64,000 bases of DNA from Hericium rajendrae. Lineage: Eukaryota; Basidiomycota; Agaricomycetes; Russulales; Hericiaceae. Both the position numbers and the translations under genes were made by a program. Below are positions 1 to 64,000 of the stretch, in pieces; positions within the stretch are counted from its first letter, which is position 1, and the number at the start of each line of letters is the position of its first letter. The notes beneath the pieces are model-generated. The model did no database searches, was not told where the DNA came from, and saw only the letters and a program-made list of their open reading frames with translations. Location: NCBI GenBank assembly GCA_033439255.1, contig CM065884.1, forward strand, positions 558,001-622,000, given 5' to 3'.

Positions 1-3000
1 AGATTCTGGAGGTATTCGAGACAGCAAAAATAGAGAGGATCCACGTGACCGCGTCAAGCGAACGGGCGCTTGTGACGCGCCTCCGACGTCTTGATCGTAG
101 CGGTGCAAGCACCAGTTCCCGGCTCTGAGTACTTAATTCAGAGGTGATGCAATTGCGTAGCAGTCTGGCTACCTTGCTCAAGAGCAAGGTAGCCGGACTG
201 CTACGCAAATGCATCGCTTCTGAATTGAATATTTAGAGCTAAAAATTGGTGTTTGTATCGCTACGATGTATTAAAGACCTTATGATGGCAGGAAGCGTTC
301 AGAACATAAAATTGCATTATGACGAAGGATTTGGATGGGAGAGAGTATCTACATAGAGAGACAGCTGACATATAGCTGCGATATCTATATATTATCTTAG
401 TATTCAAGAAGGATTAATTTTTGGATTTCATAATAATGTTCACTACAAGCTGCAGATTCAGCTCAATGTTTCAATTGGAACTACGATAACAGGCAATTTG
501 CTGTTATTACAAAATATCAGAAGAGGCATAAAGAATCTGTGCCGATCGGAATGCAGACATTTATCAGTCTGGGTTTTTAGTCTGTTCCTCCGTACATCTC
601 ATTCAATGATGATGCTGATGCCCATGATCTGCGTTAAGCAAGTCTGCACTGAATCATAGTTGTTAGTAATTATATCTACGCAGTATACACAACGTGATGC
701 ATACGGCAAGTTGACCAGCGTATTTGTTTTTTCAAGACGTAGGGTGACGATTTGGGTTCCCTAAGATGCAATAAGACAACATACATGCATGTATATGCAG
801 ATATTACTTACATCGGACTGGACAGAAGTAGACTGAACGTGGCCATATTCAACTTCTCCGAACGAACTCCAAAAAAATACCCGAGAATTGTTCTATAAAG
901 TAATAAAGTAATTATCAGCTTAATAACTATAATAGTCAATATAATAATAAATAATACCGTGAAGTTATTCATGATGGGCTTAGGTGTCAAGATTCGATGA
1001 GGGGGTGATAGAAATGGGTGGTGACAGGCAATACCACTTTGTCGCTCGTTGGCTTGTATTTAAGTCTTCATGAAAAGAGACTATGTAATGTCATTTCGGT
1101 ATGAGAGTGGATCTGCAAAAGTTAAATTGATGGGCACAGCTGGGGTCATCACAAATCATATTTCATACAATTCTATAGCAGAACTGTCAGAATTCACCGT
1201 ATACCATACATGTGTAAATTTAGATGACGTACATATCAATACTTGTACCTAGGCCCGAGATGTTGTGGGTCGGTTTGAATGACTTTATGTAGGCTTGGCA
1301 TAAAAAACTGAAAGAAGCATGTCACTTTAGGATGCGCCACACTCTAATTTGTCTATATCATCGGAGTCAAGAGCATGTAGTGTGAGTAACTGTAAGATGA
1401 TAAGATGACGAAGGTGGCATCAATGTCAAGGCTGGATCAGACTCACAGATCCATCAAGCTCAACATAGAATCAAGTTGACACCCATGCTTGCTGCCTTCT
1501 AGCGACAGAACACAATCAATCCTACGATAGGCGTTCATTGGTTCCTTTTGTAACATTGATAGCATCTATGATAAACATTTGACATGGTTAAAGCCAATAA
1601 TCAGACACAGGATATTTACTATAACTCACAGAGAAGATTTAGCATCGACCGTTATTCGCGCAAAAGAGGAAGTATTAGTATTTATCTTGAGTTTTAACAA
1701 AAATGCGCGTAGTTGTGGCTACTCACACAAAAGTACAGCTCATCAGGATTGGAAATGGTGTCTGCGGGTTCATGCAGATACTCGACTGGAGGGAGTGATT
1801 TCTTAAGTATGTGATTGCCCCTGCTGACTGCCATTATCGATGCAAATATCAGACACATGACAATTCACAGAAAGTGATCATCAAAACGAGACACTGTACC
1901 AGCTTCAATATAGCATGCGACGGGACTCATGATCGTCGAATCATTGAGCATTCAAACCAAAGGTATCATTCCCTGATGATTACAGGTGAGATAGTATGAT
2001 TGGGATACCTCGGTAATACATCATTGACTAATGATTAGGCAGTATCAAAACAACGAATTAAAATCAGATAAAGCTAGCTTGGGAGGGAGGGACATACTGC
2101 CGAAAAAGATACGCATCCAACCGATGAAACATCCCAAGCGAACTTCTTCCTTTATCTGGTGTCTCTGTTCATCGAAATATTAGGCATTACGTGTAGCAAG
2201 CATGTGACAATACCTCGCGACCAAAGGAATCTTGCTCGGCATTTATTTCCTCCTTCTGTGGGTTCAGGGGAGTCTATTAGAGAGCATGGAATTTAATGTC
2301 GGATATCTAGTACACGTCAGAGAGGACGACAGTGGCAATCTGATGTACAGTACACCGACCTATCACATGTAAGTTTAGGCGATGCTGGGCTCAGTATCAT
2401 CTAGGACTTTGTGACCGACCTGGGGAAATTCGACAATTACCGGAACGGTTTCTTTTGTAGCAATGATTCGTACTAGAGGATGCTCGAGTTTTATTATTAG
2501 TTAACGACTTAGTGAGATGCATGTGAATAGATGTACAATGTAGTGTCATCCTTCATAATACGAAGTTAAACGAGAACACCTACTATGTGTTGTCTCCGGT
2601 GTTACCTTTTCATTCGGTTTTCTCGGTTTAAAAGCATCCGACTTTACATATCGGTTCGGCATCGTGAGAATGCTGGTGGTGACACATGGGCAGCTGTTCC
2701 ATCGGTTTTGTTACAGTGCTTCGCTCTGCAGTTGACGCGCCAAGATCTTTGTTCCTCTGCACTAAAGCATGACGTTTGGCGCTCCGATCTCGCTTGCGAG
2801 TTTGCACTGAATGCTTTCGTAAGTATACGTCGTAGCATTTGAAATCCTGTTTAGGCAAACAGACCAATATTCCATGGAGGAGGTTATGTATAGAGATCCA
2901 AGTCAGAACGATTGCGGCCTGATTAGAACCCGCACGCCGCGTCTGCTGCTCATGGGCCCTGTGCCATCCATCGAAACTCCATCTCCTTGTTTCACTCGAA

Positions 3001-3184
3001 AGACGTACATCGGACACTCACTTGATGTTCTTCATATTGCCATGGTTGCGATGACCAAATCTGGGCATAGAACTGGCTTGCAGAGTCCGTAGTCAGCTCA
3101 AGGACAGTTGACGTGCCTGAGGCACGTGGACTTGTAGATTTTGAAGAATATGTCGCTGAGTCTACAACTGTTAAGGAGTATGTT
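1..3184. other. Gene-poor AT-rich stretch
   Basis: No coding region here is convincing. The open frames are short, lack splice-consistent extensions, and overlap on both strands; the longest (2628-3017, minus) has no recognisable motif. The one clear structure is the palindrome at 121-240, listed separately. The sequence is AT-rich with no obvious repeat family until the foldback element starts. Confidence 0.6.
121..240. repeat. 120-bp loopless palindrome
   Basis: Bases 121-180 and 181-240 are inverted copies of each other with about 10 mismatches in 60 and no spacer. The inner part, around the match to TAGCAGTCTGGCTACCTTGC, is nearly perfect. Most mismatches are transitions. It could be a small foldback or MITE remnant, or a cruciform-forming site. 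No target duplication was recognised. Confidence 0.85.
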
Positions 3185-6100
3185 CAGTCACTTAGTGCAT
3201 TGAGGGAATGCCAGGTGAGCTTGACAAAGTGCCATTGTTGATTGGCCATCCTGTGCTGGCCCGTCTGTCACAATGTAGCAGTCATCCAATGACAGGCCTG
3301 CCCTTCCTATGTACCAATGGGTCATTGTCCGGCCTCTAGTCATTTAATCTGTAGTGTCCATTCATCATTGACCGGCCTGTCCTCTGACATCCATTGGATC
3401 ATTGGCTGGCCCACTTGATCCCGTGGGATATCAGTTGCTCAGCCCGTCCTCTACCGTCCATTGGGTCATTGGCTGGCCCATCCCCTTATAATGTCTACTG
3501 GTCATTCATCATTGACGGGCCCATCCTCTGATGTCCAATGGGTCATTGGCTGGCCCTCTCGATCCCGCGGGATATCAGTTGCTCGGCCCATCCTCTACCG
3601 TCCATTGGATCATTGATAGGCCCGTCCTCTTACAATTTCTACTGGTCATTGGGTCATTGGCTGGCCCATCCTCTTACAATACCACTGCATATTCATCATT
3701 GACTGGCCCGTCCTCTGACATCCAATGGGTCATTGGCTGGCCTGTCCTTTAACAATGTCTACTGTGCATTCATCATTGACGGGCCCATTCTCCACTGTCT
3801 AATGGGTCATTGGCTGGTCCACTTGATCCTACAGGTTGTCAATTGCTTGGCCCATCCTCTACTGTCCAATGGGATGTTATTGGATCTCATGGAATCCTGT
3901 CAGACTCTATCTTAGATGTTTTCAGATCCCATGTGATCCCATGGGATTCTGTTTTAGACATTTTCAGATCCTATGAGATCCTGTGAGATTCTATCTTAGA
4001 CATTTTTGAATCCCATGAAATTCCACAGGATTCTGTTTTAGACATTTTTGGATCCCATGGAATCTTGCAGGATTCTGTTTTAGATATTTTTGAGAATCCC
4101 GTGAGATTCTCTTTTGGACATTTTTGGATCCCATGGGATCCCATGGGATTTTGTTTTAGACATTTAGGGATCCTGCAGAAATTTGTCTTAGACATTTTCT
4201 GACTGCATGAAATCCCACGGGATTCAGTTTTAGACATTTTCGGAGATCCTGCGGGATTCTGTCTTAGTAGACATTTTCTAACCACATGAAATCCCACAAG
4301 ATTTTGTTTTAGACATTTTTAGGGATCCCACAGGATTCTGTCTTAGACATTTTCTGACTGCATGAAATCCTGCGGGATTCAGTTTTAGACATTTTTGGAG
4401 ATCCTGCGGGATTCTGTCTTAGTAGACATTTTCTAACCACATGAAATCTCACGGAATTCTGTCTTAGACATTTTCAGGTATCCCGTAGGATTCTATCTTA
4501 GACATCTTTCGACCACATGAAATTCTGCGAAATTCTGTTTTAGATGTTTTCAGATCCCATAGGATCTTGTGAGATTCTGTTTTAGACATTTTTAGATCCC
4601 ATGAGATTCTGTCTTAGATATTTTCAGATCACATGAAATCTCACAGACTCTGTCTTAGACATTTTTGGATCCCATAAAATCTTGTCTTAGATGCTTTTAA
4701 ATTTCATAAGATCAAATTATATGAGATGTTGTTTTAGACACTTTCAGATCCTATCATGGGATATTACAGGATTCTCTTTTGGATAATCTTGTGAAATCTC
4801 ATCTTAGACACTTTTGGATCTTATAGAATTCTGTAGAATTCTGTTCTATAGATTTTTGCTTCTCACATTAGCAAACATGATCATTTTTCTGACTCATTGA
4901 CAGTGGTCTGACTCATCTGAAAGTAGTCTGACTTATGCAAATCAGACCATTGTCAGTGAGTCAGAAAAATGGTCATCTTTGCCTATCTCAGATATATTTA
5001 TCTAGAAATTCAATCTGAGATACCAGAATAGCAAAGTAACAAGTGATATGTAAAAATAGTGATATGTATCTTGAAGTGTAGTACAATGTCATCTGAGTGG
5101 TAGACAAGTGGTCTGACTGTCATAGCTGTCCTGGCTCACTTGCAAACTGCAAAATACTGGATAAAATGCTTTGTGTAAAACAAAAATTTGTAAATATCTC
5201 AGTTAGTTCTGATCCAATTGATATAAAAATGTTACTATATGAAAGGTCCTGAAAAACCTGCATCTAATCTAATATATTGTTAAACATATTCTCCAATTGA
5301 ACCATAAAAAACTGCAATATACTGATTTGTACAATTTTTAAGTATAATATTTGTATCATGACCTCAACCAGTCCTTATATAACTTAATGCATGTTATATT
5401 CAAATTGATTTTAAGAAATCATCTATCAAAGAGTGCATATAGTTGTTTAAGCACACATTTTCATATTTGGCAGTTAATATAAATAAAAAAGTGTTACATT
5501 TGAATTCAGCTCATAAAATGAAGCAAATGTATATAAATATATTGTATAGTTAAGTACTAAACTTGGCATAATTGCTTATAGAACAATTTGGATGTCAGAT
5601 CTAAGCATAGCTTGAGATTCTTGGATAATTGCCAAATTGATAAATTACCATTGGATCTCATGAGATGACACTAAATCAGCATTTTGGTAACTCAGGTGAA
5701 ACCTTATAAATTTCAAAAGTATCTAAGACAAAATCCTACAAGACTTGATCTCATGAAATCCAAAAGCATCTAAGACAAGATTTTATAAAATACAAAAAAT
5801 ATCTAACATAGAGTCCTACAAGATCCTATGAATCTGAAAACATCTAAAACATAATCTTGCAGGATTTTATGTAGTCTGAAAATGTCTAAAACAGAATTCC
5901 GTGGGATTTCATGTGGTTAGAAAATGTCTACTAAGATAAAATCCCATGGGATCTCCGAAAATGTCTAAAACCGAATCCCGCGGGATTTCATGTAGTCAGA
6001 AAATGTCTAAGACAGAATCCTGTGGGATCCCTAAAAATGTCTAAAACAAAATCTTGTGGGATTTCATGTGGTTAGAAAATGTCTACTAAGACAGAATCCC

Positions 6101-7178
6101 GCAGGATCTCCGAAAATGTCTAAAACTGAATCCCACGGGATTTCATGCAGTCAGAAAATGTCTAAGACAAATTTCTGCAGGATCCCTAAAAATGTCTAAA
6201 ACAAAATCTCATGGGATCCTATGGGATCCGAAAATGTCCAAAACAGAATCTCGCAGGATCTCTAAAAATGTCTAAAACTGAATCCCATGGGATTTCATGC
6301 AGTCAGAAAATGTCTAAGACAGAATCCTGCAGGATCCCTAAAAATGTCTAAAACAAAATCCCATGGGATCCCATGGGATCCAAAAATGTCCAAAAGAGAA
6401 TCTCACGGGATTCTCAAAAATGTCTAAAACAGAATCCTGTAAGATTCCATGGGATCCAAAAATGTCTAAAACAGAATCCTGTGGAATTTCATGGGATTCA
6501 AAAATGTCTAAGATAGAATCTCACAGGATCTCATAGGATCTGAAAATGTCTAAAACAGAATCCTATGGGATCACATGGGATCTGAAAACATCTAAGATAG
6601 AGTCTGGCAGGATTCCATGAGATCCAATAACATCCCATTGGACAGTAGAGGATGGGCTGAGCAATTGACAACCTGTAGGATCAAGTGGACCAGCCAATGA
6701 CCCATTAGACAGTGGAGAATGGGCCCGTCAATGATGAATGCACAGTAGACATTGTTAAAGGACAGGCCAGCCAATGACTCATTGGATGTCAGAGGACAGG
6801 CCAGTCAATGATGAATATGCAGTGGTATTGTAAGAGGATGGGCCAGCCAATGACCCAATGACCAATAGAAATTGTAAGAGGACGGGCCTGTCAATGATCC
6901 AATGGATGATAGAGGATGGGCTGAGCAACTGATATCCCATGGGATCAAGTGGGCCAGCCAATGATCCAATGGATGTCAGAGGACAGGCCGGTCAATGATG
7001 AATGGACACTACAGATTAAATGACTAGAGGCCAGACAATGACCCATTGGTACATAGGAAGGGCAGGCCTGTCATTGGATGACTGCTACATTGTGATGGAC
7101 AGGCGAGCGCAGGATGGCCAATCAACAATGGCACTTTGTCAGGTTTACCTGGCATTACCTCAATGTACTAAGTGACTG
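3185..7178. mobile_element. 4-kb foldback element with long repetitive inverted arms
   Basis: The ends are inverted copies: the left begins CAGTCACTTAGTGCATTGAG and the right, read on the minus strand, begins CAGTCACTTAGTACATTGAG. The match continues for roughly 1.5-1.6 kb inward on each side. Each arm has two layers. The outer layer (about 3290-3870 and 6650-7080) holds about eight degenerate units around GGGTCATTGGCTGGCC. The inner layer (about 3900-4850 and 5690-6600) holds some 17-20 units around AAAATGTCTAAAACAGAATCC, spaced 35-50 bp apart and often containing GGGATCC. The centre is AT-rich and non-coding. No transposase is present, so mobility would need help from elsewhere. The flanks show no clean target duplication. 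This resembles Foldback-type elements, but no specific superfamily can be assigned. Confidence 0.85.
4883..4973. repeat. Hairpin inside the foldback core
   Basis: About 36 bases beginning at 4884 (containing TTTTTCTGACTCATTGACAG) are repeated in inverted form near 4937-4972 (containing CATTGTCAGTGAGTCAGAAA), with about 18 bases between. It sits at the inner edge of the left arm and is distinct from the arm repeats. Confidence 0.75.
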
Positions 7179-9130
7179 TTTCATGTGTGTTAAGCGCCGC
7201 GGACAGTGTGATCTTTTGGCTACTTATCCTTACCGTTAAAAGCACGAGTGCGAGGGTTATGGCTGCTATGCTTGGGTGCCAGCGGAATTGTATGCTTTTG
7301 GTGCGAGCATCGAGAGCTGGGTCTGTGCATGGCTTGTGGAGAGATCTGTGATTGATTGAGATTTTCACATCTTTTTAGCTGCTTTCATTAATTCAGTTAA
7401 GACTTACAGAACATTAGTGTGGGTCGTCGAAGACGGTAAGCGGCAAGGCCCGCAGTCAGTGAAGGTCCGAGGTCGCAAGATGACGTGTGACATAGCGTGA
7501 CTATTTGGTAAGTGCAGACACGTTTTACATCAGGCTCCACTGCGCGATAGCTCCGTCTTGTCCACACAACATATCGTATGTAGCCCGAACAGTTCGTGCA
7601 CACTACACATCGACGTGTGCTCATTACAGCGATTATGCAGCACTGATGGACCACGCGCCAGCACTAGCCATATTACATGTGTGCTGTTAGTGGCACATGC
7701 ATGTATATGCTGTGTTATGCCTGACCGAATTCTTGCGCCCGTGCAATCACGCTCGGTCCAGTGTCCACATGCTTTCTGCAATACCTTACATTCATTGATG
7801 TTTTTCGTCCCCCCTCCTCCCTTCATTGCTGCTGTATGTGCTTCAGGCCACACACACTGACAATATCATGCGAAAGTATGCTCGTGTCTTGCACGTCGTC
7901 TTGATTCTACAAACGTCCGTGTTCGGTACCACAGGCACCTGCGCCCAATACCCTGTCCGCACGCATGACGCTCCATGCCAATGCATTGGCACCATGCATG
8001 CCTTGTGCACCAGAGACTGCATGCACAGCCACGCCAGCGCACGCGACACCGGCGCATGCACGACAACACACACAGGACAATGTACACTGGCGATTGTGTG
8101 CAGCTATCCATGGTTCTACCGACACGCAAGCAGCCGCCCATGATCTTTCCAATGTGCATGCGACACACCACGCGGAAAATGATTTATGCCCTGCGCTCCA
8201 TGGTCCGCTCTCTCGCCTCATGCCCTGCGCTCCATGCTCAACACCTGTGGCGCGTGCTTGACATCCTACGTCAATGCGTGGTACTTGAAATACATGCTTG
8301 ACTCCCCCCCCCCTCCCCACTCCCGCACACCGTGTTAGCATTCTATCCGTGTGTCCTCTGCACCCTGCTGCACTATGCGTGCCGAGCACCTTCGGATCGC
8401 CGACTCGTCGTTGACAGCATGAGTGCACTTGCCGCATCCTTGATGCGCGTTCTCTGTTGCCTGGCAAGTTTAATATCGTGCACTGTCATACTTGACTTAG
8501 TTTAGAACTGTTACTTATATCGTAACCATGAGTATAGCACTATTCTGAATAGTAAATTCGTCCTCGAAGCAATTTTGAATATGCTAGATCTCTTCTTATT
8601 GGTGCGGATCTCTAATCTTATTGACGAGAAGCGTCTCATCTCTGATCAAGATTTTATAATCTGTAGTGTGATTGCATTTTTTTTTTTCGTAGCGCAACTA
8701 CAAGATAAGCTGGCGTTCTCCTGGTGCACCAGGCGCTAAAGACTTTGATATGAGACCTTCATGTGCATGTATGAGGTCTTGGTACCCGCGCATGGAGTCT
8801 CGGTATGAGATTATTAAGAAGTTCTGGGAAGCTGAATTCTTTGGATACTTTCGTTCGAATTGGCTTTCGTATAGCTCGGCTTTGGTACGGCCGACGGATC
8901 GAGGTCGGCCGACGGCTCCGAGTCAGAGTACTTTTGTGCCTTATTTTATTCGTGGGAAAAACAAATCATAGGTCGGGTTTGCGTGTCTGAAGGGGTCACT
9001 TAGGTGCTAACCCTTTGTGCTGGCCAGTATCTTCGTGTCGAACTCTGCCTGTCTTTGCTAATTTTGTTTTTATATAGGGTACCCTTCCCATTGAGAGGAA
9101 ACGAGTCCTGTAAAGCATTGATGGTCGCCG
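7179..9130. other. Non-coding flank with a GC-rich low-complexity block
   Basis: From about 7640 to 8470 the sequence is C-rich and built from ACGCATGC- and CACGC-like words. That leaves many long open frames on both strands, which is a composition effect and not evidence of genes. Similar blocks occur at about 30060-31130, 51190-52200, 59380-60510, 61390-62400 and 63000-64000. Outside the block the sequence is ordinary AT-rich DNA; a short inverted repeat lies near 8889-8918. No gene is supported. Confidence 0.6.
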
Positions 9131-9134
9131 ATGT

Positions 9135-9640
9135 CTACAGTAAAGTGATCAAACAGTGATATCTCTCATCTCTCGTTCGAGCGACGCAAGACCCCTTTGC
9201 GGTCATCATTTCTTGAGCGGCTTTGTGAAGTATTTGCCATGAGTTCTCATGTACTACTTTGTCGATCATAGATTGACTAACGAGGGCGGGTATAGTTCGA
9301 AGAAGTAGTGGACTCTTCGTAAGCTCAAAGATGTGCTGTGGATCGAGCTTATTCTTGTTTTCGTTAGAGTTTGGGCCTTTGGACAGAAGAAAAATTCGAC
9401 TTTTGTTCGAATCCAGAACGTTTCGTCGAAACATATGAGGCTTCGAATGGGAACGAGATGAACCGAATGATGAATCTAATTGCTCTCCTTCGCTTTTTGT
9501 CTATGGTGACCTTGGTCGAGGCTTCTTGGTAGACGACGAAAATCTTGGTGAGCCACAATAATCGATTCGACTTTCATCTGGTTTTGATTCAACGTTGGTA
9601 TGCATGGTTGTTTTTTTTTTTTTTCTGACAGAGTCCCAGT
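9135..9640 (-). pseudogene. Possible gene fragment, unknown function
   Basis: A minus-strand frame at 9434-9135 (99 aa) has balanced, protein-like composition, including ENKNKLDPQHIFELTKSPLL and a helical stretch ending near HKAAQEMMTAKG. Reading upstream in the same frame gives a Ser/Lys/Arg-rich segment (around SPRFSSSTKKPRPRSP) interrupted by one TAG. That would fit either a decayed exon or a short intron placed wrongly by eye. No start codon or promoter is evident. The family is not recognised and the call rests on amino-acid composition alone. Confidence 0.3.
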
Positions 9641-10146
9641 AAAATTGTCTGTCAAGGACAAGCATGCAATAAGGTGTCAAGAGCTGATCAAAACTAGTGG
9701 GCAGTCACCTATTCATACATACTGTGCACGAGAGTCTATCGAGGACGAGCATATAGGAGGGTGTTTGGAAACAATACGAAACAAATAAACATAAGTCAGA
9801 AGCCAAGTATTCGTACAGATTCCGTGCGAAGAAGGCTGTCAAGGACGAGCATAGAGCGAGATATCAAGACTTAGAAGAATTAGAAGGAGACAAGCAAAAG
9901 TTAGCAAATGGTTGTACATAGGGGCAATAGTAAGTGAATCTTGAATTCTTGTTGAGTTTATTCCTCGATGGTCATCCTAGATATCTTCCTGCACGTGGAC
10001 TCGTCGTCCGAATCCAACGTTGTGCACTTTCTTTTTTCCAGGTGCCTCTTTCTTCTGTGGGATGCTACGTCAAAAGGAGTCGAGGACAGCAACTCAAGTC
10101 TGCGCCTCGATAGTATCTGTGTCTCTTAGAGTAAGCATACGAAGCT

Positions 10147-11206
10147 TTACTTTGAATGCGGGAGTTGACAAACCATGGATCCTATCTTGTTCAGGAGAGT
10201 AACCTTCCGTAAAGTGGGCAAGAAATGCCAGCAGCCTTGGCCTTTGTCGTTCGCTGAACCGGTCCTGATGTTCAAGGTGAGGCACACGATGTGACCTTCT
10301 TTGAAGAAACCAGGATTAATTGGACTCAGGAACGAGAAGCGCTTCCTGTTGTAATGGTGTCAGAGAGGCGATACAGAGGTTTTTGCGAAGTAAGCATTAG
10401 ATCCTGCTGAGATGGTTACTCACTTTTTATTGTTACCTTTCTTTACGGTCAGGTATTCTACCTCGTTGTCAACGGTGAAAGCAAACCGCTTATTGCGGTT
10501 CAAGAAAGAGGTGATTGTCCCCGATGGATCAATGGTATCAGTCATGGCTGACATGTCCATTTTCAGACATTTGTGGGCAGGAGATAGCAGCAGGTTGCCT
10601 GCTGAAATAGCCTCGAGACCGCAGCATGAGGCGATGAAATTGGATCGCTCGGCATCGCTGTTCTGATCGAGGAAGGTATGAAAGTGGGCCAATGCTTCCT
10701 TCGCGCAGTCGAATTCTGCGCAAGAACCTCCGACAATTTTTGCATTCTGGACGAGCATGAAGGGTCTGCGGGAGAACCTGGACAATGTATGAGCGACAAG
10801 CACGCATCTCAGATGTAAGCCCCATTTACCATGTCACATTAGTAGGAGAAGGAAATCTCATCTCAGCTAGTATCCCTATAACGTCAAATTCCGCTTCCTG
10901 GCTGGCGTTGGGATGATCAGGCTGGTAAATGATGCAGTCAGTGCTGTCATCCATATGCTCGACCTCGAAAGCCTCGTTGATAGACTCGAAGGTGTTGTAA
11001 GAAGACAGCATGTCACCTGGTGGACAGTTCGTCTTGAACCACGAGGAGATGTCAACCAGTTGGTCAAAGCATTCCCCTGAACTCGAGATCGATCTGATAA
11101 GTTCTCCTATGAAGATGTTGCACTGCATGGCAAGGATACTAGGGGGAAAAGCAGTTGTGAGGAACTTGGATGAAGAGTAGTTCTGAGAAGTGAGTGTACG
11201 TGTCAA
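10147..11206 (-). CDS. Unknown protein, three exons, 309 aa
   Basis: Three exons fit without any frame break: 11206-10830, 10777-10424 and 10345-10147, totalling 930 nt. Intron 1 is 52 nt (GTAAAT...CCAG) and intron 2 is 78 nt (GTGAGT...ACAACAG). The start is the ATG at 11206. The N-terminal half has acidic stretches such as FEVEHMDDSTDC. The junction of exons 1 and 2 reads NVTWFSRRPFMLVQNAK, and the junction of exons 2 and 3 joins a Lys-rich end to KRFSFLSPINPGFFKEGHIV. There is no signal peptide or membrane segment. The C-terminal part, with hydrophobic strand-like runs (GHIVCLTLNI, RKVTLLNK), resembles an uncharacterised family I associate with repeat-rich Agaricomycete loci, but that link is from memory. 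The exact C-terminus is the least certain part. Confidence 0.6.
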
Positions 11207-12159
11207 GCTCTTTTATGCTTGAAAAATCAGATTTAATTATATGCACACAGGGATTAGAATAATCTCAAAAGGAGGATTCACGGCCCAGTATACAATGCAT
11301 TGGAGTTGCCAGAAAACGTTTGGAGATGTTGGAGCATGCAGATGCAAGTAAGCGCTATTTCTTGTTAATTTGTCAGACGATGGTTGCTGATTGCTTCAAA
11401 GTGGGTGTCGCTGGAACTAGTGTGAACTTTTGGATACTATCTCGTGGCCACGTACTCCGTGCTATCTCGATGTGGCATTTGCGCTGCTAAAACGTATGTC
11501 GCGATTGACACAATTTTGTGTTCCTGCTTCAATTGCGGTGTTGCCTTTACAGGCGCAGCGGTTCGTCAGCATGCGTGAGTTTTTTTCTCATTAAAAAATC
11601 ACAAAGGAATAAAGAAATCATTCATCCTCCTTATTGCTGTTTTCTCACCTGTTATTTGTTATGATATCCTTACGATTTTTCGTCATAGCTTGTTTTGAGT
11701 ATTTTTCGACACAGCTATCCTGGAACCTTTTCGAACATTGCACGGAGAAGATCAGACCAGCGACCAAGGCTTGATTCATTTTTCGTCGTCACGATTGTTC
11801 TGAATTTTAAAGTAAGCGTTCTTTGTTCTTTCTGTCCTGCAAGTGTTGATCACAATTTAATAGCAAACGATTCTCGTCTTGGAGTTTGGATGAGAATCGA
11901 GACACCTACTTCTTTTGAGTGTAGGTGAGTACTTCTCGGTTCTAAAAGATATCCTATCATTCTCTTATCTTGTTCATTTCTTTGAATTGAACATTCGTAT
12001 CTCCATCAGTCTTAAAGGTCGGCACACAATGTTGGGTTGCGAAGATGCCTCGGTGAACTCAAGGTTTTCTAGGTATGTGGTTCATACTAATCAGAAGCTT
12101 ACAAAAGGAGCATCTAGGATATAGAGCCATTATACCGGTTGTTGATAGCTATTCTCTAT
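11207..12159. other. Intergenic DNA, no gene recognised
   Basis: Short plus-strand frames exist (for example 11695-11928), but none has supporting splice structure or family features. The last five bases, TCTAT, are the left copy of the target duplication made by the chromovirus that follows. Confidence 0.5.
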
Positions 12160-12582
12160 TGTCAAGACTCGGTCGTAGACAGCAGAGAACCACCCAAGTC
12201 ACCAGTGATGATGAGAGCGAGAGAGCAGAGAGCGACTAGCAGCGCAGTGACCTGTATTGGAGGTACAGTACGGTACAGACAAAATGGACAATCTAGGGAA
12301 ATAGGCAAGCAACAGGGAGCCTATAAGTACTGGGACAACAATGGGAAAAGAACAATGGACACCATAACAGGTCAAACAATAGAGTGAGAACAATGGTGGC
12401 TAAAAGGAGAACAATGGGAGGGAGAACAATAGGATGCCCCAAAGGGGAACAAGGGCATGGGTGAAGGATAGCCCCAGGTCATGTGAGGAAGTGAACATGT
12501 GATGGGGCTGCTGGAGCACATGACCGACGCAATGCCTTGATGGCAGAGAAGAAGGCAGAGAGAAATGGAGCGATCCGTGACA
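12160..12582 (-). repeat. 3' LTR of chromovirus copy 1
   Basis: This 423-bp LTR matches 20695-21117. Immediately inside it, on the minus strand, is a purine tract (AGAGAGGGGGTGA) that serves as the polypurine tract. Confidence 0.95.
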
Positions 12583-12599
12583 TCACCCCCTCTCTAAGA

Positions 12600-15500
12600 T
12601 GCACTTTCGCCTGGAGTGCGTGATGAGCATGGACGGGATCGAGGTAGATGAGTCCATGAAGATTGGGAGCCTTGAGTGCATGCAGATGGTGGGTGTAGAA
12701 GTTGGTGATTGCACCATGGGCATTGGAAAGGGAGGTATGTGAAAGCCACTGATTTTCCGAATCAGGGTAGCCTGCCCATTTGACGAGATATTCAATGCCG
12801 CATTTGTTCCGGGTGAGACGAGCATCGAGGACAGACTCAACTTTGTACTCTTCCTCACCCTCCACAAGATCAGGTGGTGGTGCAGGGAAGTTGGGACCAT
12901 GAGCATCAGTTTCCTTGTAAGGGGACAACAGGGACGTGTGGAACACCAGGTGGATACGCCAGGTGGGCAGTAGCTTCAGTCGATAAGAGACTGGGCCCAG
13001 GATGTCAGTGATTTCAAAAGGTCCCAGGCATCGATCAGCAAGCTTAGCTTTGGGTCGTGCAGTTTTGATGTTCTTGCCATCGAGCCAGACCTTGTCACCA
13101 ACCTGGAAGTGGATGGTGTCGTGCATATGGTCCTGGTTGTTGCACTTCATGAGATCAGCAGCTGTTTGAAGGCTGGCCTGGACCTCAGTGCGAAGTTGTT
13201 CGAGGTGACAGAAACGATCCTCGACAGCAGGTGTAGACGATGTGGGGTTGACAGTGGGGATGGCAGTGGGAATATAGCCGAGGAGCATTTCAAATGGAGC
13301 TTGGTTAGTGGTGCTGTGGATATGGTGGTTGTGCGAGAACTCAGCGTAAGGGAGCCATTGGACCCAATCATCCTGACGGTAGTTGCAGAAGGTACGAAGG
13401 AACTGCTCGAGTTCTTGATTGATGCGTTCTGACTCGCCGTCGGTCTGTGGATGATAGGCAGTGCTGAGGGAGGACTTGATACCAAGTTTGTCAAAGACAC
13501 CACGCATGACTTTGCCTGCATACTGTGGGCCACGATCAGAGATGAGGCGTTCCCAGAGGCCGTAGTTCCGATAAATCCTGTCAAAAAGGATGTCGACTGT
13601 GCCATCACTGGTAATGGTCTCTTTACAAGGAGTGAAGGAGACGTGCTTTGTAAAACAGTTGACGACCACATTGATGGAGTCATAGCCTTGGCATTCTGGG
13701 AGTTTGACAATGAAGTCTGAGGTGATGTCTTGGAAGGGACAGGTAGGGATGGTATTGGGAATTGTTTCAACATGAGGGCGGTGATTTTGAACCTTGGTGG
13801 CCTGGCAGGTAGCACAGCCATCAACATAATCACGAACGAAGACAGACATACCGGGCCACCAGTAGTTGCGACTGAGGAGCTCATAGGTCTTGTAGCATCC
13901 TGGGTGACCAGCCATGGGGGTGTCATGATGCAGCTTGACGATGTCCTGACGAAGGTCCTTGTCAGCAGGGATGTAGACTTTGCCACGAAAGAGGATGAGG
14001 CCATCCTCGTAGTTCCATTCTTGGAGGTTCTTGACGAGGGAGCGAGGACCATTGTTCAGGATCACATCAAGGGGCCAGGGCTTGAACAACCTCAATGTCC
14101 TTGGTCTTGGCATTGCAAATGCATTGGCGAAGATCAGCATTGCCAATGGACTTGACAGCAGCTGGACATGTAGCACGGATCTGGAAGTACTTGGGGTCGA
14201 GGAGGACACGATCGGAGTTGTCATCGTCCACCCCCTCTCTATGGTCAGGTCGTCTCGACATGGCATCTGGCCGGTGATGAATACCAGGTTTGTGGATCAA
14301 GGTGAAGTCAAAATGAGTGAGGAAGAGAGCCCAGCGAGCCTGACGACGACTCAGCTTTTGGGCAGACTTGAAGTATTCCAGGTTCTTATGGTCAGTCCAG
14401 ATCTCCACAGTATGGGGAGAACCTTCCAGGTAGTGGCGCCAGGCTTCGAGGGTGCAGATGATGGCCAGGAGTTCCTTGTCATAGATGTCGTAGTTGCGTT
14501 CGGGGGTGGTGAAGGCCTTGAAGATGTAAGCAACAGGGTGCCATTGCTCGTCCTCCCTGCGCTGGGATAGGATACCTCCTGTGGCATAGTCTGAGGCATC
14601 GACCTCAACCAGGTAGGGTTTGGACGGGTCAGGCATGATAAGGACTGGGGACGAGGTGAATGCAGCTTTAAGAGCCTCAAAGGCATGCTGACATTCAGCA
14701 GACCAGGCCCAAGGATGGTCTTTCTTGGTAAGGTCAAACATGGGATGAGTGACTTTGGAGAAGTCCTGGATAAAGCATCGATAGAAGTTGCCAAAGCCAA
14801 CAAAGGACTGGACATCCTTGACGTTACGAGGGGCAGGCCATTCAGCAATGCCTGCAACCTTGATGGGGTCCATGGCGAGCGTGTTATGGGAGATGATAAG
14901 ACCGAGGAACTCAACTGAGGGCTGCTCGAAAGAGCACTTCTCTGGTTTGAGGAAGAGGTCATTGTCCTGGAGGCATTGGAGGACCTTGCGCACAAGGTCG
15001 CGATGTTCTTCGAGGGTTTCGGTGAAAATGAGGATATCATCCATATAGATGATGACTTTGCCCGTATCGATGAGATCCTTGAAAAGTTCATTCATCATTC
15101 CTTGGAACGTGGCAGGGGAGTTTGTAAGACCAAAAAACATCACCAGGGGTTCAAAGAGACCGCGGTTGGTTTTGAAGGCGGCTTTCCATTCGTCGCCCTC
15201 CTTGATGCGAACGTTGTTGTAACCCCAACAAACATCCATCTTGGAGAAGACTTTGGCACCCTTGAGCTTGTCAACGAGTTCAGAGATGAGGGGCAGGGGA
15301 TATTCATTCTTGATGGTGCCTTTGTTGAGGGTGCGATAGTCCTGGACGGGGCATAGTTTTTCATCTTTTTTCTTGATAAAGAAGAAGGGACTCACCATAG
15401 GGGATTTGGAAGGATGGATGTAGCCTTTCTTGACCTGGTCATCAAGGAATGAATTGAGGTCCTCCTGCTCAGTAGGAGCCATGGGATAGACCTTGCAGGA

Positions 15501-16592
15501 GCGGGGTTCAAAACCATCTTTCAGGTCAATGGCGTGATCCCAAGGGCGACGTTCGGGGAGGCGATGGGAGGATTCCTCGTCGAAGACAGGTTGGAAATCC
15601 TGATACTGAGGGGGAACCATCTCAGCAAAGGACTTCTCTGCAACACGAGTGGCCACACGCTCAGCCAGTTTCTGAGCATTGGTGAAAGAGCGATGGATAT
15701 GGATGGTGTGTTGATAGTCGGGGTCGTCGTCTGGTGGAGGTGGTGTGTCCTAGTCAGGGAGAACACCAGCGAGGTGAAGGCCCTCTTCAACCCAGTCGTC
15801 ATCGACATTAGGTCGAGGGTCATCGTCCTCGGTGAATAGACGTGCAGGGACTTTGGACAGGTGGATGCGGCAAAGGCAGACACCTTGGACTCGGCAGGCA
15901 GGGATCACGTATTTGAGAAGTGGAGCAGCAACAAATGGTGGGGGTAGTGGGAGCAATGGAGGGGGGCAAGGTGGGGGGAGCAGTACTGCAGCAGCACTGA
16001 GGACTGGTGGATGAGGGGCTGACTGGCGGCATTTAGTGCGAGTGGACAGGTTCTTGACTGGGGGTTTATTCAGAGTGCAAGAGGGAGGGCAGCGAGTCAT
16101 GTCGACATGACGAGAGACCTAATCAATTTCAGGGTTGTGCTCCTGTAACCAATCGGTCCCAAGGATGATGTCGTAGTCACCAATGTCAACGAGATAGAAC
16201 TCAGCTGTCTCCTCATGGAAGGACGTCGAGTTCTTGGCATAAATGCGGATGTTCTGGTTGACTGAATAGCAAACCCAGCCCATGATGTTTTCAGAGTTGT
16301 CCACATTGCGAACGGGAAAGGGTTTAGGGAGTTTCTTGAGGGGGAACTGGTGTTTCTTGGCAAACTCGGGGTGCATAATGATGCCTTCTGCACCACTATC
16401 GAGAAGTGCCTCAGCGTCGATTTGTTTCTTGATCGGGGCAGTGATAATCTTGGCCTGGAGCGTAATGGACGGTGTCTGACAGTTGGGCGTGATAGCGGAC
16501 ATGCACAAAGACGATGGATATGATTGCTCACAGGGGTCGGATAGTACAGAGAAGCGATTCGACAGATCAAAGAAATGTTTCTTGCCACCCAC
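12600..16592 (-). pseudogene. Pol region of chromovirus copy 1
   Basis: In minus-strand order: a protease with the DSGAEG active-site motif near 16390-16420, reverse transcriptase with YMDD near 15035-15055, RNase H (VDASDYATGGIL) near 14570-14610, integrase with its zinc-binding segment (CATCQATKV) near 13800-13830 and catalytic core beyond it, and a chromodomain (EYLVKWAGYPDSENQWL) near 12740-12800. The chromodomain would direct integration to chromatin marks in this family. The region is broken into several frames and is treated as a fossil. Confidence 0.9.
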
Positions 16593-16615
16593 GGACGACG
16601 TGACTGGGGGGCGCT

Positions 16616-17588
16616 TTAAAAACCCTCAACCATATCCTTTAATGCAGCCTTTGCCTCTTCCCTCTCTTCCTCGCTCAAGTCCTTCAACTGCGACGATAAG
16701 TTGGCGATGGACCTGTTGATGGTGGGGACAGTGAGGGCGGTGGCTGCATCTTCTGGAGCTACTCCCGGGGCAGAGCCAGTTTCTAGTGCTCGGACATGAG
16801 GGATTGGGGCACGGGGGTTGGAGTCAGCATTGAGGGGGCAGTCCGGAAGCCATGGCCCTTCTGGTGGCAGCGGAAGCAACCGCCCTCATGCCTGAGACGC
16901 TCACGGTCAGGCTCCGAGAGTTTGGGCAGTGGGGCACCTGTAGCAGCAACTGTGCAGGATCGGCCAGTAGATGTGGACTGAGGGGAGCGAGTGCTCACCG
17001 GGGTGCACCCAGTTGTAGGGCGGGGACTCTGGAACTGGGTGCGCATGAGGTAGGCAGCATTCCTGTCATGGGCCCTCACCTTCCACTCATCCAGGGTGGT
17101 GGGCATGGGGTAGCTGCGCTGGCAATCATCCCACAGGGTGCTGTTGAGGCCATGCAGGAACCAATCGATCAGGGCCACATCGTTGTAGCTGGTGCGAGGA
17201 GCAAAGAACTCGAACTCAGTGATGTAGTCGACTACTGGGCGCGTACCCATCTGGAGGGTCTGGATGGCATGGGAGGCGTCCTTGGAGTCGTCCAGGGGGG
17301 AGAAGTCCAAATTGAAGCGAGTTCGAAGGGCAGCGAGGTTGGCATAGCGAGGGACGTGAGCTGGAGATGTGTTTGCAGCCACGAGATTGTCATCCTCAAG
17401 GATCTCCTCGACATGCTGAGTGGCCCACTGGCCGGCAATAGGGCCCTGGCAGAGGTCGAGGAAGAGGGAGATCTGGGTGGTATCATCTTTATACCTGACA
17501 GAGTTGGCATGAAGGAATAAGCGAATATGCAGCTGGAATTCCTTGGACTTGGAACGATCTCCCTCAAAGGGAGCAGGTTTGATGCCGA
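16616..17588 (-). pseudogene. Gag region of chromovirus copy 1, 3' part
   Basis: Minus-strand Gag segment with a CCHC zinc knuckle (CFRCHQKGHGF) near 16845-16890 and a matrix/capsid-like region before it. It matches the Gag of copy 2. Its upstream end is separated from the rest of Gag by the inserted element at 17589-19449. Broken fossil. Confidence 0.85.
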
Positions 17589-19449
17589 TGTCGTGACGGT
17601 GATGGGTTCCGAAGTAATGTTGGTATACCTCAGTAACACACTATCCTAGATATGATCAGGTTTTCCTACTTTCCCGGATGTACCTAGTTGTTCGGGAGAG
17701 GTGGATGGTGTTCTTCTTTCTTTTAATGGTGGACTATGTAGCCTAGTGAAGGATAGAAATGTGATGTTGTGGCTTCTAACTTGAAAGAAGGCTTATACAG
17801 ACAAACACAAATAAACCTCGGCAGGTGAGCTAATGAATGTGATATCAACTTGGCTGAGTTGACTTGACTGGCTGGAAGATAATTGAATAACTTCGAGTGT
17901 CGATGCTGGCCTAAATAGTACTCGAAAGTGACTGTAAATTCTGTAGTAAATGTAACTGGAGTGCTGGCTAGCTGGCGTGATGGGAATAGGTGTGATGGAA
18001 TATGAACTAATATCAATGAATTTCTGGGATTTTATCGATACTGAAACTGGAGGGTTATGCTGGGGGATTCGAGTAGTGGTGCTGTGATAATGATTGAGGC
18101 TGTGTTGGTCCGAGACTTGGTCTGAGACTGGCTTATGTAATGAGACTGATGGTTCCCACGCTAAAGGGACTAAAAGCGGAATGTTCCCACAATAGGGAAT
18201 GGACTGGATTGATACTGGGAGTGAACTGTAGGATATCGGATCCTAGACTTAACTGGCTGATACTGATAGACTGTAGGATGTCGGATCCTAGACTTGAACA
18301 TGTAATAGCAGATGAGAATGATTAGAGACTGAGTCACTTAGTCACAGTTCTGAGCTTCTTATGTCAGATAAGATTTTATACTCAGGATCTGCCTAAGGTA
18401 ACTAGAAGCAAACACAAGGAAATACTACCTTTCCTGTCAGAGGAAATAGATAGGGTCAATCTGTCTCAAACTGGAAGCTGCAGTTAAGAGCTCAGTGAGA
18501 AATAATCAATATGAAGGAAAACATGAGAGTTGATTGGAGGGAAGGGGAAAAAGGGAGGGGGAAAAGACGTCTGCATGATGGCTCAGTTCGGCTCTTTATA
18601 TACCCTGGGGAAGCCTGAGAACCAACTGCCTAATATGTACACGTCTATGCTACTGTGGGAACTAACTACCCATTATAGGAATGCTGACTAATATTCTTTC
18701 ACATTCTAGCACTTTCTCCAATGATTTATAAGGCAAAATGAGCTTTGTAATCCACTTTTTCTACCTTTGTAATCCAAAACTCTGCTTTATAATACAGATT
18801 CCTGCATTAATAAGCCAAAATCCTGCTTGGTAATCGCATTTCTAATGAGCTGAATAAGCAGACTACTGTCTTAGTAATCACATTGTGCAACGGGGCTGTG
18901 CAAGGCTGTGTAAAGCTGTGCGAGGCTGTGTAAAGCTGTGCGAGGCTGTGCAAATGTTGTTCTTGGAATTTCTAGAACATTCTGTCACATTCCATGGACT
19001 TCTCTTAGTCTGAAAGTATGACTAATTGATGAATAATGTGCATGACACTTGTTTTCTGAATTAATAGAATTATTCAGAGTCACAGTGAATATTTTGCCAC
19101 TGGTCGAGTGCATTGATTCTGGACTCGAGTCATCTGCTGCAAGCTTTGCGTTGGATGTGAGATGTGCGTGTCAATAGTAGATGTCCACAATAGTTGTAGG
19201 CTTGATGCAAGGAGGTATTGGAAGTACGCGGGATGCATTTGTCTCATGCTTGAAGAGAAAAGGTGGAATGGAATGAATGGATAAGTGCATGCTGGGAGAT
19301 TATTGATATAATATTATTGAGTGATTGAGTAATGTGCACATGATGGTGGATTGAATAGAGGTAGATGATGGGTAAGTGCTTCGATCTTTTAGAGCCTATG
19401 ATTGCTGAATTAACCCTGTCGATGCTCAAAACAGGTTTTGGGCGCGACA
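17589..19449. mobile_element. Nested 1.86-kb insertion, probably a solo LTR or LTR-only element
   Basis: Comparison with copy 2 shows that 1861 bp interrupt the Gag start of copy 1. The insert begins TGTCGTGACGG and ends GGGCGCGACA, so its ends form the short inverted repeat TGTCG/CGACA typical of LTRs. CCGA is repeated at both borders as a 4-bp target duplication, or CCGAT if the edge is shifted by one base. The interior is AT-rich and shows no gag or pol, and no internal long direct repeat was seen, which favours a single large LTR. Near 18900-18960 there is a short tandem array of GCTGTGYRA-like units. Confidence 0.75.
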
Positions 19450-20694
19450 CCGATCTCAGGGTTGGACATGTCGTCGGGCGGCTGAACAGGGGGAGCTGGG
19501 GCAATGATTGGTTTGATGTTGACAGTGGATGTGGATGTAACAGTGGTGACAGGTGGAGCGGGTGAGGGGACTGGTATCGGGGTTGGGATGCGAGGGGGTA
19601 GCAGTGAATGGAGGACTGCGAGCCGGGCAACTTGCTCTTGCTCACGTGCTTCTAGGACTTGGTGAGAGAGAGCGAGTTCAGGTTCAGTGATGAAAATGCT
19701 ACTGGCCTGCCAAAACCACTGATCTCTTCCTTCTACTAGGTTTGGTCTCCAGCCAATGACTAGGCGTCGAGAGTTGGAATGGTATGTGTAGTACTTCCTG
19801 GTAACAGCGTTGAAGATGATACCTGTTGGGACAAAGAGGGGTTCGGTGCGTGCAGGAGGGGAGTCGATACTAGGAGGGGCAACGGTGGGGAGTGGTGGAG
19901 TGGCTGGGTGTAGGCAGTGGTGTTCTTCTCTGGCAATGTCGAAGTCAACGAGTTCGAGGTAGAGGAAGTCTTCATGCTCAGCGAAGTACCACTGGCGGGT
20001 GGCAGGGTCTTGGTGAGAAAAGTGGATCCAGGTGATGCCAGCAAGGGTGTAAACGTGGTAGTCCCCAAGGGACTCGAAGATCCCGAGTGGGAAGGGTGCA
20101 GTGGTCTGGAAGCGGGGGTCAGTGGAATCAATGGTGACAACCTACAGGAAGTCTGCCGCAACTGGACGACGTCCAAGGGCACAAGGGTACAAGGTGGTGG
20201 AGTACGGGGTTCTGAGGAATCGGTGGCCGAGGCATTCTCTGGCCCACACAGGCTCAGGCGAGGGTTCTGGGGTGAAGAAACCTAGTGTGCAAAAGGGGAA
20301 TGAGGTCGATGGTAGGATGCTCGCAGGGGATCCTCGGTTGGGTTGGCGACAGTGGTAGGCGATGTCCGAGGCACCAAATGTGAATTCTTGCAAGTCGATG
20401 TCAAAAGCAACTCGAATTCGAACGTATAAGGCAATGGAGATAGCACCTGCACGTGGTTTCCACAATCTCAATCGAAACCAAACTCCTTCAGCTTCCCAAT
20501 GCTTCACAGCACAATAGCGGAGGAGGAGAATGAGTGCACTGCCCTCGATGGTGTTGGCGATGGGGAAGGGGAGATGAGGTTGATGGAATGGATGTCGAGA
20601 TATGGTGAAGATGTTGGCGGTGAAGGGTTCAAAGAAGAGAGGTATGATGGGCGATAGTAGGGAGGTGAGGCAGGTGTATGAGAGATTGTCCAGG
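19450..20694 (-). other. 5' leader and Gag N-terminal region of chromovirus copy 1
   Basis: Between the nested insertion and the 5' LTR lies about 1.25 kb. Its first part encodes the start of Gag and a Pro-rich stretch also present in copy 2. The remaining 1 kb, about 19600-20640, has no counterpart in copy 2 and has protein-like composition on the minus strand. It may be an extra Gag segment lost from copy 2 by internal deletion, or a sequence gained by copy 1. Confidence 0.6.
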
Positions 20695-21117
20695 TGTCAA
20701 GACTCGGTCGTAGACAGCAGAGAACCACCCAAGTCACCAGTGATGATGAGAGCGAGAGAGCAGAGAGCGACTAGCAGCGCAGTGACCTGTATTGGAGGTA
20801 CAGTACGGTACAGACAAAATGGACAATCTAGGGAAATAGGCAAGCAACAGGGAGCCTATAAGTACTGGGACAACAATGGGAAAAGAACAATGGACACCAT
20901 AACAGGTCGAACAATAGAGTGAGAACAATGGTGGCTAAAAGGAGAACAATGGGAGGGAGAACAATAGGATGTCCCAAAGGAGAACAAGGGCATGGGTGAA
21001 GGATAGCCCCAGGTCATGTGAGGAAGTGAACATGTGATGGGGCTGCTGGAGCACATGACCGATGTGATGCCTTGATGGCAGAGAAGAAGGCGGAGAGAAA
21101 TGGAGCGATCCATGACA
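20695..21117 (-). repeat. 5' LTR of chromovirus copy 1
   Basis: This 423-bp LTR ends next to the right target duplication TCTAT. A TATA-like CTTATAGG lies in its middle on the minus strand. Confidence 0.95.
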
Positions 21118-22082
21118 TCTATCAGATGGTTCTGCCGCAGTTCTAAAGCAGATGTTTCTGTCGCGGAGCACGAACCTGATGGTTTGAATGACATATTGAA
21201 TGTAAAGTGACGCAGTTGCTTCTGAAGTTGAGAATATCAATTCAGTTACTGACTCCGATGATTTAGGACGTACGTCAATTCTTCGATGATCGCAAGCAAT
21301 GTCCATGGAAACTCGCCCAGAACGATACAAGATAACACGTGGTACGTTCTACGGAATCTTTCATTTGAGACCAATGGATTCTTCTGACGTAGATGCTATA
21401 CGGATTACTTAGTTATTTCAAAAAGATGCGGCATCCGAAGTGACACAATGACTGCATAGTAGAACTGAATTGATGCTTTCCTTTTGTTGTTCCAGAGGTG
21501 AGGGGTATCTCTTTTGTCCTGCATCGCATCAGGTGGTCGAGAATTCCCATGAATGTCAATTTTAGTGACGCTGAACGACGGTCGCTCATAGCTCGTATCT
21601 GCGTGCGTTCTTATCTATCCTCAAATCATTTGGAGTGTATTCACACCTCCTTGGCTTCAGAAACGGAGCCACCAGCTATTCCAAAGCGTTACGGAGGTAT
21701 GCTGAGGTTTCCCCTCCTCCCCCCCCTCTTCTTTATCTTATTTCAATGATTCTACCTTTTTATCGTATTAATATTATTATTATTATCAGAGTACGACGAT
21801 GCCAGAGCTAAACTGAATTTGACACAATCATAAGCATTGTTTCGTTAAATCTCTGAGATGTGAATATTGACTGAATTGTCACTGGTTTCATAGGCTAGTA
21901 TATTACTACGAATTTTATACATTGGAACCACGCAAGCATCAGCCATGCTTGTTTCTTCCAAGGTGAACAGAGAGTGAGTATGATTCTTTTTCCTCTGCCT
22001 TTTTTTTTTCTGAGGAGAGGGGGGCTACTGACTTAGCGATAAATATTAAAGCAGATATTAATATATGGTTTATCCTTCTAGC
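21118..22082. other. DNA between the two chromoviruses
   Basis: About 965 bp of the original locus. It contains the target duplications TCTAT (21118-21122) and CTAGC (22078-22082). A minus-strand frame at 21120-21330 and a plus-strand frame at 21498-21700 both have mixed, protein-like composition and could be exons of disrupted genes, but neither can be extended with confidence. Confidence 0.45.
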
Positions 22083-22505
22083 TGTCAAGACTCGGTCGTA
22101 GACAGCAGAGAACCACCCAAGTCACCAGCGATGATGGGAGTGAGAGAGCAGAGAGCGACTAGCAGCGCAGTGACCTGTATTGGAGGTACAGTACGGTACA
22201 GACGAAATGGACAATCTAGGGAAATAGGCGAGCGACAGGGAGCCTATAAGTACTGGGACGACAATGGGAAAAGAACAATGGACACCATAATGGGTCGAAC
22301 AATAGAGTGAGAACAATGGTGGCCAAAAGGAGAACAATGGGAGGGAGAACAATAGGATGTCCCAAAGGGGAACAAGGGCATGGGTGAAGGATAGCCCCAG
22401 GTCATGTGAGGAAGTGAACATGTGATGGGGCTGCTGGAGCACATGACCGACGCGATGCCTTGATGGCAGAGAAGAAGGCGGAGAGAAATGGAGCGATCCG
22501 TGACA
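22083..22505 (-). repeat. 3' LTR of chromovirus copy 2
   Basis: This 423-bp LTR, TGTCA...TGACA, is bordered by CTAGC. The purine tract AGAGAGGGGGTGA lies just inside on the minus strand. Confidence 0.95.
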
Positions 22506-22519
22506 TCACCCCCTCTCTA

Positions 22520-25500
22520 AGACGCACTTTCGCCTGGAGTGCGTGATGAGCATGGACGGGGTCGAGGTAGATGAGTCCACGAAGATTGGGAGCCTTGAGT
22601 GCATGCGGATGGCGGGTGTAGAAGTCGGTGATTGCACCATGGGCATTGGAAAGGGAGGTACGTGAAAGCCACTGATTTTCCGAATCAGGGTAGCCTGCCC
22701 ATTTGACGAGATATTCAATGCCGCGTTTGTTCCGGGTGAGACGAGCATCGAGGACAGACTCAACTTCGTACTCTTCCTCGCCCTCCACAAGGTCAGGTGG
22801 TGGTGCAGGGAAGTTGGGACCATGAGCGTCGGTTTCCTTGTAAGGGGACAACAGGGACGTGTGGAACACTGGGTGGATACGCCAGGTGGGCGGTAGCTTC
22901 AGTCGATAAGAGACTGGGCCCAGGACGTCAGTGATTTCGAAAGGTCCCAGGCGTCGATCAGCAAGCTTAGCTTTGGGTCGCGTGGTTTTGATGTTCTTGC
23001 CATCGAGCCAGACCTTGTCACCAACCTGGAAGTGGATGGTGTCGTGCATATGGTCCTGGTTGTTGCGCTTCATGAGATCAGCAGCTGTTTGAAGGCTGGC
23101 CTGGACCTCAGTGCGAAGTTGTTCGAGGTGACGGAAACGATCCTCGACGGCGGGTGTAGATGATGTGGGGTTGACAGTGGGGATGGCAGTGGGAATATAG
23201 CCGAGGAGCATTTCAAATGGAGCTCGGTTAGTGGCGCTGTGGATACGGTGGTTGGTTGTGCGAGAACTCAGCATAAGGGAGCCATTGGACCCAATCATCC
23301 TGACGGTAGTTGCAGAAGGTACGAAGGAACTGCTCGAGTTCTTGATTGACGCGTTCTGACTCGCCGTCGGTCTGTGGATGATAGGCGGTGCTGAGGGAGG
23401 ACTTGATACCAAGTTTGTCGAAGACGCCACGCATGACTTTGCCTGCATACTGTGGGCCACGATCAGAGATGAGGCGTTCCCAGAGGCCGTAGTTCCGATA
23501 AATCCTGTCAAAAAGGATGTCGACTGTGCCATCACTGGTAATGGTCTCTTTACAAGGAGTGAAGGAGACATGCTTTGTAAAACGGTCGACGACCACATTG
23601 ATGGAGTCATAGCCTTGGCATTCTGGGAGTTTGACGATGAAGTCCGAGGTAATGTCTTGGAAGGGACGGGTAGGGATGGCATTGGGAATTGTTTCAACAT
23701 GAGGGCGGTGATTTTGAACCTTGGTGGCCTGGCAGGTAGCACAGCCATCGACATAATCACGAACGAAGACAGACATACCGGGCCACCAGTAGTTGCGACT
23801 GAGGAGCTCATAGGTCTTGTAGCGTCCTGGGTGACCAGCCATGGGGGTGTCATGATGCAGCTTGACGATGTCCCGACGAAGGTCCTTGTCAGCAGGGATG
23901 TAGACTTTGCCACGAAAGAGGATGAGGCCATCCTCGTAGTTCCATTCTTGGAGGTTCTTGACGAGGGAACGAGGACCATTGTTCAGGATCACATCAAGGG
24001 CTTGAACAACCTCAATGTCCTTGGTCTTGGCATTGCGAATGCGTTGGCGAAGATCAGCATTGCCAATGGACTTGACAGCAGCTGGACGTGTAGCACGGAT
24101 CTGGAAGTACTTGGGGTCGAGGAGGACACGATCGGAGTTGTCGTCGTCCACCCCCTCTCTATGGTCAGGTCGTCTCGACATGGCATCTGGCCGGTGATGA
24201 ATACCGGGTTTGTGGATCAGGGTGAAGTCGAAACGAGTGAGGAAGAGAGCCCAGCGAGCCTGACGACGACTCAGCTTTTGGGCAGACTTGAAGTATTCCA
24301 GGTTCTTATGGTCGGTCCAGATCTCCACAGTATGGGGAGAACCTTCCAGGTAGTGGCGCCAGGCTTCGAGGGCGCGGATGATGGCCAAGAGTTCCTTGTC
24401 ATAGATGTCGTAGTTGCGTTCGGGGGCGGTGAAGGCCTTGGAGATGTAAGCAACAGGGTGCCATTGCTCGTCCTCCCCGCGCTGGGATAGGATACCTCCT
24501 GTGGCATAGTCTGAGGCATCGACCTCAACCAGGTAGGGTTTGGACGGGTCAGGCATGATAAGGACTGGGGACGAGGTGAACGCAGCTTTAAGAGCCTCAA
24601 AGGCATGTTGACATTCAGCAGACCAGGCCCAAGGATGGTCTTTCTTGGTAAGGTCAAACATGGGACGAGCGACTTTGGAGAAGTCCTGGATAAAGCGTCG
24701 ATAGAAGTTGCCAAAGCCAACAAAGGACTGGACGTCCTTGACGTTACGAGGGCAGGCCATTCAGCAATGCCTGCAACCTTGACGGGGTCCATGGCGAGCG
24801 TGTTATGGGAGACGATGAGACCGAGGAACTCAACTGAGGGCTGCTCGAACGAGCACTTCTCTGGTTTGAGGAAGAGGTCATTGTCCTGGAGGCGTTGGAG
24901 GACCTTGCGCACAAGGTCGCGATGTTCTTCGAGGGTTTCGGTGAAAATGAGGATATCGTCCATGTAGATGACGACTTTGCCCGTGTCGATGAGATCCTTG
25001 AAAAGTTCATTCATCATTCCTTGGAACGTGGCAGGGGAGTTGGTAAGACCAAAAAACATCACCAGGGGTTCAAAGAGACCGCGGTTGGTTTTGAAGGCGG
25101 CTTTCCATTCGTCGCCCTCCTTGATGCGAACGTTGTTGTAACCCCAACGAACGTCCATCTTGGAGAAGACTTTGGCACCCTTGAGCTTGTCAACGAGTTC
25201 AGAGATGAGGGGCAGGGGATATTCATTCTTGATGGTGCCTTTGTTGAGGGTGCGATAGTCCTGGACGGGGCGTAGTTTTCCATCTTTTTCTTGATAAAGA
25301 AGAAGGGACTCGCCATAGGGGATTTGGAAGGACGGATGTAGCCTTTCTTGACCTGGTCATCAAGGAATGAATCGAGGTCCTCCTGCTCGGTAGGAGCCAT
25401 GGGATAGACCTTGCATGAACGGGGTTCAAAACCATCTTTCAGGTCAATGGCGTGATCCCAAGGGCGACGTTCGGGGAGGCGATGGGAGGATTCCTCGTCG

Positions 25501-26510
25501 AAGACGGGTTGGAAATCCTGATACTGAGGGGGAACCATCTCAGCAAAGGACTTCTCTGCAACACGAGTGGCCACACGCTCCGCCAGTTTCTGAGCATTGG
25601 TGAAAGAGCGACGGATACGGATGGTGTGTTGATAGTCGGGGTCGTCGTCTGGTGGGGGTGGTGTGTCCCAGTCAGGGAGAACACCAGCTAGACGAAGGCC
25701 CTCTTCAACCCAGTCGTCATCGACATTAGGTCGGGGGTCATCGTCCTCAGTGAATAGACGTGCAGGGACTTTGGACAGGTGGATGCGGCGAAGGCGGACA
25801 CCTTGGACTCGGCGAGCAGGGATCACGTATTTGGGAAGTGGAGCAGCAACAAATGGTGGGGGCAGTGGGAGCAATGGAGGGGGGCAAGGTGGGGGGAGCA
25901 GTACTGCAGCAGTGCTGAGGACTGGTGGACGAGGGGCTGAGTGGCGGCATTCAGTGCGAGTGGACAGGTTCTTGACCGGGGGTTTATTCAGAGTGCAAGA
26001 GGGAGGGCAGCGAGTCATGTCGACACGACGAGAGACCCAATCAATTTCAGGGTTGTGTTCCTGTAACCAATCGGTCCCAAGGATAATGTCGTAGTCACCA
26101 ATGTCAACAAGATAGAACTCAGCTGTCTCCTCATGGAAGGACGTCGAGTCCTTGGCGTAAATGCGGATGTTCTGGTTGACTGAATAGCGGACCCAGCCCA
26201 TGATGTTTTCGGAGTTGTCCACATTGCGAACGGGAAAGGGTTTAGGGAGTTTTTTGAGGGGGAACTGGTGTTTCTTGGCAAACTCGGGGTGCATAATGAT
26301 GCCTTCTGCACCACTATCGAGAAGTGCCTCAGCGTCGATTTGTTTCTTGATCGGGGTAGTGATAATCTTGGCCTGGAGCGTAATGGACGGTGTCTGACGG
26401 TTGGGCGTGATAGCGGACATGCGCAAAGACGATGGATACGATTGCTCACAGGGGTCGGATAGTACAGAGAAGCGATTCGACGGATCAAAGAAATGTTTCT
26501 TGCCACCCAC
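22520..26510 (-). pseudogene. Pol region of chromovirus copy 2
   Basis: Minus-strand order: protease (DSGAEG near 26310-26340), reverse transcriptase (YMDD near 24950-24972), RNase H (VDASDYATGGIL near 24490-24530), integrase with zinc-binding CATCQATKV near 23725-23755 and the catalytic core down to about 23300, and chromodomain (RGIEYLVKWAGYPDSENQW) near 22670-22730. It keeps more CpG dinucleotides than copy 1. Broken by a few interruptions. Confidence 0.9.
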
Positions 26511-26533
26511 GGACGACGTGACCGGGGGGCGCT

Positions 26534-27523
26534 TTAAAAACCCTCAACCATATCCTTTAATGCAGCTTTTGCCTCTTCCCTTTCTTCCTCACTCAAGTCC
26601 TTCAACTGCGACGATAAGTCGGCGATGGACCTGTTGATGGCGGGGACAGCAAGGGCGGCGGCTGCATCTTCTGGAGCTACTCCCGGGGCAGAGCCGGTTT
26701 CTAGCGCTCGGACACGAGGGATTGGGGCACGGGGGTTGGAGTCGGCATTGAGGGGGCAGTCGCGGAAGCCATGGCCCTTCTGGCGGCAGCGGAAGCAACC
26801 ACCCTCACGCCTGAGACGCTCACGGTCAGGCTCCGAGAGTTTGGGCAGTGGGGCACCTGTAGCAGCAACTGTGCGGGATCGGCCAGTAGATGTGGACTGA
26901 GGGGAGCGAGTGCTCACCGGGGCGCGCCCAGTTGTAGGGCGGGGACTCTGAAACCGGGTGCGCATGAGGTAGGCAGCATTCCTGTCCCGGGCCCTTGCCT
27001 TCCACTCAACCAGGGTGGTGGGCGTGGGGTAGCTGCGCTGGCAATCATCTCGCAAGGCGCTGTTGAGGCCATGCAGGAACCAATCGATCAGGGCCACATC
27101 ATTGTAGCCGGTGCGAGGAGCGAAGGACTCAAACTCGGTGATGTAGTCGACTACCGGGCGCGTGCCCATCTGGAGGGTCTGGATGGCATGGGAGGCATCC
27201 TTGGAGTCGTCAAGGGGGGAGAAGTCCAAATTGAAGCGAGTTCGAAGGGCAGCGAGGTTGGCGTAGCGAGGGACATGGGCTGGAGATGTGGCTGCAGCCA
27301 CAAGATCGTCATCCTCAAGGATCTCCTCGACACGCTGGGTGGCCCACTGGCCGGCAATAGGGCCCTGGCAGAGGTCGAGGAAGAGGGAGATCTGGGCGGT
27401 ATCCTCTTTATACCTGACAGAGTTGGCACGAAGGAATAAGCAAATACGCAGCTGGAATTCCTTGGACTTGGAACGATCTCCCTCAAAGGGAGCAGGTTTG
27501 ACGCCGATCTCGGGGTTGGACAT
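26534..27523 (-). CDS. Gag of chromovirus copy 2, 329 aa open frame
   Basis: One uninterrupted minus-strand frame encodes a retrotransposon capsid protein. The N-terminal half holds a Gag capsid-like region with PHFEG-type residues (PAPFEGDRSKSKEFQLRI), and a CCHC zinc knuckle (CFRCRQKGHGFRDC) lies near 26760-26805. A Pro-rich segment precedes the chosen start. Gag would package the element RNA. It forms part of an element that is broken in Pol. Confidence 0.85.
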   Translation of the reverse strand: MSNPEIGVKPAPFEGDRSKSKEFQLRICLFLRANSVRYKEDTAQISLFLDLCQGPIAGQWATQRVEEILEDDDLVAAATSPAHVPRYANLAALRTRFNLDFSPLDDSKDASHAIQTLQMGTRPVVDYITEFESFAPRTGYNDVALIDWFLHGLNSALRDDCQRSYPTPTTLVEWKARARDRNAAYLMRTRFQSPRPTTGRAPVSTRSPQSTSTGRSRTVAATGAPLPKLSEPDRERLRREGGCFRCRQKGHGFRDCPLNADSNPRAPIPRVRALETGSAPGVAPEDAAAALAVPAINRSIADLSSQLKDLSEEEREEAKAALKDMVEGF

Positions 27524-27707
27524 GTCGTCGGGCGGCGGAACAGGGGGAGCTAGGGCGATGATTGGTTTGACGTTGACGGTGGGTGTCGATGCAACAGTGG
27601 CAATGGGTGGAGCAGGTGAGGGGACTGGTACTGGGGTAGGCGTTGAAACAGGTGGTGGTAGTGGGGCCCGAAGGGTATCGAGGCGGGTGTATGAGAGATT
27701 GTCCAGG

Positions 27708-28130
27708 TGTCAAGACTCGGTCGTAGACAGCAGAGAACCACCCAAGTCACCAGTGATGATGGGAGTGAGAGAGCAGAGAGCGACTAGCAGCGCAGTGACC
27801 TGTATTGGAGGTACAGTACGGTACAGACGAAATGGACAATCTAGGGAAATAGGCGAGCGACAGGGAGCCTATAAGTACTGGGACGACAATGGGAAAAGAA
27901 CAATGGACACCATAATGGGTCGAACAATAGAGTGAGAACAATGGTGGCCAAAAGGAGAACAATGGGAGGGAGAACAATAGGATGTCCCAAAGGGGAACAA
28001 GGGCATGGGTGAAGGATAGCCCCAGGTCATGTGAGGAAGTGAACATGTGATGGGGCTGCTGGAGCACATGACCGACGCGATGCCTTGATGGCAGAGAAGA
28101 AGGCGGAGAGAAATGGAGCGATCCGTGACA
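27708..28130 (-). repeat. 5' LTR of chromovirus copy 2
   Basis: This 423-bp LTR is almost identical to 22083-22505. The adjoining internal sequence on the minus strand begins CCTGGACAATCTCTCATAC, the presumed primer-binding region, which is shared with the TRIM at 44172-45173. Confidence 0.95.
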
Positions 28131-29149
28131 CTAGCGATAGACTAAACTGAATGTTGCCTAACCTCAGGTACTCTCCACATGGAATTCACGGAGCTTGTCA
28201 AAACTCTCACTCCGAAACCTATCGTAACGTGCTATTTAGGGTCTTATTGGAGCATGGTCACGAGTACCCAACATCTCGAAAACAGAAGATCAGCTATCGA
28301 TACAGCTGTTAGGATTGCGATGATCGGAATGTACTATCGTGGAATTTTTGTATTTGGATTTCATACCCCCACATGTGGTGCTTGGGGCCTCACCATATCT
28401 TTGTTTGACAGACATTTGGATCTCAAATTCATGTGACCATCGGACTTACGATTGTCAGTTGAATAGACCACACTTTTTTTTTTGCACTAACCTCAAAATA
28501 TCCGTATCCACAGGAGTTCCTCCATGGATTCAAGGATGGGGATGATCACGTCCATGGAGAATGATTCAGACAAAGTATCATTCATTGTATGGCTCACGAT
28601 CACAACATTAGGTGAGCGGCCTTGTCTCCAAGAGGAAGGTTCGCGAGATCAAATGTGCTGAATTCGCGACAGACATTGCTTGCTACAGCTGGCTGTGTTC
28701 CCCTTCAAAAACTTTTGTTTTGATTTGTTTTCTATGCATTTTCTCAGGCCGATATTATTTCATTTCAAATGGATAGGATGACCGTGTTCACTTGACTTAG
28801 CAGGCAGGTCGATATCGATCATTCTCTGGATTCCAGTTCAGTATTTTTTTTTGGTTTGTCTATTGATCTATTGATAGCTGACGCGAACAATATTGTTTTC
28901 CAAAAGTGTTAACGGATAATTGAATCCGTATAAAAGTTTCTTCAATTCTATTGACTACTGCTGTCGTTTCCCATCCCCCCCCTTTCCCCTCCTTCCTCCC
29001 CCCCCTGCGCTAGTTTTTTTTTTTTTTTTCCCCTTGACGTTGGTCTTTAGGTACCCCGTCTCGCAAGTTTGCTGTGATCTTGTTTTTGTTTTGTTTTGTT
29101 TTTTTCCTCTTTCTTTTCTTGTTTCACCTCAGCTTCGTTGTTATAGTGT
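28131..29149. other. Flanking DNA with a possible two-exon gene fragment
   Basis: A plus-strand frame at 28179-28434 (starting MEFTELVKTLTPKP) looks protein-like. It could continue through an intron (GTGACC...CACAG) into about 28514-28610 (reading SSMDSRMGMITSMEND). No family is recognised and neither end is defined. From about 28970 to 29030 there are C- and T-runs with no coding value. CTAGC at 28131-28135 is the right target duplication of chromovirus copy 2. Confidence 0.35.
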
Positions 29150-31200
29150 ATGTCTAGCAGCAAGTCAAGGAGAAGACCTCCCACAAGAGCAGAGACACCT
29201 ACGATGCCCAAGAAACCTAGACTTGAGAAGAGGTAACGGTTCTTATTATGAGGAAGTTCGACCTCTGATCGGCATCTTCGCCTTTTCAGCCCAAGCCCAA
29301 AGGCCAACAACGAAGGTCCATCCTTTGACCACAAGGATGGTGCTTTCAACATATCTAGTGATGAAGATACCTTTAGCGGCAATCTTGGATCTTCTTCTCG
29401 AGGTCTTCCATTGCCCACCGATGTCAAGGAGTGAGACTTTCACTTATCTTATCTTTTATTGCTCAATCGTGTGCTTTTGGCTTATAAATCACAGGTTTGG
29501 GAAAGATTCAGGAAATCTGGACAAAGATGCTCTCCCCACACTTTCTTCCAGTCCGGATCAAGTTCAGGACACCGGTGGCAAAGCAGACACTGAAGATGTC
29601 AGTAATTCCTCTTTTCTAATTTTATTTTTATTACTCGACATCTCATACTATTTCATCTATTTGTCTTTACTGCAGATTCCTGAACAAGCAAAGCCTGCAT
29701 ATCATCTCAAAAATGTGAAATCTACATAGCCCAGTATTGGATTATGTGATCTATCACAATGCTATGTGGTCTATGTAGTTCTCTTTTCATCTATATAGAG
29801 CTATGATAGTTGCCATAGTTGCCATAGCAGTAGGTACAAGGTATATAGCACTATGTAGTCATGAAGCATAGCTATGATTGCTACATAATCCCATAGGCAT
29901 GATATGGAAGCTATGGTCTCTATGACAAGTCAGATAGACACCTAAGACTTTAAGTCAAAAAAAAATTATATTGCAGACTACAAAGCACTACAATGGAAAT
30001 TTTCAAGGTAAACTTAAGTATGCTACTATAGCTACAGTAAATACTAGCTACGAAAATCACAACTCAAATCCCAGCATATGCATCGCGTGCATCGCTAGGG
30101 ACACACGCGCATTGTCAAGGCGATGCACGGGTGTCAAAGGCCATGTGCGTCGGTGGCACGCGCAAGGTGGTAGGACTCGTCGCACGCGAGGCGCACAGAT
30201 TGTGCATGAGACAGCTGAACTATGCGTGACGTGTTCCGGCCGTGCGCAGGTTGCGCGATTTGTGCGCAATGCGAGCAGGCCGTGCGCGAAGCTTGCGGAC
30301 CAGGTATGAAGCCTGCGAGTTGTATGCGATGTGCACGAGCCATGCGCTTGATGCCTGAGCCATAAGCAACACTTGATGAGGGTGTGCGTAGAGGGCTGGG
30401 GCCGTCCGTGAAGGTGCGGGCTGTGTGCGAGGGGCGCGAGACATGCACGAGAGGGCAGCGACATGCATGAAGAATGTGGTGACGTGCGCGAGGGATGCAG
30501 TGACCTGCCGAGGGGTGCAGTGACATGCGCGAGGGGTGCGCGATGTGCACGACATGCGCGAGAGAAGTGGCTCATGCGTGGGCTGCGGCTGTGCGTGGTC
30601 TGTTGGGTACCTACAGGGTGGGACTCTACGCGACGTGCGCGTTGTGTCCGTGCACTGACGCTGCCGTGCGGGGATGCGTGTGTGAACTTGTGCGGTGTTG
30701 ACGGGGCCCGTGCATGTCTGTGCGCTGGCGCAGAGCATGCGGTCGTGTGCTGGCACTGTCGTGCGTGGCTATGCGTGCGTGTGCCTGGACATACAGGTGC
30801 AGACGGGTCGTACACCGATGTGGGCATGCTGTGTGCTGGCGAGCATATGCTGGCGAGCGTGTCGCATTGTTCGCTGGCACAGGCGGGCATAGCCGTCTCT
30901 GGCGCTGTCATGCGGAGCCGTGTGCGTGGGCAGGCGGGGGCAGATGGAGCCGTGGGCGGGCATTGGCGGAATCATGGGTGGTCGGCGCATGAGAGGGCGA
31001 GAGCTGCGGGAGGCCGGCAGGGGCGGAGCAGAGGCGCAGGGTCGATGCATGGATCCATGCAGTTTGTAGGCAGGGGCGGGCGTTGTCAAAGATGTGGGTG
31101 ATGGGAAGATGCGCGGATGTGTGCGAGGGGAGCGGTGGGGTGTCGAAGATCATAGGGTGTTGCGGGTGTCGTGGGGAGTAGTGAACAAAAAGAAACGAGA

Positions 31201-31224
31201 GTACCGCTCGATAACGAGCGGTAC
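31201..31224. repeat. Conserved hairpin of element X, copy 1
   Basis: GTACCGCTCG and CGAGCGGTAC pair perfectly around the loop ATAA. The stem can extend past one mismatch by three more pairs. Equivalent hairpins lie at 51153-51183 and 57227-57250, each next to a block of biased composition. Confidence 0.8.
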
Positions 31225-31599
31225 CCTCGAGATTAGCATGCACACAAGAAGAGAAGACTTTATTTACTCACTGTGTGTCCTTTCCAGCTTTTACCGAGCC
31301 CTTCCGACCTTCTACTTGAGGAGCAACAAGGGGAGACAGGACTGAGGAATGAGTTGAAGAGGGAGTGCTATTCAAGTCGAACGACGCGACTTCGGTGCTT
31401 CAGCCACCGAACATGCGCGAGTTCCAATGTTTTCGAATTTAGTAAAGCAAATAAAATCACATAAATTCAGGAAAAACGACAGTATATAGTGTTTTCAAAT
31501 ATAATTTGATTGAATGAGATCTATATCTAAGTAACGTACTGTAAGCTACTGAAAATGGGAACGAAGTCAGTGAGATCTGGGACTTGGCGTCTGACATGG

Positions 31600-31775
31600 T
31601 GTTCGGGCCGGGCCCCGGCAGTCACGTTTGGAGCTCCGCCGGGCAAACCCGCGCTCACCTATATAACCCTCGCATGATGCGCGTACTCTCTCTCTTTTCA
31701 ACCACTACATTCCCCCGACTTTCCTCGGCATCTTCAACCTCCTTCCTCAACCTCCTTCCTCAACCTTCGGTAAGT
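31600..31775 (+). promoter_or_regulatory. Promoter-like segment of element X, copy 1
   Basis: A GC-rich motif (GGGCCGGGCCCCGGC) is followed by TATATAA at 31660-31666, a pyrimidine-rich start region (CTCTCTCTTTTC) and a consensus splice donor (CGGTAAGT, donor at 31770). The intron-like segment ends TTGTAG at 31923 and contains CTAACTAAT, a good branch site. Copy 2 preserves the same order on the minus strand (50765 down to 50551). No downstream protein is recognised. Confidence 0.55.
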
Positions 31776-33149
31776 CATTCGTCTTTATGTTCACTGTTCT
31801 ATGCTAATGTTATTCATGTCTTCGGTTATATATTCACTTTTTATTAATATAAATAATATCTTTTGTATGTCTTTATGCTTTGTCACTGTTGTCATATTTA
31901 CTAACTAATCTTCTACTTTGTAGATCATATTTTCACTTTTTGTAATCTTTGTAAGTTTAGTATATTATTCATCTTGTTTATTCTTTTAGTAGTAAGTGTA
32001 ATGTTTTATTTATTCGTGATTAGTAGTAGTATTTTTGCTTGTAATAGTTTAATAATATAAATATAATTTTGATGCATTGAATAAAGTTTATATTTGTGTG
32101 ATCATTTATTTGGATTTTGCTATGTGAATCTGATCAAAATTTATAGTTTCATAGGCTTCATTGCTTCAATAGTTATGTTAGGTCTACATATTTAATATAG
32201 AATGTGTAAGTAGCATAAGTCTTATAGCTTTGATGGACACTTATAGCTCTCATAGCTATGCATACTATGGTAGCTGCATAGTCAGCTATCATAGCTATCA
32301 TAGCACTTCATAGCATTGCCTCTCAGCTTCATAGCACTATATAGCATCTCCCTTTAGCTATGCTGGCTATAGAGAAAAGGGCAGTGCTATGGAACTATGA
32401 AATCTATGTAGATTATATAGAGCTATGTACCACTTACAGATTTTTCTGATGATGGTAGCCCATACGTAGCCCTGACCAGAGATTTCGATCCGAAGAAAGC
32501 TTCTTATCCCAAACTGTAAGTATGCAGTGTTAGACTAGAAAACTAGGATCTTTATTTATCATTATCTTCTATCACGGCAGATGCGAATTGATGAATGCTA
32601 TTGTTCCTATCAAGTACGCGATCCTCTGTCCAATTCATCGTGGGTGCAGATAACTAATCTTTCATTTCATAGATTCGTGAGGGCTGTAACAAATGCAGGG
32701 AATAATACTCCTGCCGCAGGCATTCCGGTTACTAGTATTGAAGGGAAGTACACATTTCCCAAGACCAGAGCGTACGTTTCCTTCGAACTGTACCTGCTTC
32801 TGACTGACTAGCGCTTTATATCACATCATTTTATTATCACCCGGTTCAGACGTCTTAACAACATTTGCATCCATCCTGGGTAGAAAAAGGTTATCAACAT
32901 AGCTTTAGCAAACCCTGATATTTTCAAGCATAAAGGACAGTGGTTGACATCAAAGGAAACTGGCCAGATCGCTGTTTTTTTCCTACTGGGGGAGGTAACA
33001 TATTCTCAGCTCACCAGCCAAAGTACTTCAAAGCAGATATGCATCGCTCCTTTCTACACTTTATGGCCATGTGCTTCGTCTTTTATAGCCCAAGTATATG
33101 GTCAGAAGATGGCTTATTTCCAAACGTTCCCAGGGACGTCAGTTGGTAA

Positions 33150-33810
33150 GATCGATCTGACCCATAAGTTGTAAGGGGTTATGGATTGATCCAACCCACA
33201 AGTTCTAAGGCAGTTACCCACCCTATATAAATATAATCTGATATGTTTAGAGATGTATCCATTGTTACAATCTCATATAATCCAATCCAATCAGATCCAA
33301 TATTCTGCACACACTATTAATCAGATGAGAATAGGGCAGTCAAAATATAATACATTAATCCAATCCGATCCAATCTGAGCACCATGATTATATACAATCT
33401 ACTCCCATGGATCGATCCAATCCAATCCTAACTCACAATCCGATCCTATACGCTTGCAAACAATCCGTTAATCTGACTTAAGTGATCCAAACGAATCCGA
33501 ACCCATACAAATGAATCCGTTAATCTGACTTAAATGATCCAAACGAATCCGAACCCATACAAACGAATCCGAACCCATACAAACGAATCCGACGACATCC
33601 GATCTCTACAATCTCATCCCATCCCATATCAGCCCCCCCCGACTCAATCCGACCATATCCGAACACAACTCATCTCATCCGAAGCCATCCAATCCAACGC
33701 TATCCCATCTGACTTCATCGAATCCGACGTCATCGAATCCGACGTCATCGAATCCGACGTCATCGAATCCGACGTCATCGAATCTCATCCGATACTAACC
33801 AATATCATCT
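33150..33810 (+). repeat. Left terminal inverted repeat of the KDZ element
   Basis: This 661-bp arm pairs with 49782-50329. The outer 350 bp are unique in sequence and rich in AATCC words. The inner part has about three 20-bp units of ACGAATCCGAACCCATACAA near 33535-33590 and about five 15-bp units of CATCGAATCCGACGT near 33715-33785. The transposase stop codon lies on its inner edge. Confidence 0.9.
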
Positions 33811-36800
33811 ACCTATCATGACCATGATCAGTGACAGCTATTGAGTGATCTTGTTCTAGCACAGGACATACATCAGCAAATTTAGCCTTTTTAAGTGCAC
33901 TTGCATGGAAAGTAGCTGCATCCTGGGCCAAACGCTCGTACATCGACCTGTGCTTGTGGGCATATGCTCCAGCACCACGCGCTGTTGCCTCGGAGGCTAA
34001 GACCATCCAGGCCTTGCTCATTGTTGTGTGCGAACGTTGAGTGTTTATGAATTCTTGATCGGTTATGTCAATTTCTTCTCGCCAGCGTTGGCAGTCTGCT
34101 CGATCACGGAACCATTTGACACGTTCACCTAGTGCATATCGCATCAGTGTCAAGATAGGGAAGGATGCAAAAATATGAACTTGGCGTACTCTCCATGCTC
34201 CATTCGGCTTGCTCTTCTTCAGTCAGCGCTGACGGGCCAATGACTGTCCAGAACCAAGGATCCGGCTTCGCTGTATCACCTGGTTGCAAAGTCAGGAATG
34301 CCACTTATGATCCAACATGTCACTTACCCAGCTGCCGAGGTCGAGTGGTGTCTTTCATCCAAAGGTCCTCGTTGTGTAATGGCTGCAACACCACATCATC
34401 CTCGGCCAGACCCAAACTCACTAGCGCAGCACGAGCACGACGATATTTGTCAGCTGCGCTGACTTGATCGCGTTTGAGGTCACGAAGGAATGCCTGAGCT
34501 CGTGTTGTTGGACCCTGGTTGAAGATGTTGGATTTCTTGAATTTGAGATTGTAATTGAACATCTTGATCGCATGTCGGACATCACGGAGGGCATTGTGTG
34601 CTTGACCAACGCGTAAGTCGTACTCCACCAATCCTGCATCACCAAGACCTTCAGCCTTCCGAGTAGGTTCATTGAAAGACGACGGTAGTAGTAACTTAAT
34701 GTCTTCGGGCTCTTCATCATCGTCAACATTGAGGAACGTACGAAGGCTTGAAAACATCATCAATTGACGCTGTCGCCAACGATCAAGCTCATTACGGAAC
34801 TTGAGTCGGCCTACATCTAAACGCTCTTGTTCCGCAGGCGTGCGGACTTTGATTGATGCCAATACCTGCAGACGTGCTCTGCTGGACATCAGAACAAAGA
34901 AATAGTGATAAAAATCAGCACGCACTGTTCTGCTTCAAGACGTAACCCATCATTGATCATCGCAACTACTCCCGCAGCCCCCTGATCACTGAGAGTGCGA
35001 ACAGTCTCATCTTGAAGTAATTCTTGAAGTTTCGAGAACTGCGTTGGCGGGCCTAACGTGTCCATCAGACCACTCAACAAAGATAAGGAAAAACGCAAGG
35101 AAGACATACCTTTTCTCGCCTTCGATGCATAAACACTGGTCAGTTTCCCATTGACAACTACTGGCTTGCAGTCCATGGCGGACCATTGGGCAACCAGCGC
35201 CTGTCCATGTCGTGCGCAGAGCGCCTTGAACGTAGTATTATTTTGACGAAACATTGCTGCTGCATTTGTGTGACGCTGATACAGCAACCGAGCTAAACCA
35301 ATTTGAGATATCGTGTTCATTCTTGGAAATACTAGGACGTACTCATCGAGATAACCTTCTGCCAGTTCCAATACCCATGAAAATCATCCAAGATGTCATG
35401 TCGATGACCGGCATTCATCTCCTTGGTACTTCCTGCCGTCTGATTGCCTTCGGCCCATGCCGTTTCGATCGTCTCCCCAAATGTTCTGCCAACGTGGGAG
35501 GTCGTATTGAAAGAGTATTGTAATTGGCAGTCTTCAGTGTGGCCCATGATATGCAACTTCGGCACAAGTCCTTCGATCCGTGTGGCGATATCTTTCATCT
35601 CTGGGAAATGGACATCTACACGCTTGAGGAGCTTAACTTTATACTGACAAAAGATGTCATAGCTGAACTTGATGTAAGGAATACTGCTGGACTCGATCAA
35701 GGCAGACATCAATGCATAGTCGGTGTTACAGAATCTGGGGTAAGCCAATATCAACAATGACAACACCCGGGTCAACCAAGAGTATCAGTCATACCTTTCG
35801 CCTTTCTGCAAATCAACCATGCCCTGAGGCCAAAAGAAACCATGCCGTGCACACTGAATACCGTCCACCCCACTTACAACTGTATGCTTGAACTTGAGAA
35901 GGTTTTGCAGACGGACAACATTCAGACGGGCACATGTGGATCTCTGTTCGTATGTCAGCATTGAATGGGGGGTATTATAGTAATGGTAAGATCACCTCGT
36001 CGTCTGTTGCGATCCCCATCTTCTTGAGATATTCGTTGTATGCTCCTGTCTCGACGAAATAAGCATTGCCTTGCAATAGCTCCACATCGTCGGGATCGTC
36101 GATTTTAACCTTGCGTTGAAGTCTGAAGTTGCCATCGGCGGACAGAAATAAGGTATATCTATGCCTGGGATGGACAATTAAACTAGTCTCACTCACATAC
36201 GCATGTAAAATAACACGTACATATCTTCAGGCGAAATATTTTCAAGTTCCTCCAAGGTCACACTGACACCGGGTTCGATGCATGCAGGACATCTCACAGC
36301 ATAACAACCCTGTCGTCGTAATGTCAGAACCTTGTCGATCCCATGGGCTTGCCCTGAACGACGAATCATCGCGAGGGCGCGCCAAACACGCCCGACTCGC
36401 TGAAACTCCCGACGGCGATCCTAGTAATGCAGGTCAACATTACAAAGTTCAAGCTGCTTAATTGAGATTGCTCACAGGGGTGTTATTGGGGAACACATTG
36501 TCTGTGTGCCGTTGCAATGCGGCATAATGATCGTATGCAGATTTCTTGGAAGCAAGGGTGTGAAGATGGAAGTCGTCGAGGACATGGAAGGTAAAAGCAG
36601 TCTGGGGTAGATCCATGGTTGCCGGAAAGAGGCCCTGACCCAATAATTGAAATGCTTCTGAGGTGGCATCACGGCAGCGGCAGAAGTCGACTTTGATATG
36701 ATGTATGCCACCGGTATCGACGACGACTAAATCATGCCCTCGCGAAGTTGAGGCACGATTCGGACAGCGATGGCCGCGGTGCCCTAGGCCGACGATCAAC

Positions 36801-37335
36801 CCTAGGTCCTTCAGCGAAGAGCGCTCGAAAAAAAGGCCGTTCCACTTCTGGATTCGGTGGAAGGGAGAGTATGCATGACTAGATGTCATGCAAGCTTGAC
36901 AGGAGGGACGGCGCTGCCAGCAGTCAACGCAGCGATAAGTGGCTGGCGGTGCCTCCGGACTGCAGGTGCAGCGGTGTTCGACTGCGAGGTCAAATTCGCG
37001 ACTAAGGATAGTATCTTGAATGGCGACCATGTTGTCCATAAAAGATTTCATGAATGTGCTCGCACCCTAAGGTCAAAAATGAGCTGCGTCTCGAGGTAAT
37101 TGACGATCAGACGAACCTGTGGTCGTTTCGTTCCTTTGCATGCCTTCTCGGGCTCCGTCGTCACCAACGTTCTCCCTGCCGTCGTCGATGGAGGTTTCCG
37201 CTTCCTCGGAGAAACGACCTTGTGGAAAGTGCTTTTCGCGCCGTGATTACGACTGTAGTTCAAGCCAATCTCGATTTCGTTGTCTTCTTCTGAGTCGCTA
37301 TCTACGCGGCCCGTGACACGTGATCGTTTGAGCAT
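33809..37335 (-). CDS. KDZ transposase, 11 exons, 993 aa
   Basis: Eleven exons join in frame: 37335-37117, 37066-36476, 36420-36221, 36165-35996, 35943-35795, 35734-35356, 35292-35110, 35052-34926, 34881-34328, 34279-34190 and 34128-33809, or 2982 nt with no internal stop. Introns are 50-63 nt with GT-AG ends. The N-terminus is basic and acidic (MLKRSRVTGRVDSDSEEDNE). A CxC2-like cysteine cluster (CTCSPEAPPATYRCVDC, then CQAC) follows near 36880-36980. The KDZ core has the hallmark CARHGFFWPQGMVDLQKGER near 35800-35860, then YDIFCQYKVKLLKR, HIMGHTEDCQ and GETIETAWAEGNQTAG. The C-terminus has KPDPWFWTVIGPSALTEEEQ and an alpha-helical tail. KDZ enzymes are RNase H-fold DDE transposases that act on the inverted ends of their element. 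The stop codon is TAG at 33811-33809, on the inverted-repeat edge. Confidence 0.9.
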
Positions 37336-37750
37336 GAGAAGGGAAATTGGAGTCTCAAACAGAGGCTGAGAGGCAGGATAGCAGGGGCATACGAGATGGA
37401 GAAGTGGCAAACAGAAACTGTCGGGGTAGTAGGGGAACATGTATATATCGCAAATAATAACATTATGAAAAGCGACTGTGGCCTACTCCGACTATTGTGG
37501 CTCGGCAGGACAAGACGCAGGGCAAGACACGACGCGATGTCCGATACCCCGCGCATTGTTCGCTATGTGGCAAATCGTGGTGGACCCGCAACGCCACATT
37601 GTACACCACAACACCGCGACACGGCGGCGAAAAATGATTGCGGCGGAAGACAATGATTGAGTAACAATAAAGAAAATAGTCAACTATTACACTTACTGGT
37701 ATCCAAAAACACAGCGACCTCAAATGTGACTGACCTGCCCTACGATACTT
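37336..37750. other. Spacer and promoter region of the KDZ transposase
   Basis: There is no gene. On the minus strand a TATA-like GATATATACATG lies about 100 bp upstream of the transposase start. A short inverted repeat occurs near 37540-37600. The left part is the probable 5' leader of the transposase, and the right part follows the RFC1 copy. Confidence 0.5.
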
Positions 37751-40700
37751 TTATCCCTTGGCCCTGGATGAGGAAGCTTTCCCCTTGGCACCTGACTTCG
37801 CGGTTGTGTTCTTCTTGCTGCTACCCTGCTGGATCAAGCTGTCATCCTCAATAACATCTGGATCGGAGCGCTTCTTCTTGTCATCCTCAGGCTCATCACC
37901 AACATCTTCTTCCACCTGCACGTGAAGTTAGCATAAGATATCACATGCAACAAATCAAGATTGGCTCATATCGAAGGCCTCCTCAAGATCAAGCGCAGGT
38001 CCTGCGGCCAGTTTCTTTGGCGCTTTGCCCAGATCCTGAGCCTTATGGAACGGTATGGAATGGTCCCGTGCATTGTACCTAGACCGTCAAACACTTAGTA
38101 GAGTACCAATCAGTATATGCCAAAAACGCACTTTCGGGTTAATGCCGACTTCGTTGCAGAGGAGATCTTCTTGCTGATGACATCGATGTTGCGATCGTCA
38201 ACGCCAAGCTCCATCACAGTGTCCAAGTCTTCCCTTGTGAGGTAATATTGGTCCATCCGCTCAATGACATCGTCTACAGCGCTCTGATATTTGATCAGTA
38301 ACTAGCACGGTCATGTTAAGCCGAAGACACTCACAGAGCCCTCCATCATAGGCTGCACAATGTAAGGAAACAACGCGGGCACATATGACTGGCGAATTTC
38401 GGCTTTGTCTCCGGAGACTTTGAGTCGCATGCAAATCTGGATTCCGCCTAGCTGACGACTGAGCTTGGTCTGCTTGGAGTTTTGACCGAGCCATCTGTGG
38501 AAGCAACGGTCAAAGCGAGCAATATACGGGGTGACGAAATAACTTACTGAGGGAACGACATTGCATTTGGCCCGCCATATCCCGAGCCTGCTCCATAAAG
38601 GAAGGACGCGGGTCGAACTGTCGAGAGCACGGCGTGAGTTGGCATGAGCGTCCAGTGTTGCTCGGGGCTGCAAATAAATGTTAGACAAAAATCAGAAGAG
38701 TTCGTCTGAAGGTGCCTCACCCGTGGATCATGGCATCAACCAGATCACCATCAGATATTGAAGATGCTGCCTGGTCCATGAGTTCCAAATCCTTCAAGGT
38801 ATCCAGTGGATCACGACCATCGCCGACTCTGGCAGGTTTGGTCTTCAGGTAATTTTCCTCCGAAACACAGATCTCGTCAAGACCATATGACAGCCATGCG
38901 CTAAGCTTACTGACTTGGATAAACAACGGCATGAATGAATAGTCCTGGAAGTAGAGCTCCATCTTGTCCCCAAGAGTTTCACGTGAAGTCCTTGAGAATA
39001 AGTATGGTCCCAGGATCTTCTGTGTGATGTTGAACGGTGTCATGGCAGCGTAGTTCTCGTTCATCTCTGCGCTGAAATAGTCAAATGAGAATAAATATTG
39101 GAGAGTCGAAGAGAGTATACGAACAGTTCCTTGCTCTGGTCGAAGTCCATCGTATCGCTTTGCAGCCTCCATGTCGAGAGCATGTTCAAGACCTGTCGAA
39201 TATCTGACTGAACACCGGTGACCAGTTGATCAATCACGTTGGCTGGAATCTTCATTTTTTTCCCTGCGGTGCGTCATTGTAAGTGCAAGCTCGTCGACGT
39301 AACAACTTCACGCTTACTTGTAGGCATCCACAAGATCCTTGACGAAGCCTCCGGTCTCCTGAAAGTTAAGTTGAAAGTACACGCTGCAAGGGGCTTCATT
39401 TTGACAGCAGATCTGTTATTGGCGATGCATATTATTGGGATCTGAGATAGTTCGTGAGTATGCACGTTTAAGATGACTGGCCGGAAGTCATTACCTTGGT
39501 CTTTTTTTATCGGAGCACACAATGCCCCGATACCGCCCCTATCACCCGCAGACATACCATCAACTTCGTCCATAATAAGGCATGACTTGTTGGTGACGGT
39601 AACGCCCGCTACGTTTGTGGTCTGTTCATCAATTTAGCAAATGGCAGCATGGTACCCGGAAGAAATCGAACCTCTCCACCACCCATCCAGCCATCTAGCG
39701 ATGTGCTCGCAAAATTTGTGCTGCTCTGCGGAGAGACAGTTACTTTACGATTCGGTATCATTTCACGGCAATGACGTACCTCGACTAATTTCTTACTCCG
39801 GGCATCGCTGGTGTTGAGCTCGATTGGAGTGCAACCTTCGAGTTTCGCAACCAAATGCGCAGCAGTTGTCTTACCGATACCCGGTGGCCCTGAGATTAAG
39901 ACGGCGCGGGAGACATTCATGCCGTTTTTACCTGGTTTCTTAAAACCAGACTTCAGACTATTGCACCTAGAGTGACGTCAGTTCAATTTCCATATGTCCG
40001 TTTGGATGAATCAATTAACAAACCAGTCATGCAACCATGTCTGTAGCTTCTCGATCTGCCCCTTATTCCCACAAATCTCCTTTAGGGTCTGCGGCGCGTC
40101 TTTGTCTGTCCAGAGCTGAGCCGAACGATCAATGGCCTTCCTACTAGCATGATAAATCAGATTGCCTCACGCACATGTTGAGATCAACGACGTACTTTCC
40201 AAGTTTGCCGAAGCCTGCCTTCGCAGCTTCGGTTCTTGCGTTTCTCCATTTCCTTAGCGCTGTCTCGGATTGCCTGCATCTCCTTCTCCATCTTGATGGT
40301 CTTTGCGTCCAAGCCTTCTCCAGTCCCAAGACCTTTCCGTGTGGTGATCAACTCCAATAATTCGTCCTCAGACAATGTGGTAAGAGTTTGCTTCTTGATG
40401 GCAGCGAGCTTCGCTTCGGAGGGCCTGCGCCCTCTCCGAGCACAACGAATGACGTCTTGGATGATGGCTGGCATACGACACGACTGAAACCATCAGCTGC
40501 CTCGAACGATTGATAGAAGCTAGATAGTCACATACCCGCCAAATCAATTCGTGAGATCGACAGCCTCCTCGCGAGACAAACTCGAAAGCTCGCCTATAAA
40601 AACGAATGCGAGCCCTGTTAGGCAGTCCGGACCAGCATTTTCCGGAATCGCTTTGGATCCGGGTGCGCTGGGCCCCGCCGCCTTCGCTGCCCTTGCCGCA

Positions 40701-40870
40701 GCCCAACTACAGGATATGGGCATCGGTAAGTGAACTATTCTCAGGGGCCACGGCTTGCACCTACTTGAGTTTCTTGGCCTTCTCATCCATCTCCTGTGCA
40801 TCATCCTTTGCAACGGTCTTGGCCTTAGGTTCCGAAATCAGTTCAAAGCGATGTGAGTAAGGGACTTACT
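37751..40870 (-). pseudogene. RFC1: Decayed, 5'-truncated copy of replication factor C large subunit
   Basis: RFC1 is the large subunit of the clamp loader that opens PCNA at primer ends. Exon by exon on the minus strand: the BRCT domain (PDCLTGLAFVFIGELSSLSR, near 40545-40640), the AAA+ core with Walker A ([13 protein letters not shown], near 39867-39889) and Walker B (CLIMDEVDG, near 39557-39585), then the collar and C-terminal region (VIDQLVTGVQSDIRQVLNML; YFQDYSFMPLFIQ; QWLGQNSKQTKLSRQLGG) and a Lys/Ser-rich end stopping at 37751. The host gene would be longer at the N-terminus; here it is cut off near 40870 by a repeat. Lesions include TGA at 40546-40544 where a CGA is expected, a 5-nt duplication near 40411-40419 that shifts frame, a disturbed segment after Walker B, and a last intron that begins AT at 37969 in place of GT. 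It must be a second, non-functional copy, because RFC1 is essential in eukaryotes. Confidence 0.9.
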
Positions 40871-40879
40871 ACCGGACGG

Positions 40880-41880
40880 TCATGGCACGCGTTCCGTACG
40901 ATATGCGCCCGGGAGTAAGGGATTGTGCCAATCAATGGGCCCTCACGGCGGACAAACGTTGTCTGACCACGAGGGTTGTCCACCGAAGTGACAGAGAATC
41001 GAGTCCGCGGCAAGGGAGAGGGAACACAACAGCAGAAGCAAAGGACCAAAGTAAGGTATATATAAAAAAGTGTCTATCCCCTTAACGGCACACAGCAAGT
41101 CATGCTCACGAAGACCCAAAAGGGTTGGAGCGACAGGTGAGCTGCGCGCCAGGGAATCAACACAGGAAGGAAAAAAAAAAGAAGGCCGAAATGCGCCCGG
41201 GAGTGAGGGATTGTGCCAATTGATGGGCCTTCACGGCGGACAAACGTTGTCTGACCGTGAGGTGTCCACCAAAGTGACAGAGAGTCGAGCCCGGGGGGTG
41301 GGGGGATTGAGAGGTTGAGGCCTACAGCAGAGACTTAGCGGGAATGGATGGAGGAGATAGACGATGTTGCCGCCTACCCTAACCCCGACAAGTCAGTCTT
41401 GCTAGTTGCTTATGTCATGGTGGCTTGCTAGTTGCTTATGTCAGGCGTTTGCTCTCCCACTTCCACATGCCACGTCGTCCTCACCTCCGTCAAGTACTGG
41501 AGCAGCAAGACCGTTTGCAAAGTAAGTTCATCCGTTTCTTGTGCCCTTGGCAGCTGAACTTTGATTTCAGGTTGTTATCATTGCACTGTCCACTTCCCCC
41601 ACCCCCCGGGCTCGACTCTTTGTCACTTTGGTGGACACCTCACGGTCAGACAACGTTTGTCCGCCGTGAAGGCCCGTCAATTGGCACAATCCCTCACTCC
41701 CGGGCGCATTTCGGCCTTCTTTTTTTTTTCCTTCCTGTGTTGATTCCCTGGCGCGCAGCTCACCTGTCGCTCCAACCCTTTTGGGTCTTCGTGAGCATGA
41801 CTTGCTGTGCGCCGTTAAGGGGATAGACACCTTTTTACCTTACTTTGGTCCTTCTGCTCTCGTGCGTTGCGTTCCTTGTC
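40880..41880. repeat. Palindromic and tandem repeat region between RFC1 remnant and next gene
   Basis: A unit containing GGATTGTGCCAATYRATGGG and ACGGCGGACAAACGTTGTCTGAC occurs in direct orientation at about 40900-41010 and 41190-41300 and inverted at about 41585-41690. The inverted arms extend to about 41022-41320 and 41577-41870, separated by about 260 bp of unique DNA, which also holds a 27-bp tandem duplication near 41397-41445. The right arm ends about 40 bp before a start codon, so one arm may act as a promoter. The left arm marks where RFC1 is truncated. Confidence 0.85.
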
Positions 41881-41913
41881 TCACGGCCGCCCTCGGGATT
41901 TCGTGCACTCAAC

Positions 41914-43992
41914 ATGGCTCACCCATCATCGTCTCGGCGTCCTAAGGTACGTTGCATGTTTCATTCATTTTTAATGGTATTTGATCAATGTCTGATGTCG
42001 GAAATCATGCATTGGTAGGCCTTCTCCTTTCCCTACTCCACCTGGACACCGCTACAGTCTTCGGGGGAACTTATTGCCGCAGCAAATACACGGATGATTC
42101 CCACGCCGTTGGACGGTTCTGCGACGCCTCATCTCCAGTTAGACGGGTTATGGGGCATGCATGAATGGACTCGGTTTCCGCAGATTTTTGATCCCTCCGC
42201 TCCGTTTCTAGCATACATCCCTGTATTGTTCATGAGCTCGAGTGAGCGCCATGCCGTCCTCGGACGTGCTGTGTCGAAGGAAATATGGACACCACACCCT
42301 AGTGATCGCCAGAAGCATGTTGCCGAGCCGTCCGTCCTTGATGCCCTTCGTGAAGAATGGGAATGGGCAACCGCGATGACAAGACGGGTTTTCCCTGCCA
42401 TCCAGGCCACAAAGGGCATGGAACATATCGCGCTGCCCCATACTGCATGTGCGCGCGCTCTGGATTGCTACGAACTACTCAAGCATGGCATTCGTGCCTG
42501 GCGCGAGTTCGTCATCGTTTTCCGCCATCTGCAGCGTTGTCTTCTGGAACTGGTAGCCTTTGATGCGTGGTGGTCGGACTGTCATATCCCCGAATCCATG
42601 CGGAAAGATAGTCTTGTTGTTCGGGAGCATCGGGGTAGATGTCGGGGTGTTTATGCACCAGATCTTGTCGTCTATTCAGGTTTAGCCAAGTTGGGGGTTG
42701 CCGTGTATATCATTCTCAAGGCCGATGAATGGACTCTGGACTCGGACAAAATCACTCGAATGACACAGCGGGATGTTCGATGCAAGCTTGCTCCGTGGCC
42801 TGAGGCGACGCTCAAGCACAACGGACCCCATTGGTGGTACCCTCCGCTCGTCAACGATGCGAGGAACTTCGAGCCTGCTGCGCGGGGGACTGCTCCTCGG
42901 GATGATCACTTCAATCCTACGGATGAGTACAAGGCAATTCTAAAGAAGCGAGAGGAGATATCGAAAGGTAAGTTTCTGATTTAGCTTATGTGGTGCATTT
43001 AGGCTCATCTTCTTCGTGCAGCACAGTCTCGACAGCCAAAGCCGGACATCCCGCATAACGAGTGGCGACGGTGGTACAATACCTCCGATCCGCCATCTTG
43101 GATGCGTCGGCCCGTCGAAATCTATCGAAATGCGATGTACATGGTGAACCCCCACACGATGAAGGACATCGGCACCTCACGCCCCTTCCAAGTCCCTCCC
43201 TTCCATCTATTTTGGGGCGCTACTCCTGAGAATCAAACCATCTTCTTCCGACACGCTCTGCTCTTACGACATGCGTTAGACAAACGGTTTGCTCGCAATG
43301 CACTTGGTCTCAATACGCGCGACTGGAAGCGTATCCTCGGAGACTCGTATTGGCGTTGCCAATGGCCTATTGTAGGCGACACATTCGACGCTGCGGTCGA
43401 CCCTGCATATGACTCTGATCATTTTTGGGTGTATGGAGGCTCCCTCATCTTTGGTTCTGACAACGACGCCATCATTGTTAATCCGGACAAAGCGATTTCG
43501 CCCCTAGACTGTGGCTGTCCCGTTGACGATGATGCTGCGAACGACCCGGATATTCGCTACGCCGTATTATATCACTTGGTCTGCCAGACGATTCAGTCAG
43601 ATTTTGACGCAATGCACGTGAAATGCATCAATCCCTCATCCACATCCATCTCGAACAACGATCTGCGAAGGGCTATCAAAACTTTTCTTGGGTCGACAAG
43701 CGATGGGCGCGAGGCTCTGTACGAGCTGGAGTGGACGAGGCGCATTGAATGGGTGGCGGCGTTGAAAGACGTCTTGCAGCATTGGCCGGGCTTTGATCAG
43801 CATAAATGGCAAAGAGTCTCCTGTATGCGAGATGTGCGCTTGGACACGTTGGATGGACAGTCATTCCAGAGTGTGGAGCGCCAATTACTGACATTCTATG
43901 TACAGACTTTCATCGATCACCTAGGATATCTGCCGGCACCCCTACTCCCCGCTCCTCCCTTCCGGGAGATTCGTTGCCAACGTCATCGATAA
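41914..43992 (+). CDS. Unknown protein of the KDZ element, three exons, 650 aa
   Basis: Exons 41914-41946, 42019-42967 and 43022-43992 join in frame to give 651 codons including stop. Introns are 72 nt (GTACGT...GGTAG) and 54 nt (GTAAGT...GCAG). The 11-residue first exon reads MAHPSSSRRPK. The protein is rich in Trp and Arg with no signal peptide, membrane segment or catalytic motif I can name. The most distinctive stretches are PFHLFWGATPENQTIFFRHA and RKDSLVVREHRGRCRGVYAP. It resembles expanded uncharacterised Agaricomycete proteins, from memory only. It is intact and lies between the palindrome and the TRIM, so it is likely part of the element rather than decayed host cargo. Its role is unknown. 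Confidence 0.8.
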
Positions 43993-44171
43993 ATTTCAGC
44001 AGTTTGTATCTTGTATCACAGTAGTGTTTGGTATCTTGATTTTCTATGATTGAGGTCATAATCTGTCTGCCCTCCCAGTGTTCCTTAGCACAAGCGACAT
44101 GTCTCTTGAGCCACCATTGTGAGGCGAGTCCACATGCATTATGTCAAAGCGACGAGTACAATGGTCCAAGC

Positions 44172-44531
44172 TGTCATGAATCGCCCATTGGTCTTCTTCA
44201 TTCCCTTTGTTCCCTATATGGACACTCCCTTGTTATGTTCCCTTGTTCCCTGTTAGGATATCCCTTGTTCCCCTTTGGGACATCCCTTGTTCCCCTTCCC
44301 CTTGTTCCCCTTTCAGGATATCCCTTGTTCCCCTTTGGACTATCCTTCTAGTATATATAGGGCTACCTTCCTGACTGGCTTCCTCAGTTTGTCCACTTGA
44401 CTCTCCAGTCCCATTGTACCCTAGACATTCTCAGCCTGTCTCTACTCTCTATGACATCCTCTGCTCTTTGATCCTTGATCCCTTGGGGTGACTTGGATGG
44501 CTTCACTGTTCCCCTGAACCCAGTCTTGACA
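44172..44531 (+). repeat. 5' LTR of the TRIM
   Basis: This 360-bp repeat, TGTCA...TGACA, has many CCCTTGTTCCC units and a TATA-like CTATATATAGGG near 44350-44362. Confidence 0.92.
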
Positions 44532-44813
44532 TTTGGACAAACTCTCATACATCCACCTCACCCACCCCTGTCCATTGGATTCTTACCCTCCCACCTAGTC
44601 CTTGAACCCACTGCCCACTGCCCAGCCATGACCCCATGATCACCAGATGAGTTGACACCATTGCTTGCAAAAACCCACAGAACCACAGACCACAGAACAC
44701 AGAACACAGATCCACTTGCAAGGTGGTTGTCAGTCTCAGACTCAAGATTCCATGTAGATGTTGGATAGGTGTTGGTGTGCTCCAGGTGCAAGCACACCTT
44801 AAAGAGGGGGTAA

Positions 44814-45173
44814 TGTCATGAATCGCCCATTGGTCTTCTTCATTCCCTTTGTTCCCTATATGGACACTCCCTTGTTATGTTCCCTTGTTCCCTGTTAGGA
44901 TATCCCTTGTTCCCCTTTGGGACATCCCTTGTTCCCCTTCCCCTTGTTCCCCTTTCAGGATATCCCTTGTTCCCCTTTGGACTATCCTTCTAGTATATAT
45001 AGGGCTACCTTCCTGACTGGCTTCCTCAGTTTGTCCACTTGACTCTCCAGTCCCATTGTACCCTAGACATTCTCAGCCTGTCTCTACTCTCTATGACATC
45101 CTCTGCTCTTTGATCCTTGATCCCTTGGGGTGACTTGGATGGCTTCACTGTTCCCCTGAACCCAGTCTTGACA
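44814..45173 (+). repeat. 3' LTR of the TRIM
   Basis: This 360-bp repeat matches 44172-44531. It is followed directly by CAAGC, the right copy of the target duplication. Confidence 0.92.
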
Positions 45174-45314
45174 CAAGCTAAGTCATTTCATTGTCTTAAT
45201 TGTTGGAAATAGGGGCTCACTGCCAGAACGCAGGATAAGGTTACCTCGTGGTTCGTTGGTTTTATATCGGTGGTAAAGCACGCGAAATATTACCGTCTCT
45301 GCTCTCACCTCGCC

Positions 45315-46569
45315 ATGCCGAAAGCTTCCCGTCCCCTTATCACTGCGCCCACCCCTTACACGCCCACGCGACGTCGAGCAGGCCTGAAGCCTGCACGTCG
45401 CCTTGACCCGACTACCCCCCAAGCTAACTCGGACTCGACCTTGATTGGCACGAAGACCGAGAAGCGGAAGGAAAACCAGAGACGCATTCGCAACGGCCTG
45501 GAGGTCCTAGCTGCGAAACCTCCAATTGCTGTCAAACACACACATTCGGGCTACAGGACTACTGGTCCTCGTCTCGCTGTGGGAGATACAGATATCCTGG
45601 ATGCTGGGCGTTGGTATCGACTCGTAAGTAACGCATTTATGGAATCCCTCTTCAATCCCTAACATCTTCGGTAGTGTATTCCTATCAGCGGTAAAGGGCC
45701 ATGATGCTGCTTTGAGTGGCTTACGCCACGCCTATCACCAGACCTCGTTCTTCGCACTGAACCGCTCGCATCTTGGTGGCTCATCAAGAATGAACTGAAG
45801 CCAAAGGCGCGGGATCACCAAGCCTCGACAACCACTTCCTATGGCGCTACGGGACACCCATCCCTGACGAAGAACGATGATAGTGACACGGACATGGAGT
45901 TCTGTGATACGCCGTCAACCGTACGCGCGAAGCTGGACGACAGGCGCCATCGGAAGGCTACTGATCAGGAAGCCTTAATTGAGATTTCCGACAGTGAAGA
46001 CGAGGGTTTGTCACTCGGCGACGTATACGCTGCCACATCAAGCGTACCGGTAGCTCGCAACGCAGAGAAGATGTCCACCCGATTGGTATGCGCATCCAAG
46101 TCTCCTGACCTGGACGACAACGTAGTAGTCACTGTAATGGCATGGTATTCTGTAAGTTGACTCCTTGAATTTTCCGCTTCCTCGCACTGATGAAATTCAG
46201 GATGTTGATTCTCCGTCAATAGAAGCCTTGTGTGCCCGACGGGGAAAACGTCTTGTTCTCACTGATCACAAGTTGGCTTTGGGAGCAATAGGACTAGATG
46301 GACCTGTCGAGCGGTACGCGGAGTCTACGCGGAAATGGCTGGCCTTGCGGTGGGATACCCCAGTAGCCGTGGTCGATGGAGGATTGGTGCTATTGCGCGC
46401 TCGGGGTGTAAGGCACATGATCGATTGGGAGGACCATACACAGCATATTTTGGATGAAGGAGCATCCCGGGGTATGCGTGCCTCAGCCCATATGGCAGGG
46501 CCTTCCTCAGATTTCAGATCGTCCTCCCCTCCCCTGCTATCTTCTCCAACGGATAGGATTCGTCATTAG
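45315..46569 (+). CDS. Unknown protein of the KDZ element, four exons, 367 aa
   Basis: Exons 45315-45623, 45675-45690, 45742-46151 and 46201-46569 total 1104 nt in frame. Introns are 51, 51 and 49 nt with GT-AG ends. The second exon is only 16 nt; it keeps the frame and is needed to avoid stops, but it deserves transcript support. The N-terminus is basic and Pro/Thr-rich with nuclear-signal-like KTEKRKENQRRIRNG. The middle carries an acidic motif IEISDSEDEG that resembles a SUMO-interaction motif. The C-terminal half reads YAESTRKWLALRWDTP and VVDGGLVLLRARGVRHMIDW. No catalytic motif is recognised. A nuclear adaptor or regulatory role is conceivable but unsupported. Confidence 0.7.
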
Positions 46570-46595
46570 TTGATTTTTTTTTTCATATATTGACT

Positions 46596-46900
46596 TCAAT
46601 TCATTTGTATTCTACTGTACGCTTTTACGATTGTCACAATATGCATCACTGGTGCCCCGCAGTCCGAGTTCATGGAAACAAAAGGATTGACTAATTTGTT
46701 CGAGAGCAGGTCCTCGTCGCCGGTCAGCCACTGCCTCTCGCATGCGGCAAAATAGTGATGAATAGAATCGGTTAGCGGATAATCAGATTGGTGGACCAAA
46801 GCGCTCTGCCTCGTTGGCCCAGTGGACTCGGCATCAGTCGGATTGGCTCCAGATGAATTGTCTTCGACAATGGTATGCAACAATTGTTCAACGTGCTGCG
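46596..46900 (-). CDS. Possible small minus-strand gene or terminal exon
   Basis: A 95-codon frame with protein-like composition (TGPTRQSALVHQSDYPLTDS; FAACERQWLTGDEDLLSNKL) extends upstream without stop to about 46900 but has no clear ATG, so a 5' intron would be needed. It lies tail-to-tail with the preceding plus-strand gene. No family is recognised. Confidence 0.3.
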
Positions 46901-47020
46901 GATTTATCCTTTTGTGGTGCGCAGATCATGGAGCAGGCCGCATCGTAAGCGTCATGGATTGACGTGAATACAAGAACAATCGTACGTTGCCACCTTATTC
47001 AAACAATAGAGTCGTACTTA

Positions 47021-47032
47021 TCTATATAAGCA
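47021..47032 (+). promoter_or_regulatory. TATA box of the HMG-like gene
   Basis: TCTATATAAGCA lies about 115 bp upstream of the ATG at 47144, a normal distance for a fungal TATA element plus leader. Confidence 0.55.
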
Positions 47033-47143
47033 GTGCATCGCTATAGTGTGCACGCTTTCCCCACCCCTTGACTATCGTCCATTTCCGAAAGTACCGTTAT
47101 TGCCCCCCTGTCTACTCTCCATTGCTTAACGCACATCGGTCCC

Positions 47144-49694
47144 ATGGCTTCAGTCAACATCGACGATGGCAATGTCGCGAAGGCAGGCTCCCTTACTGAT
47201 GAACAAAAGCAATGGCTCCGAACAAAGTATCTCCCCGACTTTCTTGCATTGCAAGATAATACACTTGCAAAGGGAGACCAGTCTAATTGGGTAAGGCAGA
47301 CGGTCCTCGATGACTTCCACAACCACTTCATGAAAACCGCGAGCCGCACGGAAGTTTTTGAGGTATGTCTTAATTGCTGATGTTCACCTTGATCATATTT
47401 CTCATACGTCTTCTGTGTACAGAAAATCAAGCGATGGTTCTATAATCAAGGGTCCAAAGCTGGGAAGATCAGGCCACTGGTGGTGAAGCCACCGAAGAAG
47501 CCAAGGCAGACGAACGGCGAATTCTTGTTTCGTCTTGCGGAGGCCGTTCAAATCCGCGATGGAATGCAAGATCTCCGTGAGAAGACTGGCGAGCAAGACA
47601 ACCTCAAGTTGTGGAGGCAAGCGGCAAGGGATAGTTGGCTGGAGCTCGTGCCAGATGAGCAAGCGGAGTGGCATGCGAAGGCTGGGCAACAGAACGAAGA
47701 GCGCAACAAGCCTCCGCCTGTGAAACACATTTACGAGTGAGTAGAATCTTTGTTGAAGGTCGTGAGGATGTAACTAATCGCTCTTCGTCAATTAGTAACC
47801 AACCTGGTGTTCTTCCTGCTGTTGTAGGCGCACTTGCACCGTTGTGCGGGTACGATTGGAACCAATATGGCGACGTGTTTTTTTTCGTTCAAGGTGCATT
47901 CAGAAATGCTGAGGGGCGAATTAAGACATTCCAGTGCGTACCGTTTTATCATGCCGCAGCTTTCGAATGCTAACTCATGTGCTATGGTGTTATGCAGCAC
48001 CTCGGTGCAAGATGGTCCTATGGGTTTCGGGGCAGATAAGATTGATGATTATAAAAACGGGTTCCGACGGCAGTTCAAGGAATGGGCAGAGGAAGTTCTT
48101 CCAAGTATGTATCATGCCTTGCCTGTCATCCTTTCGGCACTGATCGCGCTGCCAGTCCGGGAAAGCGAAGAGCCCGAAGTTGATACACACGGTAGTATTC
48201 AATTCGATTCAAACGGGCGCCCGATACTACCTCCCTTGGAAATGGAAACCATCACGCCCCTCGACCTAGGCAAAGTTCTTCAGGAAGTGTTTGAAGGGCT
48301 ATGGGGTATGTACTACATTCTTCGCATTCAATTCAATTCAATTGATTATAATGTTCTGCTCCCTAGCTCGTTGTGCACCGAATGGGGCAGCGTACAGAAA
48401 GGTCCCATGGGCACTCATTAACGAGCACAGAGCCACCTTCATCAGAAATGCAAAAGCGTTTAGCCATTTCAAGACTCTGGAACCAACAAAAATGAATCCG
48501 CGCGACGTTTTCGAGCTCGCTGACATCATTCAAAATGCGAGTGCAGACGGGCCATACCCATTTGCATTCGTCGTGGAGAATGAGGGGCATCAGCTTCTGG
48601 GCCTAGATACTGGTGTTCGGGAGGACAGTCCCGGGACTGATCACCCGCCCTCGCAGCCACTCTCTCCAACACCACCCCCACCTCCTCGCCCACGTCCCGT
48701 ACCGGTTCCTGCCCGGAAGCCTCAACCCGTGAAGACGACTGTGACATCACAGCCCGCATCGCTCGGTGATGCTCTGCGAACTCCTGTTCGTGGCGGAATA
48801 TCTACGAGGCAAGATACAACTCCAGTGCAGCAACCACTATGGGCGCCAGGTCTTTCGCAAGCATCTCGAGTGCGTACACCTGTGCCTATCGCCAGTATAT
48901 CCACGATGCCTGCTGTGCGTCGTTCGGAATCCGCAAGCAAAGACATCGGACCTTCTGAGGCTGAGGAGTCTGCACTGGAGGTCGAGTCGGCATTGGAGAT
49001 AGACGAGTTAGTATCGTCACGAAACCAGACTGAGGAGCCGAGGCCCACGTCGCCCCCGAATTCCGCCGCTGCTGCCGCCGCTGACGACGATGACGAGGGT
49101 TCCGATGACGAGGATGATGATGACACCAAGCAGGATGCCGCCGCCGCCGCCGACACCGGCCGACACGCGGACAGGATGATGCCAAGGAATCGGCGCGTTA
49201 ACCAGGCTAGCAAGTCTTCCGGCCATCAAGGCAAAGACGACCAGCCATCGGACAAATGACGTCAGCGCGCCGTATCGGAGAAACACACGGAAGCAGTGGC
49301 AGAGAGGCGGACTTCGACTCGCGGAGCTGCAAAGCGCAAGGCGGATGAAGAGCAGCAACCTGCAAGGCCGAAGCGAGTCACGAAGCACAAGGCTCAGGAA
49401 GAGGAGCTCGCTCTTGTGCAACCTTCAAAGCCGAAGCGAGGCACAAAGCGCAAGGCTAACGAAGATGAATCGGTCACCGAAGAGCCCGCGAAGCGAAAAA
49501 GAGGGCAAGAAACGTATGTACTTCTTTTATTACTTACTATAGACCGATTCTGACATTGTTCTAGTGCAACAAGCAACGGAAGGAAGCCTGTGACGTGCAA
49601 GAGTGCCAAGAACAATGATACACAGGCCGGCACCTCTGCCCCTCGTCGGTCAACACGGTCAGTATCAGACTTACAACTACATGATCTTATCTGA
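47144..49694 (+). CDS. HMG-box-like DNA-binding protein of the KDZ element, seven or eight exons
   Basis: Exons 47144-47362, 47423-47736, 47796-47933, 47998-48104, 48156-48305, 48367-49513 and 49565-49694 join in frame (735 codons). After a helical N-terminus, residues about 105-165 (NGEFLFRLAEAVQIRDGMQD, KLWRQAARDSWLELVPDEQA, EWHAKA) have the spacing of a degenerate HMG box: aromatic start, central Trp, a P-x-E turn and a final helix. The C-terminal half is Pro-rich, then has Ala and Asp runs (about 49063-49160), then basic repeats (KPKRGTKRKA, PAKRKRG) resembling AT-hooks or nuclear signals. One TGA at 49257-49259 falls in frame. A 69-nt segment 49197-49265 begins GTTAAC and ends GTCAG, so it may be an intron that removes the TGA and keeps frame (711 aa). 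Otherwise the protein ends at 606 aa. The gene stops 88 bp before the right inverted repeat. Confidence 0.7.
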
Positions 49695-49781
49695 CGGTAT
49701 ATGTTCAGCACGAAATAAGGCTTACAAGGGTTCTGCAGGGTCATATAGTATTCCTTGCCAACATGTATGTACTGTCTGGTC

Positions 49782-50329
49782 AGATGATATTGGTTAGTGT
49801 TGTATGGGATTCGATGACATGGGATTCGATGAAGTCGGATTCGATGAAGTCGGATTCGATGAAGTCGGATGGGATGAAGTCGGATGGGATGAAGTCGGAT
49901 GGGATGAAGTCGGTATCGGATTGGATGGAATTGTAGAGATCGGATGCCGTTGTATATGTTTGTATGGGTTCGGATGGGTCTGAATCGCACAAGTCGGATT
50001 AACGGATAATATGTGAGCTTGTAGGATCAGATTATGACTTAGGATTGGATTGGATTGATTCACGAGTAGATTGCATCTCATATATAATTACAGCGCTTGG
50101 ATTGTATCGGATTGGATTGAATTAATCTATTATATTTCGACTGTCCTATTCTCATCTGATTGATAGTGTAGCAGAATATTGGATCCGATTGGATTGGATT
50201 ATATGAGATTGTAACAATGGATATGTCTCTATATGTATTGGATGACATTTGTATAGGGTAGCTAACTGCCTTAGAACTTGTGGCTCGGATCAATCCATAA
50301 CCCCTTGCAACTTATGGGTTGGATTAATC
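49782..50329 (-). repeat. Right terminal inverted repeat of the KDZ element
   Basis: An inverted copy of 33150-33810, 548 bp long and so about 110 bp shorter. It carries six to seven 15-bp units of GATTCGATGAAGTCG or GATGGGATGAAGTCG near 49806-49915, more homogeneous than those on the left. The outer end reads, on the minus strand, GATTAATCCAACCCATAAG. Confidence 0.9.
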
Positions 50330-50605
50330 CTATGATATGCATAAGGTGTAAGATGAGATAAGATACAAAGATAAGATAAGATAGAACTTAAAGATAAAAC
50401 ATGAAAAAAAAAGATAAGATAAGACTGACTCCACAGATAAGAAAAAGCGAAAATAATCTAAAGACAAAGTCAACAAGTTAGTAGTATACAAGATACAGAT
50501 ATAAAAAAACATAAGACTTACTTAAGAGAATAAAGCAAAGATATAAAAGTCTACAAAGAACAGTAGGGTTAGTGAACAATAAAATAATATAGCAACAATA
50601 TAACA

Positions 50606-50765
50606 ACTCACCGAACATAAGAAAGATGAAGCAGAAGAAGAGAGAGCGACGAAAGACGAGGGATGGTAGTGGTAGGGAAGAGAGAGAGACAGCGCATCGT
50701 GCATGTCTTATATAGACGTGGCAATCGGAGCGTCAAATGTAGCTTGCCGAGACCGGGCCGGGCAT
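50606..50765 (-). promoter_or_regulatory. Promoter-like segment of element X, copy 2
   Basis: On the minus strand: GCCCGGCCCGGTCTCGGCAA, then TCTATATAAG (near 50715-50706), then a pyrimidine-rich start (TCTCTCTCTCTTCCC) and the splice donor GTGAGT (50611-50606). The order and spacing match copy 1. Confidence 0.55.
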
Positions 50766-51152
50766 AGCTGGACATCGTGCCAGAGGCTGGCCATTAGATT
50801 CTATTAAGTGGATTTTGATACCTGCGAGCGTGTCGTAAAGTAATCACATAGATGGCTCATTCATTGTATTTATACCGGTGTGCTATATCTTCTCACTTTT
50901 TTCGTGAATTGAATGGATTTTATTCGATTTGTTAGAGTCGAAACCACTGAACGTGCAAGTCGAATGCTGCTGTGGCTGTAAGTTGTCGCGCGACTTGTAT
51001 CTATGCAACACTCCCTCCATCTCCCCCTTCGTCTGCCTCTCTCTCTCCATACACACAGCGTCTTCAAGACTCGGGAGGACTTAGTAGACGGCTTGAGGGG
51101 CTAATAGGTATGTTTAAAAACTCTCTTTCATTTGTTTCTTGTACTAACACAG

Positions 51153-51183
51153 CGAGTATCGCTCGTTCACCGAGCGATACTCG
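51153..51183. repeat. Conserved hairpin of element X, copy 2
   Basis: A perfect 13-bp stem, CGAGTATCGCTCG with CGAGCGATACTCG, surrounds a 5-nt loop. Compared with copy 1, one stem base and its partner have both changed. Confidence 0.85.
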
Positions 51184-52549
51184 TGCTTTCATTCTTGCAA
51201 CTGCACGCACCACGCCCCCATCACCTTCGACAACCCCGCGGTCCACGTCCACGGGCTCGCAGCAGCCCCATCCCCCGACAACAACGCCGTCCACGTCCGC
51301 GTCGTCGTGCCTCGTTGCCATGGCAACGGGGCACGACACGTCATTGGGACTCCTGCGCTCACCCTCAACGACACCCGCACGTCCTCAACAGGTTCGTGCA
51401 GGTCATACAACCACCTCGCCGTCGACAACGCGCTCGCGGCCATGACATCCGGCTGTGCGCACACGGCCACGCAAGGTCACAAGCCCGCGCGAGGTCTGAG
51501 CTGCACGTGCACGCCGCGGACGGCCTCTCCAGCTGGTGCAGCACTCCTGCAAGTGCGCGACACCGTCCGGCCTCGGGAGGACCGAGTTTCTGATGCAGGC
51601 GCATACTCTCGCATGCCCAGACGGCGCAAACACGTCCGCCCCAGCGTCTGCACGCAAACGCGCGACCAGGCGGGTCCACACGAGTGCGCGCACGGCCAGC
51701 ACGACCGGCGCACCCCGCCTGCTCCGGCATGGCCTGTGCGCCGATGCCCTGCCCCGCACACAACCTCTGCACGATCCCCTCGCCCCGCGCACGAGCAAGG
51801 CCACGCAAGACCGTGCCAACTCACGCGCGGCCATGCACGATCCGTGACACCCCGCCCCGCCCCGTCCCGCGCATGACCCATGTGCCGACACCATGCCCCG
51901 CACACAGCCGCCTCGCCCCATGCATGCGCGTACAGCCAGGGACAGCCGCGCCAGCTCGCGCGGGGCCACGCACGATCTGCGCCCCCCCGCCTCGTCCCAT
52001 GCATGGCCCGTGCGCCGATGCCTCACCCCGCACATGGCCGCCTCGCCCCGTGCGTGCGCGTACGGCCAAGCACGGCCATGCCAGCTCGCGCGCGGCCCGC
52101 GCACCCCGTTTCGTCACCCTCCGCCCGACAGCATGCACCCACCGGGCGAGAGTGCACCTGTCCGTTCACACACAGATGGTGATGCGCAAGAGGTGCGAGG
52201 GCGCGAGGTCTATTTAGGACCTTCGTTTACTAGTTAAATAGTGTTATATATTGTATTTTCCTTGTTTGTAGTAGTCTACCCCTTGAATATAAGAAAATTT
52301 TGACTTAAATGTCTTGACCACCTAGGTGGCTCATCATAAGGACTATATTAGCCATAGTAGTCATAGTTCTCCTTGGTAAGTATCATAGTCCTATGTATAT
52401 GACACCTCTAGCTATAGAGGCTATGACACTCTATGTATTTGACACTTCATGCTATGGAGGCTATCATAGGCCCCATAGCTCCACATAGCTAAATAGTCCA
52501 AGTTCATAGCCCTCATAGCTCACTGATAGGGCACATAATAGGACTTGCT

Positions 52550-53427
52550 GCTATATACAAAACAGATTTCTCAGATGTGTGAATGGGCATCATCAGCTTA
52601 ACAACTGAGATCCAGGGGAAGTGCAGGTTTCCTGTGATGAGCTGGACGGTCATGAAGTTAAAAGGGAGATCAGCAGAGGAGGGGGCCCAGACGTAGCCGG
52701 TGCACTGATGGAACTGTTGAGCATAGATGTGGCCGAAGGGCCCTTCAGGAATAACGGTGATGATACCGGGGGCATGGAATGTCGGGTCGGTACTGATCTC
52801 AGGAAGTGTTGGCATAGGCGGGAGTGGAGCTAATGCAGGAGCGCTCGGAGCGGCCGGAATGGAAGGAGGGAATTGGGCAGCAGAGAGCATGGCAGGGAAT
52901 GCAGCAGCCATGATGCTGGGGATGTCGTCATTCTCATGCCTTTCTACCTCCAGTCGGAGGTCCCCTGCATCCATATCAGTCAACGTTACAAAGGAACGGT
53001 CATCGAAGATGAGTTCGGTCTCGATCCCCTGCTCCTGATGACATGCAGCAATGGATATCTGGTCGGCGATGTCCTGCATACCTTCAAGAATTCATCGAGG
53101 GTCAGGTGGCTCTGGCCCGTCGAGAACCGTTAGACAGTATCTAGGGTTGGCAGTGATGAGATTCCCTCTGAGGTAAAAATTGAGTCTCTCGGTAGTGACG
53201 CTTCGCAGGGAATCATGATGGACTGCTAGGAAGAGAGGAGGGAGATTCTCAGTGGGAGCAGGCCGGTGAAGTTCTGGAGCAGGATTAAGAAGAGAATTGA
53301 ACCAGGCCATGATGCATTGGAGCATGAGGGGCAGAGTCAAGAGGGAGCATGAATAGGGGCTTTTAGAGAGAGTGCAGCATGTTTGTGGGATGGTTTTGAT
53401 GCAGGTTGGCAAATTCTTACATGACAT
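52550..53427 (-). pseudogene. Gene Q copy 1, broken and 3'-truncated
   Basis: This is a minus-strand paralogue of 54355-55642. The conserved start is MLQCIMAWFNSLLNPAPE at about 53328, preceded by a conserved TATA element (GCTTATAAAATGA, near 53450-53438). A TGA at 53094-53092 stands where the other copy has CGA. The match to the paralogue fades shortly after MMPIHTS near 52575, next to element X copy 2, so the C-terminal half is lost. The gene has no introns. Function unknown. Confidence 0.7.
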
Positions 53428-54354
53428 TGCTTCTTCTCATTTTATAAGCGAAATGAGTGATGCACCGCCCTTTTCTTCATGTTAGCACTTGAAACATGTT
53501 GCGAGCGTGACACCATCTGTCACATTCCAGCCCCTCCCCCCCCAACACTGATTCTGCCCGCCCGTCCACAGCATGTCCACACACGTGCACACTCCAGTTC
53601 TCCCTGAGCATGTGTGCATGCCCATTTATGCGCAGCTTGCTGCACAACCTGCAGAAAGCATGGACAAATGAAGAATCCACTTATCTACAGAGCTTTAAGG
53701 ATATAATTCTTGTCATATTCTTCTGCAAGATGTTCCATGCAACAAAATAGAACTTTTAATAAATCTTAGGCCCCTATATCATCTGCCAAAAGCTTCATCA
53801 AATGGTCTTTCTAATTTGGAAGAGCATCCTGACATGCTTTCCAAGCTTCTGAAATGCTATTGAAAAAAATCTTAGTCCTAGCTTAAAAGCCATCCTTAGT
53901 TCCAGCATAGTTAGAATTGATGGGTTCAGAGTATCTAAGTCAGTGGTTGGTGCCATAGCCTGCCTTGTCATGTTTAGAACATAACAATATCCATCACTAT
54001 TGTAACCACAATTTCTGTAGATTTTTTTTCCTCTCGGAGAGGCTTGTTCATATAAATTCTCAGGCATATCAGGTTCAGCATATATAGTTACTGTTAGAAT
54101 AAGAAATTATAATTATACATTCGATGGTGAAGGGATTGGTGATTGTGACGATGATTTCTGGCTCAATATCATGCATGCAACTTGTTTCAAGCATCAGCAC
54201 GAGGAAAAGAACAGAGCATCACTAATTTTGCTTATAAAATGAAGACAAATAACATCAAATAAGAACTTACCAAACCCACATCAAAAACTATCCCATAAAC
54301 ATGTCACACTCTTTTTGACGCCCTTATTCACATTCCCTTCTAACTTCGCCCCTC
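53428..54354. other. Spacer between the two gene Q copies
   Basis: The two promoters lie at its ends as inverted homologous stretches (to about 53520 and from about 54150). A minus-strand frame at 54067-53798 (MPENLYEQASPRGKKIYRNC) is protein-like and could be an unrelated small gene or exon, with no family recognised. The rest is AT-rich. Confidence 0.4.
54231..54245 (+). promoter_or_regulatory. TATA element of gene Q copy 2
   Basis: TGCTTATAAAATGAA matches the element upstream of copy 1. The preceding 40 bases (GAGCATCACTAATTTTGC) are also conserved between the copies. Confidence 0.6.
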
Positions 54355-55642
54355 ATGCTCCAATGCATTATGGCCTGGTTCAATTTTCTCCTTAACCCTG
54401 CTCCGGAGCCTCATCTACCTACTCCTGCTGAAACTCTCCCTCCTCTTTTCCTGGCAGTCCATCATGATTCCCTGCGAAGTGTCACTACTGAAACACTCAA
54501 CTTTTTCCTCGGAAGGAATCTCGTTGTCGCTGACCCAAGATATCGTCTAATAATTCTTGATGGGCCAGTGCCACCTGACCCTCAACGAGTTCTTGAAGGC
54601 ATGCAGGGCATCGCCGATCAGATATCCATTGCCGCACATCATCAGGAGCAGGAGACCAGCGAAGAGGAGGTTGAAACTGAGCTCATCTTTGATAATTGTT
54701 CCTTTGTGATGTCAACCAATATGGAAGGAGGAGATCTCCAACTCGAGGTAGAGAGGCATGAAGGTTCATGACATTCCCGATATCATGGCTGCTGCATTTC
54801 CTGCCACACTCTCTGCTGCCAGGTTCTCTCCCTTCATTCTGGATGCCCCAAGCACTCCTGTGTCAGCTTCACCCCCACCCACACCCATGCTTCCCGAGAT
54901 CAGTGCAGACCCAATGTTCCATGCTCCCGGTATCATCATCATCATTCCTGAAGGGCCCTTTGGTCATGTCTATGCTCGACAATTCTGTCAGTGCACTGGC
55001 TACGTCTGGGCCCTTTCCTCTATCGATCTTCCTTTCAACTTCATGACTGTTCGACTCATTACGGGAAACCTGCACTTCTCATGGTTCTCAGTCATGAAGC
55101 CAACAATGCCTATTCACAGAGGCCAGTTCATCCTGTTGATCTCGGACATCGAGGGAGCTTGCATTTATGGTTTCATCAATGAACTCCTATCAGTGACAGA
55201 TACCTGGGCTGTTTGGAGAGTGAAGCAGATGAGGATTACAGACGATCTAAGGCCTGACTGGGGAGAGGGAGTAGCTAGTCATGATCCTGACTCCACCTAT
55301 GGATCAGGGTGCATCACCATGGTTGTGCCTTGTCATTGGTGTGTTGGAGAAGGAAGGGAGAGGCAGAGGCTCACAAGAGGAGGAGGGGAAGCAAAGGATC
55401 GACTCAAGCCTTATGATCCACTGGACCTTTTTCATTGCGTGTACGAGGCCTCCACTTATGTGACATCCTACAGTGATCACTGCGAGCCTGCAGTCTTTGA
55501 TCATATGCGCAAGGCCTGTCAGATCAAGAAAGTTGCTATTGAAGCAGGAACTTCAAGGATGGATGTTGATGTGAAGGAGTGGATTTGGAACGAGCCTCCC
55601 TGGGCTGAATTTCATCCAGCCATAGGAGATCCTTATGTCTAA
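54355..55642 (+). pseudogene. Gene Q copy 2, full length with one frame change
   Basis: The ATG at 54355 starts MLQCIMAWFNFLLNPAPE and the frame runs to 54771. A second frame, open from 54758 to 55642, continues the protein as judged by copy 1, so a single shift of frame lies near 54762-54768. No splice signals explain it; a mutation, an assembly error or, less likely, programmed frameshifting could. Recognisable stretches are GPFGHVYARQFCQCTGYVWA and NLHFSWFSVMKPTMPIH. The C-terminal part (FINELLSVTDTWAVWRVKQM) is missing from copy 1. It is intronless, about 430 aa if uninterrupted, with no signal peptide or known catalytic motif. The function is not recognised. Confidence 0.6.
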
Positions 55643-58600
55643 AAAAGGTCTTGTCGTACTCATCAGCATGCATTTCCTGCATTCATCTTTGTTGTGATGT
55701 TACATCGTCTATGTTTTTTTTTTTTTTTTTTCCCTTCTTCCCCTGATTTGTTCTAGTCTACGACTCGTGCATGCAGACATTGACTCATTATGATTCCTAT
55801 TTTCATTTTAACTCCCTGTGACTCATTTCTTGGCCGACTCATTTTCTAGTTGCATGTTTCAACTCAACCTTACTATATATGACCGAAAATGACTCACTTG
55901 CTTCATTTATCTCTTCTTGATACAATTCTTAGCTGTGCAGCTATAGGAGCTCTTAGGGTAAATAAAGGTCATCCTTGTATTCCTAAATTTAAGTATCTTT
56001 GCCTCCCATTTTCTATGCCAGAATCCTGTGAGGTTCTTATCTACAATCAGATCCTCCTCAAGCTACTTCACAAGAACTTTTTCAGTCCACATTATTCCAC
56101 GAATTCATGTTAACATCTGATCCACGAAGTTAAGAAGCCAAGCAATTATCACTCTACTGAAATGCTGCCCCCTTTTTTTTTTTTTTTCTTCTTCTTTCGT
56201 GATAAACAGAGAGTATATCAATTCAAATCTACTCATACAAGACTATTCAATAACTGAAGCATGTACTCCTGTGGCACAGTATCCTCTGGCCACACTACTC
56301 GGATTCCCTCACTGCACTGACTTCGTGTTGTGACTTGTCCGTGCAGGTTGGCACAATAGTTCGTACGCGGACAGGCGCGAAGGACGTGCACCTCAATGCA
56401 CGGCATGCATGACAGGGTGTGAGCTGTCTCGGGCATGCGTGGACATGAGCACACAGCTTTAGGTCAGGCCCACCATGCTGCAGAGCACCAACAGTGTCAT
56501 CGATAGATGAAATATGTCCACCAAGGCATCTGTGGGGTGGGCTGCAGTAACGACTGGGTGATTCACAAGTTGATGACGAGCTGCTCCATGCTTATGAATG
56601 TGCTCAATAGCTACGTGCAGCCCATCGGTCCCGGCATGCATCATGTTGACAAAAAAAATCCCCATGTACATGTAGGTCGCATAAACAGGAACCATGATGC
56701 AACGGAACGAGCAGCGGGAGGTGGACTGCAGCACGGACTTCTCGAGTCTTAACGAAGTCAACTGCAAGGAATGACGTATCTTGTTCATCACCATACCCTC
56801 CTGCACACGCCGTGCATGTATCCGAAGCCTTGGATACTGTTTGGATATCTGGGATACAGATGCAGTGAGGCACTACCAAGACACGGCGGAGGTGGTGTAT
56901 GCATGCAGGGCATAAACGATCCAAAGAAAGCTGTTGCAGGGGAGGCACAATCAAGAGTGAGTCCGGATGCGTGAATCGGCAGAGCAAAGTGGCAAAGGTA
57001 CACTGTGATAAGCATGCGAGCATGTGTGAAGCTATAAGTGTGAGGATTGAAGAACATGGGTGCAGTCTTGAAATTGGCACATGTGATCTCGCATGAGACG
57101 AAACGGCAGTCGAGCTTCGTCACCGTAGCAACGAGGCTCGATCAATGTTGTCGCTGGCCTTGCACATGCCGTGTGCTCCTGGGGTAATGGGAGGTACAGG
57201 GCACCAGAGGATAGTAAAAAATGAAAGTCCCACTCGATTACGAGTGAGACTCCAGAGATTAGTGTAGAACAATGGAACTCGGAGTCTTAAAACTCACCTT
57301 AAGACTCGAAAGTCTCTGCAAATTTCTTCCAACTATCCAGTTGAGGAAAAGAAGACCGATAAATAGTGTATAGATAGTAATTTAGAGCTCAGAGAGTGAG
57401 TGTGGCATGCACCTTCACATTCCCACTGCTGCTCGCAACCTTGGTCCCTATGAGTCGTTGGCCTTAACAATCTGCAGCAGCGGAACAATGGAGTACGAGA
57501 CATTCTGTAGCAGGTTATTGTACTCATCGTGGCAGGGCAATGAGGGAAATGAGACTGATCTGTGAGTAATTCATGTGCTCACAGGTATCTGATCTGTAGC
57601 TCTGAGTTACCCGGTGGCTGGAACAGATTTGAATTTGGGTCATCCACGAGTGTCCTCGCATCAAAGGTTATTTACCGAAACCTCTAGAGCAGCCAAATGC
57701 ACGTCACACGCATGCATGCAAGATATTGCAGGATGCGAGCAAGCGAGCATGGCACTCTGACAGGACGTGCAGGAGCAGTGGTGCATGAGGGCGACCGTGC
57801 GATCTGCAGATATGCAACATCAGCGAATCGACTGGGCGCGATGATTCAGAAGCAGAGGAGGTGCAAAAATCGTCAACTATTCTGCCCGAGTTTCATGGAT
57901 AAGGGTCATATTGCCAAGATTAGGATGCAAGTACTCACCCATTGTCACTCCAAATCCATCTGAAATGCATTGCTAATCTCATATTATGAGAAGACACAAA
58001 AGTGTATGCGGCCACACGCACGCAGCTTGCGAGCACGCAACATAGGTGCATGCCGTCAACGTTCCTGACACGGATGTGTACTTTGGGGAGCCCGGCGCAT
58101 GGACGCATGAATGCGCAAGGTGGTGAATGCACGGGAGGGCAAGAAGCCAGGGTAATAGGGTGCATCGGCAAAAGCTTCGGTCTCAACAGTAGACACGAGC
58201 TCTACTGTCCCGTCCATGCCCTCGCTGCCACCAATCGCATTATTCGAGTGTAGCAAATGATTTCATTTTCATTAGCACATTCGAAGAGAATATTTGGATA
58301 ATACAAACTCATCTTAGTAGCTCGCCACGTCAACATCTCCTCGCTAGAGTCACAGCCCCAAATCGATAATTATGAAGATACGGCTCGAAGCTCCGATGAT
58401 CATCGTTCGAAAGAGACGGATGCGTACAGCATGAGGTAGTAGTGGTAGCGGCAGTTTGCCCTATACGCCTTCATTGATGCCTCCAGCTAGAGCCAATAAA
58501 CACGAGGCACTCGAATAAATGTGTGATGCATCTGTGGTCCATCCACAATTTGCCGAAGGATCTGTCCATGGCGATCTGCATTCTCCCGTCCGACGCTCCG

Positions 58601-59157
58601 TCTTCCTTCCTCCACTCCCTTCCTTTGCCTGATTCTCTTAATTTCTTCCTATGCCACAGCAGAACTGTCTCGGGATGTCTTCATGGTCTATTCATCTTGC
58701 TATAGTTATCCGCATGAGCCACAAAACTGAGACCAAGTATCCTGGTATGTAACAAGACGCCTACAATTTATGTGCGACAATCTTTCCTTGAACTCATCTC
58801 AATTACGTCTGACTCCCCTTCGGCAGACACACAGACGTGATATTGAAAGCAGTGGAGAAATTTCCATCACAATTGACACTCTGGTGCGCCCCTGATCTCA
58901 GAATTTTATTTTTGCCATTTAAAAAATACGGGACTTGTGATCAGCTTCGTATTTCTCAAAATTAGAGTCCAGCAAGACTCATACGCTTCCAACCACTCCC
59001 TATCGAGTCATGTCGTGTCTCCCATATCATCATCCCTTCTGCCTAGAGTTCTCAGCGTCTACCCACAACCTCCCCACGTCTTTCATCATTGTCATCCTTG
59101 TTTTTTAAACCTATTCTCTAATATATATGCACACCAGATCCTGTAGCTCATTTACAA
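55643..59157. other. Mostly non-coding DNA with X-like fragments
   Basis: Long T-runs occur at 55714-55731 and 56173-56187. 56230-57180 and 57690-58250 have the CATGC/ACGC word bias of the element X blocks. The hairpin at 57227-57250 and the sequence after it (GAGATTAGTGTAGA) match element X copy 1. No conserved protein was recognised on either strand. Confidence 0.5.
57227..57250. repeat. X-type hairpin, third copy
   Basis: GTCCCACTCG and CGAGTGAGAC pair with one mismatch around ATTA. It is preceded by GTAAAAAATGAAA and followed by GAGATTAG, close to the context of the copy at 31201-31224. Confidence 0.7.
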
Positions 59158-62100
59158 CCTATACCAGTAGTAACAGGAGGGAGGGTTCCAACTGTACCAG
59201 TAACAGTATAAGCAGTATTTTCGGGCTAAATGGAATGTTTGGAACATCAAATGTTTTGCATAAAATATGTTTTTCATAGAATAACATATGCAAAGTTGGC
59301 CATAAAACATGTTATATTCCAGGAAAAACATATCAGCTGAGATCTTAAGGATCTCGGCTACTATTACTACCTACAGCTCGCCGGCGCTTCCACACGCACT
59401 CACCGGCGCTTCCACACGCGCTCACCGGCGCTTGTCGTCGTGCTTCTTCACACGCCCGCCGGCGCTTCCTCGCGCGCCCGCCGGCACGTTCACCGGCACT
59501 TCCCCGCGTGCTCGCGTGCACCTTCACTCGCGCTCACCGGCACTTCCATGTGCGCTCACCACTTGTCGTGCTTTTCCTCGAGCTCGCGGCACCTATCGTA
59601 CCTGCTCCTGGCCCGCGGCTACATACACGCTGCATGCACTTTGCGCGCACTATTTGCCGCATGCCCGCTGCAGAGCGTGCGTGCCGCGGTTCAGTCAGCA
59701 CAGGGGCGATACATGCCCGCACCGTTCACCATGCCCGCCGCGCATCCGTGGCTCCCACACGTGGAGTGGGCAGGCGAGATGCACGCACGGGGACTGGGGT
59801 GCGACGCTAGAGAGCGGGCGCGGCACGCAAACGGCAGGCATGGCACTGGAGTATGTGGGCTTGGGGCTGGGAGCGCGCGTGGGTGCGGAACGGTGGCATG
59901 GGTGTGGGACAGTGGCGCGGATGCGGGCGCAAGGCTGGGAGGGGCTGCGGGTGCGGGCACGGGGCTGAGAGGAACGGCAGGTGCGGGCGCGGGGCTGAGA
60001 GGAATGCAGGCGGGCACGGGGTGGAGATGCCTGGGCTCGGGGCTGAAACGCACAGGTCCGGGGCGTCCGAGCATGCGGGCACAGAGCTGGGACGGTGCGG
60101 GACTGACCTGGATCACGCGGGCTCGGGGCTGACGTGCAGGCATGGGCTCGGGGCTTGACACGGGCTCAGGCTGGAGGGCACGGGGATGGAACTGGGACCA
60201 CGCAGGGACAGAGCTAGGACCACACGGGGAAGGCGCAGGGATGCGCGGGCTCGAGGCTGGCATGTGGGCTCAGGGCTGGCGCACGAGGATGGTGCTGGGA
60301 GGGATAGCGGGGTGGGGGATGGGAGGGACAGTGGGATGGGGGATGGCACGACTCCGGGAGACTTTCATGGTGCGCAGTTGCGAGCGCGGAGCCTTGGGTG
60401 CTGGCAGGTCATCTTTCATGTCGCTGGAAGGCATTGGGTGCATGTTTGCGAGCATGAGGGAGGTGTTGGGTCGATTGGCAGCAGCAACGTCATGCTGGGC
60501 CGTGAAACGGCCATGTCACTGCAATTTCGGGCTAAATGAAGTACCATAGAGTTAGCAATAATATACATACAGATATAAAAAGAAAAAACTTACGAGTAAA
60601 AGGCTATTGAGCCTCGCACGACGCCCGCTTGAGTGAGGGTGGAGGAAGAGGAGGACCGTAGCCACGAGCCTTGTGGCACGATTCGGCAATTGCCAAATTA
60701 GGCTACATGGCTCGTCTCGGGATGTCGAAGAGGACGTTCACACGCGAATAAATTCAATCAAACAATACAAATAATACAGTAGATGTAAATAGTTTAGATA
60801 CAATATAATACAAAGTTTGGCAGGCATTCAATTGAACGCAGGAGAGCAACTGCTCAACCATTGATAAGAAAGTCTAAAACGCGCAGAAGACTAAACACGT
60901 CGAGCTCGAATCCTAGCCTCGGGCATGCCGGGCACCAGATTCGGGTCACAATTTCGTAGCATCTGACCCTCTCTTCTTCTATCAGTTGATATTATTACAT
61001 TGGGCTGTACTTAAGCGATATATGGTGACTTTATGGTATTTTTCTAGGAAATTCGAATAATCAGGATCTGATGAGATACTGTAGTTTTCATCGAATACAG
61101 AGCATTTCTCCTTGTATTTCTTGTCTCACTATCCAGAATTGCGTCCAAAAAATAATAACGTCTCATGTAGACATATAGTAGCATATTTAACCGTGTCGCT
61201 TAATTAGTTTCGTGAATCTCGATGTATTGAAGCCGATACTATGTAGATTGTACTCTAGGGTTACCCTAAGGTTACAATGTTTTCGTGATTTTGGCTCTTG
61301 GAAAGATCCAAATCTCTCGCTGCTTTGGAAATATATTTAATACTATCCTATGTACGTATTTACATTGTAATAAATAGTTAATGTAGCAGTGTTCACACCT
61401 CAGAGCCATCCTGTCCTCGAACATCGGTCATCTCAGCCTTCAGCCACCGACGCTCGGCGGTTGCTGAGCTGCACCACAATTGGTCGCGGCTCGTCCCCTC
61501 GTCCTCTCCTACAGCCCACAGCCTTGCCCACCTGCCCTCCTCCCTCTGCGCGCATCTCCGCGCTCTTCCCACACTTCGTCACCCTCCTCGCTCGCCCACG
61601 TCTGCTCGCACCCCACCCGCACATTGCCTGCCCTCAACATCCTGTGACTACACCCTCACACGGCTCCCAGCAGCCGTTTCCCCCCCTCTACGCAGCCCGA
61701 ACACACATAGAAGCACACACAAGACGCTCCAGATGTGCAGGACCCGTCTGCAACGACGTGGACGTGTGTCCGACACCCGTGCTTGCACGCACGCGACACC
61801 AGCATCCACGGCCACGACAACACCCGCCGCATGTGCCCGCGGCCCCTACACGCTGCATGTTGTGTGCCTGCAGCCCCTACGTGCTGCGCGTCAGATGTCC
61901 ACGGTCCTCAACACCCTGGAGCATCAGCCGACACTTGCGCCGGCTCGCCAACACCTGTGCATGACATGCAGTACCCCAGTGTCGGTATGCAGAGTGCAGC
62001 CGTGGCATATGCCCCTCAGCACGCGTGCTCGAGCCCCATCTCCTGCGTGCTACATCCAGCGCCCACGTGGAACACCCCAACAACAGCGTGCAGCAACGGT

Positions 62101-62555
62101 GCACAGTCCGAGCGGCGGCAGGCAGCATGCAGTGCTACATATCGCGATAGAGCTCGCCAGCAATGCGGCAGCGGCAGCAGCGGCGGTGGCGCTGTTGATG
62201 TGCATCACGGCAACAGTACCGGAACTGAGTCACAGCAGGAATAGGCAGGCGCAGGTGTGGTCGAGAGCGGGACATGCGAGCGAGCGAGCGCGTAGCCAAG
62301 TGCTCACATAGTCAAGATTGGGCAGGACGGGCAGCACGCATATAGCCGAGGCGAGAGGCGCGCAGGGCGGTGGATGGTGCCGAGTAGGCGCGCTAAGCGC
62401 ACGGTAGTGAGTAGCATACAGGCCAGAATGTATTACATTTATAATGATTGTTTTGGATTTATAATGAGCAATTTGAATGGTTCAGATTGGGTCCTGAACC
62501 CTCCCTTATTACTGGTACAGTTTGCAACCCTCCCTCCTGTTATTACTGGTACAGG
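59158..62555. mobile_element. 3.4-kb unit bounded by 50-bp inverted repeats
   Basis: The left end (59158-59210, beginning CCTATACCAGTAGTAACAGG) and the right end (62507-62555, read on the minus strand CCTGTACCAGTAATAACAGG) match inverted for about 50 bp, including AGGGAGGGTT. The right end has an additional partial repeat of the same motif (to about 62495). Inside are two GC-rich low-complexity blocks (59380-60510 and 61390-62400) and an AT-rich middle. The motif TTTCGGGCTAAATG occurs at about 59218 and 60526. No transposase was recognised and the flanks show no clear target duplication. Its right end abuts a Helitron fragment. Confidence 0.6.
59380..60510. repeat. GC-rich low-complexity block
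   Basis: From 59380 to about 59780 the plus strand is C-rich, with a degenerate repeat around CGCTCACCGGCGCTTCC of about 25-30 bp. From there to 60510 it is G-rich, with units around GCGGGCACGGGGCTGAGAGG. Long open frames on both strands follow from this composition. Confidence 0.65.
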
Positions 62556-62579
62556 TTTAAAATGGGTTACAAGGATGCC

Positions 62580-62850
62580 TCAGAAATCAGCTGCAGCGAT
62601 GGGATCCTTTGCCAACCTCCACGCTCTTTCGGCCCCGGGGACAAGGTTTGGGAACCTTTCATCCAAATTCATGCTGACATCACCATACATGACCTGGAAA
62701 ACAGGGCTGTGATGAGGATTTGGGTTAATTGTGAGGAAAAGGTGAGGCATTCCCATCAATCCCATATAACTTCTTATTTCGTGTCTCAAAAATGTCTTCG
62801 ATGCTGCAGAACCGGCACCAGTACCAGCCCTTGAATAATTTTATGGACCA
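62580..62850 (-). pseudogene. Helitron Rep (helitron-like N domain) fragment
   Basis: On the minus strand, residues from about 62840 to 62580 read SAASKTFLRHEIRSYMGLMG, then PHLFLTINPNPHHSPVFQVM, then a stretch ending RLAKDPIAAADF. This matches the helitron helicase-like N-terminal domain of fungal Helitrons, which normally continues into the Rep catalytic motifs and a helicase. Here the start is missing beyond a frame change near 62786, and a stop follows ADF next to the inverted repeat at 62555. Only about 85 residues remain of a protein usually over 1000 long, so it is a dead fragment. Confidence 0.85.
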
Positions 62851-62929
62851 GCAAATTGCCGGGAGTGCATTCCAATACACTCCGCAACTTGCTGGCCAGC
62901 AACTTACCACACTCATTATTATGCACTCG

Positions 62930-64000
62930 TACTATAATACAGCTCGGGGCCGCTTACCGGGCCGTACACTAATGCTAACCGCACGCTTACTACATCGGCT
63001 CGGCTAGGCTCCGTGCCTGCCCCACCTCGGCACCGTTCCGCCCCACCTCGGCACCGTTCTGCCCCTGCTCGGCACCACCTCCCGCCTCGGCTACGCGCAG
63101 CGCCCCTGACTTCGGCTACGCGAATCTGTGCGCCGCGCGCTGCGCGCCTCCCGCCTCGGCTACACACGTGCCCGCCTCTCGCCGCCGCTCCTCGCCCCCA
63201 CCGTTTGATCCCGCGCGCGCGTTGCTGCGACACGCGTCGTCAGCGCCGTTGGCGTTGCCGACGTCGTCGCTGCTGCAACGTGAGGGTAAACTGCGGGGCG
63301 CGGGGGGTGCGCGGGTGCACGCGCGCTGTTGCTGGGCACACGCGCCGTTGTTGGGGCATTGCGCGTGGGTGCTGGGCATTCGGCGCGGGTGCTGGCGTGC
63401 GGCGTGGGTGCTCCGCATGCAGCGCGGTGCTGGGGGCCACGCGCCGTTGCTGGGGCATGTGGGCCGTTGCTGGGGCATCGCACATATGTGTCGGGGTCGG
63501 TATGGGTGCTACCGTCGAGCGCGCGTGTTGAGGCTCCGGCGCCGGCATCGAGCGACGCGAGGGGGTGCTGGATGGCCCGGGCGAGCGCTGGGCTTGCTGT
63601 GCCTTGCGCGCCTGCCCGCCGCGCGGCGCGCATCTGTGCGCGTCTGGTACGTGTCCGTGCGTGTGTGGAGGTCCGCATATGCGCGCGGACGGCCGCCGGG
63701 GGCTGCTGGGGGGCCGAGAGGGTCGTGGTCGAGGGGCGTGTGGAGGCCAGCGGATGCGTGGCAGGGATGGGGAAAGGAGTGCGGAGAGGGAGACGCGACG
63801 CGCGAAAAGCGGGGAGGAGCGCGTGTGCGCGAGGAGGAGGGCGAGCAGGCAGGACAGGGTACCCAAGGTGTAGGGAGAGGCAGGGAGAGGCAACGGGAGA
63901 CGAGCCGCGTGCGTGCTGTGGCGCGGCTCGGACATTGCCGAGACAGGGCCGAAATGCCCGATGTTCGAAGAGAGGAACGCGTGGACACACATTCCGCGGA
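62930..64000. other. GC-rich low-complexity end of the window
   Basis: About 63000-63980 is strongly GC-rich, C-rich at first and G-rich after about 63300. Open frames on both strands are composition artefacts. Near 63920-63960 the minus strand reads TTTCGGCCCTGTCTCGGCAA, close to the GC motif upstream of the TATA box in element X copy 2, so another X-type promoter may run off the window edge. Confidence 0.45.

Follow-up and report, generated by a model that had tools for sequence, protein, structure and literature searches.

Companion genes of a large KDZ transposon family in Hericium rajendrae

Mushroom genomes commonly harbour KDZ elements. In a 64,000-nucleotide stretch of the Hericium rajendrae genome (contig CM065884.1, positions 558,001 to 622,000; hereafter the window), a KDZ transposase gene lies with three other genes, which we call P2, P3 and P4, between long inverted repeats, and this arrangement raises the question of whether the four genes form a single mobile unit and, if so, what the companions do for it. 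The first-pass annotation had proposed such a unit with bounds at 33150 and 50329. A mobile unit is indeed present, but its exact ends lie further out: because 16-bp tips outside the inverted repeats recur among copies and their flanks do not, we place the true ends at 33131 and 50348, 16 bp beyond the repeats on both sides, giving an element of 17,218 bp with the terminal sequences 5'-CAGGGACGTCAG... and 5'-CACCTTATGCATATC.... The A tip (CAGGGACGTCAGTTGG, 33131 to 33146, plus strand) was found as CAGGGACGTCAGYTGG at 11 places in the genome, and the B tip (50333 to 50348, minus strand, reading inward CACCTTATGCATATCA and then TAGG) was found as CACCNNNTGCATATCATAGG at 12 places; the reversed control gave none in either case.

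Inside the tips are the A-side (33147 to 33810) and B-side (49782 to 50332) inverted repeats. Their terminal arms, 33147 to 33308 and 50171 to 50332, match at 87% over 162 nt, with additional paired blocks running inward as far as 33810 and 49782, and both ends carry a 15-bp satellite (7.2 units at 33677 to 33784 and 7.1 units at 49807 to 49913), so that the inverted, satellite-bearing ends of the original description were found as claimed. Sequences similar to the first 274 bp of the A-side repeat occur at 22 genomic places, many of them arranged as opposed pairs. Between the transposase gene and P2 is an internal inverted repeat, whose left arm (41063 to 41309, plus strand) is 98% complementary to the right arm (41591 to 41837, minus strand); it is present in eight of nine copies examined, the ninth (C5) being uninformative, and its arm has no sequence in common with the terminal repeats at an E value of 1.

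The multi-exon transposase gene (33809 to 37335, minus strand) encodes a CxC2 cysteine cluster and a KDZ core, matching Pfam families PF18758 (KDZ, E = 1.1e-35, over the cut-off) and PF18803 (CxC2, E = 2.3e-37). Read on the minus strand, its exon frames, 11 by the count of the first-pass annotation, stay open between a start near 37335 and a stop at 33809 to 33811; this stop sits at the inner border of the repeat, as had been noted. P2, P3 and P4 are transcribed divergently from it, all on the plus strand, and in the window copy the pieces of all three read as open frames, in keeping with the earlier description of two or three companion genes as intact-looking. P2 (42094 to 43992; earlier given as 650 aa) has one intron, which keeps the frame and most likely spans 42968 to 43021 by eye; the conserved frame has its first ATG, also read by eye, at 42094, and the true start may be further upstream. 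P3 (45315 to 46569; 367 aa by the earlier figure) belongs to no family, and P4 (47144 to 49695) is a multi-exon gene whose product has a charged tail and a segment that weakly resembles an HMG box, with a stop near 49695 that by eye fits the earlier claim that it ends 88 bp before the repeat.

We searched the 46.8-Mb genome for further copies. All nine loci with one tip of each kind, the window included, enclose the KDZ transposase, P2, P3 and P4, which bears out the earlier proposal that the four genes make one mobile unit. P3 occurs at no fewer than 12 loci, and every one of the 12 found also has P2 and P4; at one of them, C14, these two are 46 kb apart, yet lie between the same two tips. 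Five of the nine bounded copies (C10, C3, C4, C14 and C6) have their own exact 7-bp target duplications, showing that copies inserted as units. C17a and C17b each carry the other's 7-bp duplication sequence, as predicted by recombination between inverted copies, and the A flank of C2b is the B flank of C2a. These results come from 132 flank pairs, for which 0.008 matches are expected by chance; three of the 11 A flanks and four of the 12 B flanks matched nothing. Among five unpaired tips, those at C2a and C5:1499299 (C5a) accompany the gene set, those at C2c and C12 accompany remnants, and that at C5:1016619 has two short element matches within 1.5 kb inward.

The window copy itself has no 7-bp target duplication, its flanks being ACGTTCC on the left and TAAGATG on the right, and no recombination partner for it was found among the compared flanks. 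It is possible, at a little under an even chance, that this copy is a recombinant that took one end from each of two copies, as the C17a/C17b and C2a/C2b pairs illustrate elsewhere. Against this, insertions aside, its interior runs colinear with those of C10 and C3, two copies that have duplications of their own, and it has both tips and the four genes in order. A recombinant origin of the window copy would leave the explanation of the family untouched.

Copies range in size from 12.9 to 65.6 kb, and several of those outside the window contain in-frame stops. The differences in size stem at least in part from internal insertions, as in the window copy, where the earlier statement that genes fill the element end to end proved wrong: two stretches, of 3.1 kb and 1 kb, lie inside the element but outside the core unit. 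The longer (37701 to 40835, minus strand) is a captured fragment of a host RFC1 gene, 5'-truncated with its introns kept, which matches locus L030 (C6:2718001-2724500) at 89% over 3.17 kb and whose protein has yeast RFC1 chains as its best matches. The shorter (44172 to 45173) is a TRIM-like, LTR-type nested insertion with two identical 360-bp direct repeats (TG...CA) and a 5-bp duplication, CAAGC, and is missing at the corresponding point in C10, C3 and C4. The first-pass annotation had mentioned neither of these insertions, nor the internal inverted repeat, nor the missing target duplication. Outside the unannotated extra DNA of C3, C10, C17a, C4 and C14, we saw no sign that the copies of 21 to 66 kb are giant elements with cargo.

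A minimal KDZ transposon, consisting of a transposase and its ends, might have enclosed three host genes that were useless to it and spread by its amplification, since all copies could share one ancestor and capture does occur here, as the RFC1 fragment shows. The dN/dS values between copies, computed on 13 pieces of the four genes, are mostly low for all four: 0.06 to 0.48 in 28 of 29 defined comparisons for the transposase (the other gave 2.03 on very few changes), 0.07 to 0.28 in all 14 for P2, 0.11 to 0.51 in 23 for P3 and 0.11 to 0.76 in 22 for P4. For the three companions they are mostly low even between copies only 48 to 77% identical in protein, whereas the RFC1 fragment behaves differently, being truncated, with only two pieces of it left in C3 and C4, and having a dN/dS of 0.44 to 0.74 between C7 and C10. 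Furthermore, neither P3 nor P4 was found away from the gene set, except for a P4 remnant at the lone B tip on C12 (these counts being minimum ones), and P2 is tied to a second KDZ lineage, as described below. We therefore regard passengers as quite improbable. With high confidence, on the observed tips, 7-bp duplications, co-occurrence of the gene set and mostly low dN/dS, we conclude that the locus belongs to a large KDZ DNA transposon family whose core of ~13 kb comprises the transposase, P2, P3 and P4; the roles of the proteins, given next, are what we infer.

The transposase would recognise the long satellite-bearing ends, cut at the CA/TG tips and insert the element by cut and paste at a target with a 7-bp stagger. 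P4 could serve as a DNA-binding or architectural factor. Its HMG-like character held up as a weak match that stays below the Pfam cut-off (PF09011, E = 0.01 in one of seven members; PF00505, E = 0.096 in two of seven); the best match in a PDB profile search was NHP6A (E = 0.29), and the structure prediction for the segment was of low confidence (pLDDT 55). P3, for which a profile search gave chance-level matches only (best E 0.2), would most likely assist one of the other proteins, with no hint as to which.

P2 may act alongside the transposase as an accessory factor, either within the complex that carries out transposition or by guarding against silencing. The reason is its association with a second KDZ lineage as well: at 15 of the 19 distant P2 loci, KDZ exons of that lineage occur within 3 kb. 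P2 belongs to an unnamed family found beside two distinct groups of KDZ transposases. Six of the 33 P2 loci, two close (C9) and four distant (C3, two on C7, and C2), have no KDZ at the expected place, the nearest among the matches listed being 21 to 316 kb away; at C5b the other genes are present and the transposase of its family is absent. A single clade of all P2-bearing KDZ transposases was not shown by the tree and not rejected either (p-AU 0.08), so descent and exchange are both compatible with the data. A P2 profile had no PDB match at an E value of 1, and its Pfam matches stayed at chance level, being limited to Transposase_mut (E 0.17) and a phage family (E 0.2), both seen in a single member out of 16; neither search gave an enzymatic domain. 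The structure of exon 2 predicted from the window sequence alone, without an alignment, had a mean pLDDT of 36, and we set aside both this model and that of the P4 segment.

Transposon-borne Tet/JBP genes have been proposed to aid escape from silencing, in the part of PMC12730594 consulted here, and P2, perhaps with P3 and P4, might likewise shield the element from the host rather than cut or join DNA. The genome has 46 Tet_JBP matches (38 over the Pfam cut-off), of which 36 are within 7 kb of KDZ and none is within 7 kb of P2. The window element has no Tet_JBP match and so is not a TET-positive KDZ element, one that encodes a Tet/JBP dioxygenase; the only match inside a bounded copy (C14:1167579) has a different KDZ (C14:1165197) as its neighbour, 2.4 kb away. 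However, the KDZ tree places Tet-bearing and P2-bearing rows in different groups, such that lineage alone could explain the exclusion, and P2 matches no enzymatic domain. Such shielding is a serious candidate, if clearly short of even. Offered tentatively, and as less likely than not, is the general idea that KDZ transposons have P2 as a second component, their lineages here carrying either Tet/JBP or P2, the latter as a transposase partner or a non-oxidative means of escaping silencing.

At the level of titles and the beginnings of abstracts, a scope outside which the founding KDZ paper (Iyer et al. 2014) falls, we found no description of the KDZ, P2, P3 and P4 gene set, in agreement with the first-pass annotation, which could not match it to a described element. 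The family has the marks of the KDZ superfamily, namely PF18758 with a cysteine cluster and an inserted unit with terminal structure and target duplications of 7 to 8 bp; the duplications here are of 7 bp and were found in the family (five of nine bounded copies, and the exchanged C17 and C2 pairs) and not in the window copy. According to the portions of PMC12730594 available to us, the Kyakuja elements share with it a KDZ transposase, 5'-CA...TG-3' termini and 7-bp target-site duplications; Kyakuja-1_LB and -2_LB, Laccaria families from the Agaricomycetes, are described there as lacking TIRs and carrying a Tet/JBP gene, whereas the window family has long satellite-bearing inverted repeats (87%) inside its 16-bp tips and P2, P3 and P4 instead of Tet/JBP. 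We class it as a KDZ element whose termini resemble those of Kyakuja, a known kind; the likeness is one of termini and duplications. The Zisupton and Dileera branches of the same superfamily have 8-bp duplications in that source, as against 7 bp here. KDZ1 to KDZ3 of Cryptococcus neoformans, as covered in the passages on KDZ of PMC12810828, likewise have a KDZ transposase with a cysteine cluster, CxC1 there and CxC2 by best match here; they are mobile elements of 9 to 11 kb with TIRs of 139 to 241 bp and duplications of 8 bp (KDZ1) or 4 to 8 bp (KDZ2 and KDZ3), and those passages name no companion genes.

The KDZ literature, in the parts drawn on here, centres on the transposase and on Tet/JBP genes. 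Four co-travelling genes with low dN/dS, defined tips and target duplications provide a concrete component set for a transposition assay, and the link of P2 to two KDZ lineages, together with its absence near Tet/JBP, makes the purpose of a companion gene approachable by a direct removal test. Duplications swapped between copies, for their part, document how these long elements drive inversions.

Inverted ends, satellite units and genes had been placed by the first-pass annotation at positions that all held when we re-checked the window. It had also set the boundaries of the element at the inverted repeats, which are real but are not its true ends: comparison of copies puts each end 16 bp further out, and the element thus runs from 33131 to 50348 (17,218 bp). 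The same comparison defined the tip adjoining the transposase (A tip, CAGGGACGTCAGTTGG) and a different tip adjoining the companion gene P4 (B tip, CACCTTATGCATATCA). Since both begin with CA, the element reads 5'-CA...TG-3'. The KDZ, CxC2 and Tet/JBP load of the genome (46.8 Mb, 19 contigs) suggests a fungus, probably an agaricomycete. Searching all of it with the tip patterns gave 11 places for the A tip and 12 for the B tip, and the reversed patterns, used as a control, gave none.

Nine loci are bounded by an A tip and a B tip: the window copy on contig C7 and those on C3, C4, C6, C10, C14, C2 (C2b) and C17 (C17a and C17b). Their lengths, taken from tip positions and for seven also from copy comparison, range from 12.9 to 65.6 kb. 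The earlier proposal that the KDZ transposase and its companions P2, P3 and P4 form one mobile unit was upheld, as all four lie between the tips in nine of nine such loci. Because only the best candidates were scored in the gene searches, locus counts are lower bounds. P3 was found at at least 12 loci (the nine plus C2a, C5a and C5b), P4 segments at at least 12, an identical set, and close P2 relatives at all 12 of these, among at least 14 in total, two of which (on C9) lack the other genes. Close transposase relatives (81% or more) occupy at least 12 loci, namely, the nine plus C2a, C5a and C2c; C5b had none among the matches listed. Unpaired B tips occur at C2a, C2c and C12, the last beside a P4 remnant, and unpaired A tips at C5:1016619 and C5:1499299, the latter being the start of C5a. 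The longest copy (G000:C14:1133005-1198608, 65.6 kb) has both tips, shows a 7-bp duplication and encloses two or more further KDZ exons, one of them close to a Tet/JBP match.

Flank comparison revealed exact 7-bp target duplications at C10, C3, C4, C14 and C6. C17a and C17b lack duplications of their own; instead, each copy's A flank is identical to its partner's B flank. G000:C17:321916-347312 and 381804-394717 are mutually inverted copies with reciprocally swapped target duplications. Likewise, the A flank of C2b equals the B flank of C2a, with the exchange visible on one side. Crossing-over between two copies in inverted orientation should swap duplications in this way while turning round the intervening stretch; in the C17 pair, the swap is the mark of inversion by recombination between copies. 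Among 132 flank pairs compared, with 0.008 matches expected by chance, a partner turned up for 8 of the 11 A flanks and for 8 of the 12 B flanks; none was found for the window copy, for the two C5 A flanks or, on the B side, for C2b, C2c and C12. Two cross-matches in this set reflect a 7-mer common to C10 and C6: G000:C10:24604-48300 and G000:C6:1227808-1240711 share the target TGTTGCC in the same orientation relative to the A tip, and their flanks beyond it are unlike by eye. Target preference is a possible explanation. The transposase lies at the A tip in five of the nine bounded copies and at the B tip in four (C4, C6, C17a and C17b). The interior thus flips with respect to the tips, and recombination between the long repeats at the ends is the simplest route; in C4, the exchange region is visible in the copy comparison.

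Both the transposase domain and the insertion structure place the element among KDZ transposons, and we conclude that it represents a real, coherent four-gene family within a known superfamily. It shares 7-bp duplications and CA...TG ends with Kyakuja as outlined in passages of Kojima (PMC12730594), but Kyakuja is described there as lacking terminal inverted repeats (TIRs), whereas the window family has inverted repeats. Passages of PMC12810828 give Cryptococcus KDZ1-3 as 9-11 kb, with TIRs of 139-241 bp and duplications of 4-8 bp. KDZ elements are mentioned in Marasmius (PMC8290104) and Agaricus (PMC7473861), and Dileera in Marasmius (PMC9674265); passages of these three papers on KDZ and Dileera include no companions like P2-P4. 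The description of P4 as HMG-like is not sustained at the Pfam cut-off, below which its HMG-box match falls.

We estimated dN/dS (Nei-Gojobori, stop and gap codons excluded) for 17 frame pieces of the window copy, 13 from the four genes and 4 from a captured RFC1 fragment, against 10 other sequences with up to 8 hits each; C14, C17a and C5b are outside this set, and where dS was saturated the comparison is undefined and does not enter the counts. Values were 0.06-0.48 in 28 of 29 defined comparisons for the transposase, the outlier of 2.03 (C10, CxC2 exon) coming from only a handful of changes, 0.07-0.28 for P2 (14 comparisons), 0.11-0.51 for P3 (23) and 0.11-0.76 for P4 (22). Low dN/dS persists to copies with 48-79% protein identity. 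In distant copies, sense frames mostly contain zero or one stop and antisense frames often more; in-frame stops in several other copies mean that not all are intact.

Three features of the interior were absent from the first-pass annotation. The RFC1 fragment (37701-40835, minus strand) is 5' truncated and, along 3.17 kb, matches locus L030 (C6:2718001-2724500) at 89% identity, and the first match of its protein piece at 39609-39977 is yeast RFC1. L030 was taken as the host gene because the genome holds only three long matches: the window, C10 and L030. As the match spans introns and breaks off in an open frame within the first part of the host gene, we infer a 5'-truncated capture at the DNA level. 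C10 carries this block as well (89.7% to the host), C3 and C4 retain only two pieces, from an identical breakpoint, and C14 has a short match. dN/dS is 0.44-0.74 for C7 versus C10 and 0.20-0.31 for C7 versus the host. We read the fragment as a decaying passenger.

A 1,002-bp TRIM-like insertion (44172-45173) has two identical 360-bp direct repeats, each with TG at its start and CA at its end, together with a 5-bp duplication (CAAGC); it is missing at that point in C10, C3 and C4, and the identity of its repeats indicates that it is recent. The divergent transposase and P2 genes are separated by an interval that holds a 250-bp internal inverted repeat (41063-41309 and 41591-41837). Eight of nine copies examined have it, their arms being 85-98% alike; the C5 copy, covered in part only and in a form that the filter would have missed, is uninformative. 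The two arms of a copy resemble each other about as closely as they resemble arms from other copies of their subfamily; across subfamilies, arm similarity is 75-84%. This repeat may serve as a shared two-way promoter for the transposase and P2.

P2 has no match in the PDB and only chance-level matches in Pfam, and it keeps many invariant residues across members 28-30% identical. Two queries, merged by hand, gave at least 33 P2 loci, 14 close and 19 distant. Fifteen of the distant ones lie <3 kb from a KDZ exon, these being copies of a few subfamilies rather than independent cases; the other four (C3, two on C7, and C2) have no listed KDZ closer than 21 kb. Two P2 relatives, L033 and L034 (C7:433369 and C3:1668937), have near-identical surroundings, with the nearest listed KDZ more than 160 kb away, and may represent another P2-bearing mobile element. 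Of 46 Tet_JBP matches in the genome (38 over the cut-off), 36 lie <7 kb from a KDZ and none <7 kb from P2. In the transposase, the likely catalytic residues, judged from those of the family, are ADGNF, YDI and GETIE. A tree was built from 25 catalytic-exon rows hand-picked from 123, with P2 and Tet neighbors labeled by eye. One of its branches (97/90, with a long-branch warning) separates the window group and rows lacking P2 from the second P2 group and Tet rows; a single clade of all P2-bearing rows was not rejected (p-AU 0.08). P2 may thus be old and have been lost twice, or it may have been exchanged. The most interesting part of the element family is a partner gene that is conserved and falls outside known families.
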